Shown here: positions 1-64,000 of the stretch, piece after piece
Layout of the letters: each line of letters starts with the position of its first letter
Numbering within the stretch: position 1 is the stretch's first letter
Made by a program: the position numbers and the translations under genes
Assembly (NCBI RefSeq): GCF_016900095.1
Contig: NZ_JACJJP010000011.1
Span: 1 to 64,000 of the forward strand
From: Gemmiger formicilis
GTDB lineage: Bacteria; Bacillota; Clostridia; Oscillospirales; Ruminococcaceae
Length of the DNA: 64,000 nt
Direction: 5' to 3'
The notes under the pieces: generated by a model
What the model saw: only the letters and a program-made list of their open reading frames with translations
What the model was told of the DNA's origin: nothing
Database searches by the model: none

Positions 1-1243
1 CCGGGGTGCTGTCGGGAGAGGCGCTGGGGGTGGGCAGAGGCTCCACCTCCACCCCTGCGCTGCCGCTGGCAGAACTGTTGCCGGTCAGCTTGGTCAGGTC
101 GGTGAGGGTGACTTCCTGGGTGCCGATGCTGATGCCGTTGGCCAACTGGTCCAGCAGATTGTCCACCGCCGACCGGGCGGTTTCCACCTGGTTTTGCAGG
201 GTGCTCAGCCGGCCGGTCAGCTCGCTGGAGGAGGCCGACGCATCCTGGGTGGCCCGGTTCATCAGCCCCTGCAGGGTGCTCAGTTCGCCCTGCAGTTTCT
301 GCAGGGTATCCTGGTTGTATTGCAGAATGCTGGAAGGCTCCATCTGCCCCACAATACCGCCGCCCTCCTTGCGGGCGTGGACGGTGCCGTAGTTCACACA
401 GCCTTCGATGTAGCCGGTCTGGCTGCCGGCAATGCCGCCCACATTGTAGCCGATGTGGTCATACCCCACATCGCCCCGGTTCACGCAGGCGCGGATGACC
501 CCGGAGGAGTTGCCCGCCACGCCGCCGATGTCGGTGATGTCGGCGGCGCGTTCAGTTTTGAGCATATCTTCCAGCGTCAGGTCTTCCAGCTTCACTTCGT
601 TCTGGCTTACGGTGGTGTTGACGGCGGCCAGATTGGTGCATCCGGTCACCACACCGTCGTTGCGGCCGGCCACACCGCCGATAAAGTGGTCGCCGTACAC
701 GCTGCCGTCCACGGTGCACCCGCTGATAATGCCGTCCGCTGTGTTCACGCCGGCAATGCCGCCGATCTGGTTGGTGCCGCTCACGGTGCCGGTAAACCGG
801 CAGTTTTCGATGGTTCCGGCGTTTTCACCCGCAAAACCGCCCACTTCCGCCCGGGAACCTTCCGGCTGTACGGTGGCGGACAGGGTGGTCTGTCGCACCA
901 CGGCGTCCTTCTGAATGTAGCGGAACAACCCCTGCACGCTGCCGTCGGCGGTGAGGGTCAGTCCGCTGATGGTGTGGCCGTTTCCTTCCCAGCGGCCGCC
1001 GAAGGTGGGAATCCCCCCGAAATCCGATCCGGTCAGGTCGATGTCGGCGTCCAGATAAACGGTCAGGCCCTGGCTCCAGCTGTCCAGCCGGCAGTTTTCG
1101 GCCAGTTGGACCAGGTCGTCGGCGGTACTCAGGTGAAGGGCGGCGGGGGCTTCTTCCGCCAGTGCCGCCGCGGGCAGACTGCCCAAAAGCAGCGCGGTGC
1201 TCAGCAGGGCACACAGCCCTTGTCTGACTGTCTTGCGCATCAT
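1..1243 (-). CDS. Secreted GLUG-repeat protein (C-terminus beyond window)
   Basis: The frame is open from ATG 1243 to the left edge (414 codons seen), so the protein is partial. It begins MMRKTVRQGLCALLSTALLL, a signal peptide with a likely A-L-A cut near residue 29. Residues of about 75-290 hold degenerate GLUG-type repeats (GG.AG.N.G.I..C...G.V), known from cell-surface and adhesin proteins. A helical, Q/L/T-rich stretch (about 300-385) and a P/T/S/E-rich linker follow, consistent with a stalk. Its ATG overlaps the TGA of the upstream exporter gene (ATGA), so the two are translationally coupled. ATG 1240 has better spacing from GGAGG than ATG 1243, so the true start may be either. Substrate and role are unknown; envelope display is inferred. 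Confidence 0.75.
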   Translation of the reverse strand, partial: MMRKTVRQGLCALLSTALLLGSLPAAALAEEAPAALHLSTADDLVQLAENCRLDSWSQGLTVYLDADIDLTGSDFGGIPTFGGRWEGNGHTISGLTLTADGSVQGLFRYIQKDAVVRQTTLSATVQPEGSRAEVGGFAGENAGTIENCRFTGTVSGTNQIGGIAGVNTADGIISGCTVDGSVYGDHFIGGVAGRNDGVVTGCTNLAAVNTTVSQNEVKLEDLTLEDMLKTERAADITDIGGVAGNSSGVIRACVNRGDVGYDHIGYNVGGIAGSQTGYIEGCVNYGTVHARKEGGGIVGQMEPSSILQYNQDTLQKLQGELSTLQGLMNRATQDASASSSELTGRLSTLQNQVETARSAVDNLLDQLANGISIGTQEVTLTDLTKLTGNSSASGSAGVEVEPLPTPSASPDSTP

Positions 1244-3750
1244 ACTTCCTCCCCTTCGGTGTAATTTTGGGCCCAGGCCACCGCGTCGGAGGTCTCCTGA
1301 GGCAGATAATAGTCCGGTTCGGCGGGTTCGATGGTGGTGCCGGAGGTCACGGCCGCTTTCAGGGTCCCGTTCAGGGTGCCCTTGATCTCGGCGTCGATGA
1401 CGCCGTTCACATACCCGCGCACCCGGCCGCTCACCCGCATGCTGCCGCTGGCAGACCGGTTGATGCGGGACAGATCGATAGGGGCTTTCATGGCAAAGCT
1501 GGTGCGCTCCACAATGGAATCCCCCACCAGCAGAATCTGGGGCAGCACGGCCAGCACCAGCAGGATGGAAACCACGGTGCCCCGGCCCAGACAGCTGCCG
1601 ATGGCCGCAATGACCGGGTTGGTGGTCATGACGCCGATCAGCGCCCCGGCCACCGCCAGGATGGTGCCGGAAGTGAAGATGGTGGGGAAGGCCTGGTTCA
1701 GGGCGGTGATCATGGCCTTCTGGATGGGCATCTCTTTTTTCAGCTCGGTGTAATGGCTGGAAATGACGATGGCGTAGTCGATGTTGGCGCCCATCTGGAT
1801 GGCGTTGACGATGAGGTAACCCAGGAAATACAGGGGTTCGTGGGCCAGGGTGGGCACCGAAAAGTTGATCCAGATACTGCCCTGGATGACCAGAATCAGC
1901 AGGATGGGCAGGCCCACGGATTTGAAGGTGAACAGAAGGATCAGCACCACGAACAGAGCCGAAAGCACGCTGATCAGCACGTTGTCCTGCACAAAGGAGC
2001 CGGACAGGTCCTTGACATTGGTGGAGTTGCCCACCACGTAGTAGTCGCCGGAATAATACTGCCCGATGATGTCGTGCATGGTGGTCAGAAAGTCCATGGT
2101 CTCGTCGCTTTCTTCCGGCAGGTTCAGATAGACCACCATCCGGCTGTACTTGTCGTTCTGCAGCTGGACCTGGGCCCAGTTCAGCTGATCGAACAGATCG
2201 TCCAGTGTGTTCTGGATATCCCCTTGCAGGGTGATGTTGCCGTCCTTCATCTCCTTCTGCAGGAACATGAACATGTCGAACAGGGGAACCTTGTAATCCC
2301 CGATGCCGCTGAGCACACTGCCGTACTGGTTCTGGTCCACGGCATAGGCCACATACAGGGCTTCGGCGGCCTCGTAGTCGATGCCCGCCATCTCGGAAAG
2401 CTGGCGGGGTGTCACGGCGTCGGCCAGCATGTAGCCGTCCTCGGCCTCGGTGTTGGCCAGACCCTGGGCGGAATCCACCTCCGGGCAGGCTTCCAGCTGT
2501 TGCAGAATCTGCCGTTCGGCGTCGTAGTTGCCCTTGGGCACAATGACCGCCAGCATGTTGTTGTTGCCGAAGGTGTTCTTGATCTTCTGGTGGGCGATCT
2601 GGCTTTCGCTCTGTTTGGGGGTCACCAGGTCGGTGAAGCTGTAGCAGTAGGGACACTGGTTGGCCAGCACGGCAGCAATGACCACCACCACCGCGAACAC
2701 CGGCGGGATAACAAACCGGGTGGCCACGTCAAATCGGCCCAGGGCGGTGATGCGGGGAATCAGTTTGCGGTGGCGGGTGGCGTCGATCTTTTTGCTGAAC
2801 ACCATCAGCAGCCCGGGCATCAGGGTAAACACCGAGAGCAGGCTGAACAGGATGGCCTTGATCAGCACGGTGGCCATATCCCGCCCGATGCCGAAATGCA
2901 TGAAGGCCAGGGCACCCAGACCGGAAATGGTGGTCAGGGAAGAGGAGCTGATTTCCGGTATGGCCTTGGACAAGGCCGCGATGCAGGCTTCCCGGGTGTC
3001 CTTGGTCTCATGTTCGTCGGAAAAGCGGTGGCACAGGATGATGGCGTAGTCGATGGCCAGGGCCAGCTGCAGAATCACCGTGACCGAGTTGGAAATGAAA
3101 GAGATGGTGCCGCACAGAAAGTTGGTGCCCATGTTCAGCAGGGCCGCGGCGCCGAAGGTCAGGATCAGCACCGGCACTTCGGCGTAGGAGCGGGACGTCA
3201 GGGTCAGCACCACCACGATGATCACCGCGGCAATGACCAGAATCACGCTCATCTCGCTGGCCAGGTCGGCGGACATGTCCTGGCCCACCTCGGTGTCCAC
3301 ATAGGCGTCGTACCCGTCCAGCGCCCGGTCGATGCCGTCCAGGGCCTGCAGGCTGATGTCGTCGGTGGCGGTGCCGTCAAAGGTGACCGTGAACAGCGCC
3401 GACGCCTGCTTGTAATGATCGGTGCTGTCGTCAAACTCCACACTGTACACACCGTCCACATCCTCCAGCTTGTGGGCCAGATCCTGGGCGGTGTCGTAGG
3501 TCACGTTGGATACCATCACCCGCGCGGTGCCGAAGGTGGTGAAATTGTCGTTCATCACCGTCAGGCCCTGGCGGGTCTCGGTGTGGGCGGGCAGATAGGT
3601 GGTGATGTCGTTTTCCACCTTGACCCAGCCCGACGCCACAATGCTGAAGATCAGCGCCAGCGCATACAGCAGAAAAAACAGATTGCGTTTGTCCACAATA
3701 AAGGTGGCAATCTTTTCCATTCCGCCGGTTTTGGGCTTCTTTTCTTCCAT
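1240..3750 (-). CDS. MMPL/RND-family membrane transporter
   Basis: The product has 836 residues with the two-fold layout of the MMPL/RND superfamily. One N-terminal membrane helix (about 24-42) is followed by an extracytoplasmic loop and a helix bundle (about 165-330); the pattern then repeats (about 350-370, loop, 590-740). Each bundle carries the family's D-Y-A signature: LAIDYA near residue 231 and GANIDYA near 665. Such proteins export lipids, drugs or peptides using an ion gradient. The C-terminal 100 residues are soluble. The start is supported by GGGAGGA upstream of ATG 3750. It overlaps and probably pairs with the secreted GLUG protein, so the two may form an envelope export and display unit. 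The substrate cannot be read from sequence. Confidence 0.85.
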   Translation of the reverse strand: MEEKKPKTGGMEKIATFIVDKRNLFFLLYALALIFSIVASGWVKVENDITTYLPAHTETRQGLTVMNDNFTTFGTARVMVSNVTYDTAQDLAHKLEDVDGVYSVEFDDSTDHYKQASALFTVTFDGTATDDISLQALDGIDRALDGYDAYVDTEVGQDMSADLASEMSVILVIAAVIIVVVLTLTSRSYAEVPVLILTFGAAALLNMGTNFLCGTISFISNSVTVILQLALAIDYAIILCHRFSDEHETKDTREACIAALSKAIPEISSSSLTTISGLGALAFMHFGIGRDMATVLIKAILFSLLSVFTLMPGLLMVFSKKIDATRHRKLIPRITALGRFDVATRFVIPPVFAVVVVIAAVLANQCPYCYSFTDLVTPKQSESQIAHQKIKNTFGNNNMLAVIVPKGNYDAERQILQQLEACPEVDSAQGLANTEAEDGYMLADAVTPRQLSEMAGIDYEAAEALYVAYAVDQNQYGSVLSGIGDYKVPLFDMFMFLQKEMKDGNITLQGDIQNTLDDLFDQLNWAQVQLQNDKYSRMVVYLNLPEESDETMDFLTTMHDIIGQYYSGDYYVVGNSTNVKDLSGSFVQDNVLISVLSALFVVLILLFTFKSVGLPILLILVIQGSIWINFSVPTLAHEPLYFLGYLIVNAIQMGANIDYAIVISSHYTELKKEMPIQKAMITALNQAFPTIFTSGTILAVAGALIGVMTTNPVIAAIGSCLGRGTVVSILLVLAVLPQILLVGDSIVERTSFAMKAPIDLSRINRSASGSMRVSGRVRGYVNGVIDAEIKGTLNGTLKAAVTSGTTIEPAEPDYYLPQETSDAVAWAQNYTEGEEV

Positions 3751-3780
3751 GGCAGAAAAATCCTCCCGTTTTCAAGTCAA

Positions 3781-3807
3781 AAACAGCCCGCACGCGGTGG
3801 GCTGTTT
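3781..3807. terminator. Leader hairpin before the MMPL gene
   Basis: A perfect 9-bp inverted repeat, AAACAGCCC (3781-3789) and GGGCTGTTT (3799-3807), has a 9-nt loop and T-runs on both strands. On the minus strand it lies between the likely promoter and the MMPL start, so it could act as an attenuator. No plus-strand gene ends here that would need it. Confidence 0.5.
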
Positions 3808-3836
3808 TTTCATCTTAATACGGGAGGAGGGCAAAA

Positions 3837-3864
3837 ACCATATACAATTTTGAACAAGTGTAAA
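3837..3864 (-). promoter_or_regulatory. Candidate promoter for the MMPL-GLUG operon
   Basis: On the minus strand, TTTACA (3864-3859) and TATGGT (3842-3837) are separated by 16 bases. The match to sigma-A consensus is moderate. The position fits between the AraC terminator and the MMPL start. Confidence 0.35.
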
Positions 3865-3894
3865 AAAATCGGGAAATGACCGCCGGTTTTCCAC

Positions 3895-3924
3895 AAAAAA
3901 GCCCCGGATTGTGGAATCCGGGGC
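3895..3924 (-). terminator. Terminator of the AraC-family gene
   Basis: A 10-bp stem, GCCCCGGATT (3901-3910) with AATCCGGGGC (3915-3924), has a GTGG loop. On the minus strand it is followed by six T. It starts 6 bases after the stop codon of the AraC gene. Confidence 0.9.
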
Positions 3925-3929
3925 GCAGG

Positions 3930-4901
3930 TCAGCTGTGGGCCTGCCGGCGGCGGTAGTCGGCGGGGGAGCAGCCGTATTTTTCCTTGAATTTGCGGTAGA
4001 AGTAGCTGCTGTTTTCGTATCCGATGGACTCCAGCACCGCGTCGGCGGGCAGGCGGGTGTTGCCCATCAGATAGGCGGCCTGCTGCAGTTTGCGCTGCTG
4101 CAGCAGCTGCTTGAAGTTCTGCCCGGTGTGATGCTTGAGCATCCGGCTCAGGGTGTAGGGGGGCATGTGCAGCTGGGCGGCAATCTCCTCCAGCGTGCCG
4201 TTTTTGTAGGAAGACTCGATGTATTTCAGCGCCGTGAACACCGCGCTTTCCTCCCGGCTGCCGGAAGCCGTGCGGTTCACGTCCTCCGCAAACATGGCCA
4301 GGTTCAGCAGCAGCAGACCCATGGTGGTCTGGTTCAGCACGTTCACCCCGGGCTTTTTTTCCAACAGGGTCCAGATCATGTTTTCCAGCAGGTTCTGCAC
4401 CGGCAGAATGTCGTGGGCCGCAATGTGCAGATACCCCGCAAAGGCGGATTCCCCCGCCAGGGTGGAGATCAGAAAGTCCCGCAGCACATTTTCCTGCTCC
4501 AGCATGCGGAAGCTGCGGTCAAAGAACTGGGGCAGAATGATGAAGTTCACCCCCACGTCCTGTTCCGAGGCGGGCAGAATCTCGTGGTACACCGCCTGAT
4601 TCAGAAACAGCAGGTCCCCGGTCTGCAGCACCAGGGTCTGGGTGCCGTTGATGATGTGGGTGGTGGACCCGCTGCACATGTACAAAAGCTCCACATAGTT
4701 GTGCCGGTGGCGGGGAAAATGCACAAACCTGGTGTGGGGGCGGATTTCGATGAGCTTGCCCTTTTCCAGCAATTTCTCGCTGTCCACCACAAAATCCCGG
4801 CGGGAGGTATACCGCTCCCGCTCCACCTGGGCCCGCCCGTCCAGGATGGCCTGTTCCTCCTCGGTGATCTTTTGCAGTTTTTTTAACAGCTCCGGGTTCA
4901 T
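3930..4901 (-). CDS. AraC-family regulator of the rhamnose operon
   Basis: The product has 323 residues. An N-terminal cupin-like sensor (about 50-140, with HFPRHRHNYVELLYM) is typical of sugar-binding AraC proteins. The C-terminal double helix-turn-helix (about 220-320) ends in the family motif IGYENSSYFYRKFKEKYGCS followed by P-x-x-Y-R. AAGGATGTG precedes ATG 4901. The gene is divergent from the rhamnulokinase gene and shares with it a 145-bp intergenic region holding a large inverted repeat. This is the arrangement of RhaR/RhaS-type activators, so control of the adjoining operon is inferred. The exact inducer (L-rhamnose or L-fucose) is not shown by sequence. Confidence 0.88.
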   Translation of the reverse strand: MNPELLKKLQKITEEEQAILDGRAQVERERYTSRRDFVVDSEKLLEKGKLIEIRPHTRFVHFPRHRHNYVELLYMCSGSTTHIINGTQTLVLQTGDLLFLNQAVYHEILPASEQDVGVNFIILPQFFDRSFRMLEQENVLRDFLISTLAGESAFAGYLHIAAHDILPVQNLLENMIWTLLEKKPGVNVLNQTTMGLLLLNLAMFAEDVNRTASGSREESAVFTALKYIESSYKNGTLEEIAAQLHMPPYTLSRMLKHHTGQNFKQLLQQRKLQQAAYLMGNTRLPADAVLESIGYENSSYFYRKFKEKYGCSPADYRRRQAHS

Positions 4902-4976
4902 TTTTGTGTCACATCCTTTTTATCAGCATACCACAAAGCGGAACGCAATGCAAATAAAGTCCCTGTTTTGGTGAGA

Positions 4977-5013
4977 AACCGTCCTTATCCCTGCAAATAA
5001 GAACGGTTACAAT
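4977..5013 (+). promoter_or_regulatory. Operator palindrome and -10 of the rhamnose operon
   Basis: AACCGTCCTTAT (4977-4988) and ATAAGAACGGTT (4997-5008) form a 12-bp inverted repeat with one mismatch and an 8-base spacer. The right arm runs into a TACAAT -10 box (5008-5013). The -35 position has no good match and is covered by the repeat. That is expected for an activator-dependent promoter such as one controlled by a RhaS-like AraC protein. Confidence 0.6.
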
Positions 5014-5047
5014 GGAATCAGAAAAAATCGGCAAGGAGGGTTCCGTC

Positions 5048-6517
5048 ATGGGGCAGTATTATCTGGCCATTGACATCGGGGCGTCCAGCGGGCGCCACAT
5101 TCTGGGCCACGTGGAAAACGGGCGCATGGTGCTGGAGGAAATGTACCGCTTTGACAACCGGCAGCAGCGCCGGGACGGCCACGACTGCTGGGACGTGGAA
5201 AATCTGTGGCAGGGCATTCTGGGCGGCCTCAAGGCCTGCAAGGCCCAGGGCAAGATTCCGGCCACCGTGGGCATTGATACCTGGGCGGTGGACTTTGTGC
5301 TGCTGGACAAGGACGGCAAGCGCCTGGGGGATGCGGTGGCCTACCGCGACGGACGCACCGAGGGCATGGACAAGGCGGTGGACGCCCTGATCCCGCCCGC
5401 CGAGCTCTACGCCCGCACCGGCATCCAGAAACAGCTGTTCAACACCATCTACCAGCTCATGGCTCTCAAGCAGGAGCATCCCGAACAGCTGGAAGCGGCC
5501 CACAGCCTGCTTATGATTCCGGACTACTTCAATTATCTGCTCACCGGCGTGCAGAAGCAGGAATACACCAACGCCAGCAGCACCAACCTGGTCAACGCGG
5601 CCAAAAAGACCTGGGACCGGGAACTGCTGGACACCCTGGGCCTGCCCCGGCGGCTGTTCGGCCCCCTGTCCATGCCCGGCACGGTGGTGGGGCCTCTGAA
5701 AGAGGAGATCGCCGCCGAAGTGGGCTTCCAGACCACCGTCATTCTGCCCGCCACCCACGACACCGGCTCGGCCTTCCTGGCGGTGCCGGCCCGGGATGAC
5801 CGGGCGGTGTATCTGTCCAGCGGCACCTGGAGCCTGCTGGGGGTGGAGAACGAAGCCCCCATCACCACCGAGGAGAGCCGCGCCCAGAACTTCACCAACG
5901 AGGGCGGCGCCTGGTACCGGTTCCGCTATCTGAAGAACATCATGGGTCTGTGGATGATCCAGTCCATCCGGCGGGAACTCAATGGGGTGGACTACGTGGC
6001 CGGCAAGACCCGGGCCGCCTGGACCCTGGATGTGAAGGCAGGGGAGAAGCAGTGGAGCTTCCCCGACCTGATTGCGGCGGCGGAGAGCGCCGCGGACTTC
6101 ACCGCCGTGGTGGACGCCAACGACGACGCCTTCCTGGCGCCGGACAGCATGATCCTGGCGGTGCAGAAAGCCTGCGCCGCCGCCGGACAGCCGGTGCCCC
6201 AGACGGTGGGCCAGCTGATGCAGTGCGTCTACCGCAGCCTGACCCTGTGCTATAAGAACGCCATTGCCGGGCTTTCCGAACTGACCGGCAAGACCTACAC
6301 CAGCATCAACATCGTGGGCGGCGGCTGCCAGGACAACTACCTCAACCGCATGACCGCCGCCGTCACCGGCCTGCCGGTGTACGCCGGCCCGGTGGAGGGT
6401 ACGGCCATCGGCAACCTGGCCGTTCAGATGATTCACGGCGGCGAATTTGCCGGCCTGGTCACCGCAAGACAAAGTATCCGTGAAAGTTTTGATATCAAGG
6501 AGGTTCTTCCCCAATGA
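5048..6517 (+). CDS. rhaB: Rhamnulokinase
   Basis: This FGGY-family sugar kinase phosphorylates L-rhamnulose with ATP. The 489-residue length equals the usual RhaB length. The N-terminal phosphate-binding motif AIDIGASSGRH (residues 7-17), the LSSGTWSLLGVE motif and the RFRYLKNIMGLWMIQ segment are characteristic of rhamnulokinases rather than xylulo- or glycerol kinases. The start at 5048 is chosen because AAGGAGGG precedes it at proper spacing and the protein then begins MGQYYLAIDIG; an upstream in-frame ATG at 5012 has no ribosome site. The stop overlaps the next gene's ATG (ATGA), showing one operon with the isomerase, aldolase and reductase. Confidence 0.93.
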   Translation: MGQYYLAIDIGASSGRHILGHVENGRMVLEEMYRFDNRQQRRDGHDCWDVENLWQGILGGLKACKAQGKIPATVGIDTWAVDFVLLDKDGKRLGDAVAYRDGRTEGMDKAVDALIPPAELYARTGIQKQLFNTIYQLMALKQEHPEQLEAAHSLLMIPDYFNYLLTGVQKQEYTNASSTNLVNAAKKTWDRELLDTLGLPRRLFGPLSMPGTVVGPLKEEIAAEVGFQTTVILPATHDTGSAFLAVPARDDRAVYLSSGTWSLLGVENEAPITTEESRAQNFTNEGGAWYRFRYLKNIMGLWMIQSIRRELNGVDYVAGKTRAAWTLDVKAGEKQWSFPDLIAAAESAADFTAVVDANDDAFLAPDSMILAVQKACAAAGQPVPQTVGQLMQCVYRSLTLCYKNAIAGLSELTGKTYTSINIVGGGCQDNYLNRMTAAVTGLPVYAGPVEGTAIGNLAVQMIHGGEFAGLVTARQSIRESFDIKEVLPQ

Positions 6518-7938
6518 GCATGTTAGTGGAAACCAAAGCCCGGGTAGGCGTGTTCGCCATTGCCCTGGGCGCCTATCTGCCCCAGTTCCCCAGCCTGGTA
6601 CCGGAATTCCAGGCCCAGTACGAGCAGTTCAAAACCATGATTCCCGACACCGTGGAGCTGGTGGACGGCGGCATCGTCACCACCAAGGAGCTGAGCCAGG
6701 CGGCCGGGGACAAGTTCCGCGCCGCCGACGTGGACCTGGTGATCATGCAGCTGCTGACCTACGCCACCTCCTACAATATGCTGCCTGCGGTGCGGGACCT
6801 GGATGTGCCGGTGGTGCTGGTGAACGTCCAGAAGCTGCGTGCCCCCGACTACGAGCACACCGACACGGCCAAATGGCTGGGCGAGCTGTATGCCTGCGGC
6901 GCTGTGGGCGAGATGGTGGCTGACCTGGAGCGGGCCGGCAAGCGCCATGCGGTCATCACCGGCGTGGTGGAGGGCGGCGATCCCACCGTTCAGGCCGAGA
7001 TCAACGACTGGTGCAAGGCCGCTCAGGTGCGCCGCCGCTTCCGGGACACCAACCTGGCCCAGATCGGCCGTCCCTACCCCGGCATGATGGACCTGTACAT
7101 CGACGAAACCAACCTGTACCACCGCATGTGGCTGTACACCAAGCAGTTCGACTGGGAAAAGATGTGGGCCATTGCCGATGACGTCACCGATGAGGCGGTC
7201 ATCCGCGCCAAAGCAGAAGAGATTCTGGACACCTTCGACATCGAGGGCGGCGGCACCGTGGAGAAGGTCTGGGAGATGGCCCGCTATGTCGTGGCCTTTG
7301 AAAAGTGGGTCAAGGACGAGAAGATCGCCTTTATCGCTTCCCACTATGACGGCTTTGCCCAGGGCAAGGCCGGCGTGCTGGATTCCATGCTGATTCCCGC
7401 CTTCTCCATGCTCATCAAGCAGGGCGTTGCCTGCGCCGTGGAGGGCGACATTAAAGTCTCCATGGCCATGTCCATTCTCAAGACGATTTCCGGCCAGGGC
7501 CAGCTGTCCGAGATGTATTCCATCGACTTTGACAAGGACATCTGCATCATCGGCCATTCCGGCTCCGGCGATGCGGCCATCTCGGCCAAAAAGCCCACCA
7601 TGAAGATCGTGCCGGTCTTCCACGGCAAGACTGGCGGCGGTTACCTGACCCAGTTCTACCCCCATCTGGGTCCCGTGACCTACCTGGGCATCACCCAGGA
7701 CAAGGACGGCCACTTCAAGTTTGTGGTGGCCGAGGGCATCAACGAGGAAGGCCCCATCTTCACCTTCGGCGACACCAATATGCGCACCCGCTTTGCCTGC
7801 GGTGCCCGGGAGTTCGTCAACCGCTGGAGCGAGGCCGGTCCCACCCACCATATGGCTGCCGCCTGCGGCCGCCACATCGACACCATCCTCAAGGTGGCGG
7901 AGATCTTCAATGTGCCGGTGGACGTGATCACCCGCTGA
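6514..7938 (+). CDS. AraA/FucI-like sugar isomerase of the rhamnose operon
   Basis: The product has 474 residues and belongs to the L-arabinose/L-fucose isomerase superfamily by its layout. Visible features are an N-terminal Rossmann-like region, a GIVTTKE and LLTYATSYNM segment, a central VEGDIKVSMAMSILKTISG stretch with the metal-ligand Glu context, and the C-terminal THHMAAACGRH motif resembling the AraA ending. It is not a classical RhaA TIM-barrel isomerase and is shorter than FucI (about 590). By position it should convert the aldose to the ketose used by RhaB, so I infer a non-orthologous L-rhamnose isomerase. AAGGAGG lies 10 bases before ATG 6514, which overlaps the rhaB stop. Confidence 0.7.
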   Translation: MSMLVETKARVGVFAIALGAYLPQFPSLVPEFQAQYEQFKTMIPDTVELVDGGIVTTKELSQAAGDKFRAADVDLVIMQLLTYATSYNMLPAVRDLDVPVVLVNVQKLRAPDYEHTDTAKWLGELYACGAVGEMVADLERAGKRHAVITGVVEGGDPTVQAEINDWCKAAQVRRRFRDTNLAQIGRPYPGMMDLYIDETNLYHRMWLYTKQFDWEKMWAIADDVTDEAVIRAKAEEILDTFDIEGGGTVEKVWEMARYVVAFEKWVKDEKIAFIASHYDGFAQGKAGVLDSMLIPAFSMLIKQGVACAVEGDIKVSMAMSILKTISGQGQLSEMYSIDFDKDICIIGHSGSGDAAISAKKPTMKIVPVFHGKTGGGYLTQFYPHLGPVTYLGITQDKDGHFKFVVAEGINEEGPIFTFGDTNMRTRFACGAREFVNRWSEAGPTHHMAAACGRHIDTILKVAEIFNVPVDVITR

Positions 7939-7980
7939 ATCAACCTGTCAAAACGGTTTTATACAGAAAGGAACATGAAC

Positions 7981-8808
7981 ATGGAAATCTACGATATCCC
8001 CTGTGTGAAGGGCTTTATGCGGATGTGCAACGACGGCTGGCTGCAGGGCTGGCACGAGCGCAACGGCGGCAACCTGACCTACCGCATGACCGAGGAGGAC
8101 GTGGCCGCCTGCCGTCCCTACTTTGACGAGACGCCCCGGGAATGGGTGAAGATGGGTGTCCAGGCGGACAACCTGGCCGGGGAATACTTCATCACCACCG
8201 GTTCGGGCAAGTACTTCCGCAATGTGGAACCCGACCCCATCCACTCTATCGGCATTGTGGAGATCAATGCCGCCGGCGACAGCTGGCGCATCGTCTGGGG
8301 CCTGGCCGAAGGCGCCAAGCCCACCAGCGAATTCCCCAGCCATTTCATGAACCACAGCGTGCGCAAGGCTGCCACCAACGGCGCCAACCGGGTCATCTAC
8401 CATTGCCACGCCACCAACGTCATCGCCCTGACCTACATCCTGCCCCTGACCGACCGTGATTTCAGCCGTGCCCTGTGGCAGAGCGCCACCGAGTGCCCGG
8501 TGGTCTTCCCCGAAGGCGTGGGCGTCTGCCCCTGGATGGTGCCGGGCGGTGCGGACATCGCCATGGCCACCAGCGAGAAGATGAAGACCTACCAGGCCGC
8601 CATTTGGGCCCAGCACGGCCTGTTTGCCTCCGGCCCCGACTACGACACCACCTTCGGTCTGGCCCACACCATCGAGAAGAGCGCCGAGATCTACGTCAAG
8701 GTTCTGTCCATGGGCGGCGGCCTGATCCGCCAGACCATCGAGGATGACGATCTGCGTGCCATCGCCCGGGATTTCGGTGTCACCCTCAACGAGAATTTCC
8801 TCAACTGA
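7981..8808 (+). CDS. rhaD: Rhamnulose-1-phosphate aldolase
   Basis: This class II zinc-dependent aldolase cleaves L-rhamnulose 1-phosphate to DHAP and L-lactaldehyde. The 275-residue protein matches the RhaD length. It shows GWHERNGGNLTYR near the N-terminus, the phosphate-binding TTGSGKYFRN, and the zinc-binding HCHATN plus a later QHGLFASG. I choose ATG 7981 because AAAGGA sits 8 bases upstream; ATG 7975 is in frame but only 2 bases from it. It follows the isomerase gene by 42 bp and precedes fucO in the same direction. It supports rhamnose over fucose as substrate, because FucA proteins are shorter (about 215). Confidence 0.92.
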   Translation: MEIYDIPCVKGFMRMCNDGWLQGWHERNGGNLTYRMTEEDVAACRPYFDETPREWVKMGVQADNLAGEYFITTGSGKYFRNVEPDPIHSIGIVEINAAGDSWRIVWGLAEGAKPTSEFPSHFMNHSVRKAATNGANRVIYHCHATNVIALTYILPLTDRDFSRALWQSATECPVVFPEGVGVCPWMVPGGADIAMATSEKMKTYQAAIWAQHGLFASGPDYDTTFGLAHTIEKSAEIYVKVLSMGGGLIRQTIEDDDLRAIARDFGVTLNENFLN

Positions 8809-8880
8809 GTTCCGTCACACCTCCCCAAAGGGAGTTCTACGATCTATTTTCAACCCATCACAAAAGGAGTGTATTGTTTT

Positions 8881-10029
8881 ATGGTCTCTCGCATTGTTCT
8901 GAACACCATTTCCTACCATGGCCACGGCGCCATCGAAAACATCGTCCCCGAGCTGACCTCCCGCGGCTACAAGAAGGCCTTTGTCTGCTCTGACCCCGAC
9001 CTGATCAAGTTCGGCGTCACCAAGAAGGTCACCGACCTGCTGGATGCAGCCAATTTCGCCTACTCCGTGTACAGCGAAATCAAGCCCAACCCCACCATCC
9101 AGAACGTCCAGGACGGCGTGGAAGCCTTCAAGAAGGCGGAAGCCGACTGCATCGTCACCATCGGCGGCGGCTCCTCCATGGACACCGCCAAGGCCATCGG
9201 CATCATCATCAACAACCCTGAATTTGCGGATGTCCGCAGCCTGGAGGGCGTGGCTCCCACCAAGAAGCATGCGGTCTTCACCATCGCCGTGCCCACCACC
9301 GCCGGCACCGCCGCCGAAGTCACCATCAACTACGTCATCACCGACGTGGAGAAGAAGCGCAAGTTCGTCTGCGTGGACACCAACGATATCCCCGAAGTGG
9401 CCGTGGTCGATCCCGACATGATGGCTTCCATGCCCAAGGGCCTGACCGCCGCCACCGGTATGGATGCCCTGACCCATGCCATTGAAGGCTACATCACCAA
9501 GGGCCATTGCACCATCTCCGACATGTTCCACCTGGAGGCCATCCGCCTGATCAGCGAGAACCTGCGCGGCGCCGTGCAGAACACCCCGGAAGGCCGCGAG
9601 GGCATGGCTCTGGGCCAGTACATTGCCGGCATGGGCTTCTCCAACGTGGGCCTGGGCATCGTCCACAGCATGGCCCACGGCCTGTCCGCCCTGTATGACA
9701 CCCCCCACGGTGTGGCCTGCGCCATTCTGCTGCCGGTGGGCCTGGAATACAACAAGAGCGTGGCCGGTGAGCGCTATCGCGCCGTGGGCAAGGCCATGGG
9801 TGTGGAAGGCATCGACGCTATGAGCGACGCCGAGGCCGCCGACGCCACCATCGCCGCTGTCAAGAAGCTGAGCGCTGATGTGGGCATCCCCGCCAACCTG
9901 CAGGGCATCCTGAAGGAGGAAGACATCCAGTTCCTGGCCGAGTCCGCCTTCGCCGACGCCTGCTGCCCGGGCAACCCCCGCGACACCAGCGTGGAGGAGA
10001 TCAAGGAGCTGTACAAGAGCCAGCTGTAA
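8881..10029 (+). CDS. fucO: Lactaldehyde reductase (1,2-propanediol-forming)
   Basis: This iron-dependent group III alcohol dehydrogenase reduces L-lactaldehyde to 1,2-propanediol with NADH. The 382-residue product aligns closely with FucO. It carries GGGSSMDTAKAIGIIINNPE (NAD binding), TTAGTAAEVTINYVITD, the metal-ligand stretch DALTHAIEGYIT and GLGIVHSMAHGLSALYDTPH. AGGAG lies 11 bases before ATG 8881; GTG 8869 is in frame but overlaps that ribosome site. As the last gene of the rhamnose operon it disposes of the lactaldehyde made by RhaD. No microcompartment or propanediol dehydratase gene is nearby, so propanediol is probably excreted. Confidence 0.93.
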   Translation: MVSRIVLNTISYHGHGAIENIVPELTSRGYKKAFVCSDPDLIKFGVTKKVTDLLDAANFAYSVYSEIKPNPTIQNVQDGVEAFKKAEADCIVTIGGGSSMDTAKAIGIIINNPEFADVRSLEGVAPTKKHAVFTIAVPTTAGTAAEVTINYVITDVEKKRKFVCVDTNDIPEVAVVDPDMMASMPKGLTAATGMDALTHAIEGYITKGHCTISDMFHLEAIRLISENLRGAVQNTPEGREGMALGQYIAGMGFSNVGLGIVHSMAHGLSALYDTPHGVACAILLPVGLEYNKSVAGERYRAVGKAMGVEGIDAMSDAEAADATIAAVKKLSADVGIPANLQGILKEEDIQFLAESAFADACCPGNPRDTSVEEIKELYKSQL

Positions 10030-10054
10030 TCCTCCCCGTATCCAGAACCGAAAA

Positions 10055-10087
10055 GAAGGCGCAGCCCCGCGGGGCTGCGCCTTCTTT
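10055..10087 (+). terminator. Terminator of the rhamnose operon
   Basis: A 13-bp GC-rich stem, GAAGGCGCAGCCC (10055-10067) with GGGCTGCGCCTTC (10072-10084), is followed by TTTG. It lies 25 bases after the fucO stop. Confidence 0.88.
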
Positions 10088-10105
10088 GCTGCCGGCACAT
10101 AAAGG

Positions 10106-10144
10106 AAAAGGCAGGCTGAAACGCACAGTTTCAGCCTGCCTTTT
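10106..10144 (-). terminator. Terminator of tRNA-Pro
   Basis: A perfect 17-bp stem (10106-10122 with 10128-10144) has a 5-base loop. On the minus strand its final arm ends in TTTT immediately after the tRNA 3' end. It can also work on the plus strand (TTTTTT to 10146) as a second stop behind fucO. Confidence 0.88.
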
Positions 10145-10145
10145 T

Positions 10146-10221
10146 TGGTCGAGGTGACAGGACTCGAACCTGCGGCCTCCTGGTCCCAAACCAGGCGCGC
10201 TACCAGCTGCGCAACACCTCG
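10146..10221 (-). tRNA. tRNA-Pro (anticodon TGG)
   Basis: The full cloverleaf is readable on the minus strand. The acceptor CGAGGTG pairs with CACCTCG, and a D arm (GCGC...GCGC) follows. The anticodon stem CCTGG/CCAGG holds loop TTTGGGA (anticodon TGG), and the T arm GCAGG/CCTGT holds TTCGAGT. The 3' CCA is encoded (10148-10146). Length is 76 nt. Confidence 0.97.
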
Positions 10222-10233
10222 GCGGCAGTTTTT

Positions 10234-10262
10234 ATTATAACCGCTGAGGCTGCGCCCGTCAA
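10234..10262 (-). promoter_or_regulatory. Promoter of tRNA-Pro
   Basis: TTGACG (10262-10257) and a perfect TATAAT (10239-10234) are separated by 17 bases. The -10 ends 12 bases before the tRNA 5' end. It starts just after the buk stop codon. Confidence 0.8.
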
Positions 10263-10276
10263 GCGCGGGCAGGGGA

Positions 10277-11344
10277 TCAATAGGTCTGGGGTTCTTCTTC
10301 GCCGGTCATGACGCGCAGGGCACCCTGGGCCAGGGCCAGCAGCTCGTCCTCGCCGGGATAGACGGTGATGGGAGCAATCCAGCCGATGCTTTCGGTGAGT
10401 TTGTCCACCGTCAGCTGGGAATAGGCGATGCCGCCGGTCAGGATGATGGCGTCCACCTTGCCGTGCAGCACGGCGGCCATGGCACCGGCGTCCTTGGCAA
10501 TCTGATAGTAGAAAGCGTCCTGGATGAGCTTGGCGTACTCGTTGCCTTCGTCCACCATCTTCTGCACCTCACGGGCGTCGTTGGTGTGCAGATAGGCATT
10601 GAAGCCGCCGTTGCCGCAGATCTTCTTGTAGATTTCCTTCTGGGTGTACTTGCCGGAGAAGCACATCTTGATCAGGTCGCCCACCGGCACGGTGCCGGCG
10701 CGCTCGGGGCTGAAGCAGCCCTCGCCGTCCAGGATGTTGTTCACATCCACAACCTTGCCCTTGCAGTGGGCGCCCACCGACACACCGCCGCCCATATGGA
10801 TGACGATGAGGTTCAAAGCGTCGTAGGTGGTGCCGTGTTCCTTGGCGTAGCGGCGGGCCACGGCTTTCTGGTTCAGGGCGTGGAAGATGCTGCGGCGGGG
10901 CAGTTCGGGCATGCCGGAGATCCGGGCCACGTCGGTCAGCTCATCCACCACCACGGGGTCCACAATGTAGGAGGGCTTGCCGATGGCGTCGCCAATCTCC
11001 CGGGCCAGGATGCCGCCCAGGTTGGAGGCATGCTGCCCCTGCACACCGGCGACCAGGTCGGCCAGCAGGGCGTCGCTGACGGGATACGTACCGCCCGGAA
11101 TGGGCTTGAGCAGGCCGCCGCGGCCCACGATGACATCAAAGGAATGGATGTCGCAGTTGTCCTCTTTCAGGGCGTCCAGGATGATCTGCTTGCGGAAATC
11201 CTTCTGGTCGATGATGGAGGCATATTTGGCGATCTCCTCGGTGGGATGACGCAGGGTCTTGTCGAACAGCAGGGTTTCGTCCTCAAAAACGCCGATCTTG
11301 GTGGAGGTGGAACCGGGGTTGATGATAAGGCTCTTGATAGACAT
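10277..11344 (-). CDS. buk: Butyrate kinase
   Basis: This enzyme converts butyryl phosphate plus ADP to butyrate plus ATP, the energy-yielding last step of butyrate fermentation. The 355-residue protein is an ASKHA-fold acetokinase-family member, starting [20 protein letters not shown] with the N-terminal phosphate-binding loop. It contains [29 protein letters not shown] and the C-terminal ILTGGIAYS segment; all are usual for Buk and distinguish it from acetate kinase (about 400 residues). AAGGAAG precedes ATG 11344. It lies 50 bp downstream of ptb. The Ptb-Buk route, rather than butyryl-CoA:acetate CoA-transferase, is thus encoded here; the transferase could still exist elsewhere. Confidence 0.94.
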
Positions 11345-11394
11345 GGTAGCTCGCTTCCTTCTTCAAATGATTTTCTCTCTCACAAAATACCCGC

Positions 11395-12309
11395 TCAGTG
11401 GTTCAGGGCGGCGGCCACCACGGCAGCCAGGGCGATGGAGTTGACCTTGGTCTTGAAGGAGTCGGAACGGCTGGTCAGGATGGCGGGCACCTTGGTGCCG
11501 GTCAGGATGCAGCCGTTCTCGCACTTGGCGGTGTGCACCAGGGTCTTGTACACCAGGTTGCCGGCCTGGATGTCGGGGAACAGCAGCACGTCGGCCTTGC
11601 CGGCGGCGGGGCGGTCCTGGGCACCCTTGTGGGCAGCGGCTTCGGGATCAATGGCAATGTCCATGGACAGGGGGCCGTCCACCACACAGCCGGTGATCTT
11701 GCCTTCTTCGCACATCTTGCGCAGCTCGTCGGCGTCCACGGTGCAGGGCATCTTGGGGTTGACCACCTCAACGGCGGCCAGGGGCGCTACCTTGGGGCAT
11801 TCCACGCCGCAGGCATGGGCCACTTCCACGGTGTTCTCGATGATATGGACCTTGTCTTCCAGGGTGGGGTAGGTGATGAAGGCCACGTCGGACAGGAACA
11901 GCAGCTGCTCCACGCCCTCGATCTGGAACACGGCCACATGGCTCAGGGTCTTGCCGGTGCGCAGGCCCACTTCCTTGTCCAGAATGCTCTTCAGGAAGGT
12001 CTTGGTGTCCAGCAGGCCCTTCATGTACATGTCGGCTTCGCCGTCATGGGCCAGCTTCACCGCCTTCAGGGAAGCGGCCGTCTTGTCCGGCTCGTTGATG
12101 ATGCGGTAGTCGGACAGGTCCATCTTCATCTCGGCGGCGATGGCGCGGATCTTGGCTTCGTCGCCCACCAGAATGGCGTCGGCGATGCCCTGCTTGTGGG
12201 CTTCGGCAACGGCTTCCAGAACGGCGTCGTCCTCGGCGGCGGCCACCGCGATGGTCTTCTTGCCGCATTCCTTGACCTTGGAGATCAGTTCGTCAAAACT
12301 CTTCACCAT
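11395..12309 (-). CDS. ptb: Phosphate butyryltransferase
   Basis: This enzyme exchanges CoA of butyryl-CoA for phosphate, giving butyryl phosphate for Buk. The 304-residue product has the phosphate acetyl/butyryl transferase fold, with MKGLLDTKTFLKSILD, SHVAVFQIEG, TYPTLEDKVHIIENTVEVAH, VDGPLSMDIA and LLFPDIQAGNLVYKTL segments. GAGGTG lies 6 bases before ATG 12309; a GTG nine bases further upstream overlaps that ribosome site and is rejected. It heads a two-gene operon with buk from a good promoter at 12388-12416. It is physically separated from the upstream butyryl-CoA genes by coaD, which reads the other way. Confidence 0.93.
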   Translation of the reverse strand: MVKSFDELISKVKECGKKTIAVAAAEDDAVLEAVAEAHKQGIADAILVGDEAKIRAIAAEMKMDLSDYRIINEPDKTAASLKAVKLAHDGEADMYMKGLLDTKTFLKSILDKEVGLRTGKTLSHVAVFQIEGVEQLLFLSDVAFITYPTLEDKVHIIENTVEVAHACGVECPKVAPLAAVEVVNPKMPCTVDADELRKMCEEGKITGCVVDGPLSMDIAIDPEAAAHKGAQDRPAAGKADVLLFPDIQAGNLVYKTLVHTAKCENGCILTGTKVPAILTSRSDSFKTKVNSIALAAVVAAALNH

Positions 12310-12318
12310 AAAAAACAC

Positions 12319-12835
12319 CTCGTTTTATCATCACAAAGCTGCACAGCCGCAGCGGAAAGATGCCGCGGCAAAGCAGTATCTGTTAAAAGAATAACACCTG
12401 CCGGCCGGGTGGTCAAGCCCTTTGCAAGATTTTGTCCGCACTTTGGGAAAAAGCGGGAAAATGGCGGAAAAACGTTCCTTTTGCAAAGAAATTCGGAACC
12501 ATGCACACACCCGTGCCTATTAAATAGGTAAGCAGCCAGTCGAATTTGGGCAAAAAGACAAAAAGGAGGGGAAAAAGAAGTTGAATTTGAACAAGTTCGG
12601 GTATTGACAAAACCTTAACAACATGCAAAAATAAAGGTATCAGCGCGGAGCCGTTCAGCGGCACGCCTGAGCGCACGCACCCAGCCACCGCAAACCGGCC
12701 CCGGCGCCCTTTCTTTGAAAACGCCGATCATCCTCAGTATGACAGACCGTAACGGGACGGGTGCTATATTTGCGCCCGAAGCTGTTAGAATTTTAACAGT
12801 GTTCGGCGGTAATCCAGACAGAAGAAGGCCCATCA
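12319..12835. other. Divergent intergenic region between ptb and coaD
   Basis: These 517 bases hold no convincing gene. The ptb promoter lies at 12388-12416 on the minus strand. A TTGACA at 12604-12609 (plus) has no good -10. A short palindrome CTGTTA-gaattt-TAACAG lies at 12782-12799, about 40 bases before coaD. The rest shows no protein-like reading frame. Confidence 0.5.
12388..12416 (-). promoter_or_regulatory. Promoter of ptb-buk
   Basis: TTGACC (12416-12411) and TATTCT (12393-12388) are spaced by 17 bases, giving a leader of about 70 nt before ptb. Confidence 0.6.
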
Positions 12836-13324
12836 ATGACAACAGCCATGTACCCCGGCAGTTTTGACCCGGTCACCCGCGGTCATCTGGACATTATCAA
12901 ACGCGCGTCCCGCATGTTTGACAAGCTGATCGTGGCGGTGCTGAACAACAGCGCCAAAACGCCCCTTTTCACGGTGGAACAGCGGGTGGAGATGCTCAGG
13001 GAATGCTGCAAGGACATCCCCAATGTGGAGGTTGCCAGCTTTGACGGCCTGACCGTGAACTTTGCCAAGGCCTGCGGCGCCACCGTTATGGTGCGGGGCC
13101 TGCGCGCCGTCACCGACTTTGAAAACGAGATGCAGCTGGCCCACACCAACCACGCGCTGCTGCCCGGCATCGAAACGGTGTTTCTGGCCACCTCCATCAA
13201 GTGGAGCTACCTGTCCAGCACCATCGTGAAGGAAGCTGCCCACTACCGCCAGGATGTGTCCCAGTTCGTCACCCCCAATGTGGAAGCCGCCCTGCTGGCC
13301 AAACAGCGCCACGGCGACGTATAA
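12836..13324 (+). CDS. coaD: Pantetheine-phosphate adenylyltransferase
   Basis: This enzyme adenylates 4'-phosphopantetheine to dephospho-CoA, the fourth step of CoA synthesis. The 162-residue length is normal. The nucleotidyltransferase motif YPGSFDPVTRGHLDII (T-x-G-H form) opens the protein. It is followed by the VMVRGLRAVTDFENEMQLAH stretch typical of CoaD and a YLSSTIVKEAA motif (the ISSTxxR equivalent). Its place directly before the CoA-thioester butyrate operon may simply be convenient, since the 96-bp gap contains a small GC hairpin. The ribosome site (AGAAGAAGG, about 10 bases upstream) is modest. Confidence 0.95.
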   Translation: MTTAMYPGSFDPVTRGHLDIIKRASRMFDKLIVAVLNNSAKTPLFTVEQRVEMLRECCKDIPNVEVASFDGLTVNFAKACGATVMVRGLRAVTDFENEMQLAHTNHALLPGIETVFLATSIKWSYLSSTIVKEAAHYRQDVSQFVTPNVEAALLAKQRHGDV

Positions 13325-13338
13325 ACCTTGGTCCGTTT

Positions 13339-13354
13339 CCGCCCTTCGGGGCGG
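13339..13354 (+). terminator. UUCG-loop hairpin between coaD and thl
   Basis: CCGCCC-TTCG-GGGCGG forms a very stable tetraloop hairpin 15 bases after coaD, but no T-run follows. It may be a partial terminator or an RNA-processing site rather than a full stop. Confidence 0.4.
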
Positions 13355-13420
13355 TTGGAATAGAAACCCGACAAGCTATCCATCGAATATTCAATCCAAT
13401 TTTCAGGAGGCTGCTAAATT

Positions 13421-14605
13421 ATGAAAAAGATCGTTATCGCGTCCGCCTGCCGTACTGCCATCGGCAAGTTCGGCGGCACCCTGTCCAACGTTCCCGCCGC
13501 TGAGCTGGGCTCCATCGTCATCAAGGAAGCCATCGCCCGCGCCGGCATCACCGCGGAGCAGGTCGATCATGTGTACATGGGCTGCGTGATCCAGGCCGGT
13601 CTGGGCCAGAACGTCGCCCGTCAGGCCTCCCTGAAAGCCGGCCTGCCCGTCACCACCCCGGCTGTCACCGTCAACGTGGTCTGCGGCTCCGGCCTGAACT
13701 GCGTCAACATGGCGGCCCAGATGATCGAAGCCGGTGACGCGGACATCGTCGTCGCGGGCGGCACCGAGAACATGGACATGGCTCCCTTTGCCATGATGAA
13801 GGGCCGTTACGGCTACCGCATGGGCTATCCCATGGGCAAGAGCGAACTGGTTGACACCATGGTCAACGACGCTCTGTGGGACGCTTTCAACAACTACCAC
13901 ATGGGCATCACCGCCGAGAACGTGGCCGAGCAGTGGCACCTGACCCGTGAGCAGCTGGATGAGTTCGCTTACAACAGCCAGGTCAAGGCCGACGCCGCCA
14001 TCAAGTCCGGCGCTTTCAAGGACGAGATCGTCCCCGTCACCATCAAGACCAAGAAGGCCGAGATCGTCTTCGATACCGATGAAGGCCCCCGTCTGAGCCC
14101 CATGGAAGTGCTGGGCAAGCTGAAGCCCGCCTTCAAGAAGGACGGCATCGTCACCGCCGGCAACTCCTCCGCCATCAATGACGGCGCTGCTGCTCTGGTT
14201 ATCATGAGCGAAGACAAGGCCAAGGAACTGGGCATCACCCCCATGGCTACCTGGGTCGGCGGCGCTCTGGGCGGCGTTGATCCCTCCATCATGGGTGTCG
14301 GCCCCATCGCCGCTACCCGCAAGGTTATGGCCAAGACCGGCCTGACCGTTGCCGATATGGACCTCATCGAAGCCAACGAAGCTTTCGCTGCGCAGAGCCT
14401 GGCCGTGGCTCATGACCTGGAATTCGACATGAGCAAGGTCAACGTCAACGGCGGCGCCATCGCCCTGGGCCATCCCGTCGGCGCTTCCGGCGCCCGTATC
14501 CTGGTCACCCTGCTGTACGCCATGAAGCATCGCGGCGCTCACAAGGGCCTGGCCACCCTGTGCATCGGCGGCGGCATGGGCTGCGCCACCATCGTCGAGA
14601 TGTAA
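13421..14605 (+). CDS. thlA: Acetyl-CoA C-acetyltransferase (thiolase)
   Basis: This enzyme condenses two acetyl-CoA to acetoacetyl-CoA, the first committed step to butyrate. The 394-residue protein is a biosynthetic thiolase. The nucleophile Cys88 lies in [14 protein letters not shown]. The active-site His lies in [14 protein letters not shown] (about residue 350), and the second catalytic Cys in LCIGGGMG (about 380). AGGAGG lies before ATG 13421. It is the first gene of a six-gene operon with short gaps (24-72 bp) and no internal terminator. Codon use is strongly biased to C-ending codons, as expected of a highly expressed central gene. Confidence 0.96.
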
Positions 14606-14629
14606 TTCACGAACGGAGGAACATCCACT

Positions 14630-15415
14630 ATGTCTTTTGTGAATACGGAAGTCCAGGGTGCCGTGGCCGTTGTCACCATCGACCGTCCCAAAGCCCTGAA
14701 CGCTCTGAATCCCGAAGTCCTGGCCGACCTGAAGGCCGCCTTTGAGGCCATCGACCAGAACACCGTGCGCTGCGTGGTGCTCACCGGCGCCGGCGACAAG
14801 AGCTTTGTGGCGGGCGCCGACATCGGCTCCATGTCCACCATGACCAAGGCCGAGGGCGAGGCTTTCGGCAAGCTGGGCAACGACATCTTCCTGATGATCG
14901 AGCACTTCCCGCTGCCCGTCATCGCGGCGGTCAACGGTTTCGCGCTGGGCGGCGGCAATGAGCTGGCCATGAGCTGCGACATCCGCATCTGCTCCGACAA
15001 CGCCGTCTTCGGTCAGCCCGAAGTGGGCCTGGGCATCACCCCCGGCTTCGGCGGCACCCAGCGCCTGGCCCGCCTGGTGGGCATGGGCATGGCCAAGCAG
15101 ATGGTCTACTCCGCTCTGAACATCAAGGCGGACGAAGCCCTGCGCATCGGTCTGGTCAACGCGGTGTACCCGCAGGCCGAACTGATGGAGAACGTCATGA
15201 AGCTGGCCACCAAGATTGCCAAGAACGCCCCCATCGCGGTGCGCAACTGCAAGAAGGCCATCAACGACGGCATCTCCCTGCCCATCGAGAAGGCCGTGGA
15301 AGTGGAAGAAAAGCTCTTCGGCGACTGCTTCGAGACCCACGACCAGGTGGAAGGCATGGGCTGCTTCCTGAGCAAGGAAAAGCCGAAACCCAAACCGGTT
15401 TTCACCAACAACTGA
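14630..15415 (+). CDS. crt: 3-hydroxybutyryl-CoA dehydratase (crotonase)
   Basis: This enzyme dehydrates 3-hydroxybutyryl-CoA to crotonyl-CoA. The 261-residue enoyl-CoA hydratase-fold protein has the oxyanion-hole GADIGSM segment (about 62-68), the first catalytic Glu context ALGGGNELAMSCDIRIC (about 105-120) and the second in PEVGLGITPGFGGTQRL (about 128-145). GGAGG lies 10 bases before ATG 14630. It sits between thlA and hbd in the butyrate operon. Length and motifs match clostridial Crt closely. Confidence 0.95.
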   Translation: MSFVNTEVQGAVAVVTIDRPKALNALNPEVLADLKAAFEAIDQNTVRCVVLTGAGDKSFVAGADIGSMSTMTKAEGEAFGKLGNDIFLMIEHFPLPVIAAVNGFALGGGNELAMSCDIRICSDNAVFGQPEVGLGITPGFGGTQRLARLVGMGMAKQMVYSALNIKADEALRIGLVNAVYPQAELMENVMKLATKIAKNAPIAVRNCKKAINDGISLPIEKAVEVEEKLFGDCFETHDQVEGMGCFLSKEKPKPKPVFTNN

Positions 15416-15452
15416 TTTATTTATACAACATTATTGCAGGAGGGTTACTACT

Positions 15453-16325
15453 ATGAAGGTAGGCGTTATCGGCGCTGGCACCATGGGCCAGGGCATCGCA
15501 AAGGCTTTCGCGCAGATCGAAGGCTACACCGTCGCGCTGTGCGACATCAAGCAGGAATGGGCCGAAGGCGGCAAGGACAAGATCGCCAAGGGCTATGCCA
15601 AGCTGGTTGCCAAGGGCAAGCTGGACCAGGCTGAAGTGGACCGCCGCATGGCTGCCATCACCCCGGGCCTGAAGGAAGACCTGTGCGCGGACTGCGACCT
15701 GATCGTGGAGGCCGCTTTTGAGGACATGAAGGTCAAGCAGACCACCTTCGGCGAGCTGGACAAGATCTGCAAGCCGGAATGCGTCTTCGCTTCCAACACC
15801 TCCTCTCTGTCCATCACCGAAATCGGCAAGGGCCTGTCCCGTCCTCTGGTGGGCATGCATTTCTTCAACCCCGCCGACCGTATGAAGCTCATCGAGGTCA
15901 TCGCCGGCGTGAACACCCCCGCCGAGACGGTGGAGACCATCAAGAAGATCAGCGTGGAGATCGGCAAGACCCCCGTGCAGGTCAACGAGGCTGCCGGCTT
16001 CGTGGTCAACCGCATCCTGATCCCCATGATCAATGAAGCTGCCTTCATCAAGATGGAAGGCGTGTCCGACATCGCCGGCATCGACACCGCCATGAAGCTG
16101 GGCGCCAACCATCCCATGGGCCCCCTGGAACTGGGCGACTTCGTCGGCCTGGATATCTGCCTGGCCATCATGGACGTCCTGTACAAGGAAACCGGCGACA
16201 GCAAGTATCGTGCTTGCCCGCTGATCCGCAAGATGGTCCGCGGCGGCAACCTGGGCTGCAAGACCGGCAAGGGCTTCTATGTCTACAACGCTGACCGCAC
16301 CAAGACCCCGGTCGACGCCCTGTAA
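15453..16325 (+). CDS. hbd: 3-hydroxybutyryl-CoA dehydrogenase
   Basis: This enzyme reduces acetoacetyl-CoA to (S)-3-hydroxybutyryl-CoA with NAD(P)H. The 290-residue product has an N-terminal Rossmann motif VIGAGTMGQGIAKAF, NTSSLSITE, the catalytic-His region GMHFFNPADRMKLIEVI and the C-terminal NHPMGPLELGDFVGLD. AGGAGGG precedes ATG 15453. It follows crt by 37 bp. The clostridial order here is thl-crt-hbd-bcd-etfB-etfA, so enzymatic order and gene order differ for crt and hbd. Confidence 0.96.
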   Translation: MKVGVIGAGTMGQGIAKAFAQIEGYTVALCDIKQEWAEGGKDKIAKGYAKLVAKGKLDQAEVDRRMAAITPGLKEDLCADCDLIVEAAFEDMKVKQTTFGELDKICKPECVFASNTSSLSITEIGKGLSRPLVGMHFFNPADRMKLIEVIAGVNTPAETVETIKKISVEIGKTPVQVNEAAGFVVNRILIPMINEAAFIKMEGVSDIAGIDTAMKLGANHPMGPLELGDFVGLDICLAIMDVLYKETGDSKYRACPLIRKMVRGGNLGCKTGKGFYVYNADRTKTPVDAL

Positions 16326-16397
16326 ACAGTAAGACGAGTTTCTCCCGCCCCTCCAATGGCGGCGGGGGAATTCGTTTGCATAAGGAGGATTATCGCT

Positions 16398-17567
16398 ATG
16401 GATTTCACCCTGTCCAAACAGCAGCAGATGGTACAGAAAATGTACAAGGAGTTTGCCGAAAACGAGGTCAAGCCCCTGGCCAAGAAGGTCGATGCTGAAG
16501 AGTATTTCCCCATCGAGACGGTCCAGAAGATGGCCAAGCTCGGTATGATGGGCATCTATTTCCCCAAAGAATACGGCGGCGCCGGCGGCGATGTGCTGTC
16601 CTACGTCATGGCCGTGGAGGAAATGAGCAAGGTCTGCGGCACCACCGGTGTCATCATCTCCGCTCATACCTCTCTGTGTGCTGCTCCCATCTATGAGAAC
16701 GGCACCCCCGAACAGAAGGCCAAGTACCTGCCCAAGCTGTGCAGCGGCGAGTGGATCGGCGCTTTCGGCCTGACCGAACCCGGCGCCGGCACCGACGCCC
16801 AGGGCCAGCAGACCTTCGCCGTGGATGAAGGCGACCACTGGAAGCTCAACGGCTCCAAGATCTTCATCACCAACGCCGGCTACGCCAACGTCTTCATCAT
16901 CATCGCCGTCACCGGCTTTGTCACCGACAAGCGCGGCCGCAAGCAGAAGGAAATTTCCGCCTTCATCGTCGAGCGCACCGATCCCGGCTTTAAGGTCGGC
17001 AAGCCCGAAGACAAGATGGGCATCCGCGGTTCTTCCACCTGCGAACTGATCATGGAAGACTGCATCATCCCCAAGGATCGTCTGCTGGGCGTGAAGGGCA
17101 AGGGCTTCCAGCTGGCCATGGCCACCCTGGACGGCGGCCGTATCGGCATTGCTGCCCAGGCTCTGGGCATTGCCGAGGGCGCCATTGACGAGACCGTTGC
17201 TTACGTCAAGGAACGCAAGCAGTTCGGCCGTTCCATTTCTGCCTTCCAGAACACCCAGTTCGAGCTGGCCGAGATGAAGGCCCGTGTGGAGGCTGCCAAG
17301 TACCTGGTGTACGCCGCTGCCCTGAAGAAGCAGGCCGTCATGAACGGCGCCAAGGGCCGCTACAGCGTGGAGGCCGCCGAGGCCAAGCTGATCGCCGCCC
17401 GCACCGCCAGCGACGTGACCCGCCGCTGCCTGCAGCTGTTCGGCGGTTACGGCTACACCCGTGACTACCCCATCGAGCGGATGATGCGCGACGCCAAGAT
17501 CACCGAAATTTACGAAGGCACCAGCGAAGTCCAGATGATGGTCATCTCCGGCGCGATGCTGAAGTAA
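16398..17567 (+). CDS. bcd: Butyryl-CoA dehydrogenase
   Basis: This FAD enzyme reduces crotonyl-CoA to butyryl-CoA and works in complex with EtfAB, where clostridial versions couple the reaction to ferredoxin reduction. The 389-residue protein is of short-chain acyl-CoA dehydrogenase type: YGGAGGDVLSYV, FGLTEPGAGTDAQGQQT, QLFGGYGYTRDYPIERMMRD and the catalytic Glu in TEIYEGTSEVQ. The start at 16398 is chosen because AAGGAGG lies just upstream and the protein then begins MDFTLSKQQQ, the family N-terminus. EtfB begins 15 bp downstream. Confidence 0.96.
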   Translation: MDFTLSKQQQMVQKMYKEFAENEVKPLAKKVDAEEYFPIETVQKMAKLGMMGIYFPKEYGGAGGDVLSYVMAVEEMSKVCGTTGVIISAHTSLCAAPIYENGTPEQKAKYLPKLCSGEWIGAFGLTEPGAGTDAQGQQTFAVDEGDHWKLNGSKIFITNAGYANVFIIIAVTGFVTDKRGRKQKEISAFIVERTDPGFKVGKPEDKMGIRGSSTCELIMEDCIIPKDRLLGVKGKGFQLAMATLDGGRIGIAAQALGIAEGAIDETVAYVKERKQFGRSISAFQNTQFELAEMKARVEAAKYLVYAAALKKQAVMNGAKGRYSVEAAEAKLIAARTASDVTRRCLQLFGGYGYTRDYPIERMMRDAKITEIYEGTSEVQMMVISGAMLK

Positions 17568-17582
17568 GGAGGGCGCAGTACA

Positions 17583-18368
17583 ATGAAAGCTATCGTTTGT
17601 GTAAAACAGGTCCCTGATACCCAGGGCAAAGTGGCCGTCAAGGCGGACGGCACCATGGACCGTGCGGCCATGGCCACCATCACCAACCCCGACGACCTGA
17701 ACGCCGTGGAGGCTGCTCTGCAGCTGAAAGAGCAGACCGGCTGCGAAGTCGTGGTCGTCACCATGGGCCCGCCGCCGGCCGAAGGCATGCTGCGTGAGCT
17801 GATCGCCCGCGGCGCCGACCGCGGCGTGCTGGTGTCCGGCCGTGAATTCGGCGGTTCCGACACCTTCGCCACCTCTCAGATCCTGGCCGCTGCCGTCAAC
17901 AAGATCGGCGTCGGCCCCGACGACATCGTCTTCTGCGGCCGTCAGGCCATCGACGGCGATACCGCCCAGGTTGGCCCCCAGATCGCCGAAAAGCTGCATC
18001 TGCCCCAGGTCACCTATGTCACCGAGATCAAGAAGGACGGCAACAGCCTGACCGTCAAGCGTCAGCTGGAAGACGGCTACATGGAACTGAAGGTTCAGAC
18101 TCCCTGCCTGCTGACCTGCATCAAGGAACTGAACACTCCCCGCTACATGAGCGTGTCCGGCATCTTCGAGTGCTTCGACAAGCCCATCGAGGTGTATGAC
18201 TACAATGCGCTGAAGGATGATCCCCTCATCGAGACCGACACCATCGGCCTGAAGGGCTCTCCCACGAACGTGTACAAGTCCTTTGCTCCCCCGGTCAAGG
18301 GCGCCGGCATGATGGTCGAAAGCGCCAGCCAGCTGGTTGGTCTGCTCAACGACAAGCACCTGATTTGA
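17583..18368 (+). CDS. etfB: Electron transfer flavoprotein beta subunit
   Basis: This is the partner of Bcd and EtfA. The 261-residue EtfB starts MKAIVCVKQVPDTQGKV, contains NPDDLNAVEAALQLKEQTG and FCGRQAIDGDTAQVGPQIAE, and ends with the conserved V..LI tail region. In bifurcating Bcd-Etf systems EtfB holds the bifurcating flavin; whether this copy bifurcates is not provable here, but linkage to bcd is the usual context. AAGGAGG precedes ATG 17583, and etfA follows after 17 bp. Confidence 0.95.
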   Translation: MKAIVCVKQVPDTQGKVAVKADGTMDRAAMATITNPDDLNAVEAALQLKEQTGCEVVVVTMGPPPAEGMLRELIARGADRGVLVSGREFGGSDTFATSQILAAAVNKIGVGPDDIVFCGRQAIDGDTAQVGPQIAEKLHLPQVTYVTEIKKDGNSLTVKRQLEDGYMELKVQTPCLLTCIKELNTPRYMSVSGIFECFDKPIEVYDYNALKDDPLIETDTIGLKGSPTNVYKSFAPPVKGAGMMVESASQLVGLLNDKHLI

Positions 18369-18385
18369 GGAAGGAGAGTACTACA

Positions 18386-19492
18386 ATGGCAGAATTCAAT
18401 GCTATGGACACCGCCGCCTTCAAGGGCGTTTGGGTCTTCTGCGAACAGCGCGAAGGCCAGATGCAGACCATCAGCTATCAGCTGCTCAGCGAAGGCCGCA
18501 AGCTGGCCAACGACCTGGGCGTGGAGCTGTGCGGTGTTGTGATGGGCAGCGAGCTCAACGAAGATTACATCAAGGCTCTGGGCGGCTACGGTGCCGACCG
18601 CGTCTACTACATCGACAGCCCTCTGCTGAAGGACTACACCACCGACGGCTATGCCAAGGTCCTGTGCGACCTGGTCATGGAAAAGAAGCCGGAAATCGTG
18701 CTGATCGGCGCCACCAACCTGGGCCGTGACCTGGGCCCCCGCTGCGCTGCCCGCCTGCACACCGGCCTGACCGCCGACTGCACCCATCTGGATGTGGATG
18801 TGGAGAAGTACAAGGCCTTCCTGCGCTCCACCTCCAACATCGATGTGGACAACACCAAGTTTGAAGAGAACACCAACCTGAAGATGACCCGTCCCGCCTT
18901 CGGCGGCCATCTGATGGCCACCATCATCTGCCCGCGCTTCCGCCCGCAGATGTCCACCGTGCGCCCGGGCGTCATGCAGACCCAGCCCTACGATGAGGCC
19001 GGTGCCGCCAAGGTTGTGGTGGAAAAGATCACCCCCGAACTGACCGCCGACGATATCCATGTGGAAATCCTGGACATCAAGAAGAGCGCCAAGAAGATGG
19101 TTGACCTGATCGGCGCCGACGTGGTCGTCTCCGTGGGCCGTGGCATCAGCTCCGACGTGGACAAGGGCATCGCCCTGGCCGAGGAACTGGCCGGTGTTCT
19201 GGGCGGCGTTGTGGGCGCTTCCCGTGCCGTCACCGACGCCGGCTGGCTGTCTGCCGACCATCAGGTCGGTCAGACCGGCAAGACCGTGCATCCCCGCATC
19301 TATGTGGCCCTGGGCATCTCCGGCGCCATCCAGCATGTGGCCGGTATGCAGGACTCCGACACCATCATCGCCATCAACAAGAACGAGAGCGCGCCCATCT
19401 TCGACGTGGCCACCTACGGCATCGTGGGCGACCTGTTCAAGGTTGTTCCCGAACTGATCAAGGAGATCCGCGCCGCCAAGAGCGCCGAGTAA
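18386..19492 (+). CDS. etfA: Electron transfer flavoprotein alpha subunit
   Basis: The 368-residue EtfA has the C-terminal FAD-binding domain in clear form: VSVGRGISSDVDKGIALAEE, GASRAVTDAGWLSADHQVGQ followed by TGKTV, and ALGISGAIQHVAGM. It accepts and donates electrons between EtfB, Bcd and probably ferredoxin. ATG 18386 is preferred because GGAAGGAGAG precedes it; an upstream in-frame start at 18365 would overlap that site. It is the last gene of the butyryl-CoA operon and is followed by a strong terminator. Confidence 0.95.
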   Translation: MAEFNAMDTAAFKGVWVFCEQREGQMQTISYQLLSEGRKLANDLGVELCGVVMGSELNEDYIKALGGYGADRVYYIDSPLLKDYTTDGYAKVLCDLVMEKKPEIVLIGATNLGRDLGPRCAARLHTGLTADCTHLDVDVEKYKAFLRSTSNIDVDNTKFEENTNLKMTRPAFGGHLMATIICPRFRPQMSTVRPGVMQTQPYDEAGAAKVVVEKITPELTADDIHVEILDIKKSAKKMVDLIGADVVVSVGRGISSDVDKGIALAEELAGVLGGVVGASRAVTDAGWLSADHQVGQTGKTVHPRIYVALGISGAIQHVAGMQDSDTIIAINKNESAPIFDVATYGIVGDLFKVVPELIKEIRAAKSAE

Positions 19493-19531
19493 TCCTGTCC
19501 CGGACTTTTCCGGAACCTGATTCCGCATAAC

Positions 19532-19568
19532 AAAACCGCCCTGCCGGGCTTTCCGGCAGGGCGGTTTT
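19532..19568 (+). terminator. Terminator of the butyryl-CoA operon
   Basis: A perfect 16-bp stem, 19532-19547 with 19553-19568, has a 5-base loop and is followed by TGTTT. The A-run on the other side lets it also serve the convergent lipoprotein gene. Confidence 0.93.
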
Positions 19569-19605
19569 TGTTTGCGGTTTTATAGCAAGGGGCGAACGGC
19601 TCTCA

Positions 19606-20286
19606 TCAGCCGGCCACGGGGTTGTTCATCTCCTCTTCGGAGGGCACCATGGCGTCGTCGGCTGCCACATCCGCGGATTTGTCGTAGGTGAACTCCACGC
19701 CCAGGGCGTCAGGCACGGCGGCAAACAGGGCGTCAATGTCGGTGAGCTCGGAATCGGTCATCACAAACAGCACCTTGTCGTCAAAGGTGGCCACCCGCAT
19801 CTTATCCGCCATCACGCAGACCCACCGGGCGGGATCCATCTTTTCCAGCATGGTGTCGGCCACCGTCTGGGCGTCGGCGGCGTCCTTCAGCCGCAGCAGC
19901 ACCAGGGTGTAGGCCTGGCTGCCGGTCATGGATTCGCTCTTGACCCCGGACGCTACCAGGTCGGCCTGCTCGGCGCTCAGGCCGGTGTTGTAGGTCAGCC
20001 AGGCTTCGTCATTCAGGTCGATGGCGGTGGTCTGCATCATCATCAGTTCCACCGGATAGACTTTGTAGATGCTGTCCACCATGGCGGACAGTTCCATGTC
20101 GGGGGCGGGAGTCTCGGCAGGGGTCATCTCCTCGGTCATGCCTTCCTCGGCGGTGGAGGTCTCCGGCGTGGCGGTGGGGGCCGGGGTGGCTACCGCCGAC
20201 TGGGAGGAAGCGCCGCAGGCGGCCAGAGAGATGGCGGCGGCCATGGCCAGCGCCAGCAGGGAAGTCTTGGTCAGATTGCGTTTCAT
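19606..20286 (-). CDS. DUF4358-like lipoprotein
   Basis: The product has 226 residues. A signal peptide ends in a lipobox, LAACG (Cys near residue 24), so it is probably a membrane-anchored lipoprotein. A P/T/E-rich linker of about 45 residues is followed by a compact domain (about 70-190). Its pattern (VDSIYKVYP, LVLLRLKDAADAQTVADTML, VATFDDKVLFVMTDS) resembles DUF4358 proteins of Firmicutes; this assignment is by memory of the pattern. The function is unknown. The ATG overlaps the TGA of the cyclo-ligase gene by four bases, so expression is coupled to it even though no shared pathway is evident. Confidence 0.7.
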   Translation of the reverse strand: MKRNLTKTSLLALAMAAAISLAACGASSQSAVATPAPTATPETSTAEEGMTEEMTPAETPAPDMELSAMVDSIYKVYPVELMMMQTTAIDLNDEAWLTYNTGLSAEQADLVASGVKSESMTGSQAYTLVLLRLKDAADAQTVADTMLEKMDPARWVCVMADKMRVATFDDKVLFVMTDSELTDIDALFAAVPDALGVEFTYDKSADVAADDAMVPSEEEMNNPVAG

Positions 20287-20861
20287 GTGTTTTGTCCTTT
20301 CGTTTTGGGGTAAAGGTCGGTCAGGAGTTCGCCGGGGGCAAAGCAGATATCCCAGGCGTCCCGGGGCAGACTCTCGGCCAGGAGGACCTCCGGGCAGACG
20401 AGAAGCCGCCTGCCATTATACTGTGCCAAAAACCGGTCATAATACCCGCCGCCCCGGCCCAGGCGCACGCCCTGCCGGTTCGCCGCCAGGCAGGGGACCA
20501 GGACTAGGGTATCCGGGGCAAAGCCGGCGGGGTCCAGCACGGTCCCCCGCACCGGTTCCCGGATGCCGAAAGCCGCCGGCCGCAGGGCGTCCAGGCTGTC
20601 CAGCCGCACCCATTCCATCCGGCCTTCCCCCAGCACCCGGGGCACGGCCAGGGTCTTGCCCTCGGCCAGGGCCCGGTCCAGGGCGGGGGAGATGTCCGGC
20701 TCGCTGGGCAGCGGCACAAAGCAGAGCAGGGTGGACGCCGCCCGCCATTCGGGGCGGGCAAACAGGTTGGCGCACAGGCGTGCCCCCATCTCCCGCAGCG
20801 CGGCGGGGGACTGGGCCCGCCAGATGGCCCGGGCGGCGGCGCGGGCTTCGGTTTTGGTCAT
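20283..20861 (-). CDS. fau: 5-formyltetrahydrofolate cyclo-ligase
   Basis: This enzyme converts 5-formyl-THF and ATP to 5,10-methenyl-THF, recycling a storage or inhibitory folate. The 192-residue length is usual. The C-terminal signature LGRGGGYYDRFL is diagnostic, and the N-terminal basic helix MTKTEARAAARAIWRAQSP and the LVPCLAANRQGVRLG segment also match. An AAGGAGG site precedes ATG 20861, and a perfect 8-bp hairpin stands immediately upstream of it. It is co-transcribed with the lipoprotein gene. Confidence 0.93.
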   Translation of the reverse strand: MTKTEARAAARAIWRAQSPAALREMGARLCANLFARPEWRAASTLLCFVPLPSEPDISPALDRALAEGKTLAVPRVLGEGRMEWVRLDSLDALRPAAFGIREPVRGTVLDPAGFAPDTLVLVPCLAANRQGVRLGRGGGYYDRFLAQYNGRRLLVCPEVLLAESLPRDAWDICFAPGELLTDLYPKTKGQNT

Positions 20862-20876
20862 GGGGACGGCCTCCTT

Positions 20877-20898
20877 GTGTGCGGTTTGTTCCGCACAC
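20877..20898 (-). promoter_or_regulatory. Leader hairpin before the cyclo-ligase gene
   Basis: GTGTGCGG (20877-20884) and CCGCACAC (20891-20898) form a perfect 8-bp inverted repeat with a 6-base loop, next to the ribosome site. A TATGAT -10-like box lies at 20905-20900. The repeat could be a DNA operator or an RNA structure near the 5' end. Confidence 0.45.
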
Positions 20899-20972
20899 CA
20901 TCATACCATGAGTGCCCCTCCCACATCAAGACGGAGAAAAAGTGAAAATGTTACACAGATCTTCAACCAATC

Positions 20973-21001
20973 TTGCGTGCAGGGGCAAAAAAGAGTACAA
21001 T
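20973..21001 (+). promoter_or_regulatory. Promoter of the rfbC cluster
   Basis: TTGCGT (20973-20978) and TACAAT (20996-21001) are spaced by 17 bases, about 60 bases before rfbC. Confidence 0.6.
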
Positions 21002-21067
21002 AGGAAAGTAAAATCGAATCAGTGTGCCGATCTGTTGCAGGACGGCATCGGAAGGAGTTATAGAATT

Positions 21068-21634
21068 ATGGGTAAATTCAATTTCATTCAGACCGAGATC
21101 CCCGGCGTTGTCATCATCGAGCCCACCGTCTTTGGCGATGACCGCGGCTACTTTATGGAGACCTACCAGATCGACGACTTTGCGGCCGCCGGCATCGACA
21201 AGCCTTTCGTGCAGGACAACCAGAGCCGCTCCACCAAGGGCGTGCTGCGGGGTCTGCACTTCCAGAAGAACCACACCCAGGGCAAGCTGGTGCGGGTGAC
21301 CATGGGCGAGGTGTACGACGTGGCCGTGGACTGCCGTCCCAACTCCGCCACCTTCGGCAAGTGGGTGGGCGTGACCCTCTCCGCCGAAAACAAGAAGATG
21401 TTCTACATCCCCGAAGGCTTTGCCCACGGTTTCCTGGTGCTGTCCGACGTGGCGGAATTCTGCTACAAGTGCACCGACGTGTATGACCCCACCAGCGAGG
21501 GCGGCATCCCCTACGACGATCCCACCGTCAACGTGCAGTGGCCGGACTGCGGCTGCGAGCACAAGACCAGCGCCAAGGACAAGGAGCACACTCCCTTTGC
21601 CGAACAGAAGTTCGAGTACTTTGAAAAATACTGA
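21068..21634 (+). CDS. rfbC: dTDP-4-dehydrorhamnose 3,5-epimerase
   Basis: This enzyme epimerises dTDP-4-keto-6-deoxyglucose on the way to dTDP-L-rhamnose. The 188-residue cupin-fold enzyme shows FGDDRGYFMETY, QDNQSRSTKGVLRGLHFQ (with the catalytic His), GEVYDVAVDCRP and PEGFAHGFLVLSD, all family hallmarks. AAGGAG precedes ATG 21068, and the protein then begins MGKFNFIQTEIPGVVIIEP. The other dTDP-rhamnose genes (rfbA, rfbB, rfbD) are not in this window. It heads the polysaccharide export cluster, suggesting a rhamnose-containing glycan. Confidence 0.95.
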   Translation: MGKFNFIQTEIPGVVIIEPTVFGDDRGYFMETYQIDDFAAAGIDKPFVQDNQSRSTKGVLRGLHFQKNHTQGKLVRVTMGEVYDVAVDCRPNSATFGKWVGVTLSAENKKMFYIPEGFAHGFLVLSDVAEFCYKCTDVYDPTSEGGIPYDDPTVNVQWPDCGCEHKTSAKDKEHTPFAEQKFEYFEKY

Positions 21635-21655
21635 AACATAAGGTAGGGCGCCAAC

Positions 21656-22456
21656 GTGCAAAGCATCAAAAATTCACTGGCCGGGTTCTGGAAATACCGG
21701 TACCTTCTGCAGAACCTGATCACCCGGGATTTCAAGCTGAAATACCGCCGCAGCGTGCTGGGTGTGGCCTGGAGCATCCTCAACCCGCTGCTGACCTGCC
21801 TGGTCATGTTCCTGGTGTTCGATTCCATCATGCGCGGCCTGCGGGGAGAAGGCATCCCCAACTTTGCAGGCTTCCTGATCATCGGCCAGCTGCTGTTCAA
21901 CTTCTTCCGGGAATCCACCAGCATGGCCATGGAAAGCGTGCTGAAAAACGCCCCGCTGCTGCGCAAGGTCTATATCCCCAAGTACATCTTCCCCATGGAG
22001 AAGGTCTGCTTTGCCATGGTCAACTGCGCGTTCAGCTTCATCGCCCTGGTCATCGTCTTTGTCATCACCTGGACCCCGGTGACCTTCGCCACTGCCTGGA
22101 TGGCCCTGTACCCGCTCGTCATGCTCTTCTTTTTCAGCCTGGGCATCGGGCTGCTGCTGTCCGCCCTGTATGTTTTTGTGCGGGACATCATGCATATCTG
22201 GGAGGTGTTCTGCACCCTGCTGGTGTACGCCAGCGCCATCTTCTATGACCCCGAAACCCTGTCCGGCATCATGCAGAAGCTCATCCACATCAATCCTATG
22301 TACTGGTTCATCACCGCCTTCCGCAGCTGCGTGCTGTGGGGCGAAGGACTGAGCCTGAGCATGGTTGTGGTCTGCTTTCTGTGCGCCGCCGTCAGCATGA
22401 CGGTGGGCGTCATTGTCTTCAAGAAAAACCAGGACAAGTTTGTCCTGTACATGTAA
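21656..22456 (+). CDS. ABC-2 type polysaccharide export permease (Wzm-like)
   Basis: This 266-residue inner-membrane protein has about six helices and the ABC-2 permease N-terminal amphipathic region LITRDFKLKYRRSVLGVAWS, which is typical of teichoic acid and O-antigen exporters (TagG/Wzm). It should form a dimer that pairs with the ATPase encoded next. The start is GTG 21656, preceded by AAGGTAGGG; no ATG fits the N-terminus. It follows rfbC by 21 bp and precedes the ATPase by 14 bp, so the three genes form one transcript. Confidence 0.9.
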   Translation: MQSIKNSLAGFWKYRYLLQNLITRDFKLKYRRSVLGVAWSILNPLLTCLVMFLVFDSIMRGLRGEGIPNFAGFLIIGQLLFNFFRESTSMAMESVLKNAPLLRKVYIPKYIFPMEKVCFAMVNCAFSFIALVIVFVITWTPVTFATAWMALYPLVMLFFFSLGIGLLLSALYVFVRDIMHIWEVFCTLLVYASAIFYDPETLSGIMQKLIHINPMYWFITAFRSCVLWGEGLSLSMVVVCFLCAAVSMTVGVIVFKKNQDKFVLYM

Positions 22457-22470
22457 AGGGGGCCGGGAAG

Positions 22471-23241
22471 ATGAACCAACAACAGCCCATCATCTCGGTG
22501 GAGCACGTTTCCATGCGCTTCAACCTGGCCAAGGAAAAGCACGAGAGCCTGAAGGAATACTTTGTGGCCCTGATGCACGGCGGCGTCCGGTTTGACGAAT
22601 TCTTTGCCCTGTCCGACGTGAGCCTGGACATCATGCCCGGGGACTTCTACGGCCTCATCGGGCTCAACGGCAGCGGCAAAAGTACCCTGCTCAAGATCAT
22701 CTCCGGGGTGTACAAGCCCAGCGCCGGCAAGGTCACGGTACGGGGCACCATCGCCCCCCTCATCGAGCTGGGGGCCGGGTTCGATATGGACCTCACCGCC
22801 CGGGAGAACATCTACCTCAACGGCACCGTCCTGGGCTACACCCCCAAGTACATCGACAGCAAGTTCGAGGACATTGTGGAATTCAGCGAGCTGCGGGAAT
22901 TCCTGGATGTGCCTCTGAAAAACTATTCTTCCGGCATGGTGGCCCGCCTGGCTTTTGCGGTGGCCACCATGACCAAGCCGGACATCCTCATCGCCGACGA
23001 GATTCTGTCGGTGGGGGATTTCCTGTTCCAGCAGAAATGCGAAAAGCGGATGGCCGAACTCATGAGCGGCGGTACCACCGTCATTCTGGTCAGCCATTCC
23101 ATCGAGCAGATCGAGCGGATGTGCAACAAGGTGGCCTGGCTGGACCACGGCCATCTGCGCCGCAACGGCCCCACCGCCGAAGTCACCGCCGAATACAAAC
23201 ACTTTGAGAAGAAGGACAGCATGAAGGCCGACCGGGCCTGA
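22471..23241 (+). CDS. Polysaccharide ABC exporter ATPase (Wzt/TagH-like)
   Basis: The product has 256 residues: Walker A GLNGSGKST (about residue 66), a Q-loop-region LIELGAGFDMDLTARENIYLN typical of Wzt/TagH, signature YSSGMVARLAFA and Walker B ILIADEILSVGD. The C-terminal carbohydrate-binding domain found in some Wzt proteins is absent, so chain-length recognition by such a domain is not expected. ATG 22471 follows AAAGGGGG and begins MNQQQPIISVEHVSMRF. It energises export of the glycan assembled by the downstream glycosyltransferases. Confidence 0.93.
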   Translation: MNQQQPIISVEHVSMRFNLAKEKHESLKEYFVALMHGGVRFDEFFALSDVSLDIMPGDFYGLIGLNGSGKSTLLKIISGVYKPSAGKVTVRGTIAPLIELGAGFDMDLTARENIYLNGTVLGYTPKYIDSKFEDIVEFSELREFLDVPLKNYSSGMVARLAFAVATMTKPDILIADEILSVGDFLFQQKCEKRMAELMSGGTTVILVSHSIEQIERMCNKVAWLDHGHLRRNGPTAEVTAEYKHFEKKDSMKADRA

Positions 23242-23261
23242 TGCCTGCCGGGAGGGTCCCT

Positions 23262-25130
23262 ATGGCCAAAGAAACCGAAAATCGTCCCGCCGATGTGGCC
23301 GCCCAGGACAGTGTGGGGGGCATGGCCCGGCGCCTGCTGAACCCCGCCCACCTGCGGGATCTGGCCCGGCGCAGCGCCGCTACCCTGCATGAACAGGGGG
23401 CGGAGCAGCTCTGGCGGGACGTGACCTTCCGGGTGGGGCTGGCCTTCCACCACGATTCCTGGCGCCACCGGGCGGACATCCCCCTGCGCCGGGAACTGAA
23501 AGCCCAGCGGTCCACCCATCTGCAGGGGCCGCTGGTCAGCGTGGTGGTGCCGGTGTACAACACGCCGGAAAACTTCTTCCGCCAGATGGTCCGCAGCGTG
23601 CAGCGCCAGACCTATTCCAACTGGCAGCTGGTGCTGGTGGATGCCTCGGATGACGCCCACCCCACCCCCGGCCGCCTGGCCCAAAAGCTGGCCGCCAAGG
23701 ACAGCCGGGTGGTCTACCGCAAGGTGGAAAACGGCGGCATTGCCGCCAACACCACCGCGGGCTTTGCCGCCGCCACCGGGGACTACCTGGCCCTGTTGGA
23801 CCACGACGACCTGCTGTACCCCAATGCCCTCTTTGAATGTGTGCAGACCATCCAAAACACCGGTGCCGATTTGGTGTACAGTGACGAAATCGTCCTGTCT
23901 GCCGACCTGAAACACCTGGGCGGCTACCACTTCAAGCCCGACTTTGCCCCCGATTACCTGCGGGGCTGCAACTTCATCACCCACCTGGCGGTGTTTTCCC
24001 GCCCGCTGCTGGACGCCGCTGGTGCCGCCGAGTACAAGGAATTCGACGGGGCCCAGGACCATGACCTGTTGCTGCGCCTGACCGAGAAGGCCGCCCGCAT
24101 CGAGCACATCAAGAAGGTGCTGTATATCTGGCGGGGCCATGCCGGGTCCACCGCCGCGGGCATGGAGGCCAAACCTTACGCCCTGGAAGCGGGGGTGCGG
24201 GCCATCGACGCCCAGCTGCAGCGGCTGGGTATGCCCGGCAAGGCGGAAAACGTCCCCGGGGCACCCGGGGCTTTCCAGGTGCGGTATGAGCTTACCGGCC
24301 ACCCGCTGGTATCGGTGCTCATCCCCAACAAGGACCACACCGACGACCTGGAACGCTGCCTGTCCAGCCTGTACAAAAACGCCGGGTATGACAATTTCGA
24401 AGTGCTGGTCATTGAGAACAACTCCACCGATCCCGCCACCGAGGACTACTACAAAACCCTGTCCCACCGGTACCAAAACTGCCGGGTGGTGCGGTACCAG
24501 GGCCCCTTCAACTTCTCCGCCATCAACAACTTCGGTGCCGCCCGGGCCAAGGGCGAACACCTGCTGCTGCTCAACAATGACATCGAGGTGCTCTCCCACG
24601 ATTTCCTGCGGGAGCTGCTCAGCTACAGCCAGCGGGCGGACGTGGGGGCCGTGGGCGCCAAGCTGTATTATCCCGACGACACCATCCAGCACGCCGGGGT
24701 CATCATGGGCATCAACGGTTCGGCGGGGCACAGCCACAAGAGCTATCCCCGCAAGGCGGTGGGGGATTTGTACCGCCTGGTCACCACCCAGAACTATATG
24801 GCCGTCACCGGCGCCTGCCTCATGACCAAGGCCGACCTGTACCGGCAAGCCGGGGGCCTGGACGAGGAAAACTTCGCCGTGGCCTACAACGATGTGGACT
24901 ACTGCCTGAAACTGTGGCAGCAGGGCCTGCTCAATGTGTTCACCCCCCGGGCGGAAGCCTACCACTACGAGAGTAAGAGCCGGGGTCTGGATACCCTTTC
25001 GGAGAATGCCCGCCGGTACGAGCGGGAGAAAGCGGCCTTTTACGCCAAGTACAAGGCCTATATTGATCATTACGATCCGTATTATAATCCGCATTTCAAC
25101 AATTTGTTTGAAAACTTCGGCCTGAAGTGA
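23262..25130 (+). CDS. Tandem-domain family 2 glycosyltransferase (first copy)
   Basis: This 622-residue protein carries two GT-A domains. The first (about 90-330) has VVVPVYNTPENFF and the DHDD metal motif (LALLDHDDLLYP). The second (about 340-600) has VLIPNKDHTDDLERCLSSLY, NNSTDP and LLLNNDIEVL as its D-x-D equivalent, followed by a YNDVDYCLK motif. Such tandem GT2 proteins build rhamnan-like or teichoic-type cell-wall glycans, each domain adding one sugar. GGGAGGG lies 5 bases before ATG 23262; ATG 23241 overlaps the previous stop (TGATG) and is the alternative start. It is a close paralogue of the enzyme at 25397-27235. The sugar donors are not readable. Confidence 0.85.
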   Translation: MAKETENRPADVAAQDSVGGMARRLLNPAHLRDLARRSAATLHEQGAEQLWRDVTFRVGLAFHHDSWRHRADIPLRRELKAQRSTHLQGPLVSVVVPVYNTPENFFRQMVRSVQRQTYSNWQLVLVDASDDAHPTPGRLAQKLAAKDSRVVYRKVENGGIAANTTAGFAAATGDYLALLDHDDLLYPNALFECVQTIQNTGADLVYSDEIVLSADLKHLGGYHFKPDFAPDYLRGCNFITHLAVFSRPLLDAAGAAEYKEFDGAQDHDLLLRLTEKAARIEHIKKVLYIWRGHAGSTAAGMEAKPYALEAGVRAIDAQLQRLGMPGKAENVPGAPGAFQVRYELTGHPLVSVLIPNKDHTDDLERCLSSLYKNAGYDNFEVLVIENNSTDPATEDYYKTLSHRYQNCRVVRYQGPFNFSAINNFGAARAKGEHLLLLNNDIEVLSHDFLRELLSYSQRADVGAVGAKLYYPDDTIQHAGVIMGINGSAGHSHKSYPRKAVGDLYRLVTTQNYMAVTGACLMTKADLYRQAGGLDEENFAVAYNDVDYCLKLWQQGLLNVFTPRAEAYHYESKSRGLDTLSENARRYEREKAAFYAKYKAYIDHYDPYYNPHFNNLFENFGLK

Positions 25131-25141
25131 GGAGAAACGCC

Positions 25142-25390
25142 ATGAAAAACCGGTTTGACACCCAGTTTCTGATCGAAGGCAAGGACCTGGACGAGGACGA
25201 AGTCCGCGCCGGCATTCTGCAGAGTGCCGAGGGGGACTGTCTGCTGGTGGTGGGGGACGAGGAAGTCGTCAAGGTCCACTACCACACCGATACCCCCTGG
25301 AAGGTGCTGGAATACGCGGCCTCGGTGGGGGACATCCATACCATCATTGTGGAAAACATGGAGCGCCAGGCTGCGGGCCTGCACGGGTGA
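25142..25390 (+). CDS. Stand-alone FakA-middle-like domain protein
   Basis: This 82-residue protein reads FDTQFLIEGKDLDEDEVRAG, then LLVVGDEEVVKVHYHTDTP and a V-E-N-M ending. The pattern matches the middle domain of FakA/YloV-type fatty-acid kinases (CTEF..EG, LGDSLVVVGD, KVHVHT..PG.VL..A...G, NM). The DAK2 kinase and DegV-like parts are absent. AGTGAGGAG precedes ATG 25142. It is packed between two paralogous glycosyltransferase genes, 11 bases after the first and 6 before the second. Its job is unknown; a binding or adaptor role is possible. The domain call is by pattern memory and moderately sure. Confidence 0.65.
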   Translation: MKNRFDTQFLIEGKDLDEDEVRAGILQSAEGDCLLVVGDEEVVKVHYHTDTPWKVLEYAASVGDIHTIIVENMERQAAGLHG

Positions 25391-25396
25391 CAGACC

Positions 25397-27235
25397 ATGA
25401 ATCTGCAAGCCAAACGGATGAAGGAGCTCTTCGGCTACGCCGCTACCCTGACCAAAGAACAGGGTCCCGTTGTGATGGCGGGCCGGGCGGCGGGCTTTTT
25501 CAAGCGGCGGTTTCTGGGCAAACGGGCCCGGTACCTGCCCTCGGCCAAGGCTCTGGCCGCCCAGCGGGCCGCCGACACGTCGGATTTTCCGGTCATCAGC
25601 ATCCTGACTCCGCTGTACAACACCCCCAGACCCTTCCTGGAGCAGTTCCTGGACAGCGTGCAGAACCAGACCAGCCCCCGCTGGCAGCTCTGCCTGGTGG
25701 ATGCCTCGGATGAGGCCCACCCGGAGGTGGGGCAGCTGGTGCAGGCCCGGGCGGCCAAAGACCCCCGCATCGTCTACCGGAAGATCGAGAACGGCGGTAT
25801 TGCGGTCAACACCAACGCCGCCGCCAGGCTTGCCACCGGGGAATACCTGGCCCTGGCCGACCACGATGACGTGCTGGCCCCCCATGCCATCTACTGCATG
25901 GGCAAGGCTCTGGCCCATACCGACGCCGACTTCGCCTACAGTGATGAGGCCCTCTTCCGCAAGACTCCGGCGGGGGCCCATGTGGCCCATTTCAAGCCGG
26001 ACTATGCCCCCGAATACCTCATGGCGGTGAACTACATTTGCCATCTGGCGGTGTTCCGCCGCAGCCTGTTTGAGGCGGTGGGCGGGGAGCGCCCGGAATG
26101 TGACGGCGCCCAGGACCACGACCTGTTCCTGCGCCTGATCGACGAGATGCAGCGCACAGACCCCAAGGCAAAGCCGCTGCATCTGGCCCAGGTGCTCTAT
26201 TACTGGCGGGTGCACGCGGCGTCCACCAGCGGCGGCACCGACGCCAAGCCCTATGTGCAGGCGGCGGCCCGACGGGCGGTGAGCGACCATCTGGCGGCCA
26301 CCGGGCGGCAGGGCAGGGTGGAGGACGGACTCTTTCCCGGCACCTGCCATGTGGTGTGGGATCTGCCCGAGCCGGGCCCCCTGGTTTCCATCCTCATTCC
26401 CAACAAGGACCACACCGACGACCTGGAAAAGTGCCTGCACAGCCTGTATGCCAAGACCTTCTACGACAATTTCGAGGTCATTGTCATCGAGAACAACTCC
26501 ACCGACCCCGCCACCACCGCCTACTACAAAACCCTGCCCCAGCGGTACGACCGGTGCCGGGTGGTGGGCTTCAACGGCAGCTTCAACTTCAGCCGCATCA
26601 ACAATTTCGGCCGCAAGTTTGCCCAGGGCAAGTTTTTGCTGCTGCTCAACAATGATATCGAGATCATCCGGGGCGACTGGCTCACCCAGATGGTGGCCGA
26701 AGCCTCCCAGCCCGGGGTGGGCATCTGCGGCGCCATGCTCTACTATCCCGACGACACCATCCAGCACGCCGGCATCATCACCGGCCTGGGCGGCTATGCC
26801 GGGCACAGCCACAAATACCACAAGCGGGGCGGCAGCGGGTACATGTTCCGCCTGGCCACCGTCCAGGACTTCTCCGCCGTCACGGCGGCCTGCCTGCTGG
26901 TGCGCACCGCCGTGTTCGACGCGGTGGGCGGCATGGACGAAGCCTTCACCGTGGCCTTCAACGACGTGGACTTCTGTCTGCGGGTGCGGGATGCGGGTTG
27001 GCGCATCGTCTGGACGCCCTACGCCGAGCTTTACCACCACGAGAGCAAGTCCCGGGGCTCCGATGAGGAAGACCCCGCCAAGAAGGCCCGCTTTGCCAAG
27101 GAGCAGGCCCGCCTGTACGAGGTCCACGGCCGGGAGGGCATCCTGCGTGACCCCTACTATAACCCCTGCCTGTCTTTGGATTATGAGGATTTCCGGGAAA
27201 GCGGCGACCTGCGCCGCCTGAAAGACCCGCAGTAA
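25397..27235 (+). CDS. Tandem-domain family 2 glycosyltransferase (second copy)
   Basis: The product has 612 residues with the same two GT-A domains as the upstream paralogue. The first has ILTPLYNTPRPFLEQFLDS and LALADHDDVLAP; the second has SILIPNKDHTDDLEKC, VIVIENNSTDPATT, LLLNNDIEII and a FNDVDFCLRV acceptor-side motif. Long identical stretches with the first copy show an old tandem duplication; the first-domain active site has ADHDD here against LDHDD there. The ribosome site before ATG 25397 is weak (GGGTGA), so translation may depend on coupling to the small gene 6 bases upstream. It ends the cluster, followed by a bidirectional terminator. Confidence 0.85.
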   Translation: MNLQAKRMKELFGYAATLTKEQGPVVMAGRAAGFFKRRFLGKRARYLPSAKALAAQRAADTSDFPVISILTPLYNTPRPFLEQFLDSVQNQTSPRWQLCLVDASDEAHPEVGQLVQARAAKDPRIVYRKIENGGIAVNTNAAARLATGEYLALADHDDVLAPHAIYCMGKALAHTDADFAYSDEALFRKTPAGAHVAHFKPDYAPEYLMAVNYICHLAVFRRSLFEAVGGERPECDGAQDHDLFLRLIDEMQRTDPKAKPLHLAQVLYYWRVHAASTSGGTDAKPYVQAAARRAVSDHLAATGRQGRVEDGLFPGTCHVVWDLPEPGPLVSILIPNKDHTDDLEKCLHSLYAKTFYDNFEVIVIENNSTDPATTAYYKTLPQRYDRCRVVGFNGSFNFSRINNFGRKFAQGKFLLLLNNDIEIIRGDWLTQMVAEASQPGVGICGAMLYYPDDTIQHAGIITGLGGYAGHSHKYHKRGGSGYMFRLATVQDFSAVTAACLLVRTAVFDAVGGMDEAFTVAFNDVDFCLRVRDAGWRIVWTPYAELYHHESKSRGSDEEDPAKKARFAKEQARLYEVHGREGILRDPYYNPCLSLDYEDFRESGDLRRLKDPQ

Positions 27236-27243
27236 AGCAAAGA

Positions 27244-27285
27244 AAAACCGCCCCCGCAAGGCTGTAACCTTGCGGGGGCGGTTTT
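27244..27285. terminator. Bidirectional terminator between glycan cluster and atpC
   Basis: A perfect 18-bp stem, 27244-27261 with 27268-27285, has a 6-base loop, with T-rich ends on both strands. It serves the convergent glycosyltransferase and ATP synthase operons. Confidence 0.93.
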
Positions 27286-27306
27286 GTGTTGTGAAAGAAT
27301 CGCCGC

Positions 27307-29150
<1,844 letters not shown>

Positions 29151-29996
29151 TCACGCTTCGCCGCCCGCCACAATCTCGGTGATCTCCTGTGTGATGGCGG
29201 CCTGACGGGCCCGGTTGTAATGCAGACTCAGGGTGTCGATCATCTCGCCCGCGTTCTTGCTGGCGGCGTCCATGGCGGTACGCCGGGCGCCCAGCTCGCT
29301 GGCCACGCTCTCGCACAAGGCGCCGTACACAAGCCCGGCCAGATATTCCGGCACGATGGCGTTGTAGACCGACTCACAGTCCGGCTCATACAGAATGAGC
29401 TGGTGCGGGCCGGGCTCGGTGCGTTTGGGGGCGTTCAGCGGCAGCAGCCGCAGCACGGCGGGGGTCTGGGTCAGCATGGAAACAAAGTTGGTGTAAACGA
29501 CATACACTTCGTCGAACTCGCCGTCCAGAAATCCCTTGGCCAGCATCCGCGCCATGGTGAAGCAGTGCCCCACCGAAACATCCTCCGCCTCGGCAAACTC
29601 CTTGCTCAGGATCTCCGTGCCCAGGCGCTGGTAGTGTTCCGTAGCCTTTTTGCCCACCGGCAGCACGCAGCAGCTGCGGCCTTCCATGTGGGCGGCGGCG
29701 GTCTTGAACACGTTGGCGTTGTAGCCGCCGGCCAGGCCGCGGTCGCCGGCGATGACCACATAGCAGGTGCGGTTCACCGGGCGCGCCACGGTATACGGGG
29801 AGGAAAAATCGGTGTTGCTGGCCGCGATATCAGCCAGGGTTTGGTGCAGTACCTCAAAACAGGGGCGGCTTTTTTCCACCCGCAGTTTGGCGTGCCGCAG
29901 CTTGGAGGAAGCCACCAGCTCCATGGCCTTGGTGATCTGCATGGTGCTCTCTACGCTTTTGATGCGCAGCTTGATGTCTTTCATGGAACCAGCCAT
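29151..29996 (-). CDS. atpG: ATP synthase F1 gamma subunit
   Basis: This is the rotor shaft, 281 residues. It begins MAGSMKDIKLRIKSVESTMQ followed by ITKAMELVASSKL, the conserved N-terminal helix, and ends with the C-terminal helix DAASKNAGEMIDTLSLHYNR. AGGAGG lies 8 bases before ATG 29996, which is preferred over the internal ATG 29984. The central domain is less conserved, as usual. The gene lies between atpA and atpD with short gaps. Confidence 0.95.
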   Translation of the reverse strand: MAGSMKDIKLRIKSVESTMQITKAMELVASSKLRHAKLRVEKSRPCFEVLHQTLADIAASNTDFSSPYTVARPVNRTCYVVIAGDRGLAGGYNANVFKTAAAHMEGRSCCVLPVGKKATEHYQRLGTEILSKEFAEAEDVSVGHCFTMARMLAKGFLDGEFDEVYVVYTNFVSMLTQTPAVLRLLPLNAPKRTEPGPHQLILYEPDCESVYNAIVPEYLAGLVYGALCESVASELGARRTAMDAASKNAGEMIDTLSLHYNRARQAAITQEITEIVAGGEA

Positions 29997-30017
29997 GCGT
30001 TTGTTCCTCCTTTACGC

Positions 30018-31544
<1,527 letters not shown>

Positions 31545-32084
31545 TTACAATACGATGTTCTCCAGATCGTGCCGCAGCCGCTGCAGGCGTGCCTCCACGG
31601 TGCCGTCAAAGCGCACGCCGTCCATTTCCAGACGGATGCCGCCCAGGCAGGTGGGGTCCACCGCCGTGGTTAGGTCCACCTTCTTGCCGGTCAGGCTTTC
31701 CAGCTTTTCCTTCAGGCGGGCCGTATCCTGGTCCGAAAGAGGCACCGCGGTCACCGCCCGGGCGGGCAGAATGCCCCGGGCCTGGTTGTACCGGGCGGAA
31801 AACTCCTTCTCGCAGCTGCTCAGCTGGCGCAGGGTTCCGTTTTCGCACAGGATCTTCAAAAAATTCAGCACATACGGTTCGACCTGGCCGCGCAGGGCTT
31901 CGTCCAGCAAAGCACAGCGCTCGGTCTTGGGGATATTGGGGGTGCACAGCAGCTTTTCATAGTCGGGATTTTCGCGCAGAAGTTGAATCACTTCCCGCAA
32001 TTGGCCGCGCGCTGCTTCCTCGCACCCGGTTTCGGCGGTCAGTTCATACAGCGCGCCGCCGTACATCTTGCCCACGTCGGTCAT
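31545..32084 (-). CDS. atpH: ATP synthase F1 delta subunit
   Basis: This is the stator connector between F1 alpha and the b stalk, 179 residues. The N-terminal domain begins MTDVGKMYGGALYELTAETG with the family A-L-Y pattern, and the C-terminal VDLTTAVDPTCLGGIRLEMD is the conserved ending region. The ATG overlaps the atpF stop (ATGA) and atpA follows 12 bp later. Delta is the least conserved subunit, but length and location make the call firm. Confidence 0.92.
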   Translation of the reverse strand: MTDVGKMYGGALYELTAETGCEEAARGQLREVIQLLRENPDYEKLLCTPNIPKTERCALLDEALRGQVEPYVLNFLKILCENGTLRQLSSCEKEFSARYNQARGILPARAVTAVPLSDQDTARLKEKLESLTGKKVDLTTAVDPTCLGGIRLEMDGVRFDGTVEARLQRLRHDLENIVL

Positions 32085-32581
32085 GATGCGTCACCCACAT
32101 TCCTGATGAACTCGTCGATCAGGTCCTGATGGACCTTGGGGTCAATCTCGCGTTCCACCACCTTGGACGCAATGTCCATGGCAATGCCGCCGATCTCGTC
32201 CTTGACCTCGTTGATGGCCTTCTTGCGCTGCTGGGCAATGTCGGCGTCCGCCTTGGTCTTGATGCTGGCGGCGTCGGCCTGCGCCTGGCGCACGATCTCC
32301 TCGCCACGCAGCTGGGCGGTGCGGGTGGCACTCTGCACCAGCTGGGCGGCTTCCTCCTTGGCGTCGGCCAGCCGCTGCTCATAGTCGGTGCGCATGGCTT
32401 CGGCCTCGGTGCGGGCCTTCTCGGCATCCGCAATCTGGGCGTCGGCCATCTGCTGGCGCTGGGCCAGCACCTTTTGCACAGGCTTGAACAAAAACTTCTT
32501 GATCAGCCACATCTGGATCAGCAGGTTGCAGATGGCCGCGACAAAGTTCCAGGGTACGATGGTTACCAGTTGCTGAAACAT
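32081..32581 (-). CDS. atpF: ATP synthase F0 b subunit
   Basis: This is the peripheral stalk subunit, 166 residues. One membrane helix at about 10-28 (VPWNFVAAICNLLIQMWLIK) is followed by FLFKPVQKVLAQRQQ and a long charged coiled coil (about 40-160), the standard AtpF build. AAGGAGG precedes ATG 32581. It lies between atpE and atpH. Only one b gene is present, so a homodimeric stalk is expected. Confidence 0.94.
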   Translation of the reverse strand: MFQQLVTIVPWNFVAAICNLLIQMWLIKKFLFKPVQKVLAQRQQMADAQIADAEKARTEAEAMRTDYEQRLADAKEEAAQLVQSATRTAQLRGEEIVRQAQADAASIKTKADADIAQQRKKAINEVKDEIGGIAMDIASKVVEREIDPKVHQDLIDEFIRNVGDAS

Positions 32582-32624
32582 CTGTTCGTCAAGCCTCCTT
32601 GCTCTGTTTGTTGGTCATGGCGTC

Positions 32625-32951
<327 letters not shown>

Positions 32952-33698
32952 TCATTCCTCGCCCGCTGCGTTGGCGATATACAAAGTGGTCAGCATACAG
33001 AAGATGAACGCCTGCATAAAGCCGGAGAACCAGTCGAAGTACAGCCCGGTGAAGGCCGGAATGCCCACCGACAGGAAGGGGATCTGGCTGAGCAGGTCGC
33101 CCACGGCGCCGGGAATCAGGCCAAAGAGGGCGTGACTGGCCAGAGCCAGCGCCGCGTACAGCAAAGCGCTGATGACCGTGCCGGACAGAATGTTGCCGAA
33201 GTGACGGCAGGCCATGCTGATGGGGGTGGCGATCTCGGACAGGATGTTGAAGGGCGTGAGCACGAAGATGGGCTCGGTAAAGCCTTTCAGATATCCGCCC
33301 AGACCGCCGGAACGGATTTTGGCGCGGGTGATCAGGAAGAACACCATCACCGCCCAGGCCGCTTCCACCGAAAGGTCCGCGGTGGGGCTCCACAGGCCCA
33401 CCAGGCTCAGCAGGTTGCTGACCAGGCTGGTGGCAAACAGGGCCGCCACGAAGGGGATAAAGGAATCGAAGCGGACGCCCATGTTGCCGCGGACGAAGTT
33501 GGTGGCCAGGTTGACCAGATATTCCGCCGCCGCCTGCCGTTTCGAGATGCCCGTCACCTTCAGGTCGTGGGTCAGCCAGATACACAGCCCGGTGATGATG
33601 GCCATGACGATCCAGCTGCTGAGGATGGTGGCCGAAATCTGGATGCCGGGACCGATGGGAATGGTGTAGATCGGTGCGCCGTTGATGGTCACATCCAT
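32952..33698 (-). CDS. atpB: ATP synthase F0 a subunit
   Basis: This is the stator ion-channel subunit, 248 residues, five to six helices. The essential Arg is in ISMACRHFGNILSGTVI and the conserved Gln is in FSGFMQAFIFCMLTTLYIAN, both in the expected last helices. I choose ATG 33698, which follows GGAGGTGA at somewhat long spacing; longer in-frame starts would run into atpI. The next gene is atpE, whose two-Glu motif makes the ion specificity of this channel interesting. Confidence 0.95.
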   Translation of the reverse strand: MDVTINGAPIYTIPIGPGIQISATILSSWIVMAIITGLCIWLTHDLKVTGISKRQAAAEYLVNLATNFVRGNMGVRFDSFIPFVAALFATSLVSNLLSLVGLWSPTADLSVEAAWAVMVFFLITRAKIRSGGLGGYLKGFTEPIFVLTPFNILSEIATPISMACRHFGNILSGTVISALLYAALALASHALFGLIPGAVGDLLSQIPFLSVGIPAFTGLYFDWFSGFMQAFIFCMLTTLYIANAAGEE

Positions 33699-33702
33699 GG
33701 GA

Positions 33703-34128
33703 TTAGGATTCACCTCCCTTATTCTGGGATGGTTTGCGCCGCAGCGCATACATGACAAAAATGGTCACCTGGGGGAACAGCAGCGGAATGGCCGCCGCCA
33801 CCCAGTTGAATGCCGGGATCAGGAACATGGCAATCAGAAAAAGACCCAGGCCCAGCTTGCGGTACAGCTCCGAGGTGCGCATCAGGCTGCGCCCGCGGGC
33901 CTCATCGGCGCCGGCCGCCATCTTCTGCAGGGTCAGCGCCAGGCCGAAAAAGTTCAGCCACGCGGCAAAGGCACCCAGCACCGCGCTCAGCGGCACTTTC
34001 CAGCTGAACCCGAAGGGAGCACCCAGGGCGGTCGCCAGCGCCCAGCCGACCACCAGCACCACGGTACCCACCGCGCAGCCCGTTCCGATATGGACCAGTT
34101 CCTTTTTCACATCCGGCTGCAGTTGCAT
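33703..34128 (-). CDS. atpI: ATP synthase accessory protein AtpI-like
   Basis: This 141-residue hydrophobic protein has about four helices (25-45, 50-70, 92-110, 112-128) and lies directly before atpB. Position, size and topology match AtpI, which helps c-ring assembly in several bacteria, including sodium-type synthases. The sequence is weakly conserved in this family, so the call rests mainly on context. The C-terminal tail is basic (ALRRKPSQNK). Confidence 0.75.
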   Translation of the reverse strand: MQLQPDVKKELVHIGTGCAVGTVVLVVGWALATALGAPFGFSWKVPLSAVLGAFAAWLNFFGLALTLQKMAAGADEARGRSLMRTSELYRKLGLGLFLIAMFLIPAFNWVAAAIPLLFPQVTIFVMYALRRKPSQNKGGES

Positions 34129-34155
34129 CGCAATAACACTCCTTTCCGGATTGCA

Positions 34156-34419
34156 TCAGAGATGATCGTTGAATCCCACCGGCTTATCCGGCGGGCGCTT
34201 TTCGGCTTTGCGGCGTTCGACCAGGTAAAACCGGCGTGCGGTGGCCCCGGCGGTGCCAAGCCCCAGCACAAAGGCGGGGAACATGACCCACAAGGGCGCA
34301 CCCAGGGCGTTGACCAGCCAGGCGCCGCCGCCCACGAACAAAAGCAGCGGCACCACCAGCGAAATGCCGAGCTGTGTGAACCAAATCAGCCCGTTCAGCA
34401 GTTGTGCCAGATCCTTCAA
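34156..34419 (-). CDS. atpZ: ATP synthase accessory protein AtpZ-like
   Basis: The product has 87 residues with two membrane helices (about 12-33 and 40-60) separated by a short Gly-rich turn, followed by a basic tail (RRFYLVERRKAEKRPPDKP). This is the F0F1-ATPase gene-1/AtpZ family arrangement at the head of atp operons. The only workable start is TTG 34419, because an in-frame TGA lies three codons upstream; GGAG is about 12 bases away. TTG may keep expression low relative to the subunits. It is the first gene after a good promoter. Confidence 0.75.
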   Translation of the reverse strand: MKDLAQLLNGLIWFTQLGISLVVPLLLFVGGGAWLVNALGAPLWVMFPAFVLGLGTAGATARRFYLVERRKAEKRPPDKPVGFNDHL

Positions 34420-34476
34420 ATCCGGTCAGCGCTCCTTTCCGCGGTATGCCGCTCTGATGAAACAAATCCTTTCAAT

Positions 34477-34506
34477 AGTATACCAAAAAAAAGCTGGCGA
34501 TCTCAA
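34477..34506 (-). promoter_or_regulatory. Promoter of the atp operon
   Basis: TTGAGA (34506-34501) and TATACT (34482-34477) are spaced by 18 bases on the minus strand, with an A/T-rich spacer. The leader to atpZ is about 50 nt. Confidence 0.75.
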
Positions 34507-34621
34507 CAGAAAAGTAAGAAAAAATATCGGCGTGGGGGCGTAAAACCCGCCAAAACGGGTTGTTACATTCTGGAAAGATATCATTTTTGGAAATTTGTAC
34601 TATATTTTCCCCTTTTGTGGA

Positions 34622-34671
34622 GAAAAACAAAAAGCCGGGACAGCTCCCGTTGGGGTGGGAGCCGTCCCGGC
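34622..34671 (-). terminator. Terminator of the MarR-ABC exporter operon
   Basis: A 15-bp stem (34634-34648 with 34657-34671, one mismatch) is followed on the minus strand by TTTTTGTTTTT. It separates the exporter operon from the atp promoter. Confidence 0.9.
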
Positions 34672-34688
34672 AAGGGGAAAAAGGGGGA

Positions 34689-36575
34689 TCAGGCGGGCTG
34701 GTCGGCAAAGTTGCCGGTGTACAGCCGATAGTACATGCCCTTTTTGGCGATCAGTTCGTCGTGGGTGCCGCGCTCGATGATGCGTCCCTGGTCCATGACC
34801 ATGATGCAGTCGGCGTTGCGCACGGTGGACAGCCGGTGGGCGATGACAAAGGTGGTGCGCCCATACATCAGGGCGTCCATGCCGTCCTGCACCAGCTTTT
34901 CGGTGCGGGTGTCGATGGAGGAGGTAGCCTCGTCCAGAATCAGCACCGGCGGGTCGGCCACGGCGGCCCGGGCAATGGCCAGCAGCTGCCGCTGGCCCTG
35001 GCTCAGGTTGGCACCGTCGCCGGTCAGCATGGTGTTGTAGCCGTCGGGCAGGCGGCGGATGAAACCGTCGGCGTTGGCCAGACGGGCCGCGGCCATGCAT
35101 TCCTCATCGCTGGCATCCAGGTTGCCGTAGCGGATGTTGTCCATGACCGTGCCGGTGAACAGGTGGGTGTCCTGCAGCACGATGCCCAGACTGCGCCGCA
35201 GATCGGGCTTTTTGATCTTGTTGATGTTGATGCCGTCGTACCGGATCTTGCCGTCGGCAATGTCGTAGAAGCGGTTGATCAGGTTGGTGATGGTGGTTTT
35301 GCCGGCGCCGGTGGCGCCCACAAAGGCGATCTTCTGGCCCGGCTTGGCCCACAGGCTGATGTTGTGCAGCACCAGCTTGTTCTCGTCGTAGCCGAAGTCC
35401 ACATCGTCAAAGACCACGCCGCCTTCCAGCCTGGTGTAGGTCACGGAGCCGTCGGCCTTGTGGGGATGCTTCCAGGCCCAGGTGTTGGTGCGTTCCTTCT
35501 GTTCGGTTAGGGTGCCGTCGGCTTCCTCCCGGGCGTTGACCAGTTCCACATAGCCTTCGTCCTTTTCGGGGGTCTCGTCCATCAGATCAAACACACGCTG
35601 GGCACCGGCGGCCGCGTTGACCACAAAGTTCAGCTGGGTGCTGATCTGGGTGATGGGCTGGGTGAAGCTCTTGTTCAGGCCCACAAAGGTGATGACGGTG
35701 CCCAGGGTGACCCCGGCCATGTCGTTGATGCCCAGGATGGCGCCCACCACGGCCACCACGGCGTAGCTCAGCCAGCCGATGTTGCCGTTGACGGGCATGA
35801 GCAGGTTGGCGTAGCGGTTGGCCTTGTCGGTGCTGTCCCGCAGAGCCTCGTTCACCTTGTGGAAGTCCGCCTTGGCGGCTTCCTCGTGGCAGAAGACCTT
35901 GACCACCTTCTGGCCGTCCAGCATCTCCTCAATGAAGCCGTCCACAATGCCCAGGTTCCGCTGCTGTTCCACATAGTACCGGCCGGACAGGCGGGAAAAG
36001 TTCTTGGCCACCACCACCATGATCACGGCGGTGAGGATGGAGATGATGCTCAGGGTGGGGTTGAGGGCCAGCATGGTCACCAGGGTGACGACCATGGTCA
36101 GACCGGAGTTGATGACCTGGGGGATGCTCTGGCTCATGAGCTGGCGCAGGGTGTCGATATCGTTGGTGTACACCGACATGATGTCGCCGTGGGCGTGGGT
36201 GTCAAAGTATTTGATGGGCAGGGATTCCATCTTGCTGAACAGATCGTTGCGCAGACGGCGCAGGGTGCCCTGGCAGATGGTGACCATGATGCGGTTGTAG
36301 GCAAAGGCGCCCACCACGCCCACGGCCAGCAGGGCGATCAGCTTCAGCAGGGCGTTGGCCAGCCGGCTGTAATCCTGGCCGCCGCCGGCCATCATGGGGG
36401 TGATGTAATCGTCCACCAGGGTCTGGGGGAAGGTGGCGCCGGCTACAGTGGCGCTGGAGGAGATCAGAATGCAGACCACCACCGCCAGAAACGGCCATTT
36501 GTAGGTGTGCATCATGTACCCCAGCACACGCTTGAGCACGCCCAGAGAGGCGCCGCGGGATGCTTTTTGATTCAT
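34689..36575 (-). CDS. Heterodimeric ABC exporter, second half
   Basis: The product has 628 residues: an exporter membrane domain of six helices (about 25-330) fused to an ATPase domain. Walker A is GATGAGKTT and Walker B is VLILDEATSSID with the catalytic Glu intact. The signature is LSQGQRQ instead of LSGGQ. Together with the Asp-for-Glu change in the partner, this gives one normal and one degenerate ATP site, the hallmark of heterodimeric multidrug or peptide exporters such as BmrCD and TM287/288. An insert of about 60 residues near 375-435 precedes the ATPase core. AGGAGAG precedes ATG 36575. Substrate unknown. Confidence 0.92.
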   Translation of the reverse strand: MNQKASRGASLGVLKRVLGYMMHTYKWPFLAVVVCILISSSATVAGATFPQTLVDDYITPMMAGGGQDYSRLANALLKLIALLAVGVVGAFAYNRIMVTICQGTLRRLRNDLFSKMESLPIKYFDTHAHGDIMSVYTNDIDTLRQLMSQSIPQVINSGLTMVVTLVTMLALNPTLSIISILTAVIMVVVAKNFSRLSGRYYVEQQRNLGIVDGFIEEMLDGQKVVKVFCHEEAAKADFHKVNEALRDSTDKANRYANLLMPVNGNIGWLSYAVVAVVGAILGINDMAGVTLGTVITFVGLNKSFTQPITQISTQLNFVVNAAAGAQRVFDLMDETPEKDEGYVELVNAREEADGTLTEQKERTNTWAWKHPHKADGSVTYTRLEGGVVFDDVDFGYDENKLVLHNISLWAKPGQKIAFVGATGAGKTTITNLINRFYDIADGKIRYDGININKIKKPDLRRSLGIVLQDTHLFTGTVMDNIRYGNLDASDEECMAAARLANADGFIRRLPDGYNTMLTGDGANLSQGQRQLLAIARAAVADPPVLILDEATSSIDTRTEKLVQDGMDALMYGRTTFVIAHRLSTVRNADCIMVMDQGRIIERGTHDELIAKKGMYYRLYTGNFADQPA

Positions 36576-36591
36576 GGTTTCAACTCTCCTT

Positions 36592-38331
36592 TCAGGCCGG
36601 CTGGTCAAAGTCGCCGCCGCCCTTGACCTGGGATTCGTAGATCTCCCGGTAGATGGCGTTGGTCTTGAGCAGGTTTTCGTGGGTGTCAAAGCCGTTGATG
36701 CGGCCGTTGTCCAGCACCAGGATCCGGTCGGCGTGCTCCACGCTGGAGATACGCTGGGCAATGATGATCTTGGTGGTGCCGGGAATCTCCTTGGCAAAGG
36801 CGGCCCGGATCTTGGCGTCGGTGGCGGTGTCCACGGCGCTGGTGGAGTCGTCCAGGATCAGCACCTTGGGCTTTTTCAGCAGGGCACGGGCGATGCACAG
36901 GCGCTGCTTCTGGCCGCCGGAAACGTTGGCACCGCCCCGCTCGATGTGGGTGTTGTATCCGTCGGGGAAACGGTCGATGAACTCATCGGCACAGGCAGCC
37001 CGGCAGGCGGCCTTGCATTCCTCCTCGGTGGCGTCGGGGTTGCCCCAGCGCAGATTGTCCAGGATGCTGCCGGAAAACAGGGTGTTCTTCTGCAGCACCA
37101 CCGACACTTCGTTGCGCAGCGTCTCCATGTCGTAGCGGCGCACGTCCACGCCGCCCACCTTCACGTCTCCTTTGTCGGTGTCGTACAGGCGGCAGATCAG
37201 GTTGACCAGGCTGCTCTTGCCCGAACCGGTACCGCCGATGACGCCGATGGTTTCGCCGGAACGGATGTGCAGGTCAATGTCGGACAGGGCGTTCTTGCCG
37301 CTGCCGTGTTTGTAGGAAAAATCCACATGGTCGAAGTCGATGCTGCCGTCGGACACCTTGTAGACGGGGGATTCGGGCTCGGCCAGGTCGGGGGTCTCGT
37401 TGAGCACTTCGCTGATACGACGGATGCTGGCCATGGACATGGTGATCATGACCACCACCATGGAAAGCATCATCAGGCTCATCATCAGGCTCATGACATA
37501 GCTGAACAGGCTGGTCAGCTCGCCGGCGCTCATGCTGCCGCCCACAATGAAGTGGGCGCCCAGCCAGGACACCATGATGATGCAGAAATACACCGCCAGC
37601 ATCATGGCCGGGTTGTTGAAGGCCAGCAGCCCTTCCGCCTTGACAAAGAGCCGGTACAGGTTCTGGGAAGCCTTGGCGAACTTCTTGTTCTCGTAGTCTT
37701 CCCGCACAAAGGCCTTGACCACCCGGATAGCGGAGACGTTCTCCTGCACGCTGGCGTTCAGGTCGTCGTACTTGTTGAACACCTCGGTGAAGATGCGCAT
37801 GGTCACCACCATGATGGCGCCCAGCACCACCGCCAGGAACAGCACCGCCAGCAGGAAAGTCAGGCTCAGTTTGGGGCTGATGATCAGGCACATGACATAG
37901 CTGAACACCAGCATCAGGGGTGAGCGCACCGCCACGCGGATGAGCATCATGTAGGCGTTCTGGACGTTGGTGATGTCGGTGGTCATGCGGGTGACCAGGC
38001 CGGGCACGCTGAACTTGTCAATGTTGGAGAAAGAAAAGGTCTGGATGTTGTTGTACACGGCTTCCCGCAGGTTGGCGGCCAGCCCGGCGGACGCGCTGGC
38101 CGCAAATTTGCCGCCCAGGGCGCCGCAGGCCAGGCTGCAGAAAGACATGAACACCATCAGGATGCCGTACCGGTAGACGGTGGGCAGGCTGGCTGCCTCC
38201 AGGCCCTGGTCGATGATCAGGGCGGTGATGAAGGGCAGCAGGATCTCCATGATCACTTCCAGGGTGGTCATGGCAATGCAGAGCCAGGTGTCCCGCCGAT
38301 AGCGGCCCAGCTGACGCAATACGGTTTTCAC
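36592..38331 (-). CDS. Heterodimeric ABC exporter, first half
   Basis: The product has 579 residues: six membrane helices (about 15-315) and a C-terminal ATPase. Walker A is GGTGSGKSS, the signature is VSGGQKQRL, and Walker B is VLILDDSTSAVD, with Asp where the catalytic Glu should be. So this subunit contributes the dead Walker B of the degenerate site. The start is GTG 38331, set by AAGGAGG 10 bases upstream; it overlaps the marR stop (GTGA), so exporter translation is coupled to the regulator. The partner gene follows after 16 bp. Confidence 0.92.
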   Translation of the reverse strand: MKTVLRQLGRYRRDTWLCIAMTTLEVIMEILLPFITALIIDQGLEAASLPTVYRYGILMVFMSFCSLACGALGGKFAASASAGLAANLREAVYNNIQTFSFSNIDKFSVPGLVTRMTTDITNVQNAYMMLIRVAVRSPLMLVFSYVMCLIISPKLSLTFLLAVLFLAVVLGAIMVVTMRIFTEVFNKYDDLNASVQENVSAIRVVKAFVREDYENKKFAKASQNLYRLFVKAEGLLAFNNPAMMLAVYFCIIMVSWLGAHFIVGGSMSAGELTSLFSYVMSLMMSLMMLSMVVVMITMSMASIRRISEVLNETPDLAEPESPVYKVSDGSIDFDHVDFSYKHGSGKNALSDIDLHIRSGETIGVIGGTGSGKSSLVNLICRLYDTDKGDVKVGGVDVRRYDMETLRNEVSVVLQKNTLFSGSILDNLRWGNPDATEEECKAACRAACADEFIDRFPDGYNTHIERGGANVSGGQKQRLCIARALLKKPKVLILDDSTSAVDTATDAKIRAAFAKEIPGTTKIIIAQRISSVEHADRILVLDNGRINGFDTHENLLKTNAIYREIYESQVKGGGDFDQPA

Positions 38332-38801
38332 GATTCGGATGCCTCCTTGTTGTGTTTCTTTTCCGATAATGCCGAAAGATTTTGCAGCATTTTCTTTTGC
38401 AGGCGATCCAGGCTTTCCAGCTCTTCGGGGGAAAAGCAGTCGCACAGCCGGTCCTGGGCCGTATCCATGGCCCGGTCCAGATATTCCCGCACCTCTTCGC
38501 CCTGGCTTGTGCCGAACAGCAGCTTGCGGCGGTCGTCCCCGTCGCAGGGCTCCACCCGCACATAGCCTTTTTTGCGCAGACGCTTGAGCATGCCGGACAA
38601 TGCCGCCATGGAATAGCCGAATTCCCGGTGGATGGCTGTCAGCGAGGTGCCTGTGTCTGAATGGCGAAGAATGTAGCGCAGCATGTTGGCCTGCATGGCC
38701 GTCAGGTCCTGTTCGGCCATGGAACTGTTGGCCATCTGTTCGATCTGGATGCTGATGCGCCGGTTATCCCGGATGAGTTCCTCCCGGTTTACGGTCGCCA
38801 T
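38328..38801 (-). CDS. MarR-family repressor
   Basis: The product has 157 residues, a winged helix-turn-helix. The recognition region is SLTAIHREFGYSMAALSGML (about 53-72), and the wing motif DGDDRRKLLFGT (about 87-98) corresponds to the family D-x-R-x-x-x-L/V pattern. Long helices at both ends form the dimer. It is the first gene of the operon with the two exporter halves, and a palindrome ATTGTT-8-AACAAT lies 19 bases before its start. Autoregulation of the exporter by a bound ligand is the usual logic for this layout. Confidence 0.9.
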   Translation of the reverse strand: MATVNREELIRDNRRISIQIEQMANSSMAEQDLTAMQANMLRYILRHSDTGTSLTAIHREFGYSMAALSGMLKRLRKKGYVRVEPCDGDDRRKLLFGTSQGEEVREYLDRAMDTAQDRLCDCFSPEELESLDRLQKKMLQNLSALSEKKHNKEASES

Positions 38802-38819
38802 GGTCTCACCTCTTTGCAG

Positions 38820-38839
38820 ATTGTTTGAAGCTGAACAAT
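38820..38839 (-). promoter_or_regulatory. Operator palindrome of the MarR operon
   Basis: ATTGTT (38820-38825) and AACAAT (38834-38839) flank 8 bases between promoter and marR start. A TATAAA -10-like box (38861-38856) with TTCACA 17 bases before it lies upstream on the minus strand. Confidence 0.55.
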
Positions 38840-38872
38840 TTAGCTCCGTACTGTTTTATAGCACAATTCCCC

Positions 38873-38901
38873 TTGCATGTGAAATTCAAATCTGTTATAT
38901 T
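38873..38901 (+). promoter_or_regulatory. Promoter of the LysR gene
   Basis: TTGCAT (38873-38878) and TATATT (38896-38901) are spaced by 17 bases. It faces away from, and partly overlaps, the marR promoter. Confidence 0.65.
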
Positions 38902-38920
38902 CTATAAAAGAATTTTATAG
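38902..38920 (+). promoter_or_regulatory. Perfect palindrome at the LysR transcription start
   Basis: CTATAAAA-GAA-TTTTATAG is an 8-bp perfect inverted repeat directly after the -10 box. A protein bound here would block the LysR promoter. Confidence 0.55.
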
Positions 38921-38983
38921 ATAAAAATTATTGCGGGCGGGCGTTTCCCTCTTTGTCCGCACTTCCGGGAGGGATTCTTTTTT

Positions 38984-39916
38984 ATGAATACGACCCAGCT
39001 GGAATGTTTCATGGCCGTGGCCAACTATCTCAACTTTTCCCGGGCGGCGGAGCAGCTGCGCATCACCCAACCGGCGGTGAGCCATCAGATCACCACCCTG
39101 GAGGATGAACTGGGGGTCAAGCTGTTCCGGCGTACCAGCAAGAGCGTCCGCCTTACCCAGGAAGGGTTTCAGTTCACCCAGTATGCCAGCGAGATCCTCA
39201 AGCTGTCGGAGCTTTCCAAGGCCCGGATGAAAAAGTTCCGCACCGAGGAGATGACCCGGGTGGCCATCGGCTGCCGCAACACCACCGAACTGCGGGTGCT
39301 GCGCCCGGCCCTGGAACGGCTGCGGACGGAGCAGCCCAGACTGCTGCCGGCGCTGCGGCTGATTCCCTTTGACGCGGTGAAAAACCTGCTGGCAGATGGA
39401 GACATCGACATGATTTTTTCCTTCCGGGGGCCGGGGCGGGGCACAGGAGAGGAAGCCAAACAGAAATTCCGCACCCTGACCCAATGCCGGGCGGTGTGCG
39501 TTTGCAGCGACACCCACCCCCTGGCCGGACGGCAGAGCCTGACAGTGGGAGAACTGGCCGGGGCCGGGCGCATTGCGGTCTGCCGCCCGCCCATCTGCCC
39601 GCCGGCCTTGTTTGCCGTCCAGACCCGGGTGGTGGGCAGCCGGTCACCGGAACAGGTGCTGTTCTGTGACAACCAGGACGTGGTGGGCACCCTGGTGGAA
39701 ACCGGCTACGCCTTTGCGGTCATGGCGGATTTCCCTTCCGCCCGGCGGGAGGGCCTGTGTTACATTCCGCTGCCGGAATTCGAACCCCTGACCTTCGGGG
39801 CTTTGTACATGGCGGGCAACCGCAACCCGGCCCTGAAAGAATTCCTGACCCTGCTGGAGAAGACCCTCTGCCACCCCGATCCCGCGCACACCACCGACGG
39901 GATGGGCATACTCTGA
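38984..39916 (+). CDS. LysR-family transcriptional regulator
   Basis: The product has 310 residues. The N-terminal helix-turn-helix reads LECFMAVANYLNFSRAAEQL followed by RITQPAVSHQITTLEDELG and the LFRRTSKSVRLTQEG ending, which is diagnostic. The substrate-binding domain spans about 90-290. GGGAGGG precedes ATG 38984. LysR proteins usually control a divergent gene; here that is the MarR-exporter operon, 182 bp away, so dual control of the exporter is possible. No other target is visible. The effector is unknown. Confidence 0.93.
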   Translation: MNTTQLECFMAVANYLNFSRAAEQLRITQPAVSHQITTLEDELGVKLFRRTSKSVRLTQEGFQFTQYASEILKLSELSKARMKKFRTEEMTRVAIGCRNTTELRVLRPALERLRTEQPRLLPALRLIPFDAVKNLLADGDIDMIFSFRGPGRGTGEEAKQKFRTLTQCRAVCVCSDTHPLAGRQSLTVGELAGAGRIAVCRPPICPPALFAVQTRVVGSRSPEQVLFCDNQDVVGTLVETGYAFAVMADFPSARREGLCYIPLPEFEPLTFGALYMAGNRNPALKEFLTLLEKTLCHPDPAHTTDGMGIL

Positions 39917-39921
39917 TACAG

Positions 39922-39966
39922 AGAAGGCGCACAGACCGGAATCCCTTCCGCGCCTGTGCGCCTTCT
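39922..39966 (+). terminator. Hairpin after the LysR gene
   Basis: AGAAGGCGCACAG (39922-39934) pairs perfectly with CTGTGCGCCTTCT (39954-39966) across a 19-base loop. It is followed by TAAAAAAA rather than a T-run, so it is a weak or non-canonical terminator. Confidence 0.5.
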
Positions 39967-39967
39967 T

Positions 39968-40005
39968 AAAAAAAGAAAAAGCCCGGTCCCCGGCGGGGGA
40001 CTGGG
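39968..40005 (-). terminator. Terminator of the PerR/Fur gene
   Basis: GCCCGGTCCCC/GGGGACTGGGC (39981-40005, one G-T pair) is followed on the minus strand by TTTTTCTTTTTTT. It stands 23 bases after the stop. Confidence 0.85.
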
Positions 40006-40028
40006 CGGCGGGCAGAATGCCCATACTG

Positions 40029-40400
40029 TCACTGTGCGTTCTTGGCCCGGCAGGCAGGGCACAGATAATGGATGGTCAGCTGGTAGCTGCGCACCTCGGT
40101 GCCGATGGCGCTCTCGATCTCCTTGACCAGGCCAACCACCGGAATATCCTGCAGGTCCCCGCACCCGTCACAATACAAATGGCCGTGGGGGGCCGAGGTC
40201 TTGTCGTACCGGTCGGGGCCCTGGGGCATTTCCAGCCGGGCAATCTCCCGGGCCTGCTCCATCAGCTTCAGATTGCGGTATACGGTGCCGCGGGCGATGT
40301 TGGGCATCTGCTGGCGGGCCTGGGCGAAGATCTCGTCGGCCGTCATGTGGCGGGGACTTTGGCGCATCAGGTCCAAAATCAGGCGTTTTTGACGTGTCAT
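40029..40400 (-). CDS. perR: Fur-family regulator, PerR-like
   Basis: The 123-residue protein has a winged helix (MTRQKRLILDLMRQSPRHMT, then ARGTVYRNLKLMEQ) and a C-terminal dimer domain with HGHLYCDGCGD and YLCPACRAKN. These provide two CxxC pairs for the structural zinc, plus His/Asp ligands for the sensing metal. ATG 40400 follows AGGACGGGA. It is divergent from rubrerythrin, a classical PerR target, and both promoters carry 17-bp palindromes. I call it PerR-like on that context; Fur or Zur cannot be excluded on sequence alone. Confidence 0.88.
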   Translation of the reverse strand: MTRQKRLILDLMRQSPRHMTADEIFAQARQQMPNIARGTVYRNLKLMEQAREIARLEMPQGPDRYDKTSAPHGHLYCDGCGDLQDIPVVGLVKEIESAIGTEVRSYQLTIHYLCPACRAKNAQ

Positions 40401-40429
40401 GAAAGTCCCGTCCTTTCTCATTGGTTTGA

Positions 40430-40446
40430 ATACAATAAGATTGTAT
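40430..40446 (-). promoter_or_regulatory. Operator palindrome in the perR promoter
   Basis: ATACAAT-AAG-ATTGTAT is a perfect 7-3-7 palindrome, 10 bases downstream of the perR -10 and 29 bases before its ATG. It is a likely autoregulatory Fur-family site. Confidence 0.65.
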
Positions 40447-40455
40447 CCTATAAAT

Positions 40456-40484
40456 ACTGTATTCTATCCGGGGCTTCTTGTCAA
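40456..40484 (-). promoter_or_regulatory. Promoter of perR
   Basis: TTGACA (40484-40479) and TACAGT (40461-40456) are spaced by 17 bases on the minus strand. Confidence 0.6.
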
Positions 40485-40548
40485 TGCGGTTTTGATGTGT
40501 TTGAGCATTTTTCACAATTTTATATACGAAAAAACGGCGAAAACGGGC

Positions 40549-40577
40549 TTGACATCCACCGCCGGAACCGGTATACT
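40549..40577 (+). promoter_or_regulatory. Promoter of rubrerythrin
   Basis: A consensus TTGACA (40549-40554) and TATACT (40572-40577) are spaced by 17 bases. It is one of the strongest promoters in the window. Confidence 0.88.
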
Positions 40578-40581
40578 CTAG

Positions 40582-40598
40582 TTAAGACAAAGTCTTAA
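40582..40598 (+). promoter_or_regulatory. Operator palindrome at the rubrerythrin start site
   Basis: TTAAGAC-AAA-GTCTTAA is a perfect 7-3-7 palindrome centred on the expected transcription start, 4 bases after the -10. A repressor here would block the promoter; PerR is the obvious candidate. Confidence 0.65.
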
Positions 40599-40646
40599 AC
40601 GTTTATTCAAAATAAATCTACACCGACAAAAAGGAGAGATACGATT

Positions 40647-41189
40647 ATGGAACTCAAAGGCAGCAAGACCGAAAAGAACCTGTGGGAAGCTTTCGCCGGT
40701 GAAAGCCAGGCCCGCAACAAATACACCTACTTTGCCTCCAAGGCCAAGAAGGAAGGCTACGAGCAGATCTCGGCCATCTTCACCGAGACTGCCAACAATG
40801 AGAAGGAGCATGCCAAGATCTGGTTTAAGCTCCTGATGGAAAACGGGGAAATCCCTGATACCCTGACCTGCCTGAAGATGGCTGCCCAGGGCGAGAACGA
40901 GGAGCACACCTCCATGTATCCCCGCATGGCCGCCGAAGCCAAGGAGGAAGGCTTTGACCAGATTTCCGCCCTGTTCAGCATGGTGGCGGGCATCGAGAAG
41001 GAGCACGAGGAGCGCTACAAGGCCCTGGCCGCCAACATCGAAGCCGGCAAGGTCTTTGCCCGCGAGACCGAGCAGGTCTGGCAGTGCCGCAACTGCGGTT
41101 TCATCTACATCGGCACCCACGCCCCCGTCAAGTGCCCGGTGTGCGCTCATCCCCAGGCTTACTTTGAACTGAAGTCCAAGAACTTCTGA
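40647..41189 (+). CDS. rbr: Rubrerythrin
   Basis: This is a peroxide-scavenging di-iron protein, 180 residues. The N-terminal four-helix domain carries the ligands in AFAGESQARNKY, EKEHAKIW and EKEHEERY (E-x-x-H repeats). The C-terminal rubredoxin-like iron site is CRNCG...CPVC (about residues 148-166). AAGGAG precedes ATG 40647. In anaerobes it reduces hydrogen peroxide with electrons from NADH or rubredoxin. Divergence from a PerR-like gene and a palindrome on the start site point to peroxide-inducible expression. Confidence 0.97.
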   Translation: MELKGSKTEKNLWEAFAGESQARNKYTYFASKAKKEGYEQISAIFTETANNEKEHAKIWFKLLMENGEIPDTLTCLKMAAQGENEEHTSMYPRMAAEAKEEGFDQISALFSMVAGIEKEHEERYKALAANIEAGKVFARETEQVWQCRNCGFIYIGTHAPVKCPVCAHPQAYFELKSKNF

Positions 41190-41207
41190 TTTTTCCCCAA
41201 ACAGCAC

Positions 41208-41247
41208 AGCACCCCCGATGCAAAAAGGCATCGGGGGTGCTTTTTTT
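41208..41247 (+). terminator. Terminator of rubrerythrin
   Basis: A 14-bp stem (41208-41221 with 41228-41241) has a 6-base loop and is followed by seven T. It is shared with the convergent HD-domain gene. Confidence 0.93.
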
Positions 41248-41258
41248 GTATCATCGGG

Positions 41259-42032
41259 TCAGCGGGCGGCCTGCTCCAGCCAGCTGCGCAGATGGGTGCG
41301 CATGGCGGCAAAGTCCCGGGCGGTGTCCGGGTTTTCGGTCTCGAAATCCAGCAGCTGCCACAGATATCCCTGGCGGCTCACTTCCCGCCGGCTTTCGGGG
41401 TAAACCAGCTCGTACACCAGGGAAGCGTGCCCCACCACGTTGTCCACCGGGGTGCGCTTCAGGGTGCGCAGCACGGCGTGGTGGGCGTAAAAAGCGTCCA
41501 GCACGGCGTGGGTCACGGGGGCGGTGCGCAGGGCCTCAGTGGTCACGTTGTAGATCTCTTCCAGGGGCGTTTCCACGTTCACCCGCAGAATATCGATCTT
41601 GTCCGCGTCACGCAGAATGTTGCACAGCCGCAGGGTGTCCGGGTCTAGGCCTTCGGGCAGGCGGTAGGCGCTGTGCCACCGCACCGCCGTGCGCAGGGGC
41701 CCGTCAGCGGAAGCGTCGTCCAGGTAATCCCGGATATGCCCCTGGACAAACAGCACTTCCTCGCTGCAGGCGGCGTGGTCGATGGACTTGGCATCCTCAA
41801 AGGTGCCGTACCGGCGCAGCTGTTCAAACCGGCCCACGTCGTGCAGCAGCCCGGCCAGCCAGGCCAGGTCGGTGTCCGCCTCGGACAGCGAAAGGCTGCG
41901 GGCAATCTGCTCACACAGGGCGGCCACCCGATAGGTGTGCTCGATTTTCAGGCGCACTTTGGGGTCGGTGGGGTCATAGGCCCGGGTATATTCGGCAAAC
42001 GCGCGGCGGGCACGGTCGCGGTCCAGCGTCAT
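41259..42032 (-). CDS. HD-domain metal-dependent phosphohydrolase
   Basis: The 257-residue protein carries HD-domain ligands in order: H in LKIEHTYRVA (about residue 32), HD in LAGLLHDVGRFEQ (about 64), H in VRWHSAYRLP and D in ILRDADKIDILR. The fold hydrolyses nucleotides or cyclic nucleotides; the precise substrate cannot be deduced. ATG 42032 is used because GGAAAGGA precedes it at suitable distance; the in-frame GTG 42041 is too close. It stands alone between a shared terminator and a TetR-type gene on the other strand. Confidence 0.85.
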   Translation of the reverse strand: MTLDRDRARRAFAEYTRAYDPTDPKVRLKIEHTYRVAALCEQIARSLSLSEADTDLAWLAGLLHDVGRFEQLRRYGTFEDAKSIDHAACSEEVLFVQGHIRDYLDDASADGPLRTAVRWHSAYRLPEGLDPDTLRLCNILRDADKIDILRVNVETPLEEIYNVTTEALRTAPVTHAVLDAFYAHHAVLRTLKRTPVDNVVGHASLVYELVYPESRREVSRQGYLWQLLDFETENPDTARDFAAMRTHLRSWLEQAAR

Positions 42033-42164
42033 GGGGGACACATCCTTTCCGGAATAAGGGACTTTTTACATTATAACACTGCCGCGGCGGAATGAAAAGC
42101 CGTCTGCAATGCACAAAAACGGAAATACTGCATATCCTTTTTTGAACAAATTGCCCGTTTTTCC

Positions 42165-42193
42165 TTGACAAATGCCGCCCGCACCACTAGTAT
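42165..42193 (+). promoter_or_regulatory. Candidate promoter of the TetR-type gene
   Basis: TTGACA (42165-42170) is followed after 17 bases by TAGTAT (42188-42193). TATAAA three bases further on gives an alternative -10 with longer spacing. Confidence 0.55.
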
Positions 42194-42238
42194 AAAAGTA
42201 GGAAGTCGCGCCAATACCGCGAGAAAGGGAGCAATACA

Positions 42239-42817
42239 ATGAACAGCAAAGGCGAAGCCAACCGCAGCGTTCGGGCCACCCGTCGGCGTTTGTGTGATGC
42301 GTTGGTGTCTTTGCTGGTGCAGAAACCGGTACGGGACATCACGGTCCGTGAACTCACCCGCCTGGCCCGCGTCAGCCGCGGCACCTTCTATTTTCATTAT
42401 CGGGATATTTATGAACTTCTGGACCGGCTGGAACAGGAACAGGTGGACCAGCTGAACCTGTTTATGGATGCGCTGCTGCCCCGGCTGGACAGCGACACCA
42501 CCCCTACGGCCCTGCTGGCCCTGTTTGAGTATCTGGACCAGAACGACGCCATCTGCGCCGCACTGCTGGGCCCCAACGGGGACCCCGCTTTTGTGCAGCG
42601 GCTGCAGACGGTCATTTCGGAGCGGTGTCTGGGGTATATGGCCCCGGACGGCGGCACCGCCCGGCAGCATTACCTGACCTCCTTTGCGGTGCAGGGGTGT
42701 TTCGGCGCCATTGCCCTGTGGCTGCAAAAGAACAAACCGGAATCGGTGGAACAGATGGCCGCCATCACCTGGCAGGGCATCCGCGCCGTGCAGCGCCAAA
42801 TTGCCGCCGAAGATTGA
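42239..42817 (+). CDS. TetR-family transcriptional regulator
   Basis: The product has 192 residues. The N-terminal helix-turn-helix reads ATRRRLCDALVSLLVQKPVR and ITVRELTRLARVSRGTFYFH followed by Y-R, a typical TetR DNA-binding domain. The C-terminal ligand domain is of the short DhaS/TetR_C type (about 75-190). AAGGGAG precedes ATG 42239. The next gene (PTS EIIA) has its own promoter 12 bases downstream of the stop, so they need not form an operon. The target and ligand are unknown. Confidence 0.88.
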   Translation: MNSKGEANRSVRATRRRLCDALVSLLVQKPVRDITVRELTRLARVSRGTFYFHYRDIYELLDRLEQEQVDQLNLFMDALLPRLDSDTTPTALLALFEYLDQNDAICAALLGPNGDPAFVQRLQTVISERCLGYMAPDGGTARQHYLTSFAVQGCFGAIALWLQKNKPESVEQMAAITWQGIRAVQRQIAAED

Positions 42818-42828
42818 CAGATTTTTCA

Positions 42829-42857
42829 TTGATTTTACCAAAGGTTTCGTGTAAAAT
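42829..42857 (+). promoter_or_regulatory. Promoter of the PTS EIIA gene
   Basis: TTGATT (42829-42834) and TAAAAT (42852-42857) are spaced by 17 bases, giving a leader of about 45 nt. Confidence 0.7.
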
Positions 42858-42909
42858 AGAGGATAAGAACTCGCCCGCCGCGCGGGCCAGCAAAGAAGGA
42901 GAGACCATC

Positions 42910-43416
42910 ATGGGATTTTTTGACATGTTCAAGAAGAAGGAAGCTCCCGTTCCGGCCGGGCCGATCATGGTCGCGGCGGACGCCAAAGGCACCGTTGTCA
43001 AGATGGAAGACATTCCCGACGAAGTGTTCGCACAGGGCATTCTGGGCCAGTGCTGCGGCATTGATCCCGCTGTGGGCGAGGTGTACGCCCCCATCGACGG
43101 CGAGATCACCCAGGCGCCCGACACCCTGCACGCTCTGGGCATCCAGGGCGCCGGCGGCGTGGAAGTGCTGATTCACGTGGGCGTGGACACCGTGGAGATG
43201 AAGGGCGACGGTTTTGCCGCCAAGGTCAAGATGGGCGACAAGATCAAGAAGGGCCAGCTGCTGCTGACCATGGATCTGGACAAGATCAAGGCTGCCGGCC
43301 ATCCCGCCGTTGTCATCACCGTCATCACCAACACCGACGACTTTGCCAGCGTGGATCTGGTGGCTTCCGGCGATGTGGAGCCGGGCGCCGACATGCTCAA
43401 GGTGACCAAGGGCTGA
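42910..43416 (+). CDS. PTS glucose-type EIIA component
   Basis: The 168-residue single-domain EIIA of the glucose family (Crr-like) has GEVYAPIDGEITQAPD and the phosphorylated His in GVEVLIHVGVDTVEM (about residue 80), followed by GDKIKKGQLLLTMDLDKIKA. It accepts phosphate from HPr and passes it to an EIIB domain not encoded here. AAGGAGAG precedes ATG 42910. The N-terminal MGFFDMFKKKEAP extension is common in Firmicutes. As a free-standing EIIA it may also regulate carbon uptake. Confidence 0.93.
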   Translation: MGFFDMFKKKEAPVPAGPIMVAADAKGTVVKMEDIPDEVFAQGILGQCCGIDPAVGEVYAPIDGEITQAPDTLHALGIQGAGGVEVLIHVGVDTVEMKGDGFAAKVKMGDKIKKGQLLLTMDLDKIKAAGHPAVVITVITNTDDFASVDLVASGDVEPGADMLKVTKG

Positions 43417-43449
43417 AAATTGTACACAACCCTTCCGGCAGGGAAGGGC

Positions 43450-43476
43450 AGGGGCGCCGCGGCGCCCCTTTTCTTT
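43450..43476 (+). terminator. Terminator of the EIIA gene
   Basis: GGGGCGCC-GC-GGCGCCCC (43451-43468) is followed by TTTTCTTTTT. Confidence 0.85.
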
Positions 43477-43534
43477 TTGGGGGCGGTATGCTACAATGGT
43501 CCCGGAAGATCACAGATAAAGGATGGTTGAAAGT

Positions 43535-44116
43535 ATGAGTGCGATCCTGGCAGTGTGCGGTGAGGCTTTCTGCGCCATGGTCAGCGACGGCCGCATGGTG
43601 GAAGAGCCCATCAGGGACGGCAAGCCCAAGGTCATCACCAATGACCTGCCCAAGCTGCGTAAAGTGAACAAGAACATTCTGGTGGGGTTTGCGGGCGACA
43701 CCCTGGCCGCCGTGCAGATCATCAACGCCCTGGATGAGTACGATACCCGCTACATCACCCTGGAAAAAGCGGTGCGCGTTCTGGCTGAAAAGGCCCGCAC
43801 CATGGAGATCCAGCCGGTGGGGGTGCGGATCCTGGTGGGCGGCCGGGGCCGCAAGGGGGACTTTCTGCTCACCAGCCTGGGCAGCGACCAGAACTTTGAG
43901 CCCCAGACCCAGCCCGCCCGGCAGGGCGCCTACCTCATCGAGGGCGCCTGCTCCCACACCGACATCGGTCCCTACCTGGAAGAGAAGGTCAAGCCCGAAG
44001 CCGCCGGCTGGAAGAGCCTGGACGATGTGGCCAAGACCCTGGATGGCTGCATTGCCGCCATTGCCGAGACAGACAAGACGGTGAACACCACCTATTACCG
44101 TGAAATCGTACTGTAA
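43535..44116 (+). CDS. Proteasome-like Ntn-hydrolase-fold protein (tentative)
   Basis: The 193-residue protein starts MSAILAVCGEAFCAMVSDGR and then has KLRKVNKNILVGFAGDTLAA. The layout of a first beta strand, a basic D/S-D-x-R turn and a K-x-x-K-N-x-x-I-L-x-G-F-A-G segment resembles proteasome beta/HslV-type Ntn hydrolases. After Met removal the N-terminus would be Ser, the nucleophile used by the HslV-like CodW of Bacillus. There is no HslU gene nearby. AAAGGA lies 12 bases before ATG 43535; ATG 43523 overlaps it. It is 13 bp upstream of a transglutaminase-like gene. Function unproven; it could be a catalytically dead relative. Confidence 0.45.
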   Translation: MSAILAVCGEAFCAMVSDGRMVEEPIRDGKPKVITNDLPKLRKVNKNILVGFAGDTLAAVQIINALDEYDTRYITLEKAVRVLAEKARTMEIQPVGVRILVGGRGRKGDFLLTSLGSDQNFEPQTQPARQGAYLIEGACSHTDIGPYLEEKVKPEAAGWKSLDDVAKTLDGCIAAIAETDKTVNTTYYREIVL

Positions 44117-44129
44117 GGAGGCTTTTTCC

Positions 44130-45476
44130 ATGGATCGCAACGCGGTCTTTGCCGACCTTTCGGCCGGCGTGCCTGCCGATGTGCAGCGGCTGTACATGGC
44201 GGGGTATTTTGCCGCCGCCAACGCCCGTATCGATCAACTGCTGGCCCAGGACCGCCTGCCTCACACCGGCAAAAACGCCCTGCTGGCTTTGCGTGAGATC
44301 ATGCGCCGCATCCCCGACAACTATACCCTGGACCGGGAGGCCGCCATCGCCCTGGTGCAGAAGGAAATCCCCGATTTCACCCCGGCGGAATTCGACGCCC
44401 TGGTGGCGGACGACCGGGTGGACTGGCGCTACATCGAAGGCAAGCCCTATTATCTGGACCGCTTTCTGGAAGCGCTTCGCCTCTACCCGGACATGATCGC
44501 CCGGGGCCTGACCCCCGACCCGGCCTCCGGCGTGCGGGGCAAGGTCATGGCCGCCATGAAGGAGCGGGGCCATCTTTCGGCCACCATCACCCTGCGGGCG
44601 TCGGTGGGGCCGGACCATCCCGCCGACCCCGACGCCGAGCTGCGGGCCTGGCTGCCCATTCCGGCGGCCTGCGAACAGCAGAGCGAAATCGAGATTCTGG
44701 ACGCTACCCCCGGCACCGAGTTTGCCCACAGCGATGCCGAACAGCGCACCGCCTACTGGTGCGGCCGGGCAGGGAACGGCCCCTTCACCGTGACCTACCG
44801 CTACCACATCCGGGCGGACTACCGGGACATGGACACCCTGACCCCGGACGAGGTGCAGCCCACCTTCTGCACCGGGGAACAGGCCCCCCACATTGTCTTT
44901 ACTCCCTGGCTGCGAGGGTTGTGCACCGAGATCACCGAAGGCTGCCACGGTCCGGTGGAAAAGGCCCGGGCCATCTACGATTACGTCACCACCCACACCA
45001 ACTACCGCTACCAGCCGGCTTACGCCTGCCTGGAATCCATCGCCGACAACTGCGCCAAGTCCGGCTGGGGGGACTGTGGGGTCATGGCCCTGCTGTTCAT
45101 CACCCTGTGCCGCATCGCCGGCATCCCGGCCCGGTGGCAGAGCGGGCTGTACGTCACCCCCCAGGGGGCGTCCAGCCACGACTGGGCCCAGTTCTACATT
45201 GCCCCCTACGGCTGGCTGTGGGCGGACTGCTCCTTCGGCTCCGGCGCCCATCGCCGGGGGGACGAGGAGCGCCGCCGGTTCTATTTCGGCAACCTGGACC
45301 CCCTGCGCATGGTGGCCAACCGGGAGTTTTACGCCCAGCTCACCCCGCCGGATGAGGAGTGGCGCAACGACCCCTACGACAACCAGGCCGGGGAAGCCGT
45401 GCTGAACGGGCAGCCTCTGCATGGAGACGCGCTGAACTACCGGCGAGAGGTTCTGTCCTTTGAGATGGAAGAATAA
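44130..45476 (+). CDS. Transglutaminase-like domain protein
   Basis: The product has 448 residues and no signal peptide, so it is cytoplasmic. An N-terminal helical region (about 1-140) and a beta-rich middle (about 160-260) precede a transglutaminase/protease-like core: the Cys in GWGDCGVMALLFITLCRIAG, the His in SSHDWAQFYI and the Asp in WADCSFG, in proper order. AAGGAGG precedes ATG 44130. Such proteins are usually peptidases or inactive relatives. The close link to the Ntn-like gene upstream (13 bp) suggests a shared process, possibly peptide or protein turnover. That is inference. Confidence 0.85.
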   Translation: MDRNAVFADLSAGVPADVQRLYMAGYFAAANARIDQLLAQDRLPHTGKNALLALREIMRRIPDNYTLDREAAIALVQKEIPDFTPAEFDALVADDRVDWRYIEGKPYYLDRFLEALRLYPDMIARGLTPDPASGVRGKVMAAMKERGHLSATITLRASVGPDHPADPDAELRAWLPIPAACEQQSEIEILDATPGTEFAHSDAEQRTAYWCGRAGNGPFTVTYRYHIRADYRDMDTLTPDEVQPTFCTGEQAPHIVFTPWLRGLCTEITEGCHGPVEKARAIYDYVTTHTNYRYQPAYACLESIADNCAKSGWGDCGVMALLFITLCRIAGIPARWQSGLYVTPQGASSHDWAQFYIAPYGWLWADCSFGSGAHRRGDEERRRFYFGNLDPLRMVANREFYAQLTPPDEEWRNDPYDNQAGEAVLNGQPLHGDALNYRREVLSFEMEE

Positions 45477-45530
45477 ATAAGGTATCCTGTATTCATTTCT
45501 GAATATCTACATAAAAAAGGAGACTGTATC

Positions 45531-46169
45531 ATGAAAATCGCACTGATCAACGAAAACAGCCAGGCCGCCAAGAACGCCCTGATCGAAGCCAGCCTGCGCA
45601 AGGTTGTGGAGCCCATGGGTCATGAGGTGGTCAACTACGGCATGTACACCGCCGAGGACAACGCCCAGCTGACCTACGTGCAGAACGGCATTCTGGCCGC
45701 CGTGCTGCTGAACTCCGGCGCAGCCGACTATGTCATCACCGGCTGCGGCACCGGCGAGGGCGCCATGCTGGCCCTGAACAGCTTCCCCGGCGTCATCTGC
45801 GGCCATGTGGAGGACCCCGTGGACGCCTACACCTTCGCCCATGTGAACGACGGCAACGCTGTGGCCATGCCCTTTGCCAAGGGCTTCGGCTGGGGCGGCG
45901 AGCTCAACCTGGAATACTGCTTCGAAAAGCTGTTCGGCTTCGGCCACGGCCAGGGCTACCCGAAAGAGCGCGTGGTGCCCGAGCAGCGCAACAAGAAGAT
46001 TCTGGACGGCGTGCGCGCCGTGGCTTTCCGCGACCTGTGCGACATCCTGAAGGAGCTGGACCGCGACCTGGTCAAGGGCGCCTTTGCCGGTGAGCACTTC
46101 GCCGAGTACTTCTTCCCCGCCTGCAAGGACGAGAAGATCGCCGCCTGCGTCAAGGAACTGATGGCCTGA
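45531..46169 (+). CDS. RpiB/LacA/LacB-family sugar-phosphate isomerase
   Basis: The 212-residue protein has the RpiB/LacAB fold: MKIALINENSQAAKN, an open strand with DYVITGCGTGEGAMLALNSF (the anion-hole Cys-Gly-Thr-Gly) and a later GHVEDPVDAYTFAHVNDGNA segment. It is about 60 residues longer than RpiB (150), the extra part being a C-terminal helical tail, so it belongs to a longer subfamily of unproved substrate. AAAAGGAGA precedes ATG 45531. It stands alone, ending at a UUCG-loop terminator. Confidence 0.82.
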   Translation: MKIALINENSQAAKNALIEASLRKVVEPMGHEVVNYGMYTAEDNAQLTYVQNGILAAVLLNSGAADYVITGCGTGEGAMLALNSFPGVICGHVEDPVDAYTFAHVNDGNAVAMPFAKGFGWGGELNLEYCFEKLFGFGHGQGYPKERVVPEQRNKKILDGVRAVAFRDLCDILKELDRDLVKGAFAGEHFAEYFFPACKDEKIAACVKELMA

Positions 46170-46211
46170 TTCTTCCTCCAAACGGCAGACAATCTCAGAA
46201 TGGTCAATGGG

Positions 46212-46239
46212 TCGGGCAGCCTTCGGGCTGCCCGATTTT
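46212..46239 (+). terminator. Terminator of the RpiB-family gene
   Basis: TCGGGCAGCC-TTCG-GGCTGCCCGA (46212-46235) is followed by TTTTG. It is a very stable UUCG tetraloop hairpin. Confidence 0.92.
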
Positions 46240-46276
46240 GTTTGCCCGGGCGTGAAAATTTTCTTGCCGGGCGGGG

Positions 46277-46305
46277 TTGACTTGGCCGCTCCGACATGGT
46301 AGAGT
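46277..46305 (+). promoter_or_regulatory. Promoter of the mgtE transcript
   Basis: TTGACT (46277-46282) and TAGAGT (46300-46305) are spaced by 17 bases. This predicts a start near 46312 and a leader of about 237 nt. Confidence 0.7.
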
Positions 46306-46360
46306 TATGATGCCCGGGGCCAGGCCCCGAATTTTGCAACGAAAGGACGGTGGTTGACGA

Positions 46361-46453
46361 ATGGAACTTCCCGGTAGTCCTGTGAACCGATGTGAATACC
46401 AGTCGGCAGCCGCCGTTTCGGAACAGTTCGGCGGGGCAAGGGCGCGGTTTTGA
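46361..46453 (+). CDS. Possible 30-residue leader peptide of mgtE
   Basis: An ATG at 46361 opens 30 codons to TGA at 46451-46453, read inside the mgtE leader. AAGGA lies 13 bases upstream, which is long spacing, so translation is uncertain. The peptide begins MELPGSPVNRCEYQS and resembles nothing I know. It spans the segment CGGCAGCC (46404-46411) that can pair with the terminator arm before mgtE. If translated, ribosome movement could change the leader fold, as leader peptides do for some magnesium transporter genes in enterobacteria. A chance frame is the alternative. Confidence 0.35.
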   Translation: MELPGSPVNRCEYQSAAAVSEQFGGARARF

Positions 46454-46548
46454 CCAAGCGCACCTTTGCCCCACCGGGCTTGGCCACGCATTGCGTTGGC
46501 TGAATTCTACCGAACTGCAGGCTGCCGCCGAAAGGAGGCAGCTTTTTT
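46404..46548 (+). promoter_or_regulatory. Structured leader with terminator and antiterminator before mgtE
   Basis: GCTGCC (46521-46526) pairs with GGCAGC (46537-46542), followed by TTTTTT (46543-46548) and then ATG. This intrinsic-terminator-like hairpin holds the ribosome site AAAGGAGG in its loop and 3' arm. An upstream CGGCAGCC (46404-46411) is an exact 8-base complement of GGCTGCCG (46520-46527), so a competing fold would free both the transcript and the ribosome site. I could not match it to the M-box or another known riboswitch. Confidence 0.55.
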
Positions 46549-47910
46549 ATGTCTGATACCACGATCCAGACCATCAAGACCATGCTGGCTCACCTGGATG
46601 ATGCCAAGAAATACCAGAGCCTGCGCGACGTATTGCAGACCCTTCCGGCCCCCGACGTGGCCGCCGTGTTCGAGGATCTGCCCCCGGAAAAACTTCCGGT
46701 GCTCTACCGCCTGTGCCCCAAGGACCTGGCGGCGGAAATTTTTGCCGAGCTCACCCCCGAAACCCAGCAGAGCCTGATTGAAGGCCTTTCGGACAAGGAA
46801 CTGAAAGTGGTGGTGGAGGAACTCTGCGCCGACGATGCCGCCGACCTGGTGGAGGAGATGCCCGCCGGGGTGGTCAAGCGGATTCTGGCCCAGGCGGGGC
46901 CAGAAACCCGCCAGATGATCAACGAACTGCTCAAGTACCCGGAGGATTCCGCCGGCGGCGTCATGACCCCGGAATTCATGGAACTGTCCCCGGACTGGAC
47001 GGTGCGCCGGGCCATGGACGAAATCCGCAACCACGGCTTTGACAAGGAGACCATCAACAACTGCTATGTCACCGGCCCCGACCGCACCCTGGAAGGGGTG
47101 GTGTCCCTGCGGGCGCTGGTACTGGAAAAGAATGAGGACCGCACCGTGCGGGAGCTGATGGAACCGGGGGTCATCAGCGTCCACACCTCCACCGACCGGG
47201 AGGAGACCTCCCAGCTGTTTGAAAAATACGGCTTTCTGGCCATTCCGGTGGTGGACAACGAAAAGCGGCTGGTGGGCATTGTCACGGTGGACGACGCCAT
47301 CAGCATCCTGCAGGACGAAGCCAGCGAAGACTTCGCCAAGATGAACGCCATGTCCCCTGTGGACAAGCCCTACTTCCGCATGAGCATGTGGGAGCTGTAC
47401 AAGAGCCGTACCCCCTGGCTGCTCTTCCTCATGCTCAGCGCCACCTTCTCCAGTCTGGTCATCCGCGGGTACGAGAACGCCCTGGCGGCGGTCACCGTGC
47501 TCACCGCCTACATCCCCATGCTCACCGACGCCGGCGGCAACGCAGGCAGCCAGAGCACTTCCACCATCATCCGCGGGGTGGCGGTGGGGGACATTCACCC
47601 CCGGGACCTGCCCCGCATCCTCTGGCGGGAAATGCGGGTGGCCCTCATGTGCGGCGGCACCCTGGCCATCTGCAACATCCTCAAGCTCTCCTTGTTCGAC
47701 CAGGTGGGACTGGGGGTGGCCCTGGTGGTCAGCCTGACCTTGCTGTGCACCGTCCTGCTCTCCCAGCTCATCGGCGGCGCTTTGCCCCTGGCGGCCCGCA
47801 AGATCGGCATCGACCCGGCGGTCATGGCCTCGCCCCTGATCACCACCATTGTGGACACCACCACCCTGCTCATCTACTTCAACTTCGCCCGGCTGATCCT
47901 GCATCTGTGA
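46549..47910 (+). CDS. mgtE: Magnesium transporter MgtE
   Basis: The 453-residue protein has an N-terminal superhelical MgtE_N domain (about 10-130) with LPPEKLPVLYRLCPKDLAAE and DDAADLVEEMPA. Two CBS domains (about 135-260) have a VVDNEKRLVGIVTVDDAISI motif. The C-terminal membrane domain (about 285-450) has five helices and the signature LTDAGGNAGSQSTSTIIRG. It is a magnesium-gated channel for uptake. ATG 46549 follows AAAGGAGG, which lies within the terminator-like hairpin described in the leader. Complete and of normal length; monocistronic, with a terminator behind. Confidence 0.96.
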   Translation: MSDTTIQTIKTMLAHLDDAKKYQSLRDVLQTLPAPDVAAVFEDLPPEKLPVLYRLCPKDLAAEIFAELTPETQQSLIEGLSDKELKVVVEELCADDAADLVEEMPAGVVKRILAQAGPETRQMINELLKYPEDSAGGVMTPEFMELSPDWTVRRAMDEIRNHGFDKETINNCYVTGPDRTLEGVVSLRALVLEKNEDRTVRELMEPGVISVHTSTDREETSQLFEKYGFLAIPVVDNEKRLVGIVTVDDAISILQDEASEDFAKMNAMSPVDKPYFRMSMWELYKSRTPWLLFLMLSATFSSLVIRGYENALAAVTVLTAYIPMLTDAGGNAGSQSTSTIIRGVAVGDIHPRDLPRILWREMRVALMCGGTLAICNILKLSLFDQVGLGVALVVSLTLLCTVLLSQLIGGALPLAARKIGIDPAVMASPLITTIVDTTTLLIYFNFARLILHL

Positions 47911-47931
47911 CAGCCGTGTCCCTGCAAAACA

Positions 47932-47966
47932 AAAGCCGCCCGGCGCAAGCCGGGCGGCTTTCTGTT
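47932..47966. terminator. Terminator between mgtE and galM
   Basis: AAAGCCGCCCGGC-GCAA-GCCGGGCGGCTTT (47932-47961) has T/A runs on both sides and serves the convergent mgtE and galM genes. Confidence 0.92.
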
Positions 47967-47971
47967 TTGTG

Positions 47972-49021
47972 TTACAGGGGCGCGGTATCAAACCGGTACA
48001 GGGTGGTGGCGCTGTAGGCCGCCTTGGGGGTCACGGTGGTGTCCGGGAACTCCATGTGGTTGGGCGCGTCGGGGAAATCCTGGGTTTCCAGGCAGACGGC
48101 CTCCCGGGCATGATACTCGGCGCCCTCCTTGCCGGGGCAGTTCAGGCTCATCCCGTTTACCGAGTACAGCTGCACACCGGGCTGGGTGGTCAGGGTCTCC
48201 ATCCGGATACCGGTCTGGGGGCCGGTGAGCCAGGCCGCATGGCGCAGGCCGGTGTCCGCAATGACGAAGCAATGGTCATAGCCGCCGCCCAGTTTCAGGG
48301 CGGGGTAGTCGGCCTCGATGTCCCGGCCGATGGTCTTTTCCTCGGTGAAATCCATGGGGGTGCCGGCGGTGGGAATCATCTTGCCGGTGGGGATCAGATT
48401 GGCATCGGTCTCCAGAAAGGCGGGAGCGTCCATCTGCAGCCGGTGCCCCAGGGCGGTGCCGGAGGCATGGCCGTTGAGGTTGAAGTAGCTGTGGTTGGTG
48501 ATGTTGACGACGGTGGGGGCGTCGGTGGTGGCACTGTACTGGATCATCAGGCCGCTGCCCACCAGACTGTACTCCACCTCCAGGGTCACCTTGCCGGGAA
48601 AACCGTCGGTGCCGTCGGGACTCACGGCCCGCAGCAGCACGCCGTCGTCGCCGCTGCCCGAAAGCTCCATGTCGAAGACGGTGCGGTGGAACCCGTGGTT
48701 GCCGCTGTGCAGGCAGTTGCCGTGGTCGTTGGCGGTCAGGTGGTATTCCTCCGCGTTGAGGAAGAACTTCGCCCCGCCGATGCGGTTGGCGTAGCGGCCC
48801 ACCACCGAACCCAGGCAGCCGCCGTTGGTTTCATAGCCGGCCACATCCTCAAAGCCCAGCACCACGTCCACCGGGTTGCCCTTGCGGTCGGGCACAATCA
48901 GTTTCTGGATGGCGGCGGCATAGCTGATGATATGCGCCTGGATAATGCCGTTGTCCAGCACGGCCACCTGGATGGGGGTGCCGTCGCTGGTATGGCCGAA
49001 ATCGCGGATATGTACGCTCAT
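47972..49021 (-). CDS. galM: Aldose 1-epimerase (galactose mutarotase)
   Basis: This enzyme interconverts alpha and beta anomers of galactose or glucose. The 349-residue enzyme has the catalytic His in NHSYFNLNGH and the conserved C-terminal Glu in AVCLETQDFPDAPN, with GRYANRIGGAKF and LHSGNHGFHRTVFD earlier; all are GalM hallmarks. AAAGGAGG precedes ATG 49021. It sits 16 bp downstream of a TrpR/YerC-like gene under the same promoter. No other gal gene is nearby, so it may act on several sugars. Confidence 0.95.
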   Translation of the reverse strand: MSVHIRDFGHTSDGTPIQVAVLDNGIIQAHIISYAAAIQKLIVPDRKGNPVDVVLGFEDVAGYETNGGCLGSVVGRYANRIGGAKFFLNAEEYHLTANDHGNCLHSGNHGFHRTVFDMELSGSGDDGVLLRAVSPDGTDGFPGKVTLEVEYSLVGSGLMIQYSATTDAPTVVNITNHSYFNLNGHASGTALGHRLQMDAPAFLETDANLIPTGKMIPTAGTPMDFTEEKTIGRDIEADYPALKLGGGYDHCFVIADTGLRHAAWLTGPQTGIRMETLTTQPGVQLYSVNGMSLNCPGKEGAEYHAREAVCLETQDFPDAPNHMEFPDTTVTPKAAYSATTLYRFDTAPL

Positions 49022-49037
49022 GGTCAGGGACCTCCTT

Positions 49038-49382
49038 TTACTCTTCGGACCGGGAACTTTCGTCCTCGTCGGCAGCCTTGTGCTGCAGGTCGTACCGCAC
49101 GCTGGCGGCCACACTGCCGGTGCCGTAGTTCAGCATGCGGTTCACCCGGGATACGGTGGCGCTGGACGCGCCGGTCTCCCGCCGGATTTCGCTGTATACC
49201 TTGCCTTGCAGCAGGCAGCTGGCCACGTCGTACCGCTGTTCCAGGGTGCGCAGTTCGGTCACGGCACACAGGTCGTCAAAAAAACGGATGCACTCTTCCA
49301 GATCATCCAGCCGCAGGATGGCTTCATACAAAGCGGTGCTGCGGCCCTGATCGGGGGAGCCGTTGGGGTTTGCAACGCGCAT
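49038..49382 (-). CDS. TrpR/YerC-like regulator
   Basis: The product has 114 residues. Helices (about 15-90) contain the TrpR-family recognition segment LEQRYDVASCLLQGKVYSEI then RRETGASSATVSRVNRML. This matches the YerC/YecD family of Firmicutes, a TrpR relative without proven tryptophan binding. AAGGAG precedes ATG 49382. The C-terminal tail is acidic. It is the first gene of the operon with galM, and a 9-bp palindrome with GGAACGGAG lies in its leader. Its target and ligand are unknown. Confidence 0.85.
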   Translation of the reverse strand: MRVANPNGSPDQGRSTALYEAILRLDDLEECIRFFDDLCAVTELRTLEQRYDVASCLLQGKVYSEIRRETGASSATVSRVNRMLNYGTGSVAASVRYDLQHKAADEDESSRSEE

Positions 49383-49406
49383 GGGCGTTCTCCTTTACTG
49401 TTACAG

Positions 49407-49430
49407 CTCCGTTCCGGCGATGGAACGGAG
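49407..49430 (-). promoter_or_regulatory. Palindrome in the leader of the YerC-galM operon
   Basis: CTCCGTTCC (49407-49415) and GGAACGGAG (49422-49430) are perfect 9-bp arms around 6 bases. It lies 25 bases before the start codon and 47 bases after the -10, so an operator or an RNA hairpin are both possible. Confidence 0.5.
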
Positions 49431-49476
49431 GAATCTTGGTGAGCGTGCCCAAAAATACAAAGGGCTTGCCGTTACC

Positions 49477-49505
49477 ATTGTAGCAATTTCCCCATAGCAA
49501 GTCAA
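49477..49505 (-). promoter_or_regulatory. Promoter of the YerC-galM operon
   Basis: TTGACT (49505-49500) and TACAAT (49482-49477) are spaced by 17 bases on the minus strand. Confidence 0.82.
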
Positions 49506-49584
49506 GGCGTTAAAGCGGTGAACTGTTCCTGCCATTTTGGGCAGAATGCACGGTAAAAATACGGATAAAAAGGCAAAATGACCC

Positions 49585-49613
49585 TTGACAGCGTCTTTTT
49601 GCTCCTTCATAAT
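49585..49613 (+). promoter_or_regulatory. Promoter of the sodium-pump decarboxylase beta gene
   Basis: TTGACA (49585-49590) and CATAAT (49608-49613) are spaced by 17 bases, about 38 bases before the ribosome site. Confidence 0.8.
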
Positions 49614-49657
49614 GAGACATAAAGCGAATAGATGTTAAAAAGGAGGTCTGTCTCGCT

Positions 49658-50779
49658 ATGGAGGCACTTTTCGGCAATGTCCTGAACCTGCAGTGGCAGC
49701 AGGTGGTCATGTGGATCATCGGCGCGCTGCTGATCTGGCTCGCAATCAAAAAACAGATGGAACCCTCGCTGCTTTTGCCCATGGGCTTCGGCGCCATCCT
49801 GGTCAACCTGCCCCAGTCCGGCGCCGTCACCCAGATCATCGACGGTGTCACCGAGCTGGGCCCCATCGATGTGCTGTTCAACTCCGGCATCGCCAACGAA
49901 CTGTTCCCGCTGCTTCTGTTTGTGGGCATCGGTGCCATGATCGACTTCACCCCGCTGCTGTCCAACCCCAAACTGATGATCTTCGGCGCGGCGGCACAGT
50001 TCGGCATCTTCTTCACCCTGTGCGTGGCCGCCCTGCTGGGCTTTGACATCAAGGACGCCGCCTCCATCGCCATCATCGGCGCGGCCGACGGCCCCACCTC
50101 CATCTTTGTGGCCAACTTCTTCCAGTCCAACTATCTGGGCGCCATCGTGGTGGTCGCCTACTCCTACATGGCGCTGGTTCCCATCATCCAGCCCACCGTC
50201 ATCCGTGCCGTCACCACCAAGGCCGAGCGCCGCATCCGCATGGGCTACGCCGACCGCCCGGTGAGCAAGACCACCAAGATTCTGTTCCCCATCATCATCA
50301 CCATCATCGCCGGCCTGGTGGCCCCCCGCAGCGTGGCCCTCATCGGTTTCCTGATGTTCGGCAACCTGGTGCGGGAGTGCGGCGTGCTGGAAGGTCTGTC
50401 CGAAACCGCACAGAAAGACCTGGCCAACCTGATCACCCTGCTGCTGGGCCTGACCGTTTCCACCAAGATGCAGGCGGCCAGCTTCCTCACCGTGCAGACC
50501 CTGATGATCCTGGCCCTGGGCCTGGTGGCTTTTGTCTTCGACACGGTGGGCGGCGTTGTGGTGGCCAAGATCTACAACATCTTCGCCAAGACCAAGATCA
50601 ACCCCATGATCGGTGCGGCGGGCATCTCCGCCTTCCCCATGTCGGCCCGTGTCATCAACAAGATGGGCCTGCAGGAGGACAACCAGAACTTCCTGCTCAT
50701 GCATGCGGTGGGTGTCAACGTTTCCGGCCAGATCGCCTCGGTCATTGCCGGCGGCATGATCCTGACCCTGTTCGCCTGA
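49658..50779 (+). CDS. oadB: Sodium-translocating decarboxylase beta subunit
   Basis: The 373-residue, multi-helix membrane protein is of the OadB/MmdB/GcdB family. It shows GIGAMIDFTPLLSNP, the key Asp in IIGAADGPTSIFVAN, and GAAGISAFPMSARVINKMG near the C-terminus, all typical. The beta subunit couples decarboxylation of a carboxybiotin to sodium export. The alpha (carboxyltransferase) and biotin-carrier subunits are not in this window, so the substrate (oxaloacetate, methylmalonyl-CoA or glutaconyl-CoA) is unknown. AAGGAGG precedes ATG 49658. A 43-residue membrane protein gene follows after 28 bp. Confidence 0.93.
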   Translation: MEALFGNVLNLQWQQVVMWIIGALLIWLAIKKQMEPSLLLPMGFGAILVNLPQSGAVTQIIDGVTELGPIDVLFNSGIANELFPLLLFVGIGAMIDFTPLLSNPKLMIFGAAAQFGIFFTLCVAALLGFDIKDAASIAIIGAADGPTSIFVANFFQSNYLGAIVVVAYSYMALVPIIQPTVIRAVTTKAERRIRMGYADRPVSKTTKILFPIIITIIAGLVAPRSVALIGFLMFGNLVRECGVLEGLSETAQKDLANLITLLLGLTVSTKMQAASFLTVQTLMILALGLVAFVFDTVGGVVVAKIYNIFAKTKINPMIGAAGISAFPMSARVINKMGLQEDNQNFLLMHAVGVNVSGQIASVIAGGMILTLFA

Positions 50780-50807
50780 TTCCGTCTTATATAATAAGGA
50801 GTATACC

Positions 50808-50939
50808 ATGCTGAATTTTCAAACTTTGCTGGAAGTACTGCCCAAAGCCGGCATGGGCTGGGGCGGCGTTTTTGTGGTGACCGTGGTCATCATTCTGGCG
50901 GTGGAACTGCTGAACTACTTCACCGGCCGCAACAGCTGA
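50808..50939 (+). CDS. Small one-helix protein next to OadB homologue
   Basis: The product has 43 residues; ATG 50808 is preceded by AAGGAG at ideal spacing. A single membrane helix (about 20-39, GGVFVVTVVIILAVELLNYF) follows a short amphipathic N-terminus, and the tail ends TGRNS. Sodium-pump decarboxylases use a small one-helix gamma or epsilon subunit (OadG, about 80; MmdE, about 55) for assembly with the beta subunit. Position and topology suggest a minimal version of that role; this is inference, as no residue-level match is claimed. Confidence 0.65.
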   Translation: MLNFQTLLEVLPKAGMGWGGVFVVTVVIILAVELLNYFTGRNS

Positions 50940-50983
50940 GGGCAAAAAAGCCCTTGCCTGCGGCATTATCCGGCAGAAAATGA

Positions 50984-51012
50984 TTGACAAACGGGGTCGC
51001 AGCCGCTACAAT
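50984..51012 (+). promoter_or_regulatory. Promoter of the sigma-factor gene
   Basis: TTGACA (50984-50989) and TACAAT (51007-51012) are spaced by 17 bases. It is a near-consensus promoter with a leader of about 35 nt. Confidence 0.85.
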
Positions 51013-51051
51013 GGGAACTACCGTATCCGCACCGTCCCAAAGGAGCCGTCT

Positions 51052-51594
51052 ATGCAGCCGATCAGTGAGGAATTGTTGCAGCGTGCTGCCCAGGGGGACG
51101 AGACCGCTCTGGCGGCGCTGATCGCCCGCATGATGCCCGTCATCCGCAAAGGTGCCTGGTCCGCCCAGGCTCCGGGCCTGGATTTTGACGACGCCGTGCA
51201 GGAGGGGCTCATCGGATTGTTCGGTGCGGTACGCGGGTATGATCCTTCCCGCGGGGTGCCCTTTGCGGCGTATGCCGCCAACTGCATTGTCAATGCCCAG
51301 CGCGACGCCCACCGCGCCGCCACCCGCAAAAAGCACGCGCCGCTGAACGACAGCGTGCCGCTGCCAGAGGACCAAGCTGCGCCCGGTCCGGAGGAACTGG
51401 CCATCGCCAGTGAGAACCGCACCGATGTGCTGGCGCAGATCGACACCCTGCTTTCCCCGCTGGAGCGCGCCGCGCTGCTGGCCAGCCTGGACGGGCTTTC
51501 GCCCACGCAGACGGCCAAGGTGCTGGACCGTGCCCCCCGTGCGGTGGAAAATGCTCTGGCCCGGGCCCGACGCAAACTGCGCGCCGCGCGCTGA
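51052..51594 (+). CDS. Sigma-70 family factor, SigH-like
   Basis: The product has 180 residues. Region 2 has DFDDAVQEGLIGLFGAVRGY and FAAYAANCIVNAQRDAHRAA then TRKKHAPLN; the R-x-K-H-x-P-L-N piece is characteristic of SigH (Spo0H). Region 4 is SPTQTAKVLDRAPRAVENAL with a basic ending. AAAGGAG precedes ATG 51052. SigH directs early stationary-phase, competence and sporulation genes in Bacillus; here the program controlled is unknown. It has its own promoter. The exact subclass is less certain than the sigma-70 identity. Confidence 0.8.
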   Translation: MQPISEELLQRAAQGDETALAALIARMMPVIRKGAWSAQAPGLDFDDAVQEGLIGLFGAVRGYDPSRGVPFAAYAANCIVNAQRDAHRAATRKKHAPLNDSVPLPEDQAAPGPEELAIASENRTDVLAQIDTLLSPLERAALLASLDGLSPTQTAKVLDRAPRAVENALARARRKLRAAR

Positions 51595-51746
51595 CCACCC
51601 CTTTGGACTTGGACGGTTCCCGCCGTCTTGGTCATATAGTAACCTGCCCCAAGTAGCTTAGCAATCAGTTCTTCCTTTGGTCCTTACCAAGCAGGCGTTG
51701 GTTGAAATCTTCCGCGGGCAAATATTTTTAAGAGGAGATACCCATT

Positions 51747-52022
51747 ATGTTCGAAGACAAGACTTTGGTATGCAAGGATTGCGGCAAAGAGTTCGTCTGG
51801 ACCGCCGGCGAGCAGGAATTCTACGCCAGCCGTGGTTTCGAGAACCAGCCCCAGCGCTGCAAGCCCTGCCGTGACGCCCGCAAGAACGCTGTCCGTGGTG
51901 AGCGCCAGATGTTTGACGCTGTCTGCGCCAGCTGCGGCAAGGCCTGCAAGGTTCCCTTCCAGCCCCGCGAAGACCGTCCGGTCTATTGCAGCGAGTGCTT
52001 CGCCAAGATGAAGGAAAACTGA
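51747..52022 (+). CDS. Zinc-ribbon protein (four CxxC)
   Basis: The 91-residue protein carries four CxxC pairs: VCKDCGKEF, RCKPCRDARK, CASCGKACKVPF and YCSECF. The first two, with the WTAGEQEFYASRGF segment between them, match a common Firmicutes probable zinc-binding domain (often called zf-trcl). The second pair forms another knuckle with a P-F-x-P-R core. AGAGGAG precedes ATG 51747. Such proteins are abundant small nucleic-acid-associated proteins of unknown function. Codon use is highly biased, suggesting high expression. Confidence 0.85.
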   Translation: MFEDKTLVCKDCGKEFVWTAGEQEFYASRGFENQPQRCKPCRDARKNAVRGERQMFDAVCASCGKACKVPFQPREDRPVYCSECFAKMKEN

Positions 52023-52046
52023 TTCGCTTCACCTGAAAAGCATAAC

Positions 52047-52082
52047 AAACCCCGCCGTCCGGCAACGGACGGCGGGGTTTTT
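52047..52082 (+). terminator. Terminator of the zinc-ribbon gene
   Basis: A perfect 15-bp stem, AAACCCCGCCGTCCG (52047-52061) with its complement (52066-52080), has a GCAA loop and is followed by TT. It lies between convergent genes. Confidence 0.92.
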
Positions 52083-52104
52083 GTGTATCAATCCGTAAAG
52101 TACG

Positions 52105-52659
52105 TTACAGGGGGCGGCACAGGGCCAGCACCTGCCGGCGGATGGCTTCGGTGACGGCCGGGGCATTTCTGTCCGCCAGGGAATGACCTACCCCCTCGCA
52201 CACCAGGCAGGGAATGCCCCGCTCCCGGCAGAAATTACGCACCCGGTGCCAGTCAATGTACCGGTCGTTGGTGCCCACCGCCATGCCCAGCACCTGGTCC
52301 CCGGGCCGGGTCAGGTCCAGGGTTTCGGGCAGGGGCGTCAGGGGCAGCATCCGGGGATGCAGGCCCAGGTCGGCGGCGCAGCGGGCCGCCGCCACCGTGC
52401 CCATACTCTTGGAGAAGAAGACCAGGTCGTCACAATGCACCAGATCCACCCCCGCCAGCTGTGCCAGGGCGGCGGCCTCCACCCGGTCAAAGGCTTCGGC
52501 AAAGGTGTCGATTCGGGCAAATGGAATGGCGGAAAAATCCAGGGGCAGAACCTCGTACCCCAGCTCTTTCCAGCGCAGGATGCCGTCGGCCAGCAGTCCG
52601 GTGGCACAGGTGTACCCTCTGCCGGGAAAAACCACCACCAGTTTGCGGGATTCGGACAT
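52105..52659 (-). CDS. Alpha/beta-hydrolase-fold protein
   Basis: The product has 184 residues. The order of an N-terminal strand with VVVFPGRGYT (oxyanion region), a nucleophile elbow FFSKSMGTVAAAR (S-x-S-x-G), VLGMAVGTNDRYIDW (acid Asp) and CEGVGHSLAD (catalytic His) fits a small serine hydrolase or thioesterase. AAGGAG precedes ATG 52659; longer in-frame starts lie in a region with no coding character. The substrate is unknown. It is monocistronic. Confidence 0.78.
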   Translation of the reverse strand: MSESRKLVVVFPGRGYTCATGLLADGILRWKELGYEVLPLDFSAIPFARIDTFAEAFDRVEAAALAQLAGVDLVHCDDLVFFSKSMGTVAAARCAADLGLHPRMLPLTPLPETLDLTRPGDQVLGMAVGTNDRYIDWHRVRNFCRERGIPCLVCEGVGHSLADRNAPAVTEAIRRQVLALCRPL

Positions 52660-52819
52660 ACAAAACAGCTCCTTTTTTTGGCCGGCAAGGGCACCGGTCG
52701 GGGTTTTCTTCATCCTACCACCTGCCGGGGGCACCGTCAACTGTCCGCCTTTGTCATATTGCCCAAAAAGCTGTGCACAACGGCCCCCAAAGACGGCGGC
52801 CGGGGCGGGCCCCTTTGCC

Positions 52820-52848
52820 TTGACAGGGGGGCGGGGCCGTGGTAGAAT
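52820..52848 (+). promoter_or_regulatory. Promoter of the pyrimidine operon
   Basis: TTGACA (52820-52825) and TAGAAT (52843-52848) are spaced by 17 bases. The transcript would start near 52855, with the leader peptide about 48 nt downstream. Confidence 0.85.
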
Positions 52849-52902
52849 AAGAAAAATTATGCGAAACCCCCGCAAGGAATGTCAGAAAAAGGAGGCACAG
52901 TC

Positions 52903-52992
52903 ATGCAGTTCCGCTCGGCCCGAATGTCCAGCGCTCTGAATTTTGACGGTGCCGTGTTTTTTCCCGACACCGCGTGCGGGCGGTTCTTTTGA
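52903..52992 (+). CDS. Leader peptide of the pyrimidine operon
   Basis: A 29-codon frame starts at ATG 52903 with a strong AAAGGAGG site 8 bases upstream and ends at TGA 52990-52992. It codes MQFRSARMSSALNFDGAVFF, then PDTACGRFF, with Phe codons written as TTT runs (GTGTTTTTTCCC, TTCTTTTGA). The stop codon sits on the 5' arm of an intrinsic terminator. This is the geometry of the E. coli pyrBI leader, where low UTP makes polymerase pause at U-runs and lets the ribosome disrupt the terminator. No homology to that peptide is claimed beyond this design. Confidence 0.7.
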   Translation: MQFRSARMSSALNFDGAVFFPDTACGRFF

Positions 52993-53023
52993 CTTTTCCT
53001 CCATTGGGGAAAAGTTTTTTTTT
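52992..53023 (+). terminator. Attenuator terminator before pyrC
   Basis: ACTTTTCC (52992-52999) pairs with GGAAAAGT (53008-53015), extended by CC/GG across a bulge, and is followed by nine T (53015-53023). The first base belongs to the leader-peptide stop codon. pyrC starts 41 bases further on. Confidence 0.85.
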
Positions 53024-53063
53024 GCCCAAACGGGCCCAAAACCACCAAATGGGAGGCTGTATC

Positions 53064-54254
53064 ATGCTGATCCGCAATGCCAAGGATGCCAACGGCAGTG
53101 TCTGTGATGTCTGGGTCAAAGACGGCAAGATCGCGGCGCTGGGCGTCGGACTGCCCGCCGACCTGGACGCCGAGGTCATCGACGCCGCCGGGCTGACCAT
53201 CCTGCCCGCTTTCATCGACACCCACTGCCACTGGCGCACCCCCGGCCTGGAATACAAGGAGGACATCGCCACCGGTTCCGCCGCGGCCGCCGCGGGCGGG
53301 TACACCTTCGTCAACCTGATGCCCAACACCAAGCCGGTGTGCTCCACCCCGGAGATCGTCTACGCGGTGCAGAACAAGGCCAAGGAGATCGGCCTGTGCG
53401 ATGCCAACCAGACCGTGTCCATCACCAAGGACTTTGACGGCAAGACCATCGACCATCTGCTGACCCTGCCCGAGGACATCCGCTTCATCACCGAGGACGG
53501 CAACGGCGTCATGGACAACGCGGTCATGGCCCGGGTCTTTGCCATCGCCACCGAGCGGGGCCTTACCGTCATGTCCCACGCCGAGGACCGGGAGATCAGC
53601 CCCTGGGACTACCGCCTGGCCGAAAACATCGAGACGGTGCGCAACTGCCACCTGGCCGAGTACTACGGCACCCGGCTGCACATGTGCCACGTCTCCACCG
53701 CCGAGGCGGTGGACGCGGTGCGCCAGAGCCGCCGCAAGGGCGCCCGGGTCTCCTGCGAGGTCACCCCGCACCACCTGTGGTTCGACGACAAGCGCCTGCA
53801 ATATAAGGTGAACCCGCCCATCCGCACCGACAAGGACGTGAAAGCCCTGGTGGAGGCCATCAAGGACGGCACCGTCACCTGCATCGGCACCGACCACGCC
53901 CCCCACACCGCCGAGGAAAAGGCAAAGGGCGCCGCGGGCATGGTGGGGCTGGAAACCGCCTTTGCCGCCTGCTACACCAAGCTCTGCCGCATGGAGGGCC
54001 TGCCCCTGGAACTGCTGAGCTTCCTCATGAGCGCCGGCCCCGCCGCCGTAATGGGCCTGGCCGACCGAAAGGGTCTGCTGTGCCCCGGCTACGACGCCGA
54101 CCTGGTGCTGGTGGACATCGACCATATGTATACCGTGCACGCCGACAAGCTGCACAGCAAGAGCAAAAATACCCCCTTCGACGGCGAAAACCTGTACGGC
54201 CGCATCAAGATGACCGTCAAGGGCGGCAAGATCACCTATCGGAGCGAAGAGTAA
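53064..54254 (+). CDS. pyrC: Dihydroorotase
   Basis: This amidohydrolase closes carbamoyl-aspartate to dihydroorotate. The product has 396 residues. Metal ligands are the His pair in FIDTHCHWRTPGLEYKEDIA, His in MSHAED and MCHVST, and Asp in CIGTDHAPHTAEEKA. The usual D-x-H-x-H is D-T-H-C-H here. GGGAGG precedes ATG 53064; the longer upstream frame overlaps the attenuator. It is the first gene of the operon with pyrF, pyrK, pyrD, pyrE, carA and carB. pyrB (aspartate carbamoyltransferase) is missing from the window. Confidence 0.94.
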   Translation: MLIRNAKDANGSVCDVWVKDGKIAALGVGLPADLDAEVIDAAGLTILPAFIDTHCHWRTPGLEYKEDIATGSAAAAAGGYTFVNLMPNTKPVCSTPEIVYAVQNKAKEIGLCDANQTVSITKDFDGKTIDHLLTLPEDIRFITEDGNGVMDNAVMARVFAIATERGLTVMSHAEDREISPWDYRLAENIETVRNCHLAEYYGTRLHMCHVSTAEAVDAVRQSRRKGARVSCEVTPHHLWFDDKRLQYKVNPPIRTDKDVKALVEAIKDGTVTCIGTDHAPHTAEEKAKGAAGMVGLETAFAACYTKLCRMEGLPLELLSFLMSAGPAAVMGLADRKGLLCPGYDADLVLVDIDHMYTVHADKLHSKSKNTPFDGENLYGRIKMTVKGGKITYRSEE

Positions 54255-54268
54255 GGAGGCAAATTCCC

Positions 54269-55135
54269 ATGACCAATATGGATAAACTGTATGCCAGCGT
54301 GGCCGCCAACGGTCCCGTCTGCGTGGGCCTGGACACCGAACTGAGCTACCTGCCCGAATCCGCCGTGGATTCCACCAAGACGGCGGGGGAGAACGTGGTG
54401 GCCTACAACCGCGCCCTGATCGACGCCACCAAGTCCGCCGCGGGCTGCTACAAGGTGCAGATCGCCTACTATGAATCCCTGGGCCTGGACGGTATGCGCG
54501 CCTACGCCGAAACCCTGCGCATGGTGCGGGAGACCGGCCTGCCGGTCATCGCCGACATCAAGCGCGGCGACATTGCCAAGACCGCCGAAATGTATGCCAA
54601 GGCCCATTTCACTGGCGACTTCGAAGCCGACCTGATCACCCTGGCCCCCTACATGGGCCTGGATTCCATCAGCCCCTATCTGCCTTACTGCAAGGACCAG
54701 GGCAAGGGCGTGTTTGTGCTCTGCCGCACCTCCAACCCCGGCGCCAAGGACTTTGAATACCAGAAACTGGCCGACGGCCGCCACGTCTACGACCTGGTGG
54801 GGGACAGCATCTCCGCCCTGGGCCAGGACTACATGGGCGAAACCGGCTACACCAGCCTGGGCCTGGTCATCGGCGGCACCCACACCGAGGAAGCTTCCGC
54901 CATCCGGGCCGCCTATAAAAACACCTTCTTCCTGATCCCCGGCTACGGTGCCCAGGGCGGCAAGGCCGCCGACATCGCCCGCTACCTGAACAAGGGCAAC
55001 GGCGGTGTGGTCAATTCCAGCCGCGGCATCCTGCTGGCCTGGAAGAAGCAGCCCGGTGTGGATTACGCCGAGGCCGCCTATAATGAATGTGTCCGCATGA
55101 GGGAGGATATCCAGAGTGAGTGCGATAAACTGTAA
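54269..55135 (+). CDS. pyrF: Orotidine 5'-phosphate decarboxylase (type 2)
   Basis: This enzyme makes UMP from OMP, the last step of the pathway. The 288-residue protein is of the longer type 2 subfamily. The catalytic K-D-K array is in IADIKRGDIAKTAEMYA, and VIGGTHTEEA, LIPGYGAQGG and NSSRGILLAW follow. AAGGAGG precedes ATG 54269. It is followed by pyrK, whose GTG start lies inside its last codons (20-nt overlap), so the two are translationally coupled. Confidence 0.95.
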   Translation: MTNMDKLYASVAANGPVCVGLDTELSYLPESAVDSTKTAGENVVAYNRALIDATKSAAGCYKVQIAYYESLGLDGMRAYAETLRMVRETGLPVIADIKRGDIAKTAEMYAKAHFTGDFEADLITLAPYMGLDSISPYLPYCKDQGKGVFVLCRTSNPGAKDFEYQKLADGRHVYDLVGDSISALGQDYMGETGYTSLGLVIGGTHTEEASAIRAAYKNTFFLIPGYGAQGGKAADIARYLNKGNGGVVNSSRGILLAWKKQPGVDYAEAAYNECVRMREDIQSECDKL

Positions 55136-55901
55136 GGTCAGTGTGCTGGCACAGGAAACGGTGGCGCCGGACATCCGCCGCCTGACCGTGTCCTGGGAGG
55201 ATCAGCGCCCGGAATTCATGCCCCACGCAGGCCAGTTCTATATGCTGCGCTGCTGGGCGGCCGATGAGGCCCCCGTGCTCTCCCGCCCCATCAGCGTCCA
55301 CGATGCGAGTACGGAGCATGATACCATCACCTTTTTGTATCAGGTCAAGGGCCAGGGCACCGAGAAGCTGGCCGCCCTGAAGTCAGGGGACACCCTGTCC
55401 CTCACCGGCCCCTGCGGCAACGGCTTTGATGTGGCCGCAGCCGCCAAGAGCGGCACCGGCCGGGTGGCCGTGGTGGGCGGCGGCATCGGCACCGCGCCCC
55501 TGCTGCTCCTCTGCAAGGAGCTGGCCGCCGCCGGCGCCAAGCCGGAACTGTATGTGGGCTTCCGGGATGAGCCCTACGGGCTGGAAGAATTCCTGCCCTA
55601 CTGCGCCGCTGTCAGCGTAGCCACCGATTCCGGTGCTGTGGGCTACCACGGCCTGGTCACCGGCATTCTGCATCCCGAAAACTTCGACCTGGTCCTGGCC
55701 TGCGGCCCCAACGTGATGATGAAAGGTGTGTACAAGCTCTGTGCGGAGCACAACACCCCCTGCATCGTCAGCCTGGAACGCAAGATGGCCTGCGGCCTGG
55801 GTGCCTGCCTGGGCTGCACCTGCATGACCAAGGTGGGACCGCGCACCGTCTGCAAGGACGGCCCGGTCTTTGCTGCTGAGGAGGTGTTTGACCTTGACTA
55901 A
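55116..55901 (+). CDS. pyrK: Dihydroorotate dehydrogenase electron-transfer subunit
   Basis: This flavin and iron-sulfur partner of class 1B PyrD passes electrons to NAD. The 261-residue protein has LSRPISVHDA (FAD), VAVVGGGIGTAPLLLL (NAD) and a C-terminal 2Fe-2S cluster motif ERKMACGLGACLGCTCMTKV with four Cys, the last a little further on (VCKDGPVF). The start is GTG 55116 with GGGAGG 9 bases upstream. It overlaps pyrF by 20 nt and pyrD by 8 nt. Confidence 0.95.
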   Translation: MSAINCKVSVLAQETVAPDIRRLTVSWEDQRPEFMPHAGQFYMLRCWAADEAPVLSRPISVHDASTEHDTITFLYQVKGQGTEKLAALKSGDTLSLTGPCGNGFDVAAAAKSGTGRVAVVGGGIGTAPLLLLCKELAAAGAKPELYVGFRDEPYGLEEFLPYCAAVSVATDSGAVGYHGLVTGILHPENFDLVLACGPNVMMKGVYKLCAEHNTPCIVSLERKMACGLGACLGCTCMTKVGPRTVCKDGPVFAAEEVFDLD

Positions 55902-56811
55902 TGTGGATCTGCATGTGGACCTGCTGGGTAAGCGTCTGGCCAGCCCGGTCATTGCGGCCTCCGGCACCTTCGGCTTCGGCCCCGAGTACGCCGACATCCA
56001 GGACCTGCGGGTTCTGGGCGGCATCTCCGGCAAGGGCCTGACCCTCAACGGCCAGCCCGGTAACCCCGGCGAGCGCCTGTACGAGACCCCCTCCGGCCTG
56101 ATGAACTCCATCGGCCTGCAGAACCCTGGCGTGGCCCACTTCATCGAGCATGAACTGCCCGCCATGAAGACCCTGGGCACCACCGTCTGGGCCAACCTGG
56201 GCGGCCACACCATCGAGGAGAACGTGGAAGGCGTCCGGATGCTGTGCGAGGCGGGCATCGACTTCCTGGAACTGAACATCAGCTGTCCCAACGTCAAGCA
56301 GGGCGGTTTGGCCTTCGGCATCCGTGCCGCCGACGCTTCCGAGGTGGTGGCGGCGGTGCGCAAGGTCTGCACCGTGCCCCTGGTGGTCAAGCTCAGCCCC
56401 CAGGCCGAGAACCTGACCGAGATGTGCAAGGCGGTGGAAGCCGCCGGCGCCGACGGCATCAGCCTGTGCAACACCTTCCAGGCCTGCGCCATTGACCTGG
56501 AGCGCCGCAAGCCGGTGTTCGCCAACACTTTCGCGGGGCTTTCCGGCCCGGCGGTGCGCCCCATTGCCCTGCGCATGGTCTGGCAGGCGGTGGGCGCCGT
56601 GAACATCCCGGTCATCGGGCTGGGCGGCATCACCACCGGCAAGGACGCCCTGGAATTCATCATGGCCGGTGCTGCCGCCGTGCAGGTGGGCACCGCCAAC
56701 TTCCTGGATCCCTGCGCCTGCACCCGCATCGTGGCCGAAATGGCCGACTGGATGCAGGCCCACGGGGTGCACAGCCTGGACGAGATCCGCGGCTGTGCCC
56801 GGGCAAACTGA
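55894..56811 (+). CDS. pyrD: Dihydroorotate dehydrogenase, class 1B catalytic subunit
   Basis: This enzyme oxidises dihydroorotate to orotate. The 305-residue product has the class 1B active-site Cys in ELNISCPNVKQGG, with PVIAASGTFGFGPEYAD and IGLGGITTGKDALEFIMAGA elsewhere. The start appears to be TTG 55894, nine bases after AGGAGG and overlapping the pyrK stop; no ATG is available near the conserved N-terminus. GTG 55903 is the alternative. With PyrK it forms the NAD-dependent heterotetramer. Confidence 0.95.
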   Translation: MTNVDLHVDLLGKRLASPVIAASGTFGFGPEYADIQDLRVLGGISGKGLTLNGQPGNPGERLYETPSGLMNSIGLQNPGVAHFIEHELPAMKTLGTTVWANLGGHTIEENVEGVRMLCEAGIDFLELNISCPNVKQGGLAFGIRAADASEVVAAVRKVCTVPLVVKLSPQAENLTEMCKAVEAAGADGISLCNTFQACAIDLERRKPVFANTFAGLSGPAVRPIALRMVWQAVGAVNIPVIGLGGITTGKDALEFIMAGAAAVQVGTANFLDPCACTRIVAEMADWMQAHGVHSLDEIRGCARAN

Positions 56812-56828
56812 ATTTTTATGCAATAGCG

Positions 56829-56857
56829 TTGCAATATTATGCAAACGGTGCTATCAT
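56829..56857 (+). promoter_or_regulatory. Candidate internal promoter before pyrE
   Basis: TTGCAA (56829-56834) and TATCAT (56852-56857) are spaced by 17 bases in the 143-bp pyrD-pyrE gap. The -35 overlaps the palindrome TGCAA-tagcg-TTGCA, and ATGCAA recurs 22 bases on. Confidence 0.6.
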
Positions 56858-56954
56858 AATACGCAAGAATGGAAAAGAGCGGCAACCTGGGCCCGCAACG
56901 GCCGGTGCCGCCTCAAAACAGGTATACGGAAACACAAGTATGGAGGGTTCAACG

Positions 56955-57551
56955 ATGGCAAGAGATGCAAAAGAAATTCTGAAGGAATGCGGCGCTTTTC
57001 TGGAAGGTCACTTCCTTCTGTCCAGCGGCCGCCACTCCGGGGCTTACTGCCAGATGGCCTATCTGCAGCAGTACCCGGACAAGTGCGCCGAGGTCATGGC
57101 TCCGGTGGCCGAAAAGCTGAAGGAGATGGATGTGGACCTGTTCGTGGGTCCCGCCATGGGCGGCATCGTCTATGCCTATGAGCTGGGCCGTCAGTGCGGC
57201 AAGCCCGCCATCTTCACCGAGCGCGTGGACAACGTCATGACCCTCAAGCGCTTCCAGATCAAGCCCGGCACCCGCTGCATCATCGCCGAAGACGTGGTCA
57301 CCACCGGCGTGTCCAGCCTGGAAACCAAGCGGGTCATTGAGGAAGCCGGCGGCATCTGCCTGGGCATCGTCTGCGTGGTGGACCGCACCACCGCCGCTGC
57401 GCCCTCTCCCATTCCCATCCTGGCCAGCGCCCTGAAGCTGGAACTGCCCAACTACGCGCCTGACGAATGCCCCATCTGCAAGGAAGGCAAACTGCCCCTG
57501 GTTCACCTGGGCAGCCGCAAGATGAAGGAACAGGCAAAGCAGAAGCTGTAA
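56955..57551 (+). CDS. pyrE: Orotate phosphoribosyltransferase
   Basis: This enzyme joins orotate to PRPP to give OMP. The 198-residue protein has the PRPP-binding motif RCIIAEDVVTTGVSSLET and the N-terminal GHFLLSSGRHSGAYCQ loop, with DLFVGPAMGGIVYAYELG and IFTERVDNVMTLKRF between. GGAGG precedes ATG 56955. The 143-bp gap from pyrD is the largest in the operon and carries a likely internal promoter, so pyrE-carAB may be made independently of the attenuator. Confidence 0.95.
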   Translation: MARDAKEILKECGAFLEGHFLLSSGRHSGAYCQMAYLQQYPDKCAEVMAPVAEKLKEMDVDLFVGPAMGGIVYAYELGRQCGKPAIFTERVDNVMTLKRFQIKPGTRCIIAEDVVTTGVSSLETKRVIEEAGGICLGIVCVVDRTTAAAPSPIPILASALKLELPNYAPDECPICKEGKLPLVHLGSRKMKEQAKQKL

Positions 57552-57572
57552 TTTTTTGAAGCGAGGCAAACT

Positions 57573-58703
57573 ATGCAGGCATATCTGATTTTGGCAAACG
57601 GGACGGTGCTCACCGGCAAAAGCATCGGCGCCGAAGGCACCACCGTGGGCGAGGTCGTGTTCGCCACCGGCATGGTCGGCTTTCAGGAAACCCTGACCGA
57701 CCCCAGCTACTACGGCCAGATCATCACCCAGACCTACCCGCTGATCGGCAACTACGGCATGAACAGCGAAGATATGGAAAGTTCCCGCATCTGGGCGCGG
57801 GGGTACATCGTGCGCGAAGCCTGCACGGCCCCCAGCAACTTCCGCTGCGAGATGACCCTGGACACTTTCCTGAAAAAGAACAACATCATCGGCATTGAGG
57901 GCATCGACACCCGCAGCCTGACCCGTACTCTGCGGGAGAGCGGCGTCATGAACGGCGCCATCACCACCGAGTTCGACCCCAAGGCCGAGCCGGAAAAGCT
58001 GGCCGAACTCATGCCCGCCATTCAGGGCTATGCGGTCACCCAGGCGGTGAAAACCACCACCTGTGCCCAGCCCAAGACCTTTGAACCCACCGCCGACCCC
58101 AAGGACGGCGGTCCGGTGCTCCATGTGGCCCTGCTGGACCTGGGCTGCAAGAACAACATCGTGCGCTGCCTGCAGAAGCGGGGCTGCCGCGTCACCGTTC
58201 TGCCCGGCACCACCACCCCCGAGGAGCTGGCCGCCCTCAAGCCGGACGGTCTGATGCTGTCCAACGGCCCCGGCGATCCGGCGGAAAACACCGAGATCAT
58301 CTCGAACATCCGCAAGATGCTGGACACCGGCATCCCGGCTTTCGGCATCTGCCTGGGCCATCAGCTCACCGCCCTGGCCGCCGGCGCCAAGACCAGCAAG
58401 ATGAAGTACGGCCACCGTGGTGCCAACCAGCCGGTCACCGACTTTGCCACCGGCCGCACCTTCATCACCAGCCAGAACCACGGCTATGCCGTGCTGGGCG
58501 GCACCCTGCCCGAAGGTGTGGGCCGGGTGAGCCATGTGAACGCCAACGACAAGACCTGCGAGGGCGTGGAATACCTGCAGTGGAACTGCTTCACCGTGCA
58601 GTTCCACCCCGAGGCCAGCGGCGGTCCCCGGGACACCGAGTTCCTGTTTGACCGGTTCATCCAGAACATCCGCCGCATCAATCGTGTTAAAGGAGGGCTG
58701 TAA
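57573..58703 (+). CDS. carA: Carbamoyl-phosphate synthase small subunit
   Basis: This glutamine amidotransferase subunit supplies ammonia to CarB. The 376-residue protein has a C-terminal class I triad: Cys in AFGICLGHQLTALAAGA, then His and Glu in VQFHPEASGGPRDTEFLFD. The N-terminal half has FATGMVGFQETLTDPSYYGQ. The ribosome site before ATG 57573 is GCGAGGC, which is modest. It lies 21 bp after pyrE and 2 bp before carB. The carAB pair here probably feeds both pyrimidine and arginine synthesis. Confidence 0.96.
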   Translation: MQAYLILANGTVLTGKSIGAEGTTVGEVVFATGMVGFQETLTDPSYYGQIITQTYPLIGNYGMNSEDMESSRIWARGYIVREACTAPSNFRCEMTLDTFLKKNNIIGIEGIDTRSLTRTLRESGVMNGAITTEFDPKAEPEKLAELMPAIQGYAVTQAVKTTTCAQPKTFEPTADPKDGGPVLHVALLDLGCKNNIVRCLQKRGCRVTVLPGTTTPEELAALKPDGLMLSNGPGDPAENTEIISNIRKMLDTGIPAFGICLGHQLTALAAGAKTSKMKYGHRGANQPVTDFATGRTFITSQNHGYAVLGGTLPEGVGRVSHVNANDKTCEGVEYLQWNCFTVQFHPEASGGPRDTEFLFDRFIQNIRRINRVKGGL

Positions 58704-58705
58704 GA

Positions 58706-61700
58706 ATGCCGAAAGACCCGAAAATCAAGAAGGTAATGGTCATCGGCTCCGGCCCCATCATCATCGGCCAGGCCGCCGAATTCGACTATTCCGGTACCCA
58801 GGCCTGCCGCGCGCTGAAGAGCGAGGGCATTGAGACGGTGCTGGTCAACTCCAACCCGGCCACCATTATGACCGATCCCGACATCGCCGACCATGTGTAT
58901 ATCGAGCCCCTCACCGCCGAGGTGGTGGAGCGCATCATCGAGAAGGAAAAGCCCGACGCCATCCTGCCCAACCTGGGCGGCCAGATGGGCCTGAACCTGT
59001 CCATGGAACTGGCCCGCAGCGGCTTCCTGGACCGTTCCGGCGTGCGGCTGCTGGCCTGCCGTCCGGACACCATCGATCGCGCCGAGGACCGCCAGCTGTT
59101 CAAGGACACCATGGAGAAGCTGCACCAGCCCATCGTGCCTTCCAAGGTGGTGGAAGAGCTGGAGGACGCCGTGGAATATGCCGCCACCATCGGCTACCCG
59201 GTCATCGTCCGTCCCGCCTTCACCATGGGCGGCACCGGCGGCGGCATCTGCGAGGACGAGGAGAAGCTGCGGGAAATCGCCACCAACGGCCTGCGCCTGT
59301 CGCCCATCACCCAGATCCTGGTGGAAAAGTGCATCGCCGGCTGGAAGGAAATCGAATACGAGGTCATGCGTGACTCCAAGGGCAACGTGATCACCGTCTG
59401 CAACATGGAGAACCTGGACCCCGTGGGCGTGCACACCGGCGATTCCATCGTCGTGGCCCCCAGCCAGACCCTGTCCGACAAGGAATACCAGATGCTGCGC
59501 ACCGCCGCCCTGGACATCATCACCGAGCTGGGCATCGAAGGCGGCTGCAACTGCCAGTTTGCCCTCAAGCCGGACAGCTTTGAATACGCGGTCATCGAGG
59601 TCAACCCCCGTGTGTCCCGTTCTTCCGCCCTGGCCTCCAAGGCCACCGGCTATCCCATCGCCAAGGTGGCCACCAAGATCGCCCTGGGCTACACCCTGGA
59701 CGAGATCACCAACGATGTCACCGGCGAGACCTGTGCCTGCTTCGAGCCCGCCCTGGACTACGTGGTGGTCAAGTATCCCAAGTGGCCCTTTGACAAGTTC
59801 GTCTATGCGGACAAGTCCCTGGGCACCCAGATGATGGCCACCGGCGAAGTCATGGCCATCGGCAACAACTTCGAGCACGCCATGATGAAGGCGGTCTCCT
59901 CCATCGAGCTGGGCCTGGACACCCTGACCCTGCCCGATTTCGAGAAGCTCTCCACCGAGGAGATCATCGAGCACCTGCATGTGCAGGACTCCGAGCGCGC
60001 CTTCTGTGTCTATGAAGCCCTCAAGCGGGGTGTGGACCACAAGGTCATCTACGACATCACCAAGATCGACTGGTGGTTCCTGGACAAGATGCAGCACCTG
60101 GCCAACCTGGAAATGGGCCTGAAGCAGGGCGAGCTCACCCGCGAAAAGTATCTGGAAGCCAAAAAGTACGGCTTCCTGGACAAGACCATCCTGCGCCTGT
60201 CCGGCGCTTCCGAACTGCCGGTGAAGGACCTGCACGCCGGCTTCAAGATGGTGGATACCTGCGCCGCGGAATTTGCCGCCCGCACCCCCTACTTCTACTC
60301 CACCTACGACGAGGACAACGAGGCCGCCGGCTTCATCGCCGACCACAGCGATAAGACCCGCAAGAAGGTGCTGGTCTTCGGTTCCGGCCCCATCCGCATC
60401 GGCCAGGGCATCGAATTCGACTACTGCTCGGTCCACGCGGTGTGGACGCTGAAAAAGCATGGCTGCGAGGCCATTCTGGTCAACAACAACCCCGAGACCG
60501 TCTCCACCGACTTCGACACCGGCGACCGTCTGTACTTCGACCCCCTGAACCCCGAGAGCGTGGACAACGTCATCGCCACCGAGAAGCCCGACGCCTGCCT
60601 GGTGCAGTTCGGCGGCCAGACCGCCATCAAGCTGGCCAAGCATATGGATGACATCGGCCTGCCCATCCTGGGCACCCCCGCCGACGCCATCGACGAGGCC
60701 GAGGACCGGGAACGCTTTGACGAGCTGCTGGAGCGCTGCGGCATCCCCCGTCCCGAGGGCCGTACCGTCTTCACCCTGGACGAAGCCCTCAAGGCCGCCG
60801 AGGAGGTGGGCTATCCCGTTCTTATGCGTCCGTCCTACGTGCTGGGCGGCCAGAACATGATCGTGGCCTACAACTCCGCCGACGTGGTGGAGTACATGGG
60901 CGTCATCACCGCCCACGTGGATATGTCCCACCCCGTGCTGATGGACAAGTACATCTACGGCACCGAGTGCGAAGTGGATGCTATCTGCGACGGCGAGGAT
61001 TACCTGGTGCCTGGCATCATGGAGCAGATCGAGCGTACCGGTGTGCATTCCGGCGACTCCATCTGCGTCTACCCGCCCTACGATTTCCCCCAGAGCGTCA
61101 TTGATACCCTGGTGGATTACACCGGCCGTTTCGCCCGGGAACTGAAGGTGGTGGGCCTGGTCAACGTGCAGTATGCGGTGCAGGACGGCAAGGTCTATGT
61201 CATCGAGGTCAACCCCCGTTCCTCCCGTACCGTGCCCTATATCAGCAAGGTCACCGGCGTGCCCATGGTGGATTTGGCCGTGCGCTGCACCCTGGGCGAA
61301 AAGCTCAAGGATATGGGCTACGGCACCGGCCTGTGGCGCGGCGGCCAGAGCCCCTACTACGCGGTCAAGGTGCCGGTGTACAGCTTCCTGAAGCTGCACG
61401 GCGTGGATACCATGCTGGGCCCCGAGATGAAGTCCACTGGTGAGGTGCTGGGCATTGCCCCCACCTTCCACGAAGCCATGATGAAGGGCCTGGTGGCTGC
61501 CGGCTACCAGTTCAAGACCCCCGGCCCCGGTTCCTGCGTCATCATCTCGGTGAAGGACGCGGACAAGAAGGAAGCTTCCGAACTGGCCTGGAAACTGCAT
61601 GATTACGGCTACAAGATCTACGGCACCCCCGGCACCGCCCGGTACCTGAACAGCCAGATGATCCCCTGCAGCGTGGTGCGCCAGGTCAGCGGCGAACGTC

Positions 61701-61945
61701 CCAATGCCATCGACCTGCTGGAAAGCGGTCTGGTGGATTATATCATCTCCACCAGCCCCCACGGCCGTGACCCCCACCGGGATTCGGTCAAGTTCCGCCG
61801 CAAGGCCACCGAGCTTTCCATCCCCTGCATCACCGCCCTGGACACTGCCCGGGTGCTGGTGGACGCGCTGCGCGGCGACCACGACATCAGCAAGATGGAA
61901 CTGGTGGATATTGCCACTTTGCACCGGGATCCTTTGGCAAAATAA
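58706..61945 (+). CDS. carB: Carbamoyl-phosphate synthase large subunit
   Basis: The 1079-residue protein is complete, with two ATP-grasp halves. The first (about 1-400) has MVIGSGPIIIGQAAEFDYSG and NPRVSRSSALASKATGYPIA; the second (about 550-935) repeats FGSGPIRIGQGIEFDYCSVH and NPRSSRTVPYISKVTGVPMV. The last 140 residues form the MGS-like allosteric domain (YGTPGTARYLNSQ), the usual site for UMP and ornithine control. AAAGGAGGG precedes ATG 58706. It is the last gene of the pyrimidine operon. Confidence 0.97.
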   Translation: MPKDPKIKKVMVIGSGPIIIGQAAEFDYSGTQACRALKSEGIETVLVNSNPATIMTDPDIADHVYIEPLTAEVVERIIEKEKPDAILPNLGGQMGLNLSMELARSGFLDRSGVRLLACRPDTIDRAEDRQLFKDTMEKLHQPIVPSKVVEELEDAVEYAATIGYPVIVRPAFTMGGTGGGICEDEEKLREIATNGLRLSPITQILVEKCIAGWKEIEYEVMRDSKGNVITVCNMENLDPVGVHTGDSIVVAPSQTLSDKEYQMLRTAALDIITELGIEGGCNCQFALKPDSFEYAVIEVNPRVSRSSALASKATGYPIAKVATKIALGYTLDEITNDVTGETCACFEPALDYVVVKYPKWPFDKFVYADKSLGTQMMATGEVMAIGNNFEHAMMKAVSSIELGLDTLTLPDFEKLSTEEIIEHLHVQDSERAFCVYEALKRGVDHKVIYDITKIDWWFLDKMQHLANLEMGLKQGELTREKYLEAKKYGFLDKTILRLSGASELPVKDLHAGFKMVDTCAAEFAARTPYFYSTYDEDNEAAGFIADHSDKTRKKVLVFGSGPIRIGQGIEFDYCSVHAVWTLKKHGCEAILVNNNPETVSTDFDTGDRLYFDPLNPESVDNVIATEKPDACLVQFGGQTAIKLAKHMDDIGLPILGTPADAIDEAEDRERFDELLERCGIPRPEGRTVFTLDEALKAAEEVGYPVLMRPSYVLGGQNMIVAYNSADVVEYMGVITAHVDMSHPVLMDKYIYGTECEVDAICDGEDYLVPGIMEQIERTGVHSGDSICVYPPYDFPQSVIDTLVDYTGRFARELKVVGLVNVQYAVQDGKVYVIEVNPRSSRTVPYISKVTGVPMVDLAVRCTLGEKLKDMGYGTGLWRGGQSPYYAVKVPVYSFLKLHGVDTMLGPEMKSTGEVLGIAPTFHEAMMKGLVAAGYQFKTPGPGSCVIISVKDADKKEASELAWKLHDYGYKIYGTPGTARYLNSQMIPCSVVRQVSGERPNAIDLLESGLVDYIISTSPHGRDPHRDSVKFRRKATELSIPCITALDTARVLVDALRGDHDISKMELVDIATLHRDPLAK

Positions 61946-61962
61946 AACACAATTTTCCCAAT

Positions 61963-61997
61963 CCGACAAAGTTTGCGGTGCCATGGTCGGTGCTTTT
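61963..61997 (+). terminator. Weak terminator after carB
   Basis: CCGAC (61963-61967) and GTCGG (61986-61990) form a short stem over an 18-base loop, followed by TGCTTTTT. It is the only candidate in the 214-bp gap to the HU gene. Confidence 0.35.
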
Positions 61998-62048
61998 TAT
62001 CACAATTGACAATTTTTGTTTGCGGGTCCTCGTTTTTTGCAAAATCTC

Positions 62049-62077
62049 TTGATTCTGCGCCATATTTTTCATATAAT
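62049..62077 (+). promoter_or_regulatory. Promoter of the HU gene
   Basis: TTGATT (62049-62054) and a perfect TATAAT (62072-62077) are spaced by 17 bases in A/T-rich DNA. Confidence 0.85.
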
Positions 62078-62159
62078 TGGTAGCGACAATTTAAACGGAT
62101 GCCCGCTGCGGGGCAGGGAAAGCCCGCAGGTGGTCCGATGAAACAGGAGATAAAAGCAA

Positions 62160-62435
62160 ATGACAAGATCGCAGTTGATTACCAAAGTTGCCAACGATTC
62201 CGGTCTGAGCGCTGCCCAGGTCGAAAAGGTCATGGATGGTATTTTCGGTACCATCGGTGACGTGCTCCGCGATGGAGAAAAGGTCACCATCGCCGGTTTT
62301 GGTCGCTTTGAGATGCGTGAGCGCCAGACCAAGAACTTCACCAACCCCAAGACCAAGGTCACCAGCCAGCTCAAGCCCACCGCCATTCCGGGCTTCAAGG
62401 CCAGCGGCCGTCTGAAGGAAAAGGTTGCGAAGTAA
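62160..62435 (+). CDS. hup: HU-family nucleoid protein
   Basis: This is a DNA-bending histone-like protein, 91 residues. The N-terminal helices read MTRSQLITKVANDSGLSAAQ. The conserved GEKVTIAGFGRFEMRERQTK leads into the DNA-binding arm with the NPKT turn and the intercalating Pro (KPTAIPGFKASGRLK). The ATG at 62160 lies after a weak CAGGAGAT site. Spacing from the strong promoter gives an 80-nt leader. The gene is single and followed by a strong terminator. Confidence 0.95.
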   Translation: MTRSQLITKVANDSGLSAAQVEKVMDGIFGTIGDVLRDGEKVTIAGFGRFEMRERQTKNFTNPKTKVTSQLKPTAIPGFKASGRLKEKVAK

Positions 62436-62444
62436 ACAAACCTC

Positions 62445-62478
62445 AAAAGGCCCCGTCCTCTCAGGACGGGGCCTTTTT
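62445..62478 (+). terminator. Terminator of the HU gene
   Basis: A perfect 14-bp stem (62445-62458 with 62464-62477) has a 5-base loop and a T-run. Confidence 0.92.
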
Positions 62479-62492
62479 GGTACAATAGGCGC

Positions 62493-62536
62493 AAAGGCCG
62501 CCCGGCAGGGGACAGCGTCCCGCCTGGGCGGCCTTT
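62493..62536 (-). terminator. Long hairpin downstream of the membrane-protein pair
   Basis: AAAGGCCGCCC (62493-62503) pairs with GGGCGGCCTTT (62526-62536) around an inner GGC..GGGAC/GTCCC.GCC stem. It stands 31 bases after the minus-strand stop; the T-run is short (TTT). Confidence 0.65.
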
Positions 62537-62566
62537 TCATCTGGGAGGTCAGGCCGGAAGCGAGGC

Positions 62567-63229
62567 TCAGGCCTCGGCCTTCATGGCCCGCCAGCCGATG
62601 ACCACCGTCCACACATAGGCGCAGGTTTTGGGGATCATCAGCATGCCGATCATGGGCACGGCATCCGCCCACAGCACCACCGGAATGTAGAAGGCAAAGC
62701 TCAGCACAATGGTCAGCCACATCCAGCGGAACGCCTTGTCCCCGTGGTCCCCGGCACTGCGGTAGAACAGCAGGATGATGACGATGCCCAGGGCCGCAAA
62801 GGGCAGGTTGCGCCAGATCCCCCAGATCAGGGGTGCATCGGTACTCAGCCAGCGGTTCTGGGGCATCATGCACAGCCCGACGCGCAACGCCGCCAGCACC
62901 CACACCAGGGCAGTCAGGCCCCGGCGCCCGCTGACGGCATACCGCAGCCGCCACACATAGTACAGCAGCACATAGAACACCGTCATGGTGATGGAGGTGA
63001 TCCATTTGCCCGCGCCCAGGGCCACGGTGTAGTTTTCCAGCCCGGTGGTGCACAAAGCCACCGCCCGGGGCACCAGATGAAAGGCATCGCCGGCCCCCAG
63101 CACCACCGCCATGGCGCCGAACAGCCGGAACTGGGCCCGGCCACCGCACTCCCGCAGCATCCGGATGCCCAGGGTCAGTACCGTGACCAGATATACAATG
63201 TCAAAACCTGTTTCCATAATTGCCTGCAT
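62567..63229 (-). CDS. Multi-pass membrane protein, function unknown
   Basis: The 220-residue protein has about seven hydrophobic segments (near 8-24, 35-53, 76-96, 105-122, 140-157, 168-186, 190-208), with few charged residues inside. I do not recognise the family. AAGGAGG lies 9 bases before ATG 63229, giving the start MQAIMETGFDIVYLVTVLTL. The next gene upstream is another small membrane protein 32 bp away, behind a TetR-type operator, so both are probably induced together, perhaps by a membrane-active or toxic compound. Confidence 0.7.
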   Translation of the reverse strand: MQAIMETGFDIVYLVTVLTLGIRMLRECGGRAQFRLFGAMAVVLGAGDAFHLVPRAVALCTTGLENYTVALGAGKWITSITMTVFYVLLYYVWRLRYAVSGRRGLTALVWVLAALRVGLCMMPQNRWLSTDAPLIWGIWRNLPFAALGIVIILLFYRSAGDHGDKAFRWMWLTIVLSFAFYIPVVLWADAVPMIGMLMIPKTCAYVWTVVIGWRAMKAEA

Positions 63230-63261
63230 GATACGCAGCCTCCTTTGTTATGCCTGCGGGT

Positions 63262-63663
63262 TTAGGGCCCGCACAAACCGGTATCCGAACAAGAGCCCGC
63301 CAGCAGCAGGGCTGCGCCCAGGCCGGTATAAAACACCGCGATGAATCCCTGGGGGGCCAGCCCCGATGCCCGCAGCCCGATGCCGCCGGTCATCATCACC
63401 GCCATGATGGCGAAGGAGGGAACATCGAAAAAATTCAGGAAAAACTTCCGTTCCTGTTCATACCCAAGGATGCGGGCGGTGTGCTTGTGTACCAGCCGGG
63501 TGAAGACAAACCGGCGGAACACTTCAAACACCACCACCGACAGCAAAAGGTTGAGCAGGGTTGTCCGGCCGGGATAGCAGGACAATCCGATGCGCAGAAT
63601 GTTGAAACCTGCCGCCGCCCACACCAGGCAGGCCAGCAGCAGAAGGGTGGATTTCTTGACCAT
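63262..63663 (-). CDS. Small membrane protein, function unknown
   Basis: The 133-residue protein has four predicted helices (about 5-25, 35-52, 80-100 and 108-126) and a basic loop RRFVFTRLVHKHTARILGYE in the middle. It is not recognised. AAAGGAG precedes ATG 63663. A 13-bp palindrome, TGAACATTGTTCA, lies 24 bases upstream of its start and just behind the end of a probable TetR gene. It heads a two-gene unit with the seven-segment protein. Confidence 0.7.
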   Translation of the reverse strand: MVKKSTLLLLACLVWAAAGFNILRIGLSCYPGRTTLLNLLLSVVVFEVFRRFVFTRLVHKHTARILGYEQERKFFLNFFDVPSFAIMAVMMTGGIGLRASGLAPQGFIAVFYTGLGAALLLAGSCSDTGLCGP

Positions 63664-63686
63664 GGGAAGACTCCTTTTTATAATGG

Positions 63687-63699
63687 TGAACATTGTTCA
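63687..63699 (-). promoter_or_regulatory. TetR-type operator palindrome
   Basis: TGAACA-T-TGTTCA is a perfect 6-1-6 palindrome between the regulator tail and the membrane-protein genes. This sequence type is a common TetR-family operator. A TTATAA box follows on the minus strand (63683-63678). Confidence 0.6.
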
Positions 63700-63740
63700 T
63701 TTTGGGGCCAAAAAGAACCCGCGCAGGCGGGGGCTTGGAT

Positions 63741-64000
63741 TCAGTACAGGGTCCGGCGTGTCAGTTCCAGGGCGGCGGAAGGGTCATAATCCTCCCGCAG
63801 CATGGCGCAGAACATCATGGAAAACAGCACTTCGGCATACTGTTCGGCGCTCAGGGCACCGTCCAGGGCACCGGGACGCACCTTGGGGTCGGCCCGCAGC
63901 ATCCGGCACAGCTCCCGGGGAATGTGCCGCCAGGTCTGCTGCATCAGCCGTTTGCCCTCGGTCTTGCTCATCCCGGCAAAACTGGCAGAATGCAGGTTGA
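63741..64000 (-). CDS. C-terminal part of a probable TetR-family regulator
   Basis: The frame is open from the right edge to the stop at 63741, giving the last 86 residues. These are helical (ADPKVRPGALDGALSAEQYA followed by EVLFSMMFCAMLRED). The N-terminal DNA-binding domain is outside the window. Identity as TetR is inferred from the helical tail, the following TGAACA-T-TGTTCA operator, and the downstream membrane-protein pair, a common TetR plus efflux or membrane-protein layout. It could be another helical regulator. Confidence 0.5.
   Translation of the reverse strand, partial: NLHSASFAGMSKTEGKRLMQQTWRHIPRELCRMLRADPKVRPGALDGALSAEQYAEVLFSMMFCAMLREDYDPSAALELTRRTLY

What the first reader, a model, noticed from the sequence alone, without database searches (positions are those of the whole stretch)
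52903..53023. Leader-peptide attenuator in front of the pyr operon
Seen: a 29-codon frame with a strong ribosome site, T-rich Phe codons, and a stop codon lying on the first base of an intrinsic terminator with nine T. Known: E. coli pyrBI uses exactly this coupling to sense UTP, while most Firmicutes use PyrR binding to RNA. Inference: this organism controls pyrC-carB by transcription-translation coupling. No PyrR gene lies in the window.
Basis: partly seen in the sequence, partly recalled or inferred. Interest (0 to 1): 0.75.

Follow-up and report, generated by a model that had tools for sequence, protein, structure and literature searches.

The report
Ribosome-dependent pyrimidine switch in Gemmiger
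In front of the pyrimidine-making genes of what is most likely a Gemmiger gut bacterium lies a tiny leader frame that ends exactly where a stop signal for transcription begins; its conserved design suggests that the cell senses UTP by whether a ribosome gets onto the RNA in time, and in the genomes compared it occurs only where the usual regulator, PyrR, was not found.

Summary
Observation confirmed: promoter, Shine-Dalgarno (SD) site, 29-codon frame and intrinsic terminator with nine T precede pyrC-F-K-D-E-carA-carB. The genus is most likely Gemmiger. The same leader was read in 33 genomes of this genus and 23 of other genera, before pyrC or, where it comes first, pyrB. The stop codon sits exactly at the foot of the terminator in 50 of 56 (TGA, TAA or TAG), within the terminator in 3, and beyond it in 1, as in E. 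coli pyrL. The peptide is not conserved; frame and U-richness are. Of 197 family genomes, 26 have the leader, 86 have PyrR, none both. New here: the SD segment and the U tract are complementary and coevolve (z -7.3, 0 of 5000 permutations; 11 control pairings |z|<1.9), though not in every genus; E. coli pyrL (one sequence) has a shorter such pairing. Best reading: a pyrBI-type, UTP-sensing, ribosome-dependent attenuator in Clostridia whose U tract both slows RNA polymerase and, once made, closes the leader's ribosome site. No expression data exist here; UTP sensing and the gate are inferred.

The parts
52820..52848 (+). Promoter: TTGACA, 17 nt, TAGAAT, with TG before the -10; start of the transcript about 52855 (inferred)
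   Evidence: consensus scan; a TTGAC/-10 pattern upstream of the leader start in 35 of 42 leaders
52885..52902 (+). SD strand of the SD/U-tract helix; SD core AGGAGG at 52890-52895
52903..52992 (+). Leader frame, 29 codons, ATG to TGA; peptide itself not conserved
52945..52963 (+). U tract (GACGGTGCCGTGTTTTTTC, six T at 52957-52962): presumed UTP-dependent pause region and partner strand of the SD
52991..53023 (+). Intrinsic terminator (attenuator); stem begins on the stop codon; nine T
53064..54254 (+). pyrC, dihydroorotase (SD GGGAGG 53051-53056), first gene of the operon
   Evidence: TIGR00857 over cut-off
54269..55135 (+). pyrF, orotidine-5'-phosphate decarboxylase (start by inspection)
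   Evidence: TIGR02127 over cut-off
55116..55901 (+). pyrK, dihydroorotate dehydrogenase electron transfer subunit (open frame; true start not settled)
   Evidence: NF000798 over cut-off
55870..56811 (+). pyrD, dihydroorotate dehydrogenase (open frame; true start not settled)
   Evidence: NF005574 over cut-off
56955..57551 (+). pyrE, orotate phosphoribosyltransferase (start by inspection)
   Evidence: TIGR01367 over cut-off
57573..58703 (+). carA, carbamoyl-phosphate synthase small subunit
   Evidence: TIGR01368 over cut-off
58706..61945 (+). carB, carbamoyl-phosphate synthase large subunit
   Evidence: NF003671 over cut-off

Best explanation
A ribosome-dependent transcription attenuator that reads UTP. 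RNA polymerase starts near 52855 (inferred), makes the SD and start codon, then a U-rich stretch, then the terminator. If UTP is plentiful it runs through, the finished U tract pairs back onto the SD so that no ribosome can load, and the untouched terminator stops transcription before pyrC. If UTP is short it lingers in the U tract, the SD stays open, a ribosome loads and follows closely, and on reaching the stop codon at the foot of the terminator it covers the 5' arm, so polymerase reads on into pyrC-carB. Shown here: the parts, their conservation, the exact stop position, excess of T beyond what the peptide needs, SD/U-tract coevolution, no PyrR found. Inferred: translation of the frame, pausing, the UTP response, the gate, occlusion of the terminator by the ribosome.
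For: Stop at the terminator foot in 50 of 56 leaders, using all three stop codons, and within (3) or beyond (1) the terminator in 4 more; the frame-free pick agrees in 48 of 56. In seven genomes with pyrB ahead of pyrC the leader stands before pyrB. With the peptide held fixed, codons of the last 14 positions are T-enriched over the window genome's codon usage, mean z 2.74, 17 of 18 genus leaders. SD x U-tract duplex: cognate -17.5 against permuted -13.5 (sd 0.55), z -7.3, 0 of 5000, n=31, one per clade as I grouped them; 11 control segment pairings |z|<1.9; GC-corrected z -6.9. Folded as growing transcripts, mean SD openness falls from about 0.45 to 0.22 while the U tract is made; in E. coli pyrL from 0.66 to 0. 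In E. coli, moving a stop codon from 28 to 5 bp before a terminator cut its efficiency from ~90% to <10% (PMC4824070, passages). Genome-wide stop-to-terminator spacing is E. coli-like (median 19 and 20 nt). PyrR and leader never co-occur in 197 family genomes.
Against: No expression, pausing or UTP data. fold_alignment on a MAFFT alignment of 21 leaders found no pairs at all (I think because the SD strand is out of register). The SD/U-tract pairing is weak or no better than with foreign partners in some genera (e.g. L038, L046, L048, L055, L058, L065-L067); 12 or more pairs are reached by 25 of 31 cognate but also by 61% of non-cognate duplexes. SD openness falls by more than 0.1 in only 19 of 31, and in the window's own leader it goes from 0.18 to 0.26 between the points compared. 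Some complementarity between the terminator's 5' arm and the upstream leader exists (mean z -0.88, 15 of 42 below -1.5), so an antiterminator is not wholly excluded. B. subtilis is thought to have mostly uncoupled transcription and translation (PMC7858274, passages).
Confidence: 0.65

Rival explanations
1. Plain pyrBI/pyrE mechanism: slow polymerase in the U tract lets an already loaded ribosome catch up and block the terminator; the SD/U-tract helix only prevents later, useless rounds of leader translation.
For: Same anatomy as E. coli pyrL; the parts serve it equally.
Against: Does not need SD/U-tract coevolution, which is strong.
Confidence: 0.25
2. The leader peptide or its tRNAs are the sensor (nascent-chain arrest, or Phe starvation), as in tnaC or pheL (recalled).
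For: GAVFFP-like residues recur in Gemmiger; Phe is 15.4% of genus leader codons against 3.9% in the genome.
Against: The peptide changes freely (nonsynonymous codon differences are 1.9 to 2.9 times the synonymous in three groups) and looks unrelated in other genera; T is enriched even at fixed peptide; the operon makes pyrimidines.
Confidence: 0.05
3. An unknown protein or ligand binds the leader RNA, as PyrR does elsewhere, and the frame is incidental.
For: Conserved GGTG..GTGTT.TTTCC sequence in Gemmiger; the leader without terminator folds somewhat better than shuffles, mean z -1.6; upstream leader and terminator 5' arm pair slightly better than shuffles, mean z -0.88, 15 of 42 below -1.5.
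Against: No Rfam match at the gathering score at the window's leader or in the leaders of 16 other loci; SD x 5' arm shows no coevolution, z 0.10; stop codon position held in 50 of 56.
Confidence: 0.04
4. An ordinary small gene with its own terminator, unrelated to pyr control.
For: Terminators next to stop codons do occur in this genome (18 of 136 within 8 nt).
Against: No promoter-like site between the terminator and pyrC; peptide not conserved; in 33 of 33 genus genomes with a model hit the main hit lies just upstream of pyrC; the stem starts at or before the end of the stop in only 3 of 136 terminators of this genome.
Confidence: 0.01

Closest known systems
E. coli pyrBI attenuator with leader gene pyrL
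   Same: Short leader frame with SD, U-rich tract coding for Phe and Pro, intrinsic terminator just before the first pyr gene; SD and U tract can pair (8 bp; SD-to-U stretch fold z -3.04); the T run is followed by GCCCA in both.
   Different: 44-codon pyrL runs through its terminator, while most leaders here stop at its foot (L074 runs through). Different phylum, other first gene. Sequence kinship was not tested. SD/U-tract pairing is longer in Gemmiger.
E. coli pyrE attenuator coupled to rph (recalled)
   Same: Stop codon a few nt before an attenuator, so the terminating ribosome blocks it.
   Different: There the upstream frame is a full gene; here a leader of 16-43 codons.
PyrR-dependent pyr attenuators of Bacillota
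   Same: Terminator in the leader of the pyr operon, same job.
   Different: No PyrR protein and no PyrR RNA found in this genome; 0 of 26 leader genomes have PyrR.
Ribosome-mediated attenuators of Bacillota, e.g. bmrCD of B. subtilis (start of abstract seen in the listing)
   Same: Leader translation decides termination in a Gram-positive.
   Different: Those respond to antibiotics that stall ribosomes (recalled); here nucleotide supply is the presumed signal.

Membership tests
pyrBI-type UTP attenuator | Short frame with ribosome site upstream of the terminator | tested here: met
   (translation itself inferred)
pyrBI-type UTP attenuator | Ribosome path reaches the terminator hairpin | tested here: met
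   stop at -3 in 50 of 56, -4 in 1, within the terminator in 3, beyond it in 1; -12 in 1
pyrBI-type UTP attenuator | U-rich stretch before the terminator, selected as nucleotide sequence | tested here: met
   profile; synonymous test, 17 of 18
pyrBI-type UTP attenuator | Termination rises with UTP | not testable with these tools
   needs in vitro or in vivo transcription
pyrBI-type UTP attenuator | Common descent with enterobacterial pyrL | not tested
PyrR attenuator | pyrR gene in the genome | tested here: not met
PyrR attenuator | PyrR-binding RNA (RF00515) in the leader | tested here: not met
   but the model also found nothing in four loci of PyrR genomes, so a weak negative
Amino-acid leader-peptide attenuator | Antiterminator pairing with the terminator's 5' arm | tested here: inconclusive
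   SD x 5' arm z 0.10, but whole upstream leader x 5' arm mean z -0.88, 15 of 42 below -1.5
Amino-acid leader-peptide attenuator | Conserved codons for the pathway's product | tested here: not met
   peptide varies; pathway makes pyrimidines

The most novel reading that the evidence does not exclude
The U tract is a two-in-one part: a UTP-dependent brake on RNA polymerase and the anti-SD strand that shuts the leader's ribosome site once it has been transcribed. UTP is thus read as the length of a window for translation initiation, a kinetic gate that does not need polymerase and ribosome to be coupled beforehand. It arose in Clostridia in place of PyrR and, on the evidence of one sequence, may be present in the textbook E. 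coli pyrBI leader too.
Probability: 0.45. Interest if true: 0.85.

Novelty: new variant of a known kind. Interest (0 to 1): 0.72.

Why it matters
It would bring UTP-sensing, translation-dependent attenuation to Clostridia, in a phylum whose models use PyrR and are said to uncouple transcription from translation, within a family where the two modes exclude each other in the sample. The SD/U-tract helix is a concrete, mutable element that makes the question of how the ribosome gets there in time testable, also in E. coli pyrBI. I saw no report of such a leader in Bacillota in the listings of searches (open-licence papers only; others showed 20 of 42, 20 of 38, 15 of 61 and 12 of 283 papers), nor in the passages of PMC2965389, a survey of attenuators, where 'pyrB', 'pyrC' and 'pyrimidine' do not occur in the main text.

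Tried and rejected
PyrR: the NF003549 hit in the own genome is an Hpt. Rfam at E<1 gave only a sub-threshold anti-hemB match, 18.4 bits against 49.5, taken as chance. A short hairpin around GGTG..CACC as pause hairpin: good in single leaders (L008, L014) but mean z only -0.64 over 49, 11 below -1.5; set aside. Consensus folding of the SD-to-U region gave no pairs; I did not hand-align it and rely on the permutation test. Model hits outside pyr: G148 (two), G000:C17, and G299 and G584 of other families are ordinary terminators or not at pyr genes by inspection; G014:C65 (E 0.004) was not inspected. A blastn search of plasmid records gave only pyrC coding matches, no leader.

Runaway-transcription test: gene purine content was meant as a proxy, but Rho was found in only 1 of 197 family genomes, so it is uninformative; medians: own 50.5%, leader genome G054 53.6%, PyrR genomes 53.2% and 51.6%, Heyndrickxia coagulans 54.7%, E. 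coli 51.4%. Stop-to-stem within 8 nt: own 18 of 136, G054 1 of 10, E. coli 3 of 25, PyrR genome G150 15 of 33, H. coagulans 14 of 42, but PyrR genome G217 0 of 6. So Gemmiger looks E. coli-like, yet a general leader-versus-PyrR contrast is not established. The gene and terminator finder is home-made and its samples are parts of genomes.

Rows dropped before counts: near-duplicate leaders were left out (49 of 56 kept; 42 of 56; 48 of 56, then 30, one per clade; 31); one search used 18 of 33 genus leaders for the synonymous test and 16 leaders in three groups for substitutions. Clades were assigned by hand. One search used a faulty terminator position and is superseded.

Full report
WHAT IS THERE. 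Window 52820-53064 holds a strong promoter, an SD, a 29-codon frame and an intrinsic terminator whose stem begins on the stop codon, followed after 40 nt by pyrC. Downstream lie pyrC, pyrF, pyrK, pyrD, pyrE, carA and carB, each over the cut-off of a family model. The genomes with the most similar pyrC (91-98% identity) are titled Gemmiger, one of them Faecalibacterium sp. UBA1360, so the genus is most likely Gemmiger (Bacillota, Clostridia, Oscillospiraceae). No promoter-like site lies between terminator and pyrC, so pyr transcription should have to pass the terminator.

CONSERVATION. Of 35 genomes of the genus 33 have pyrC, one of them split over two contigs; in all 33 the upstream DNA carries a stop codon exactly 3 nt before the terminator's CTTTTCC. 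A covariance model of 41 leaders rings in these 33 of 35 genomes, each time just upstream of pyrC, plus two weak stray hits. In the family sample (197 genomes) it rings in 27; G148 is an ordinary terminator, leaving 26 genomes of 16 genera. Of the 30 family genomes with pyrC of 50% identity or more, these 26 have the leader; it was not found in G149, G201 and G121 within 3.6 kb, and G207 offered only about 1 kb. In the order sample 10 of 394 genomes rang: 8 of the same family, and two of other families not at pyr genes; over 40 genomes the search uses stricter filters. In seven genomes where pyrB precedes pyrC, the leader stands before pyrB: it follows the operon's head, not the gene.

THE FRAME. 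Among 56 leaders (33 of the genus, 23 others) the stop lies at -3 in 50, -4 in 1, -12 in 1, inside the terminator in 3 and beyond it in 1 (L074, 43 codons). Stops are TGA 45, TAA 8, TAG 3; starts ATG 51, GTG 3, TTG 2. Changing the stop codon but not its place is what selection on a ribosome's halting point predicts. Without choosing the frame beforehand the result is 48 of 56 at -3/-4. The peptide is not kept: codon differences are 24 synonymous to 59 not, 29 to 84, and 46 to 86 in three groups, spread over codon positions. Openness alone is weak evidence (61% of shuffles open; other frames open in 41 of 84).

U-RICHNESS. T is 51% at -35..-31 and 55-79% from -10 to +4 of the terminator start. 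Holding the peptide fixed and drawing codons by the window genome's usage, T is in excess in 17 of 18 leaders, mean z 2.74. The longest T run alone is not unusual in most of them (same call). Phe codons in genus leaders are TTT 95, TTC 37, against 41% TTT in the genome. So T content itself seems selected.

SD AND U TRACT. The SD segment (20 nt before the start) and the segment -48..-18 of the terminator are complementary, e.g. window GAAAAAGGAGGCACAGTC with GACGGTGCCGTGTTTTTTC, L011 GGAAGGAGTGTGCCG with CGGCACAGTGTTCTTTCC. Shuffling the SD segment gives mean z -1.59, below -1.5 in 25 of 42. Permuting partners among 31 leaders, one per clade: cognate -17.49, permuted -13.48 (sd 0.55), z -7.3, 0 of 5000 as low; eleven other segment pairings gave z from -1.85 to +0.72. 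GC-corrected z is -6.9. It holds in the Gemmiger clades alone (11; 2 of 5000) and in the other genera alone (19; 0 of 5000). The signal peaks with the window -46..-22. Folded alone, the SD-to-U stretch closes this helix in the seven leaders tried (in L030 over part of the SD only) and in E. coli pyrL (z from -0.21 to -3.68). Along the growing transcript mean SD openness is 0.43-0.49 between -50 and -30 and 0.22 at -14; 24 of 31 end below 0.3 and 19 of 31 fall by more than 0.1; the window's own leader moves between 0.18 and 0.74 before and settles at 0.26. Against: no pairs in a consensus fold, and several genera whose own partner is no better than foreign ones.

HOW IT WORKS. In E. coli pyrL, polymerase pauses on the U-rich template at low UTP, giving a coupled ribosome time to prevent the terminator (PMC10135430, passages, which also speaks of a hairpin pause); another study finds the pyrL pause unaffected by NusA and unlikely to rely on RNA structure (PMC9291695, passages); tight coupling is said to be needed (PMC5021804, passages). 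A terminator close to a stop codon is repressed by the ribosome halting there (PMC4824070, passages). The parts here match. The SD/U-tract helix adds a second use of the same tract: transcribing it ends the time in which a ribosome can load. I hold translation-dependent attenuation at about 0.9 (0.65 with the gate, 0.25 without); both are inferences from sequence.

PYRR. NF003549 is over its cut-off in 86 of 197 family genomes, in several directly upstream of a distantly related pyrC (e.g. G150, G053, G047). Overlap with the 26 leader genomes is zero, and zero at genus level (61 and 16 genera of 125; hypergeometric 8e-8 and 8e-6, not corrected for relatedness). The window's type of pyrC is the less common in the family sample (30 of 158 genomes with a hit, at 50% identity or more), so enzyme and control may have changed together.

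COUPLING. B. subtilis is said to run polymerase ahead of ribosomes, with terminators a few nt after stop codons (PMC7858274, passages; see also PMC13323073, abstract, section 8 and passages). In 1.26 Mb of this genome terminators lie a median 19 nt after the stop (E. coli 20; H. coagulans 13; PyrR relative G150 12), 18 of 136 within 8 nt (3 of 25; 14 of 42; 15 of 33), but PyrR relative G217 has 0 of 6. The genome is thus compatible with coupling; the gate would need less of it.

VERDICT. Observation confirmed, interpretation supported and extended. New variant of a known kind.

Noticed in passing
family sample of 197 genomes: Rho (TIGR00767 over cut-off) was found in 1 of 197 genomes and not in the window's own; yet median gene purine content ranges from 50.5 to 53.6% among four genomes measured, so Rho avoidance does not obviously explain it here.
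   Followed up: partly
53015-53029 and E. coli L085 leader: The terminator's T run is followed by GCCCA both here and in E. coli pyrBI; by eye many relatives have GCCC there.
   Followed up: no
G150, G053, G047 and other PyrR genomes of the family: pyrR lies directly upstream of a pyrC only about 40% identical to the window's; Rfam's PyrR RNA model finds nothing in four loci of such genomes, so their leaders may bind PyrR through a diverged RNA.
   Followed up: partly
L065, L066, L067, L068, L069, L072, L074: Leader genera with pyrB first encode a pyrB whose C-terminus looks like the PyrI zinc domain fused on (by eye).
   Followed up: no
L011 (same contig as L187, Gemmiger formicilis), between terminator and pyrC: Terminator and pyrC are 218 nt apart, against 48-97 nt in the other 32 leaders measured; the extra DNA looks like an inverted repeat by eye.
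   Followed up: no
52849-52860: An A-run at the presumed transcription start is kept in form in relatives; start-site slippage was not examined.
   Followed up: no
OY725857.1 265866-266443 (plasmid collection): A 334,647-base record labelled Subdoligranulum variabile plasmid carries a stretch 71.5% identical to the window's pyrC.
   Followed up: no
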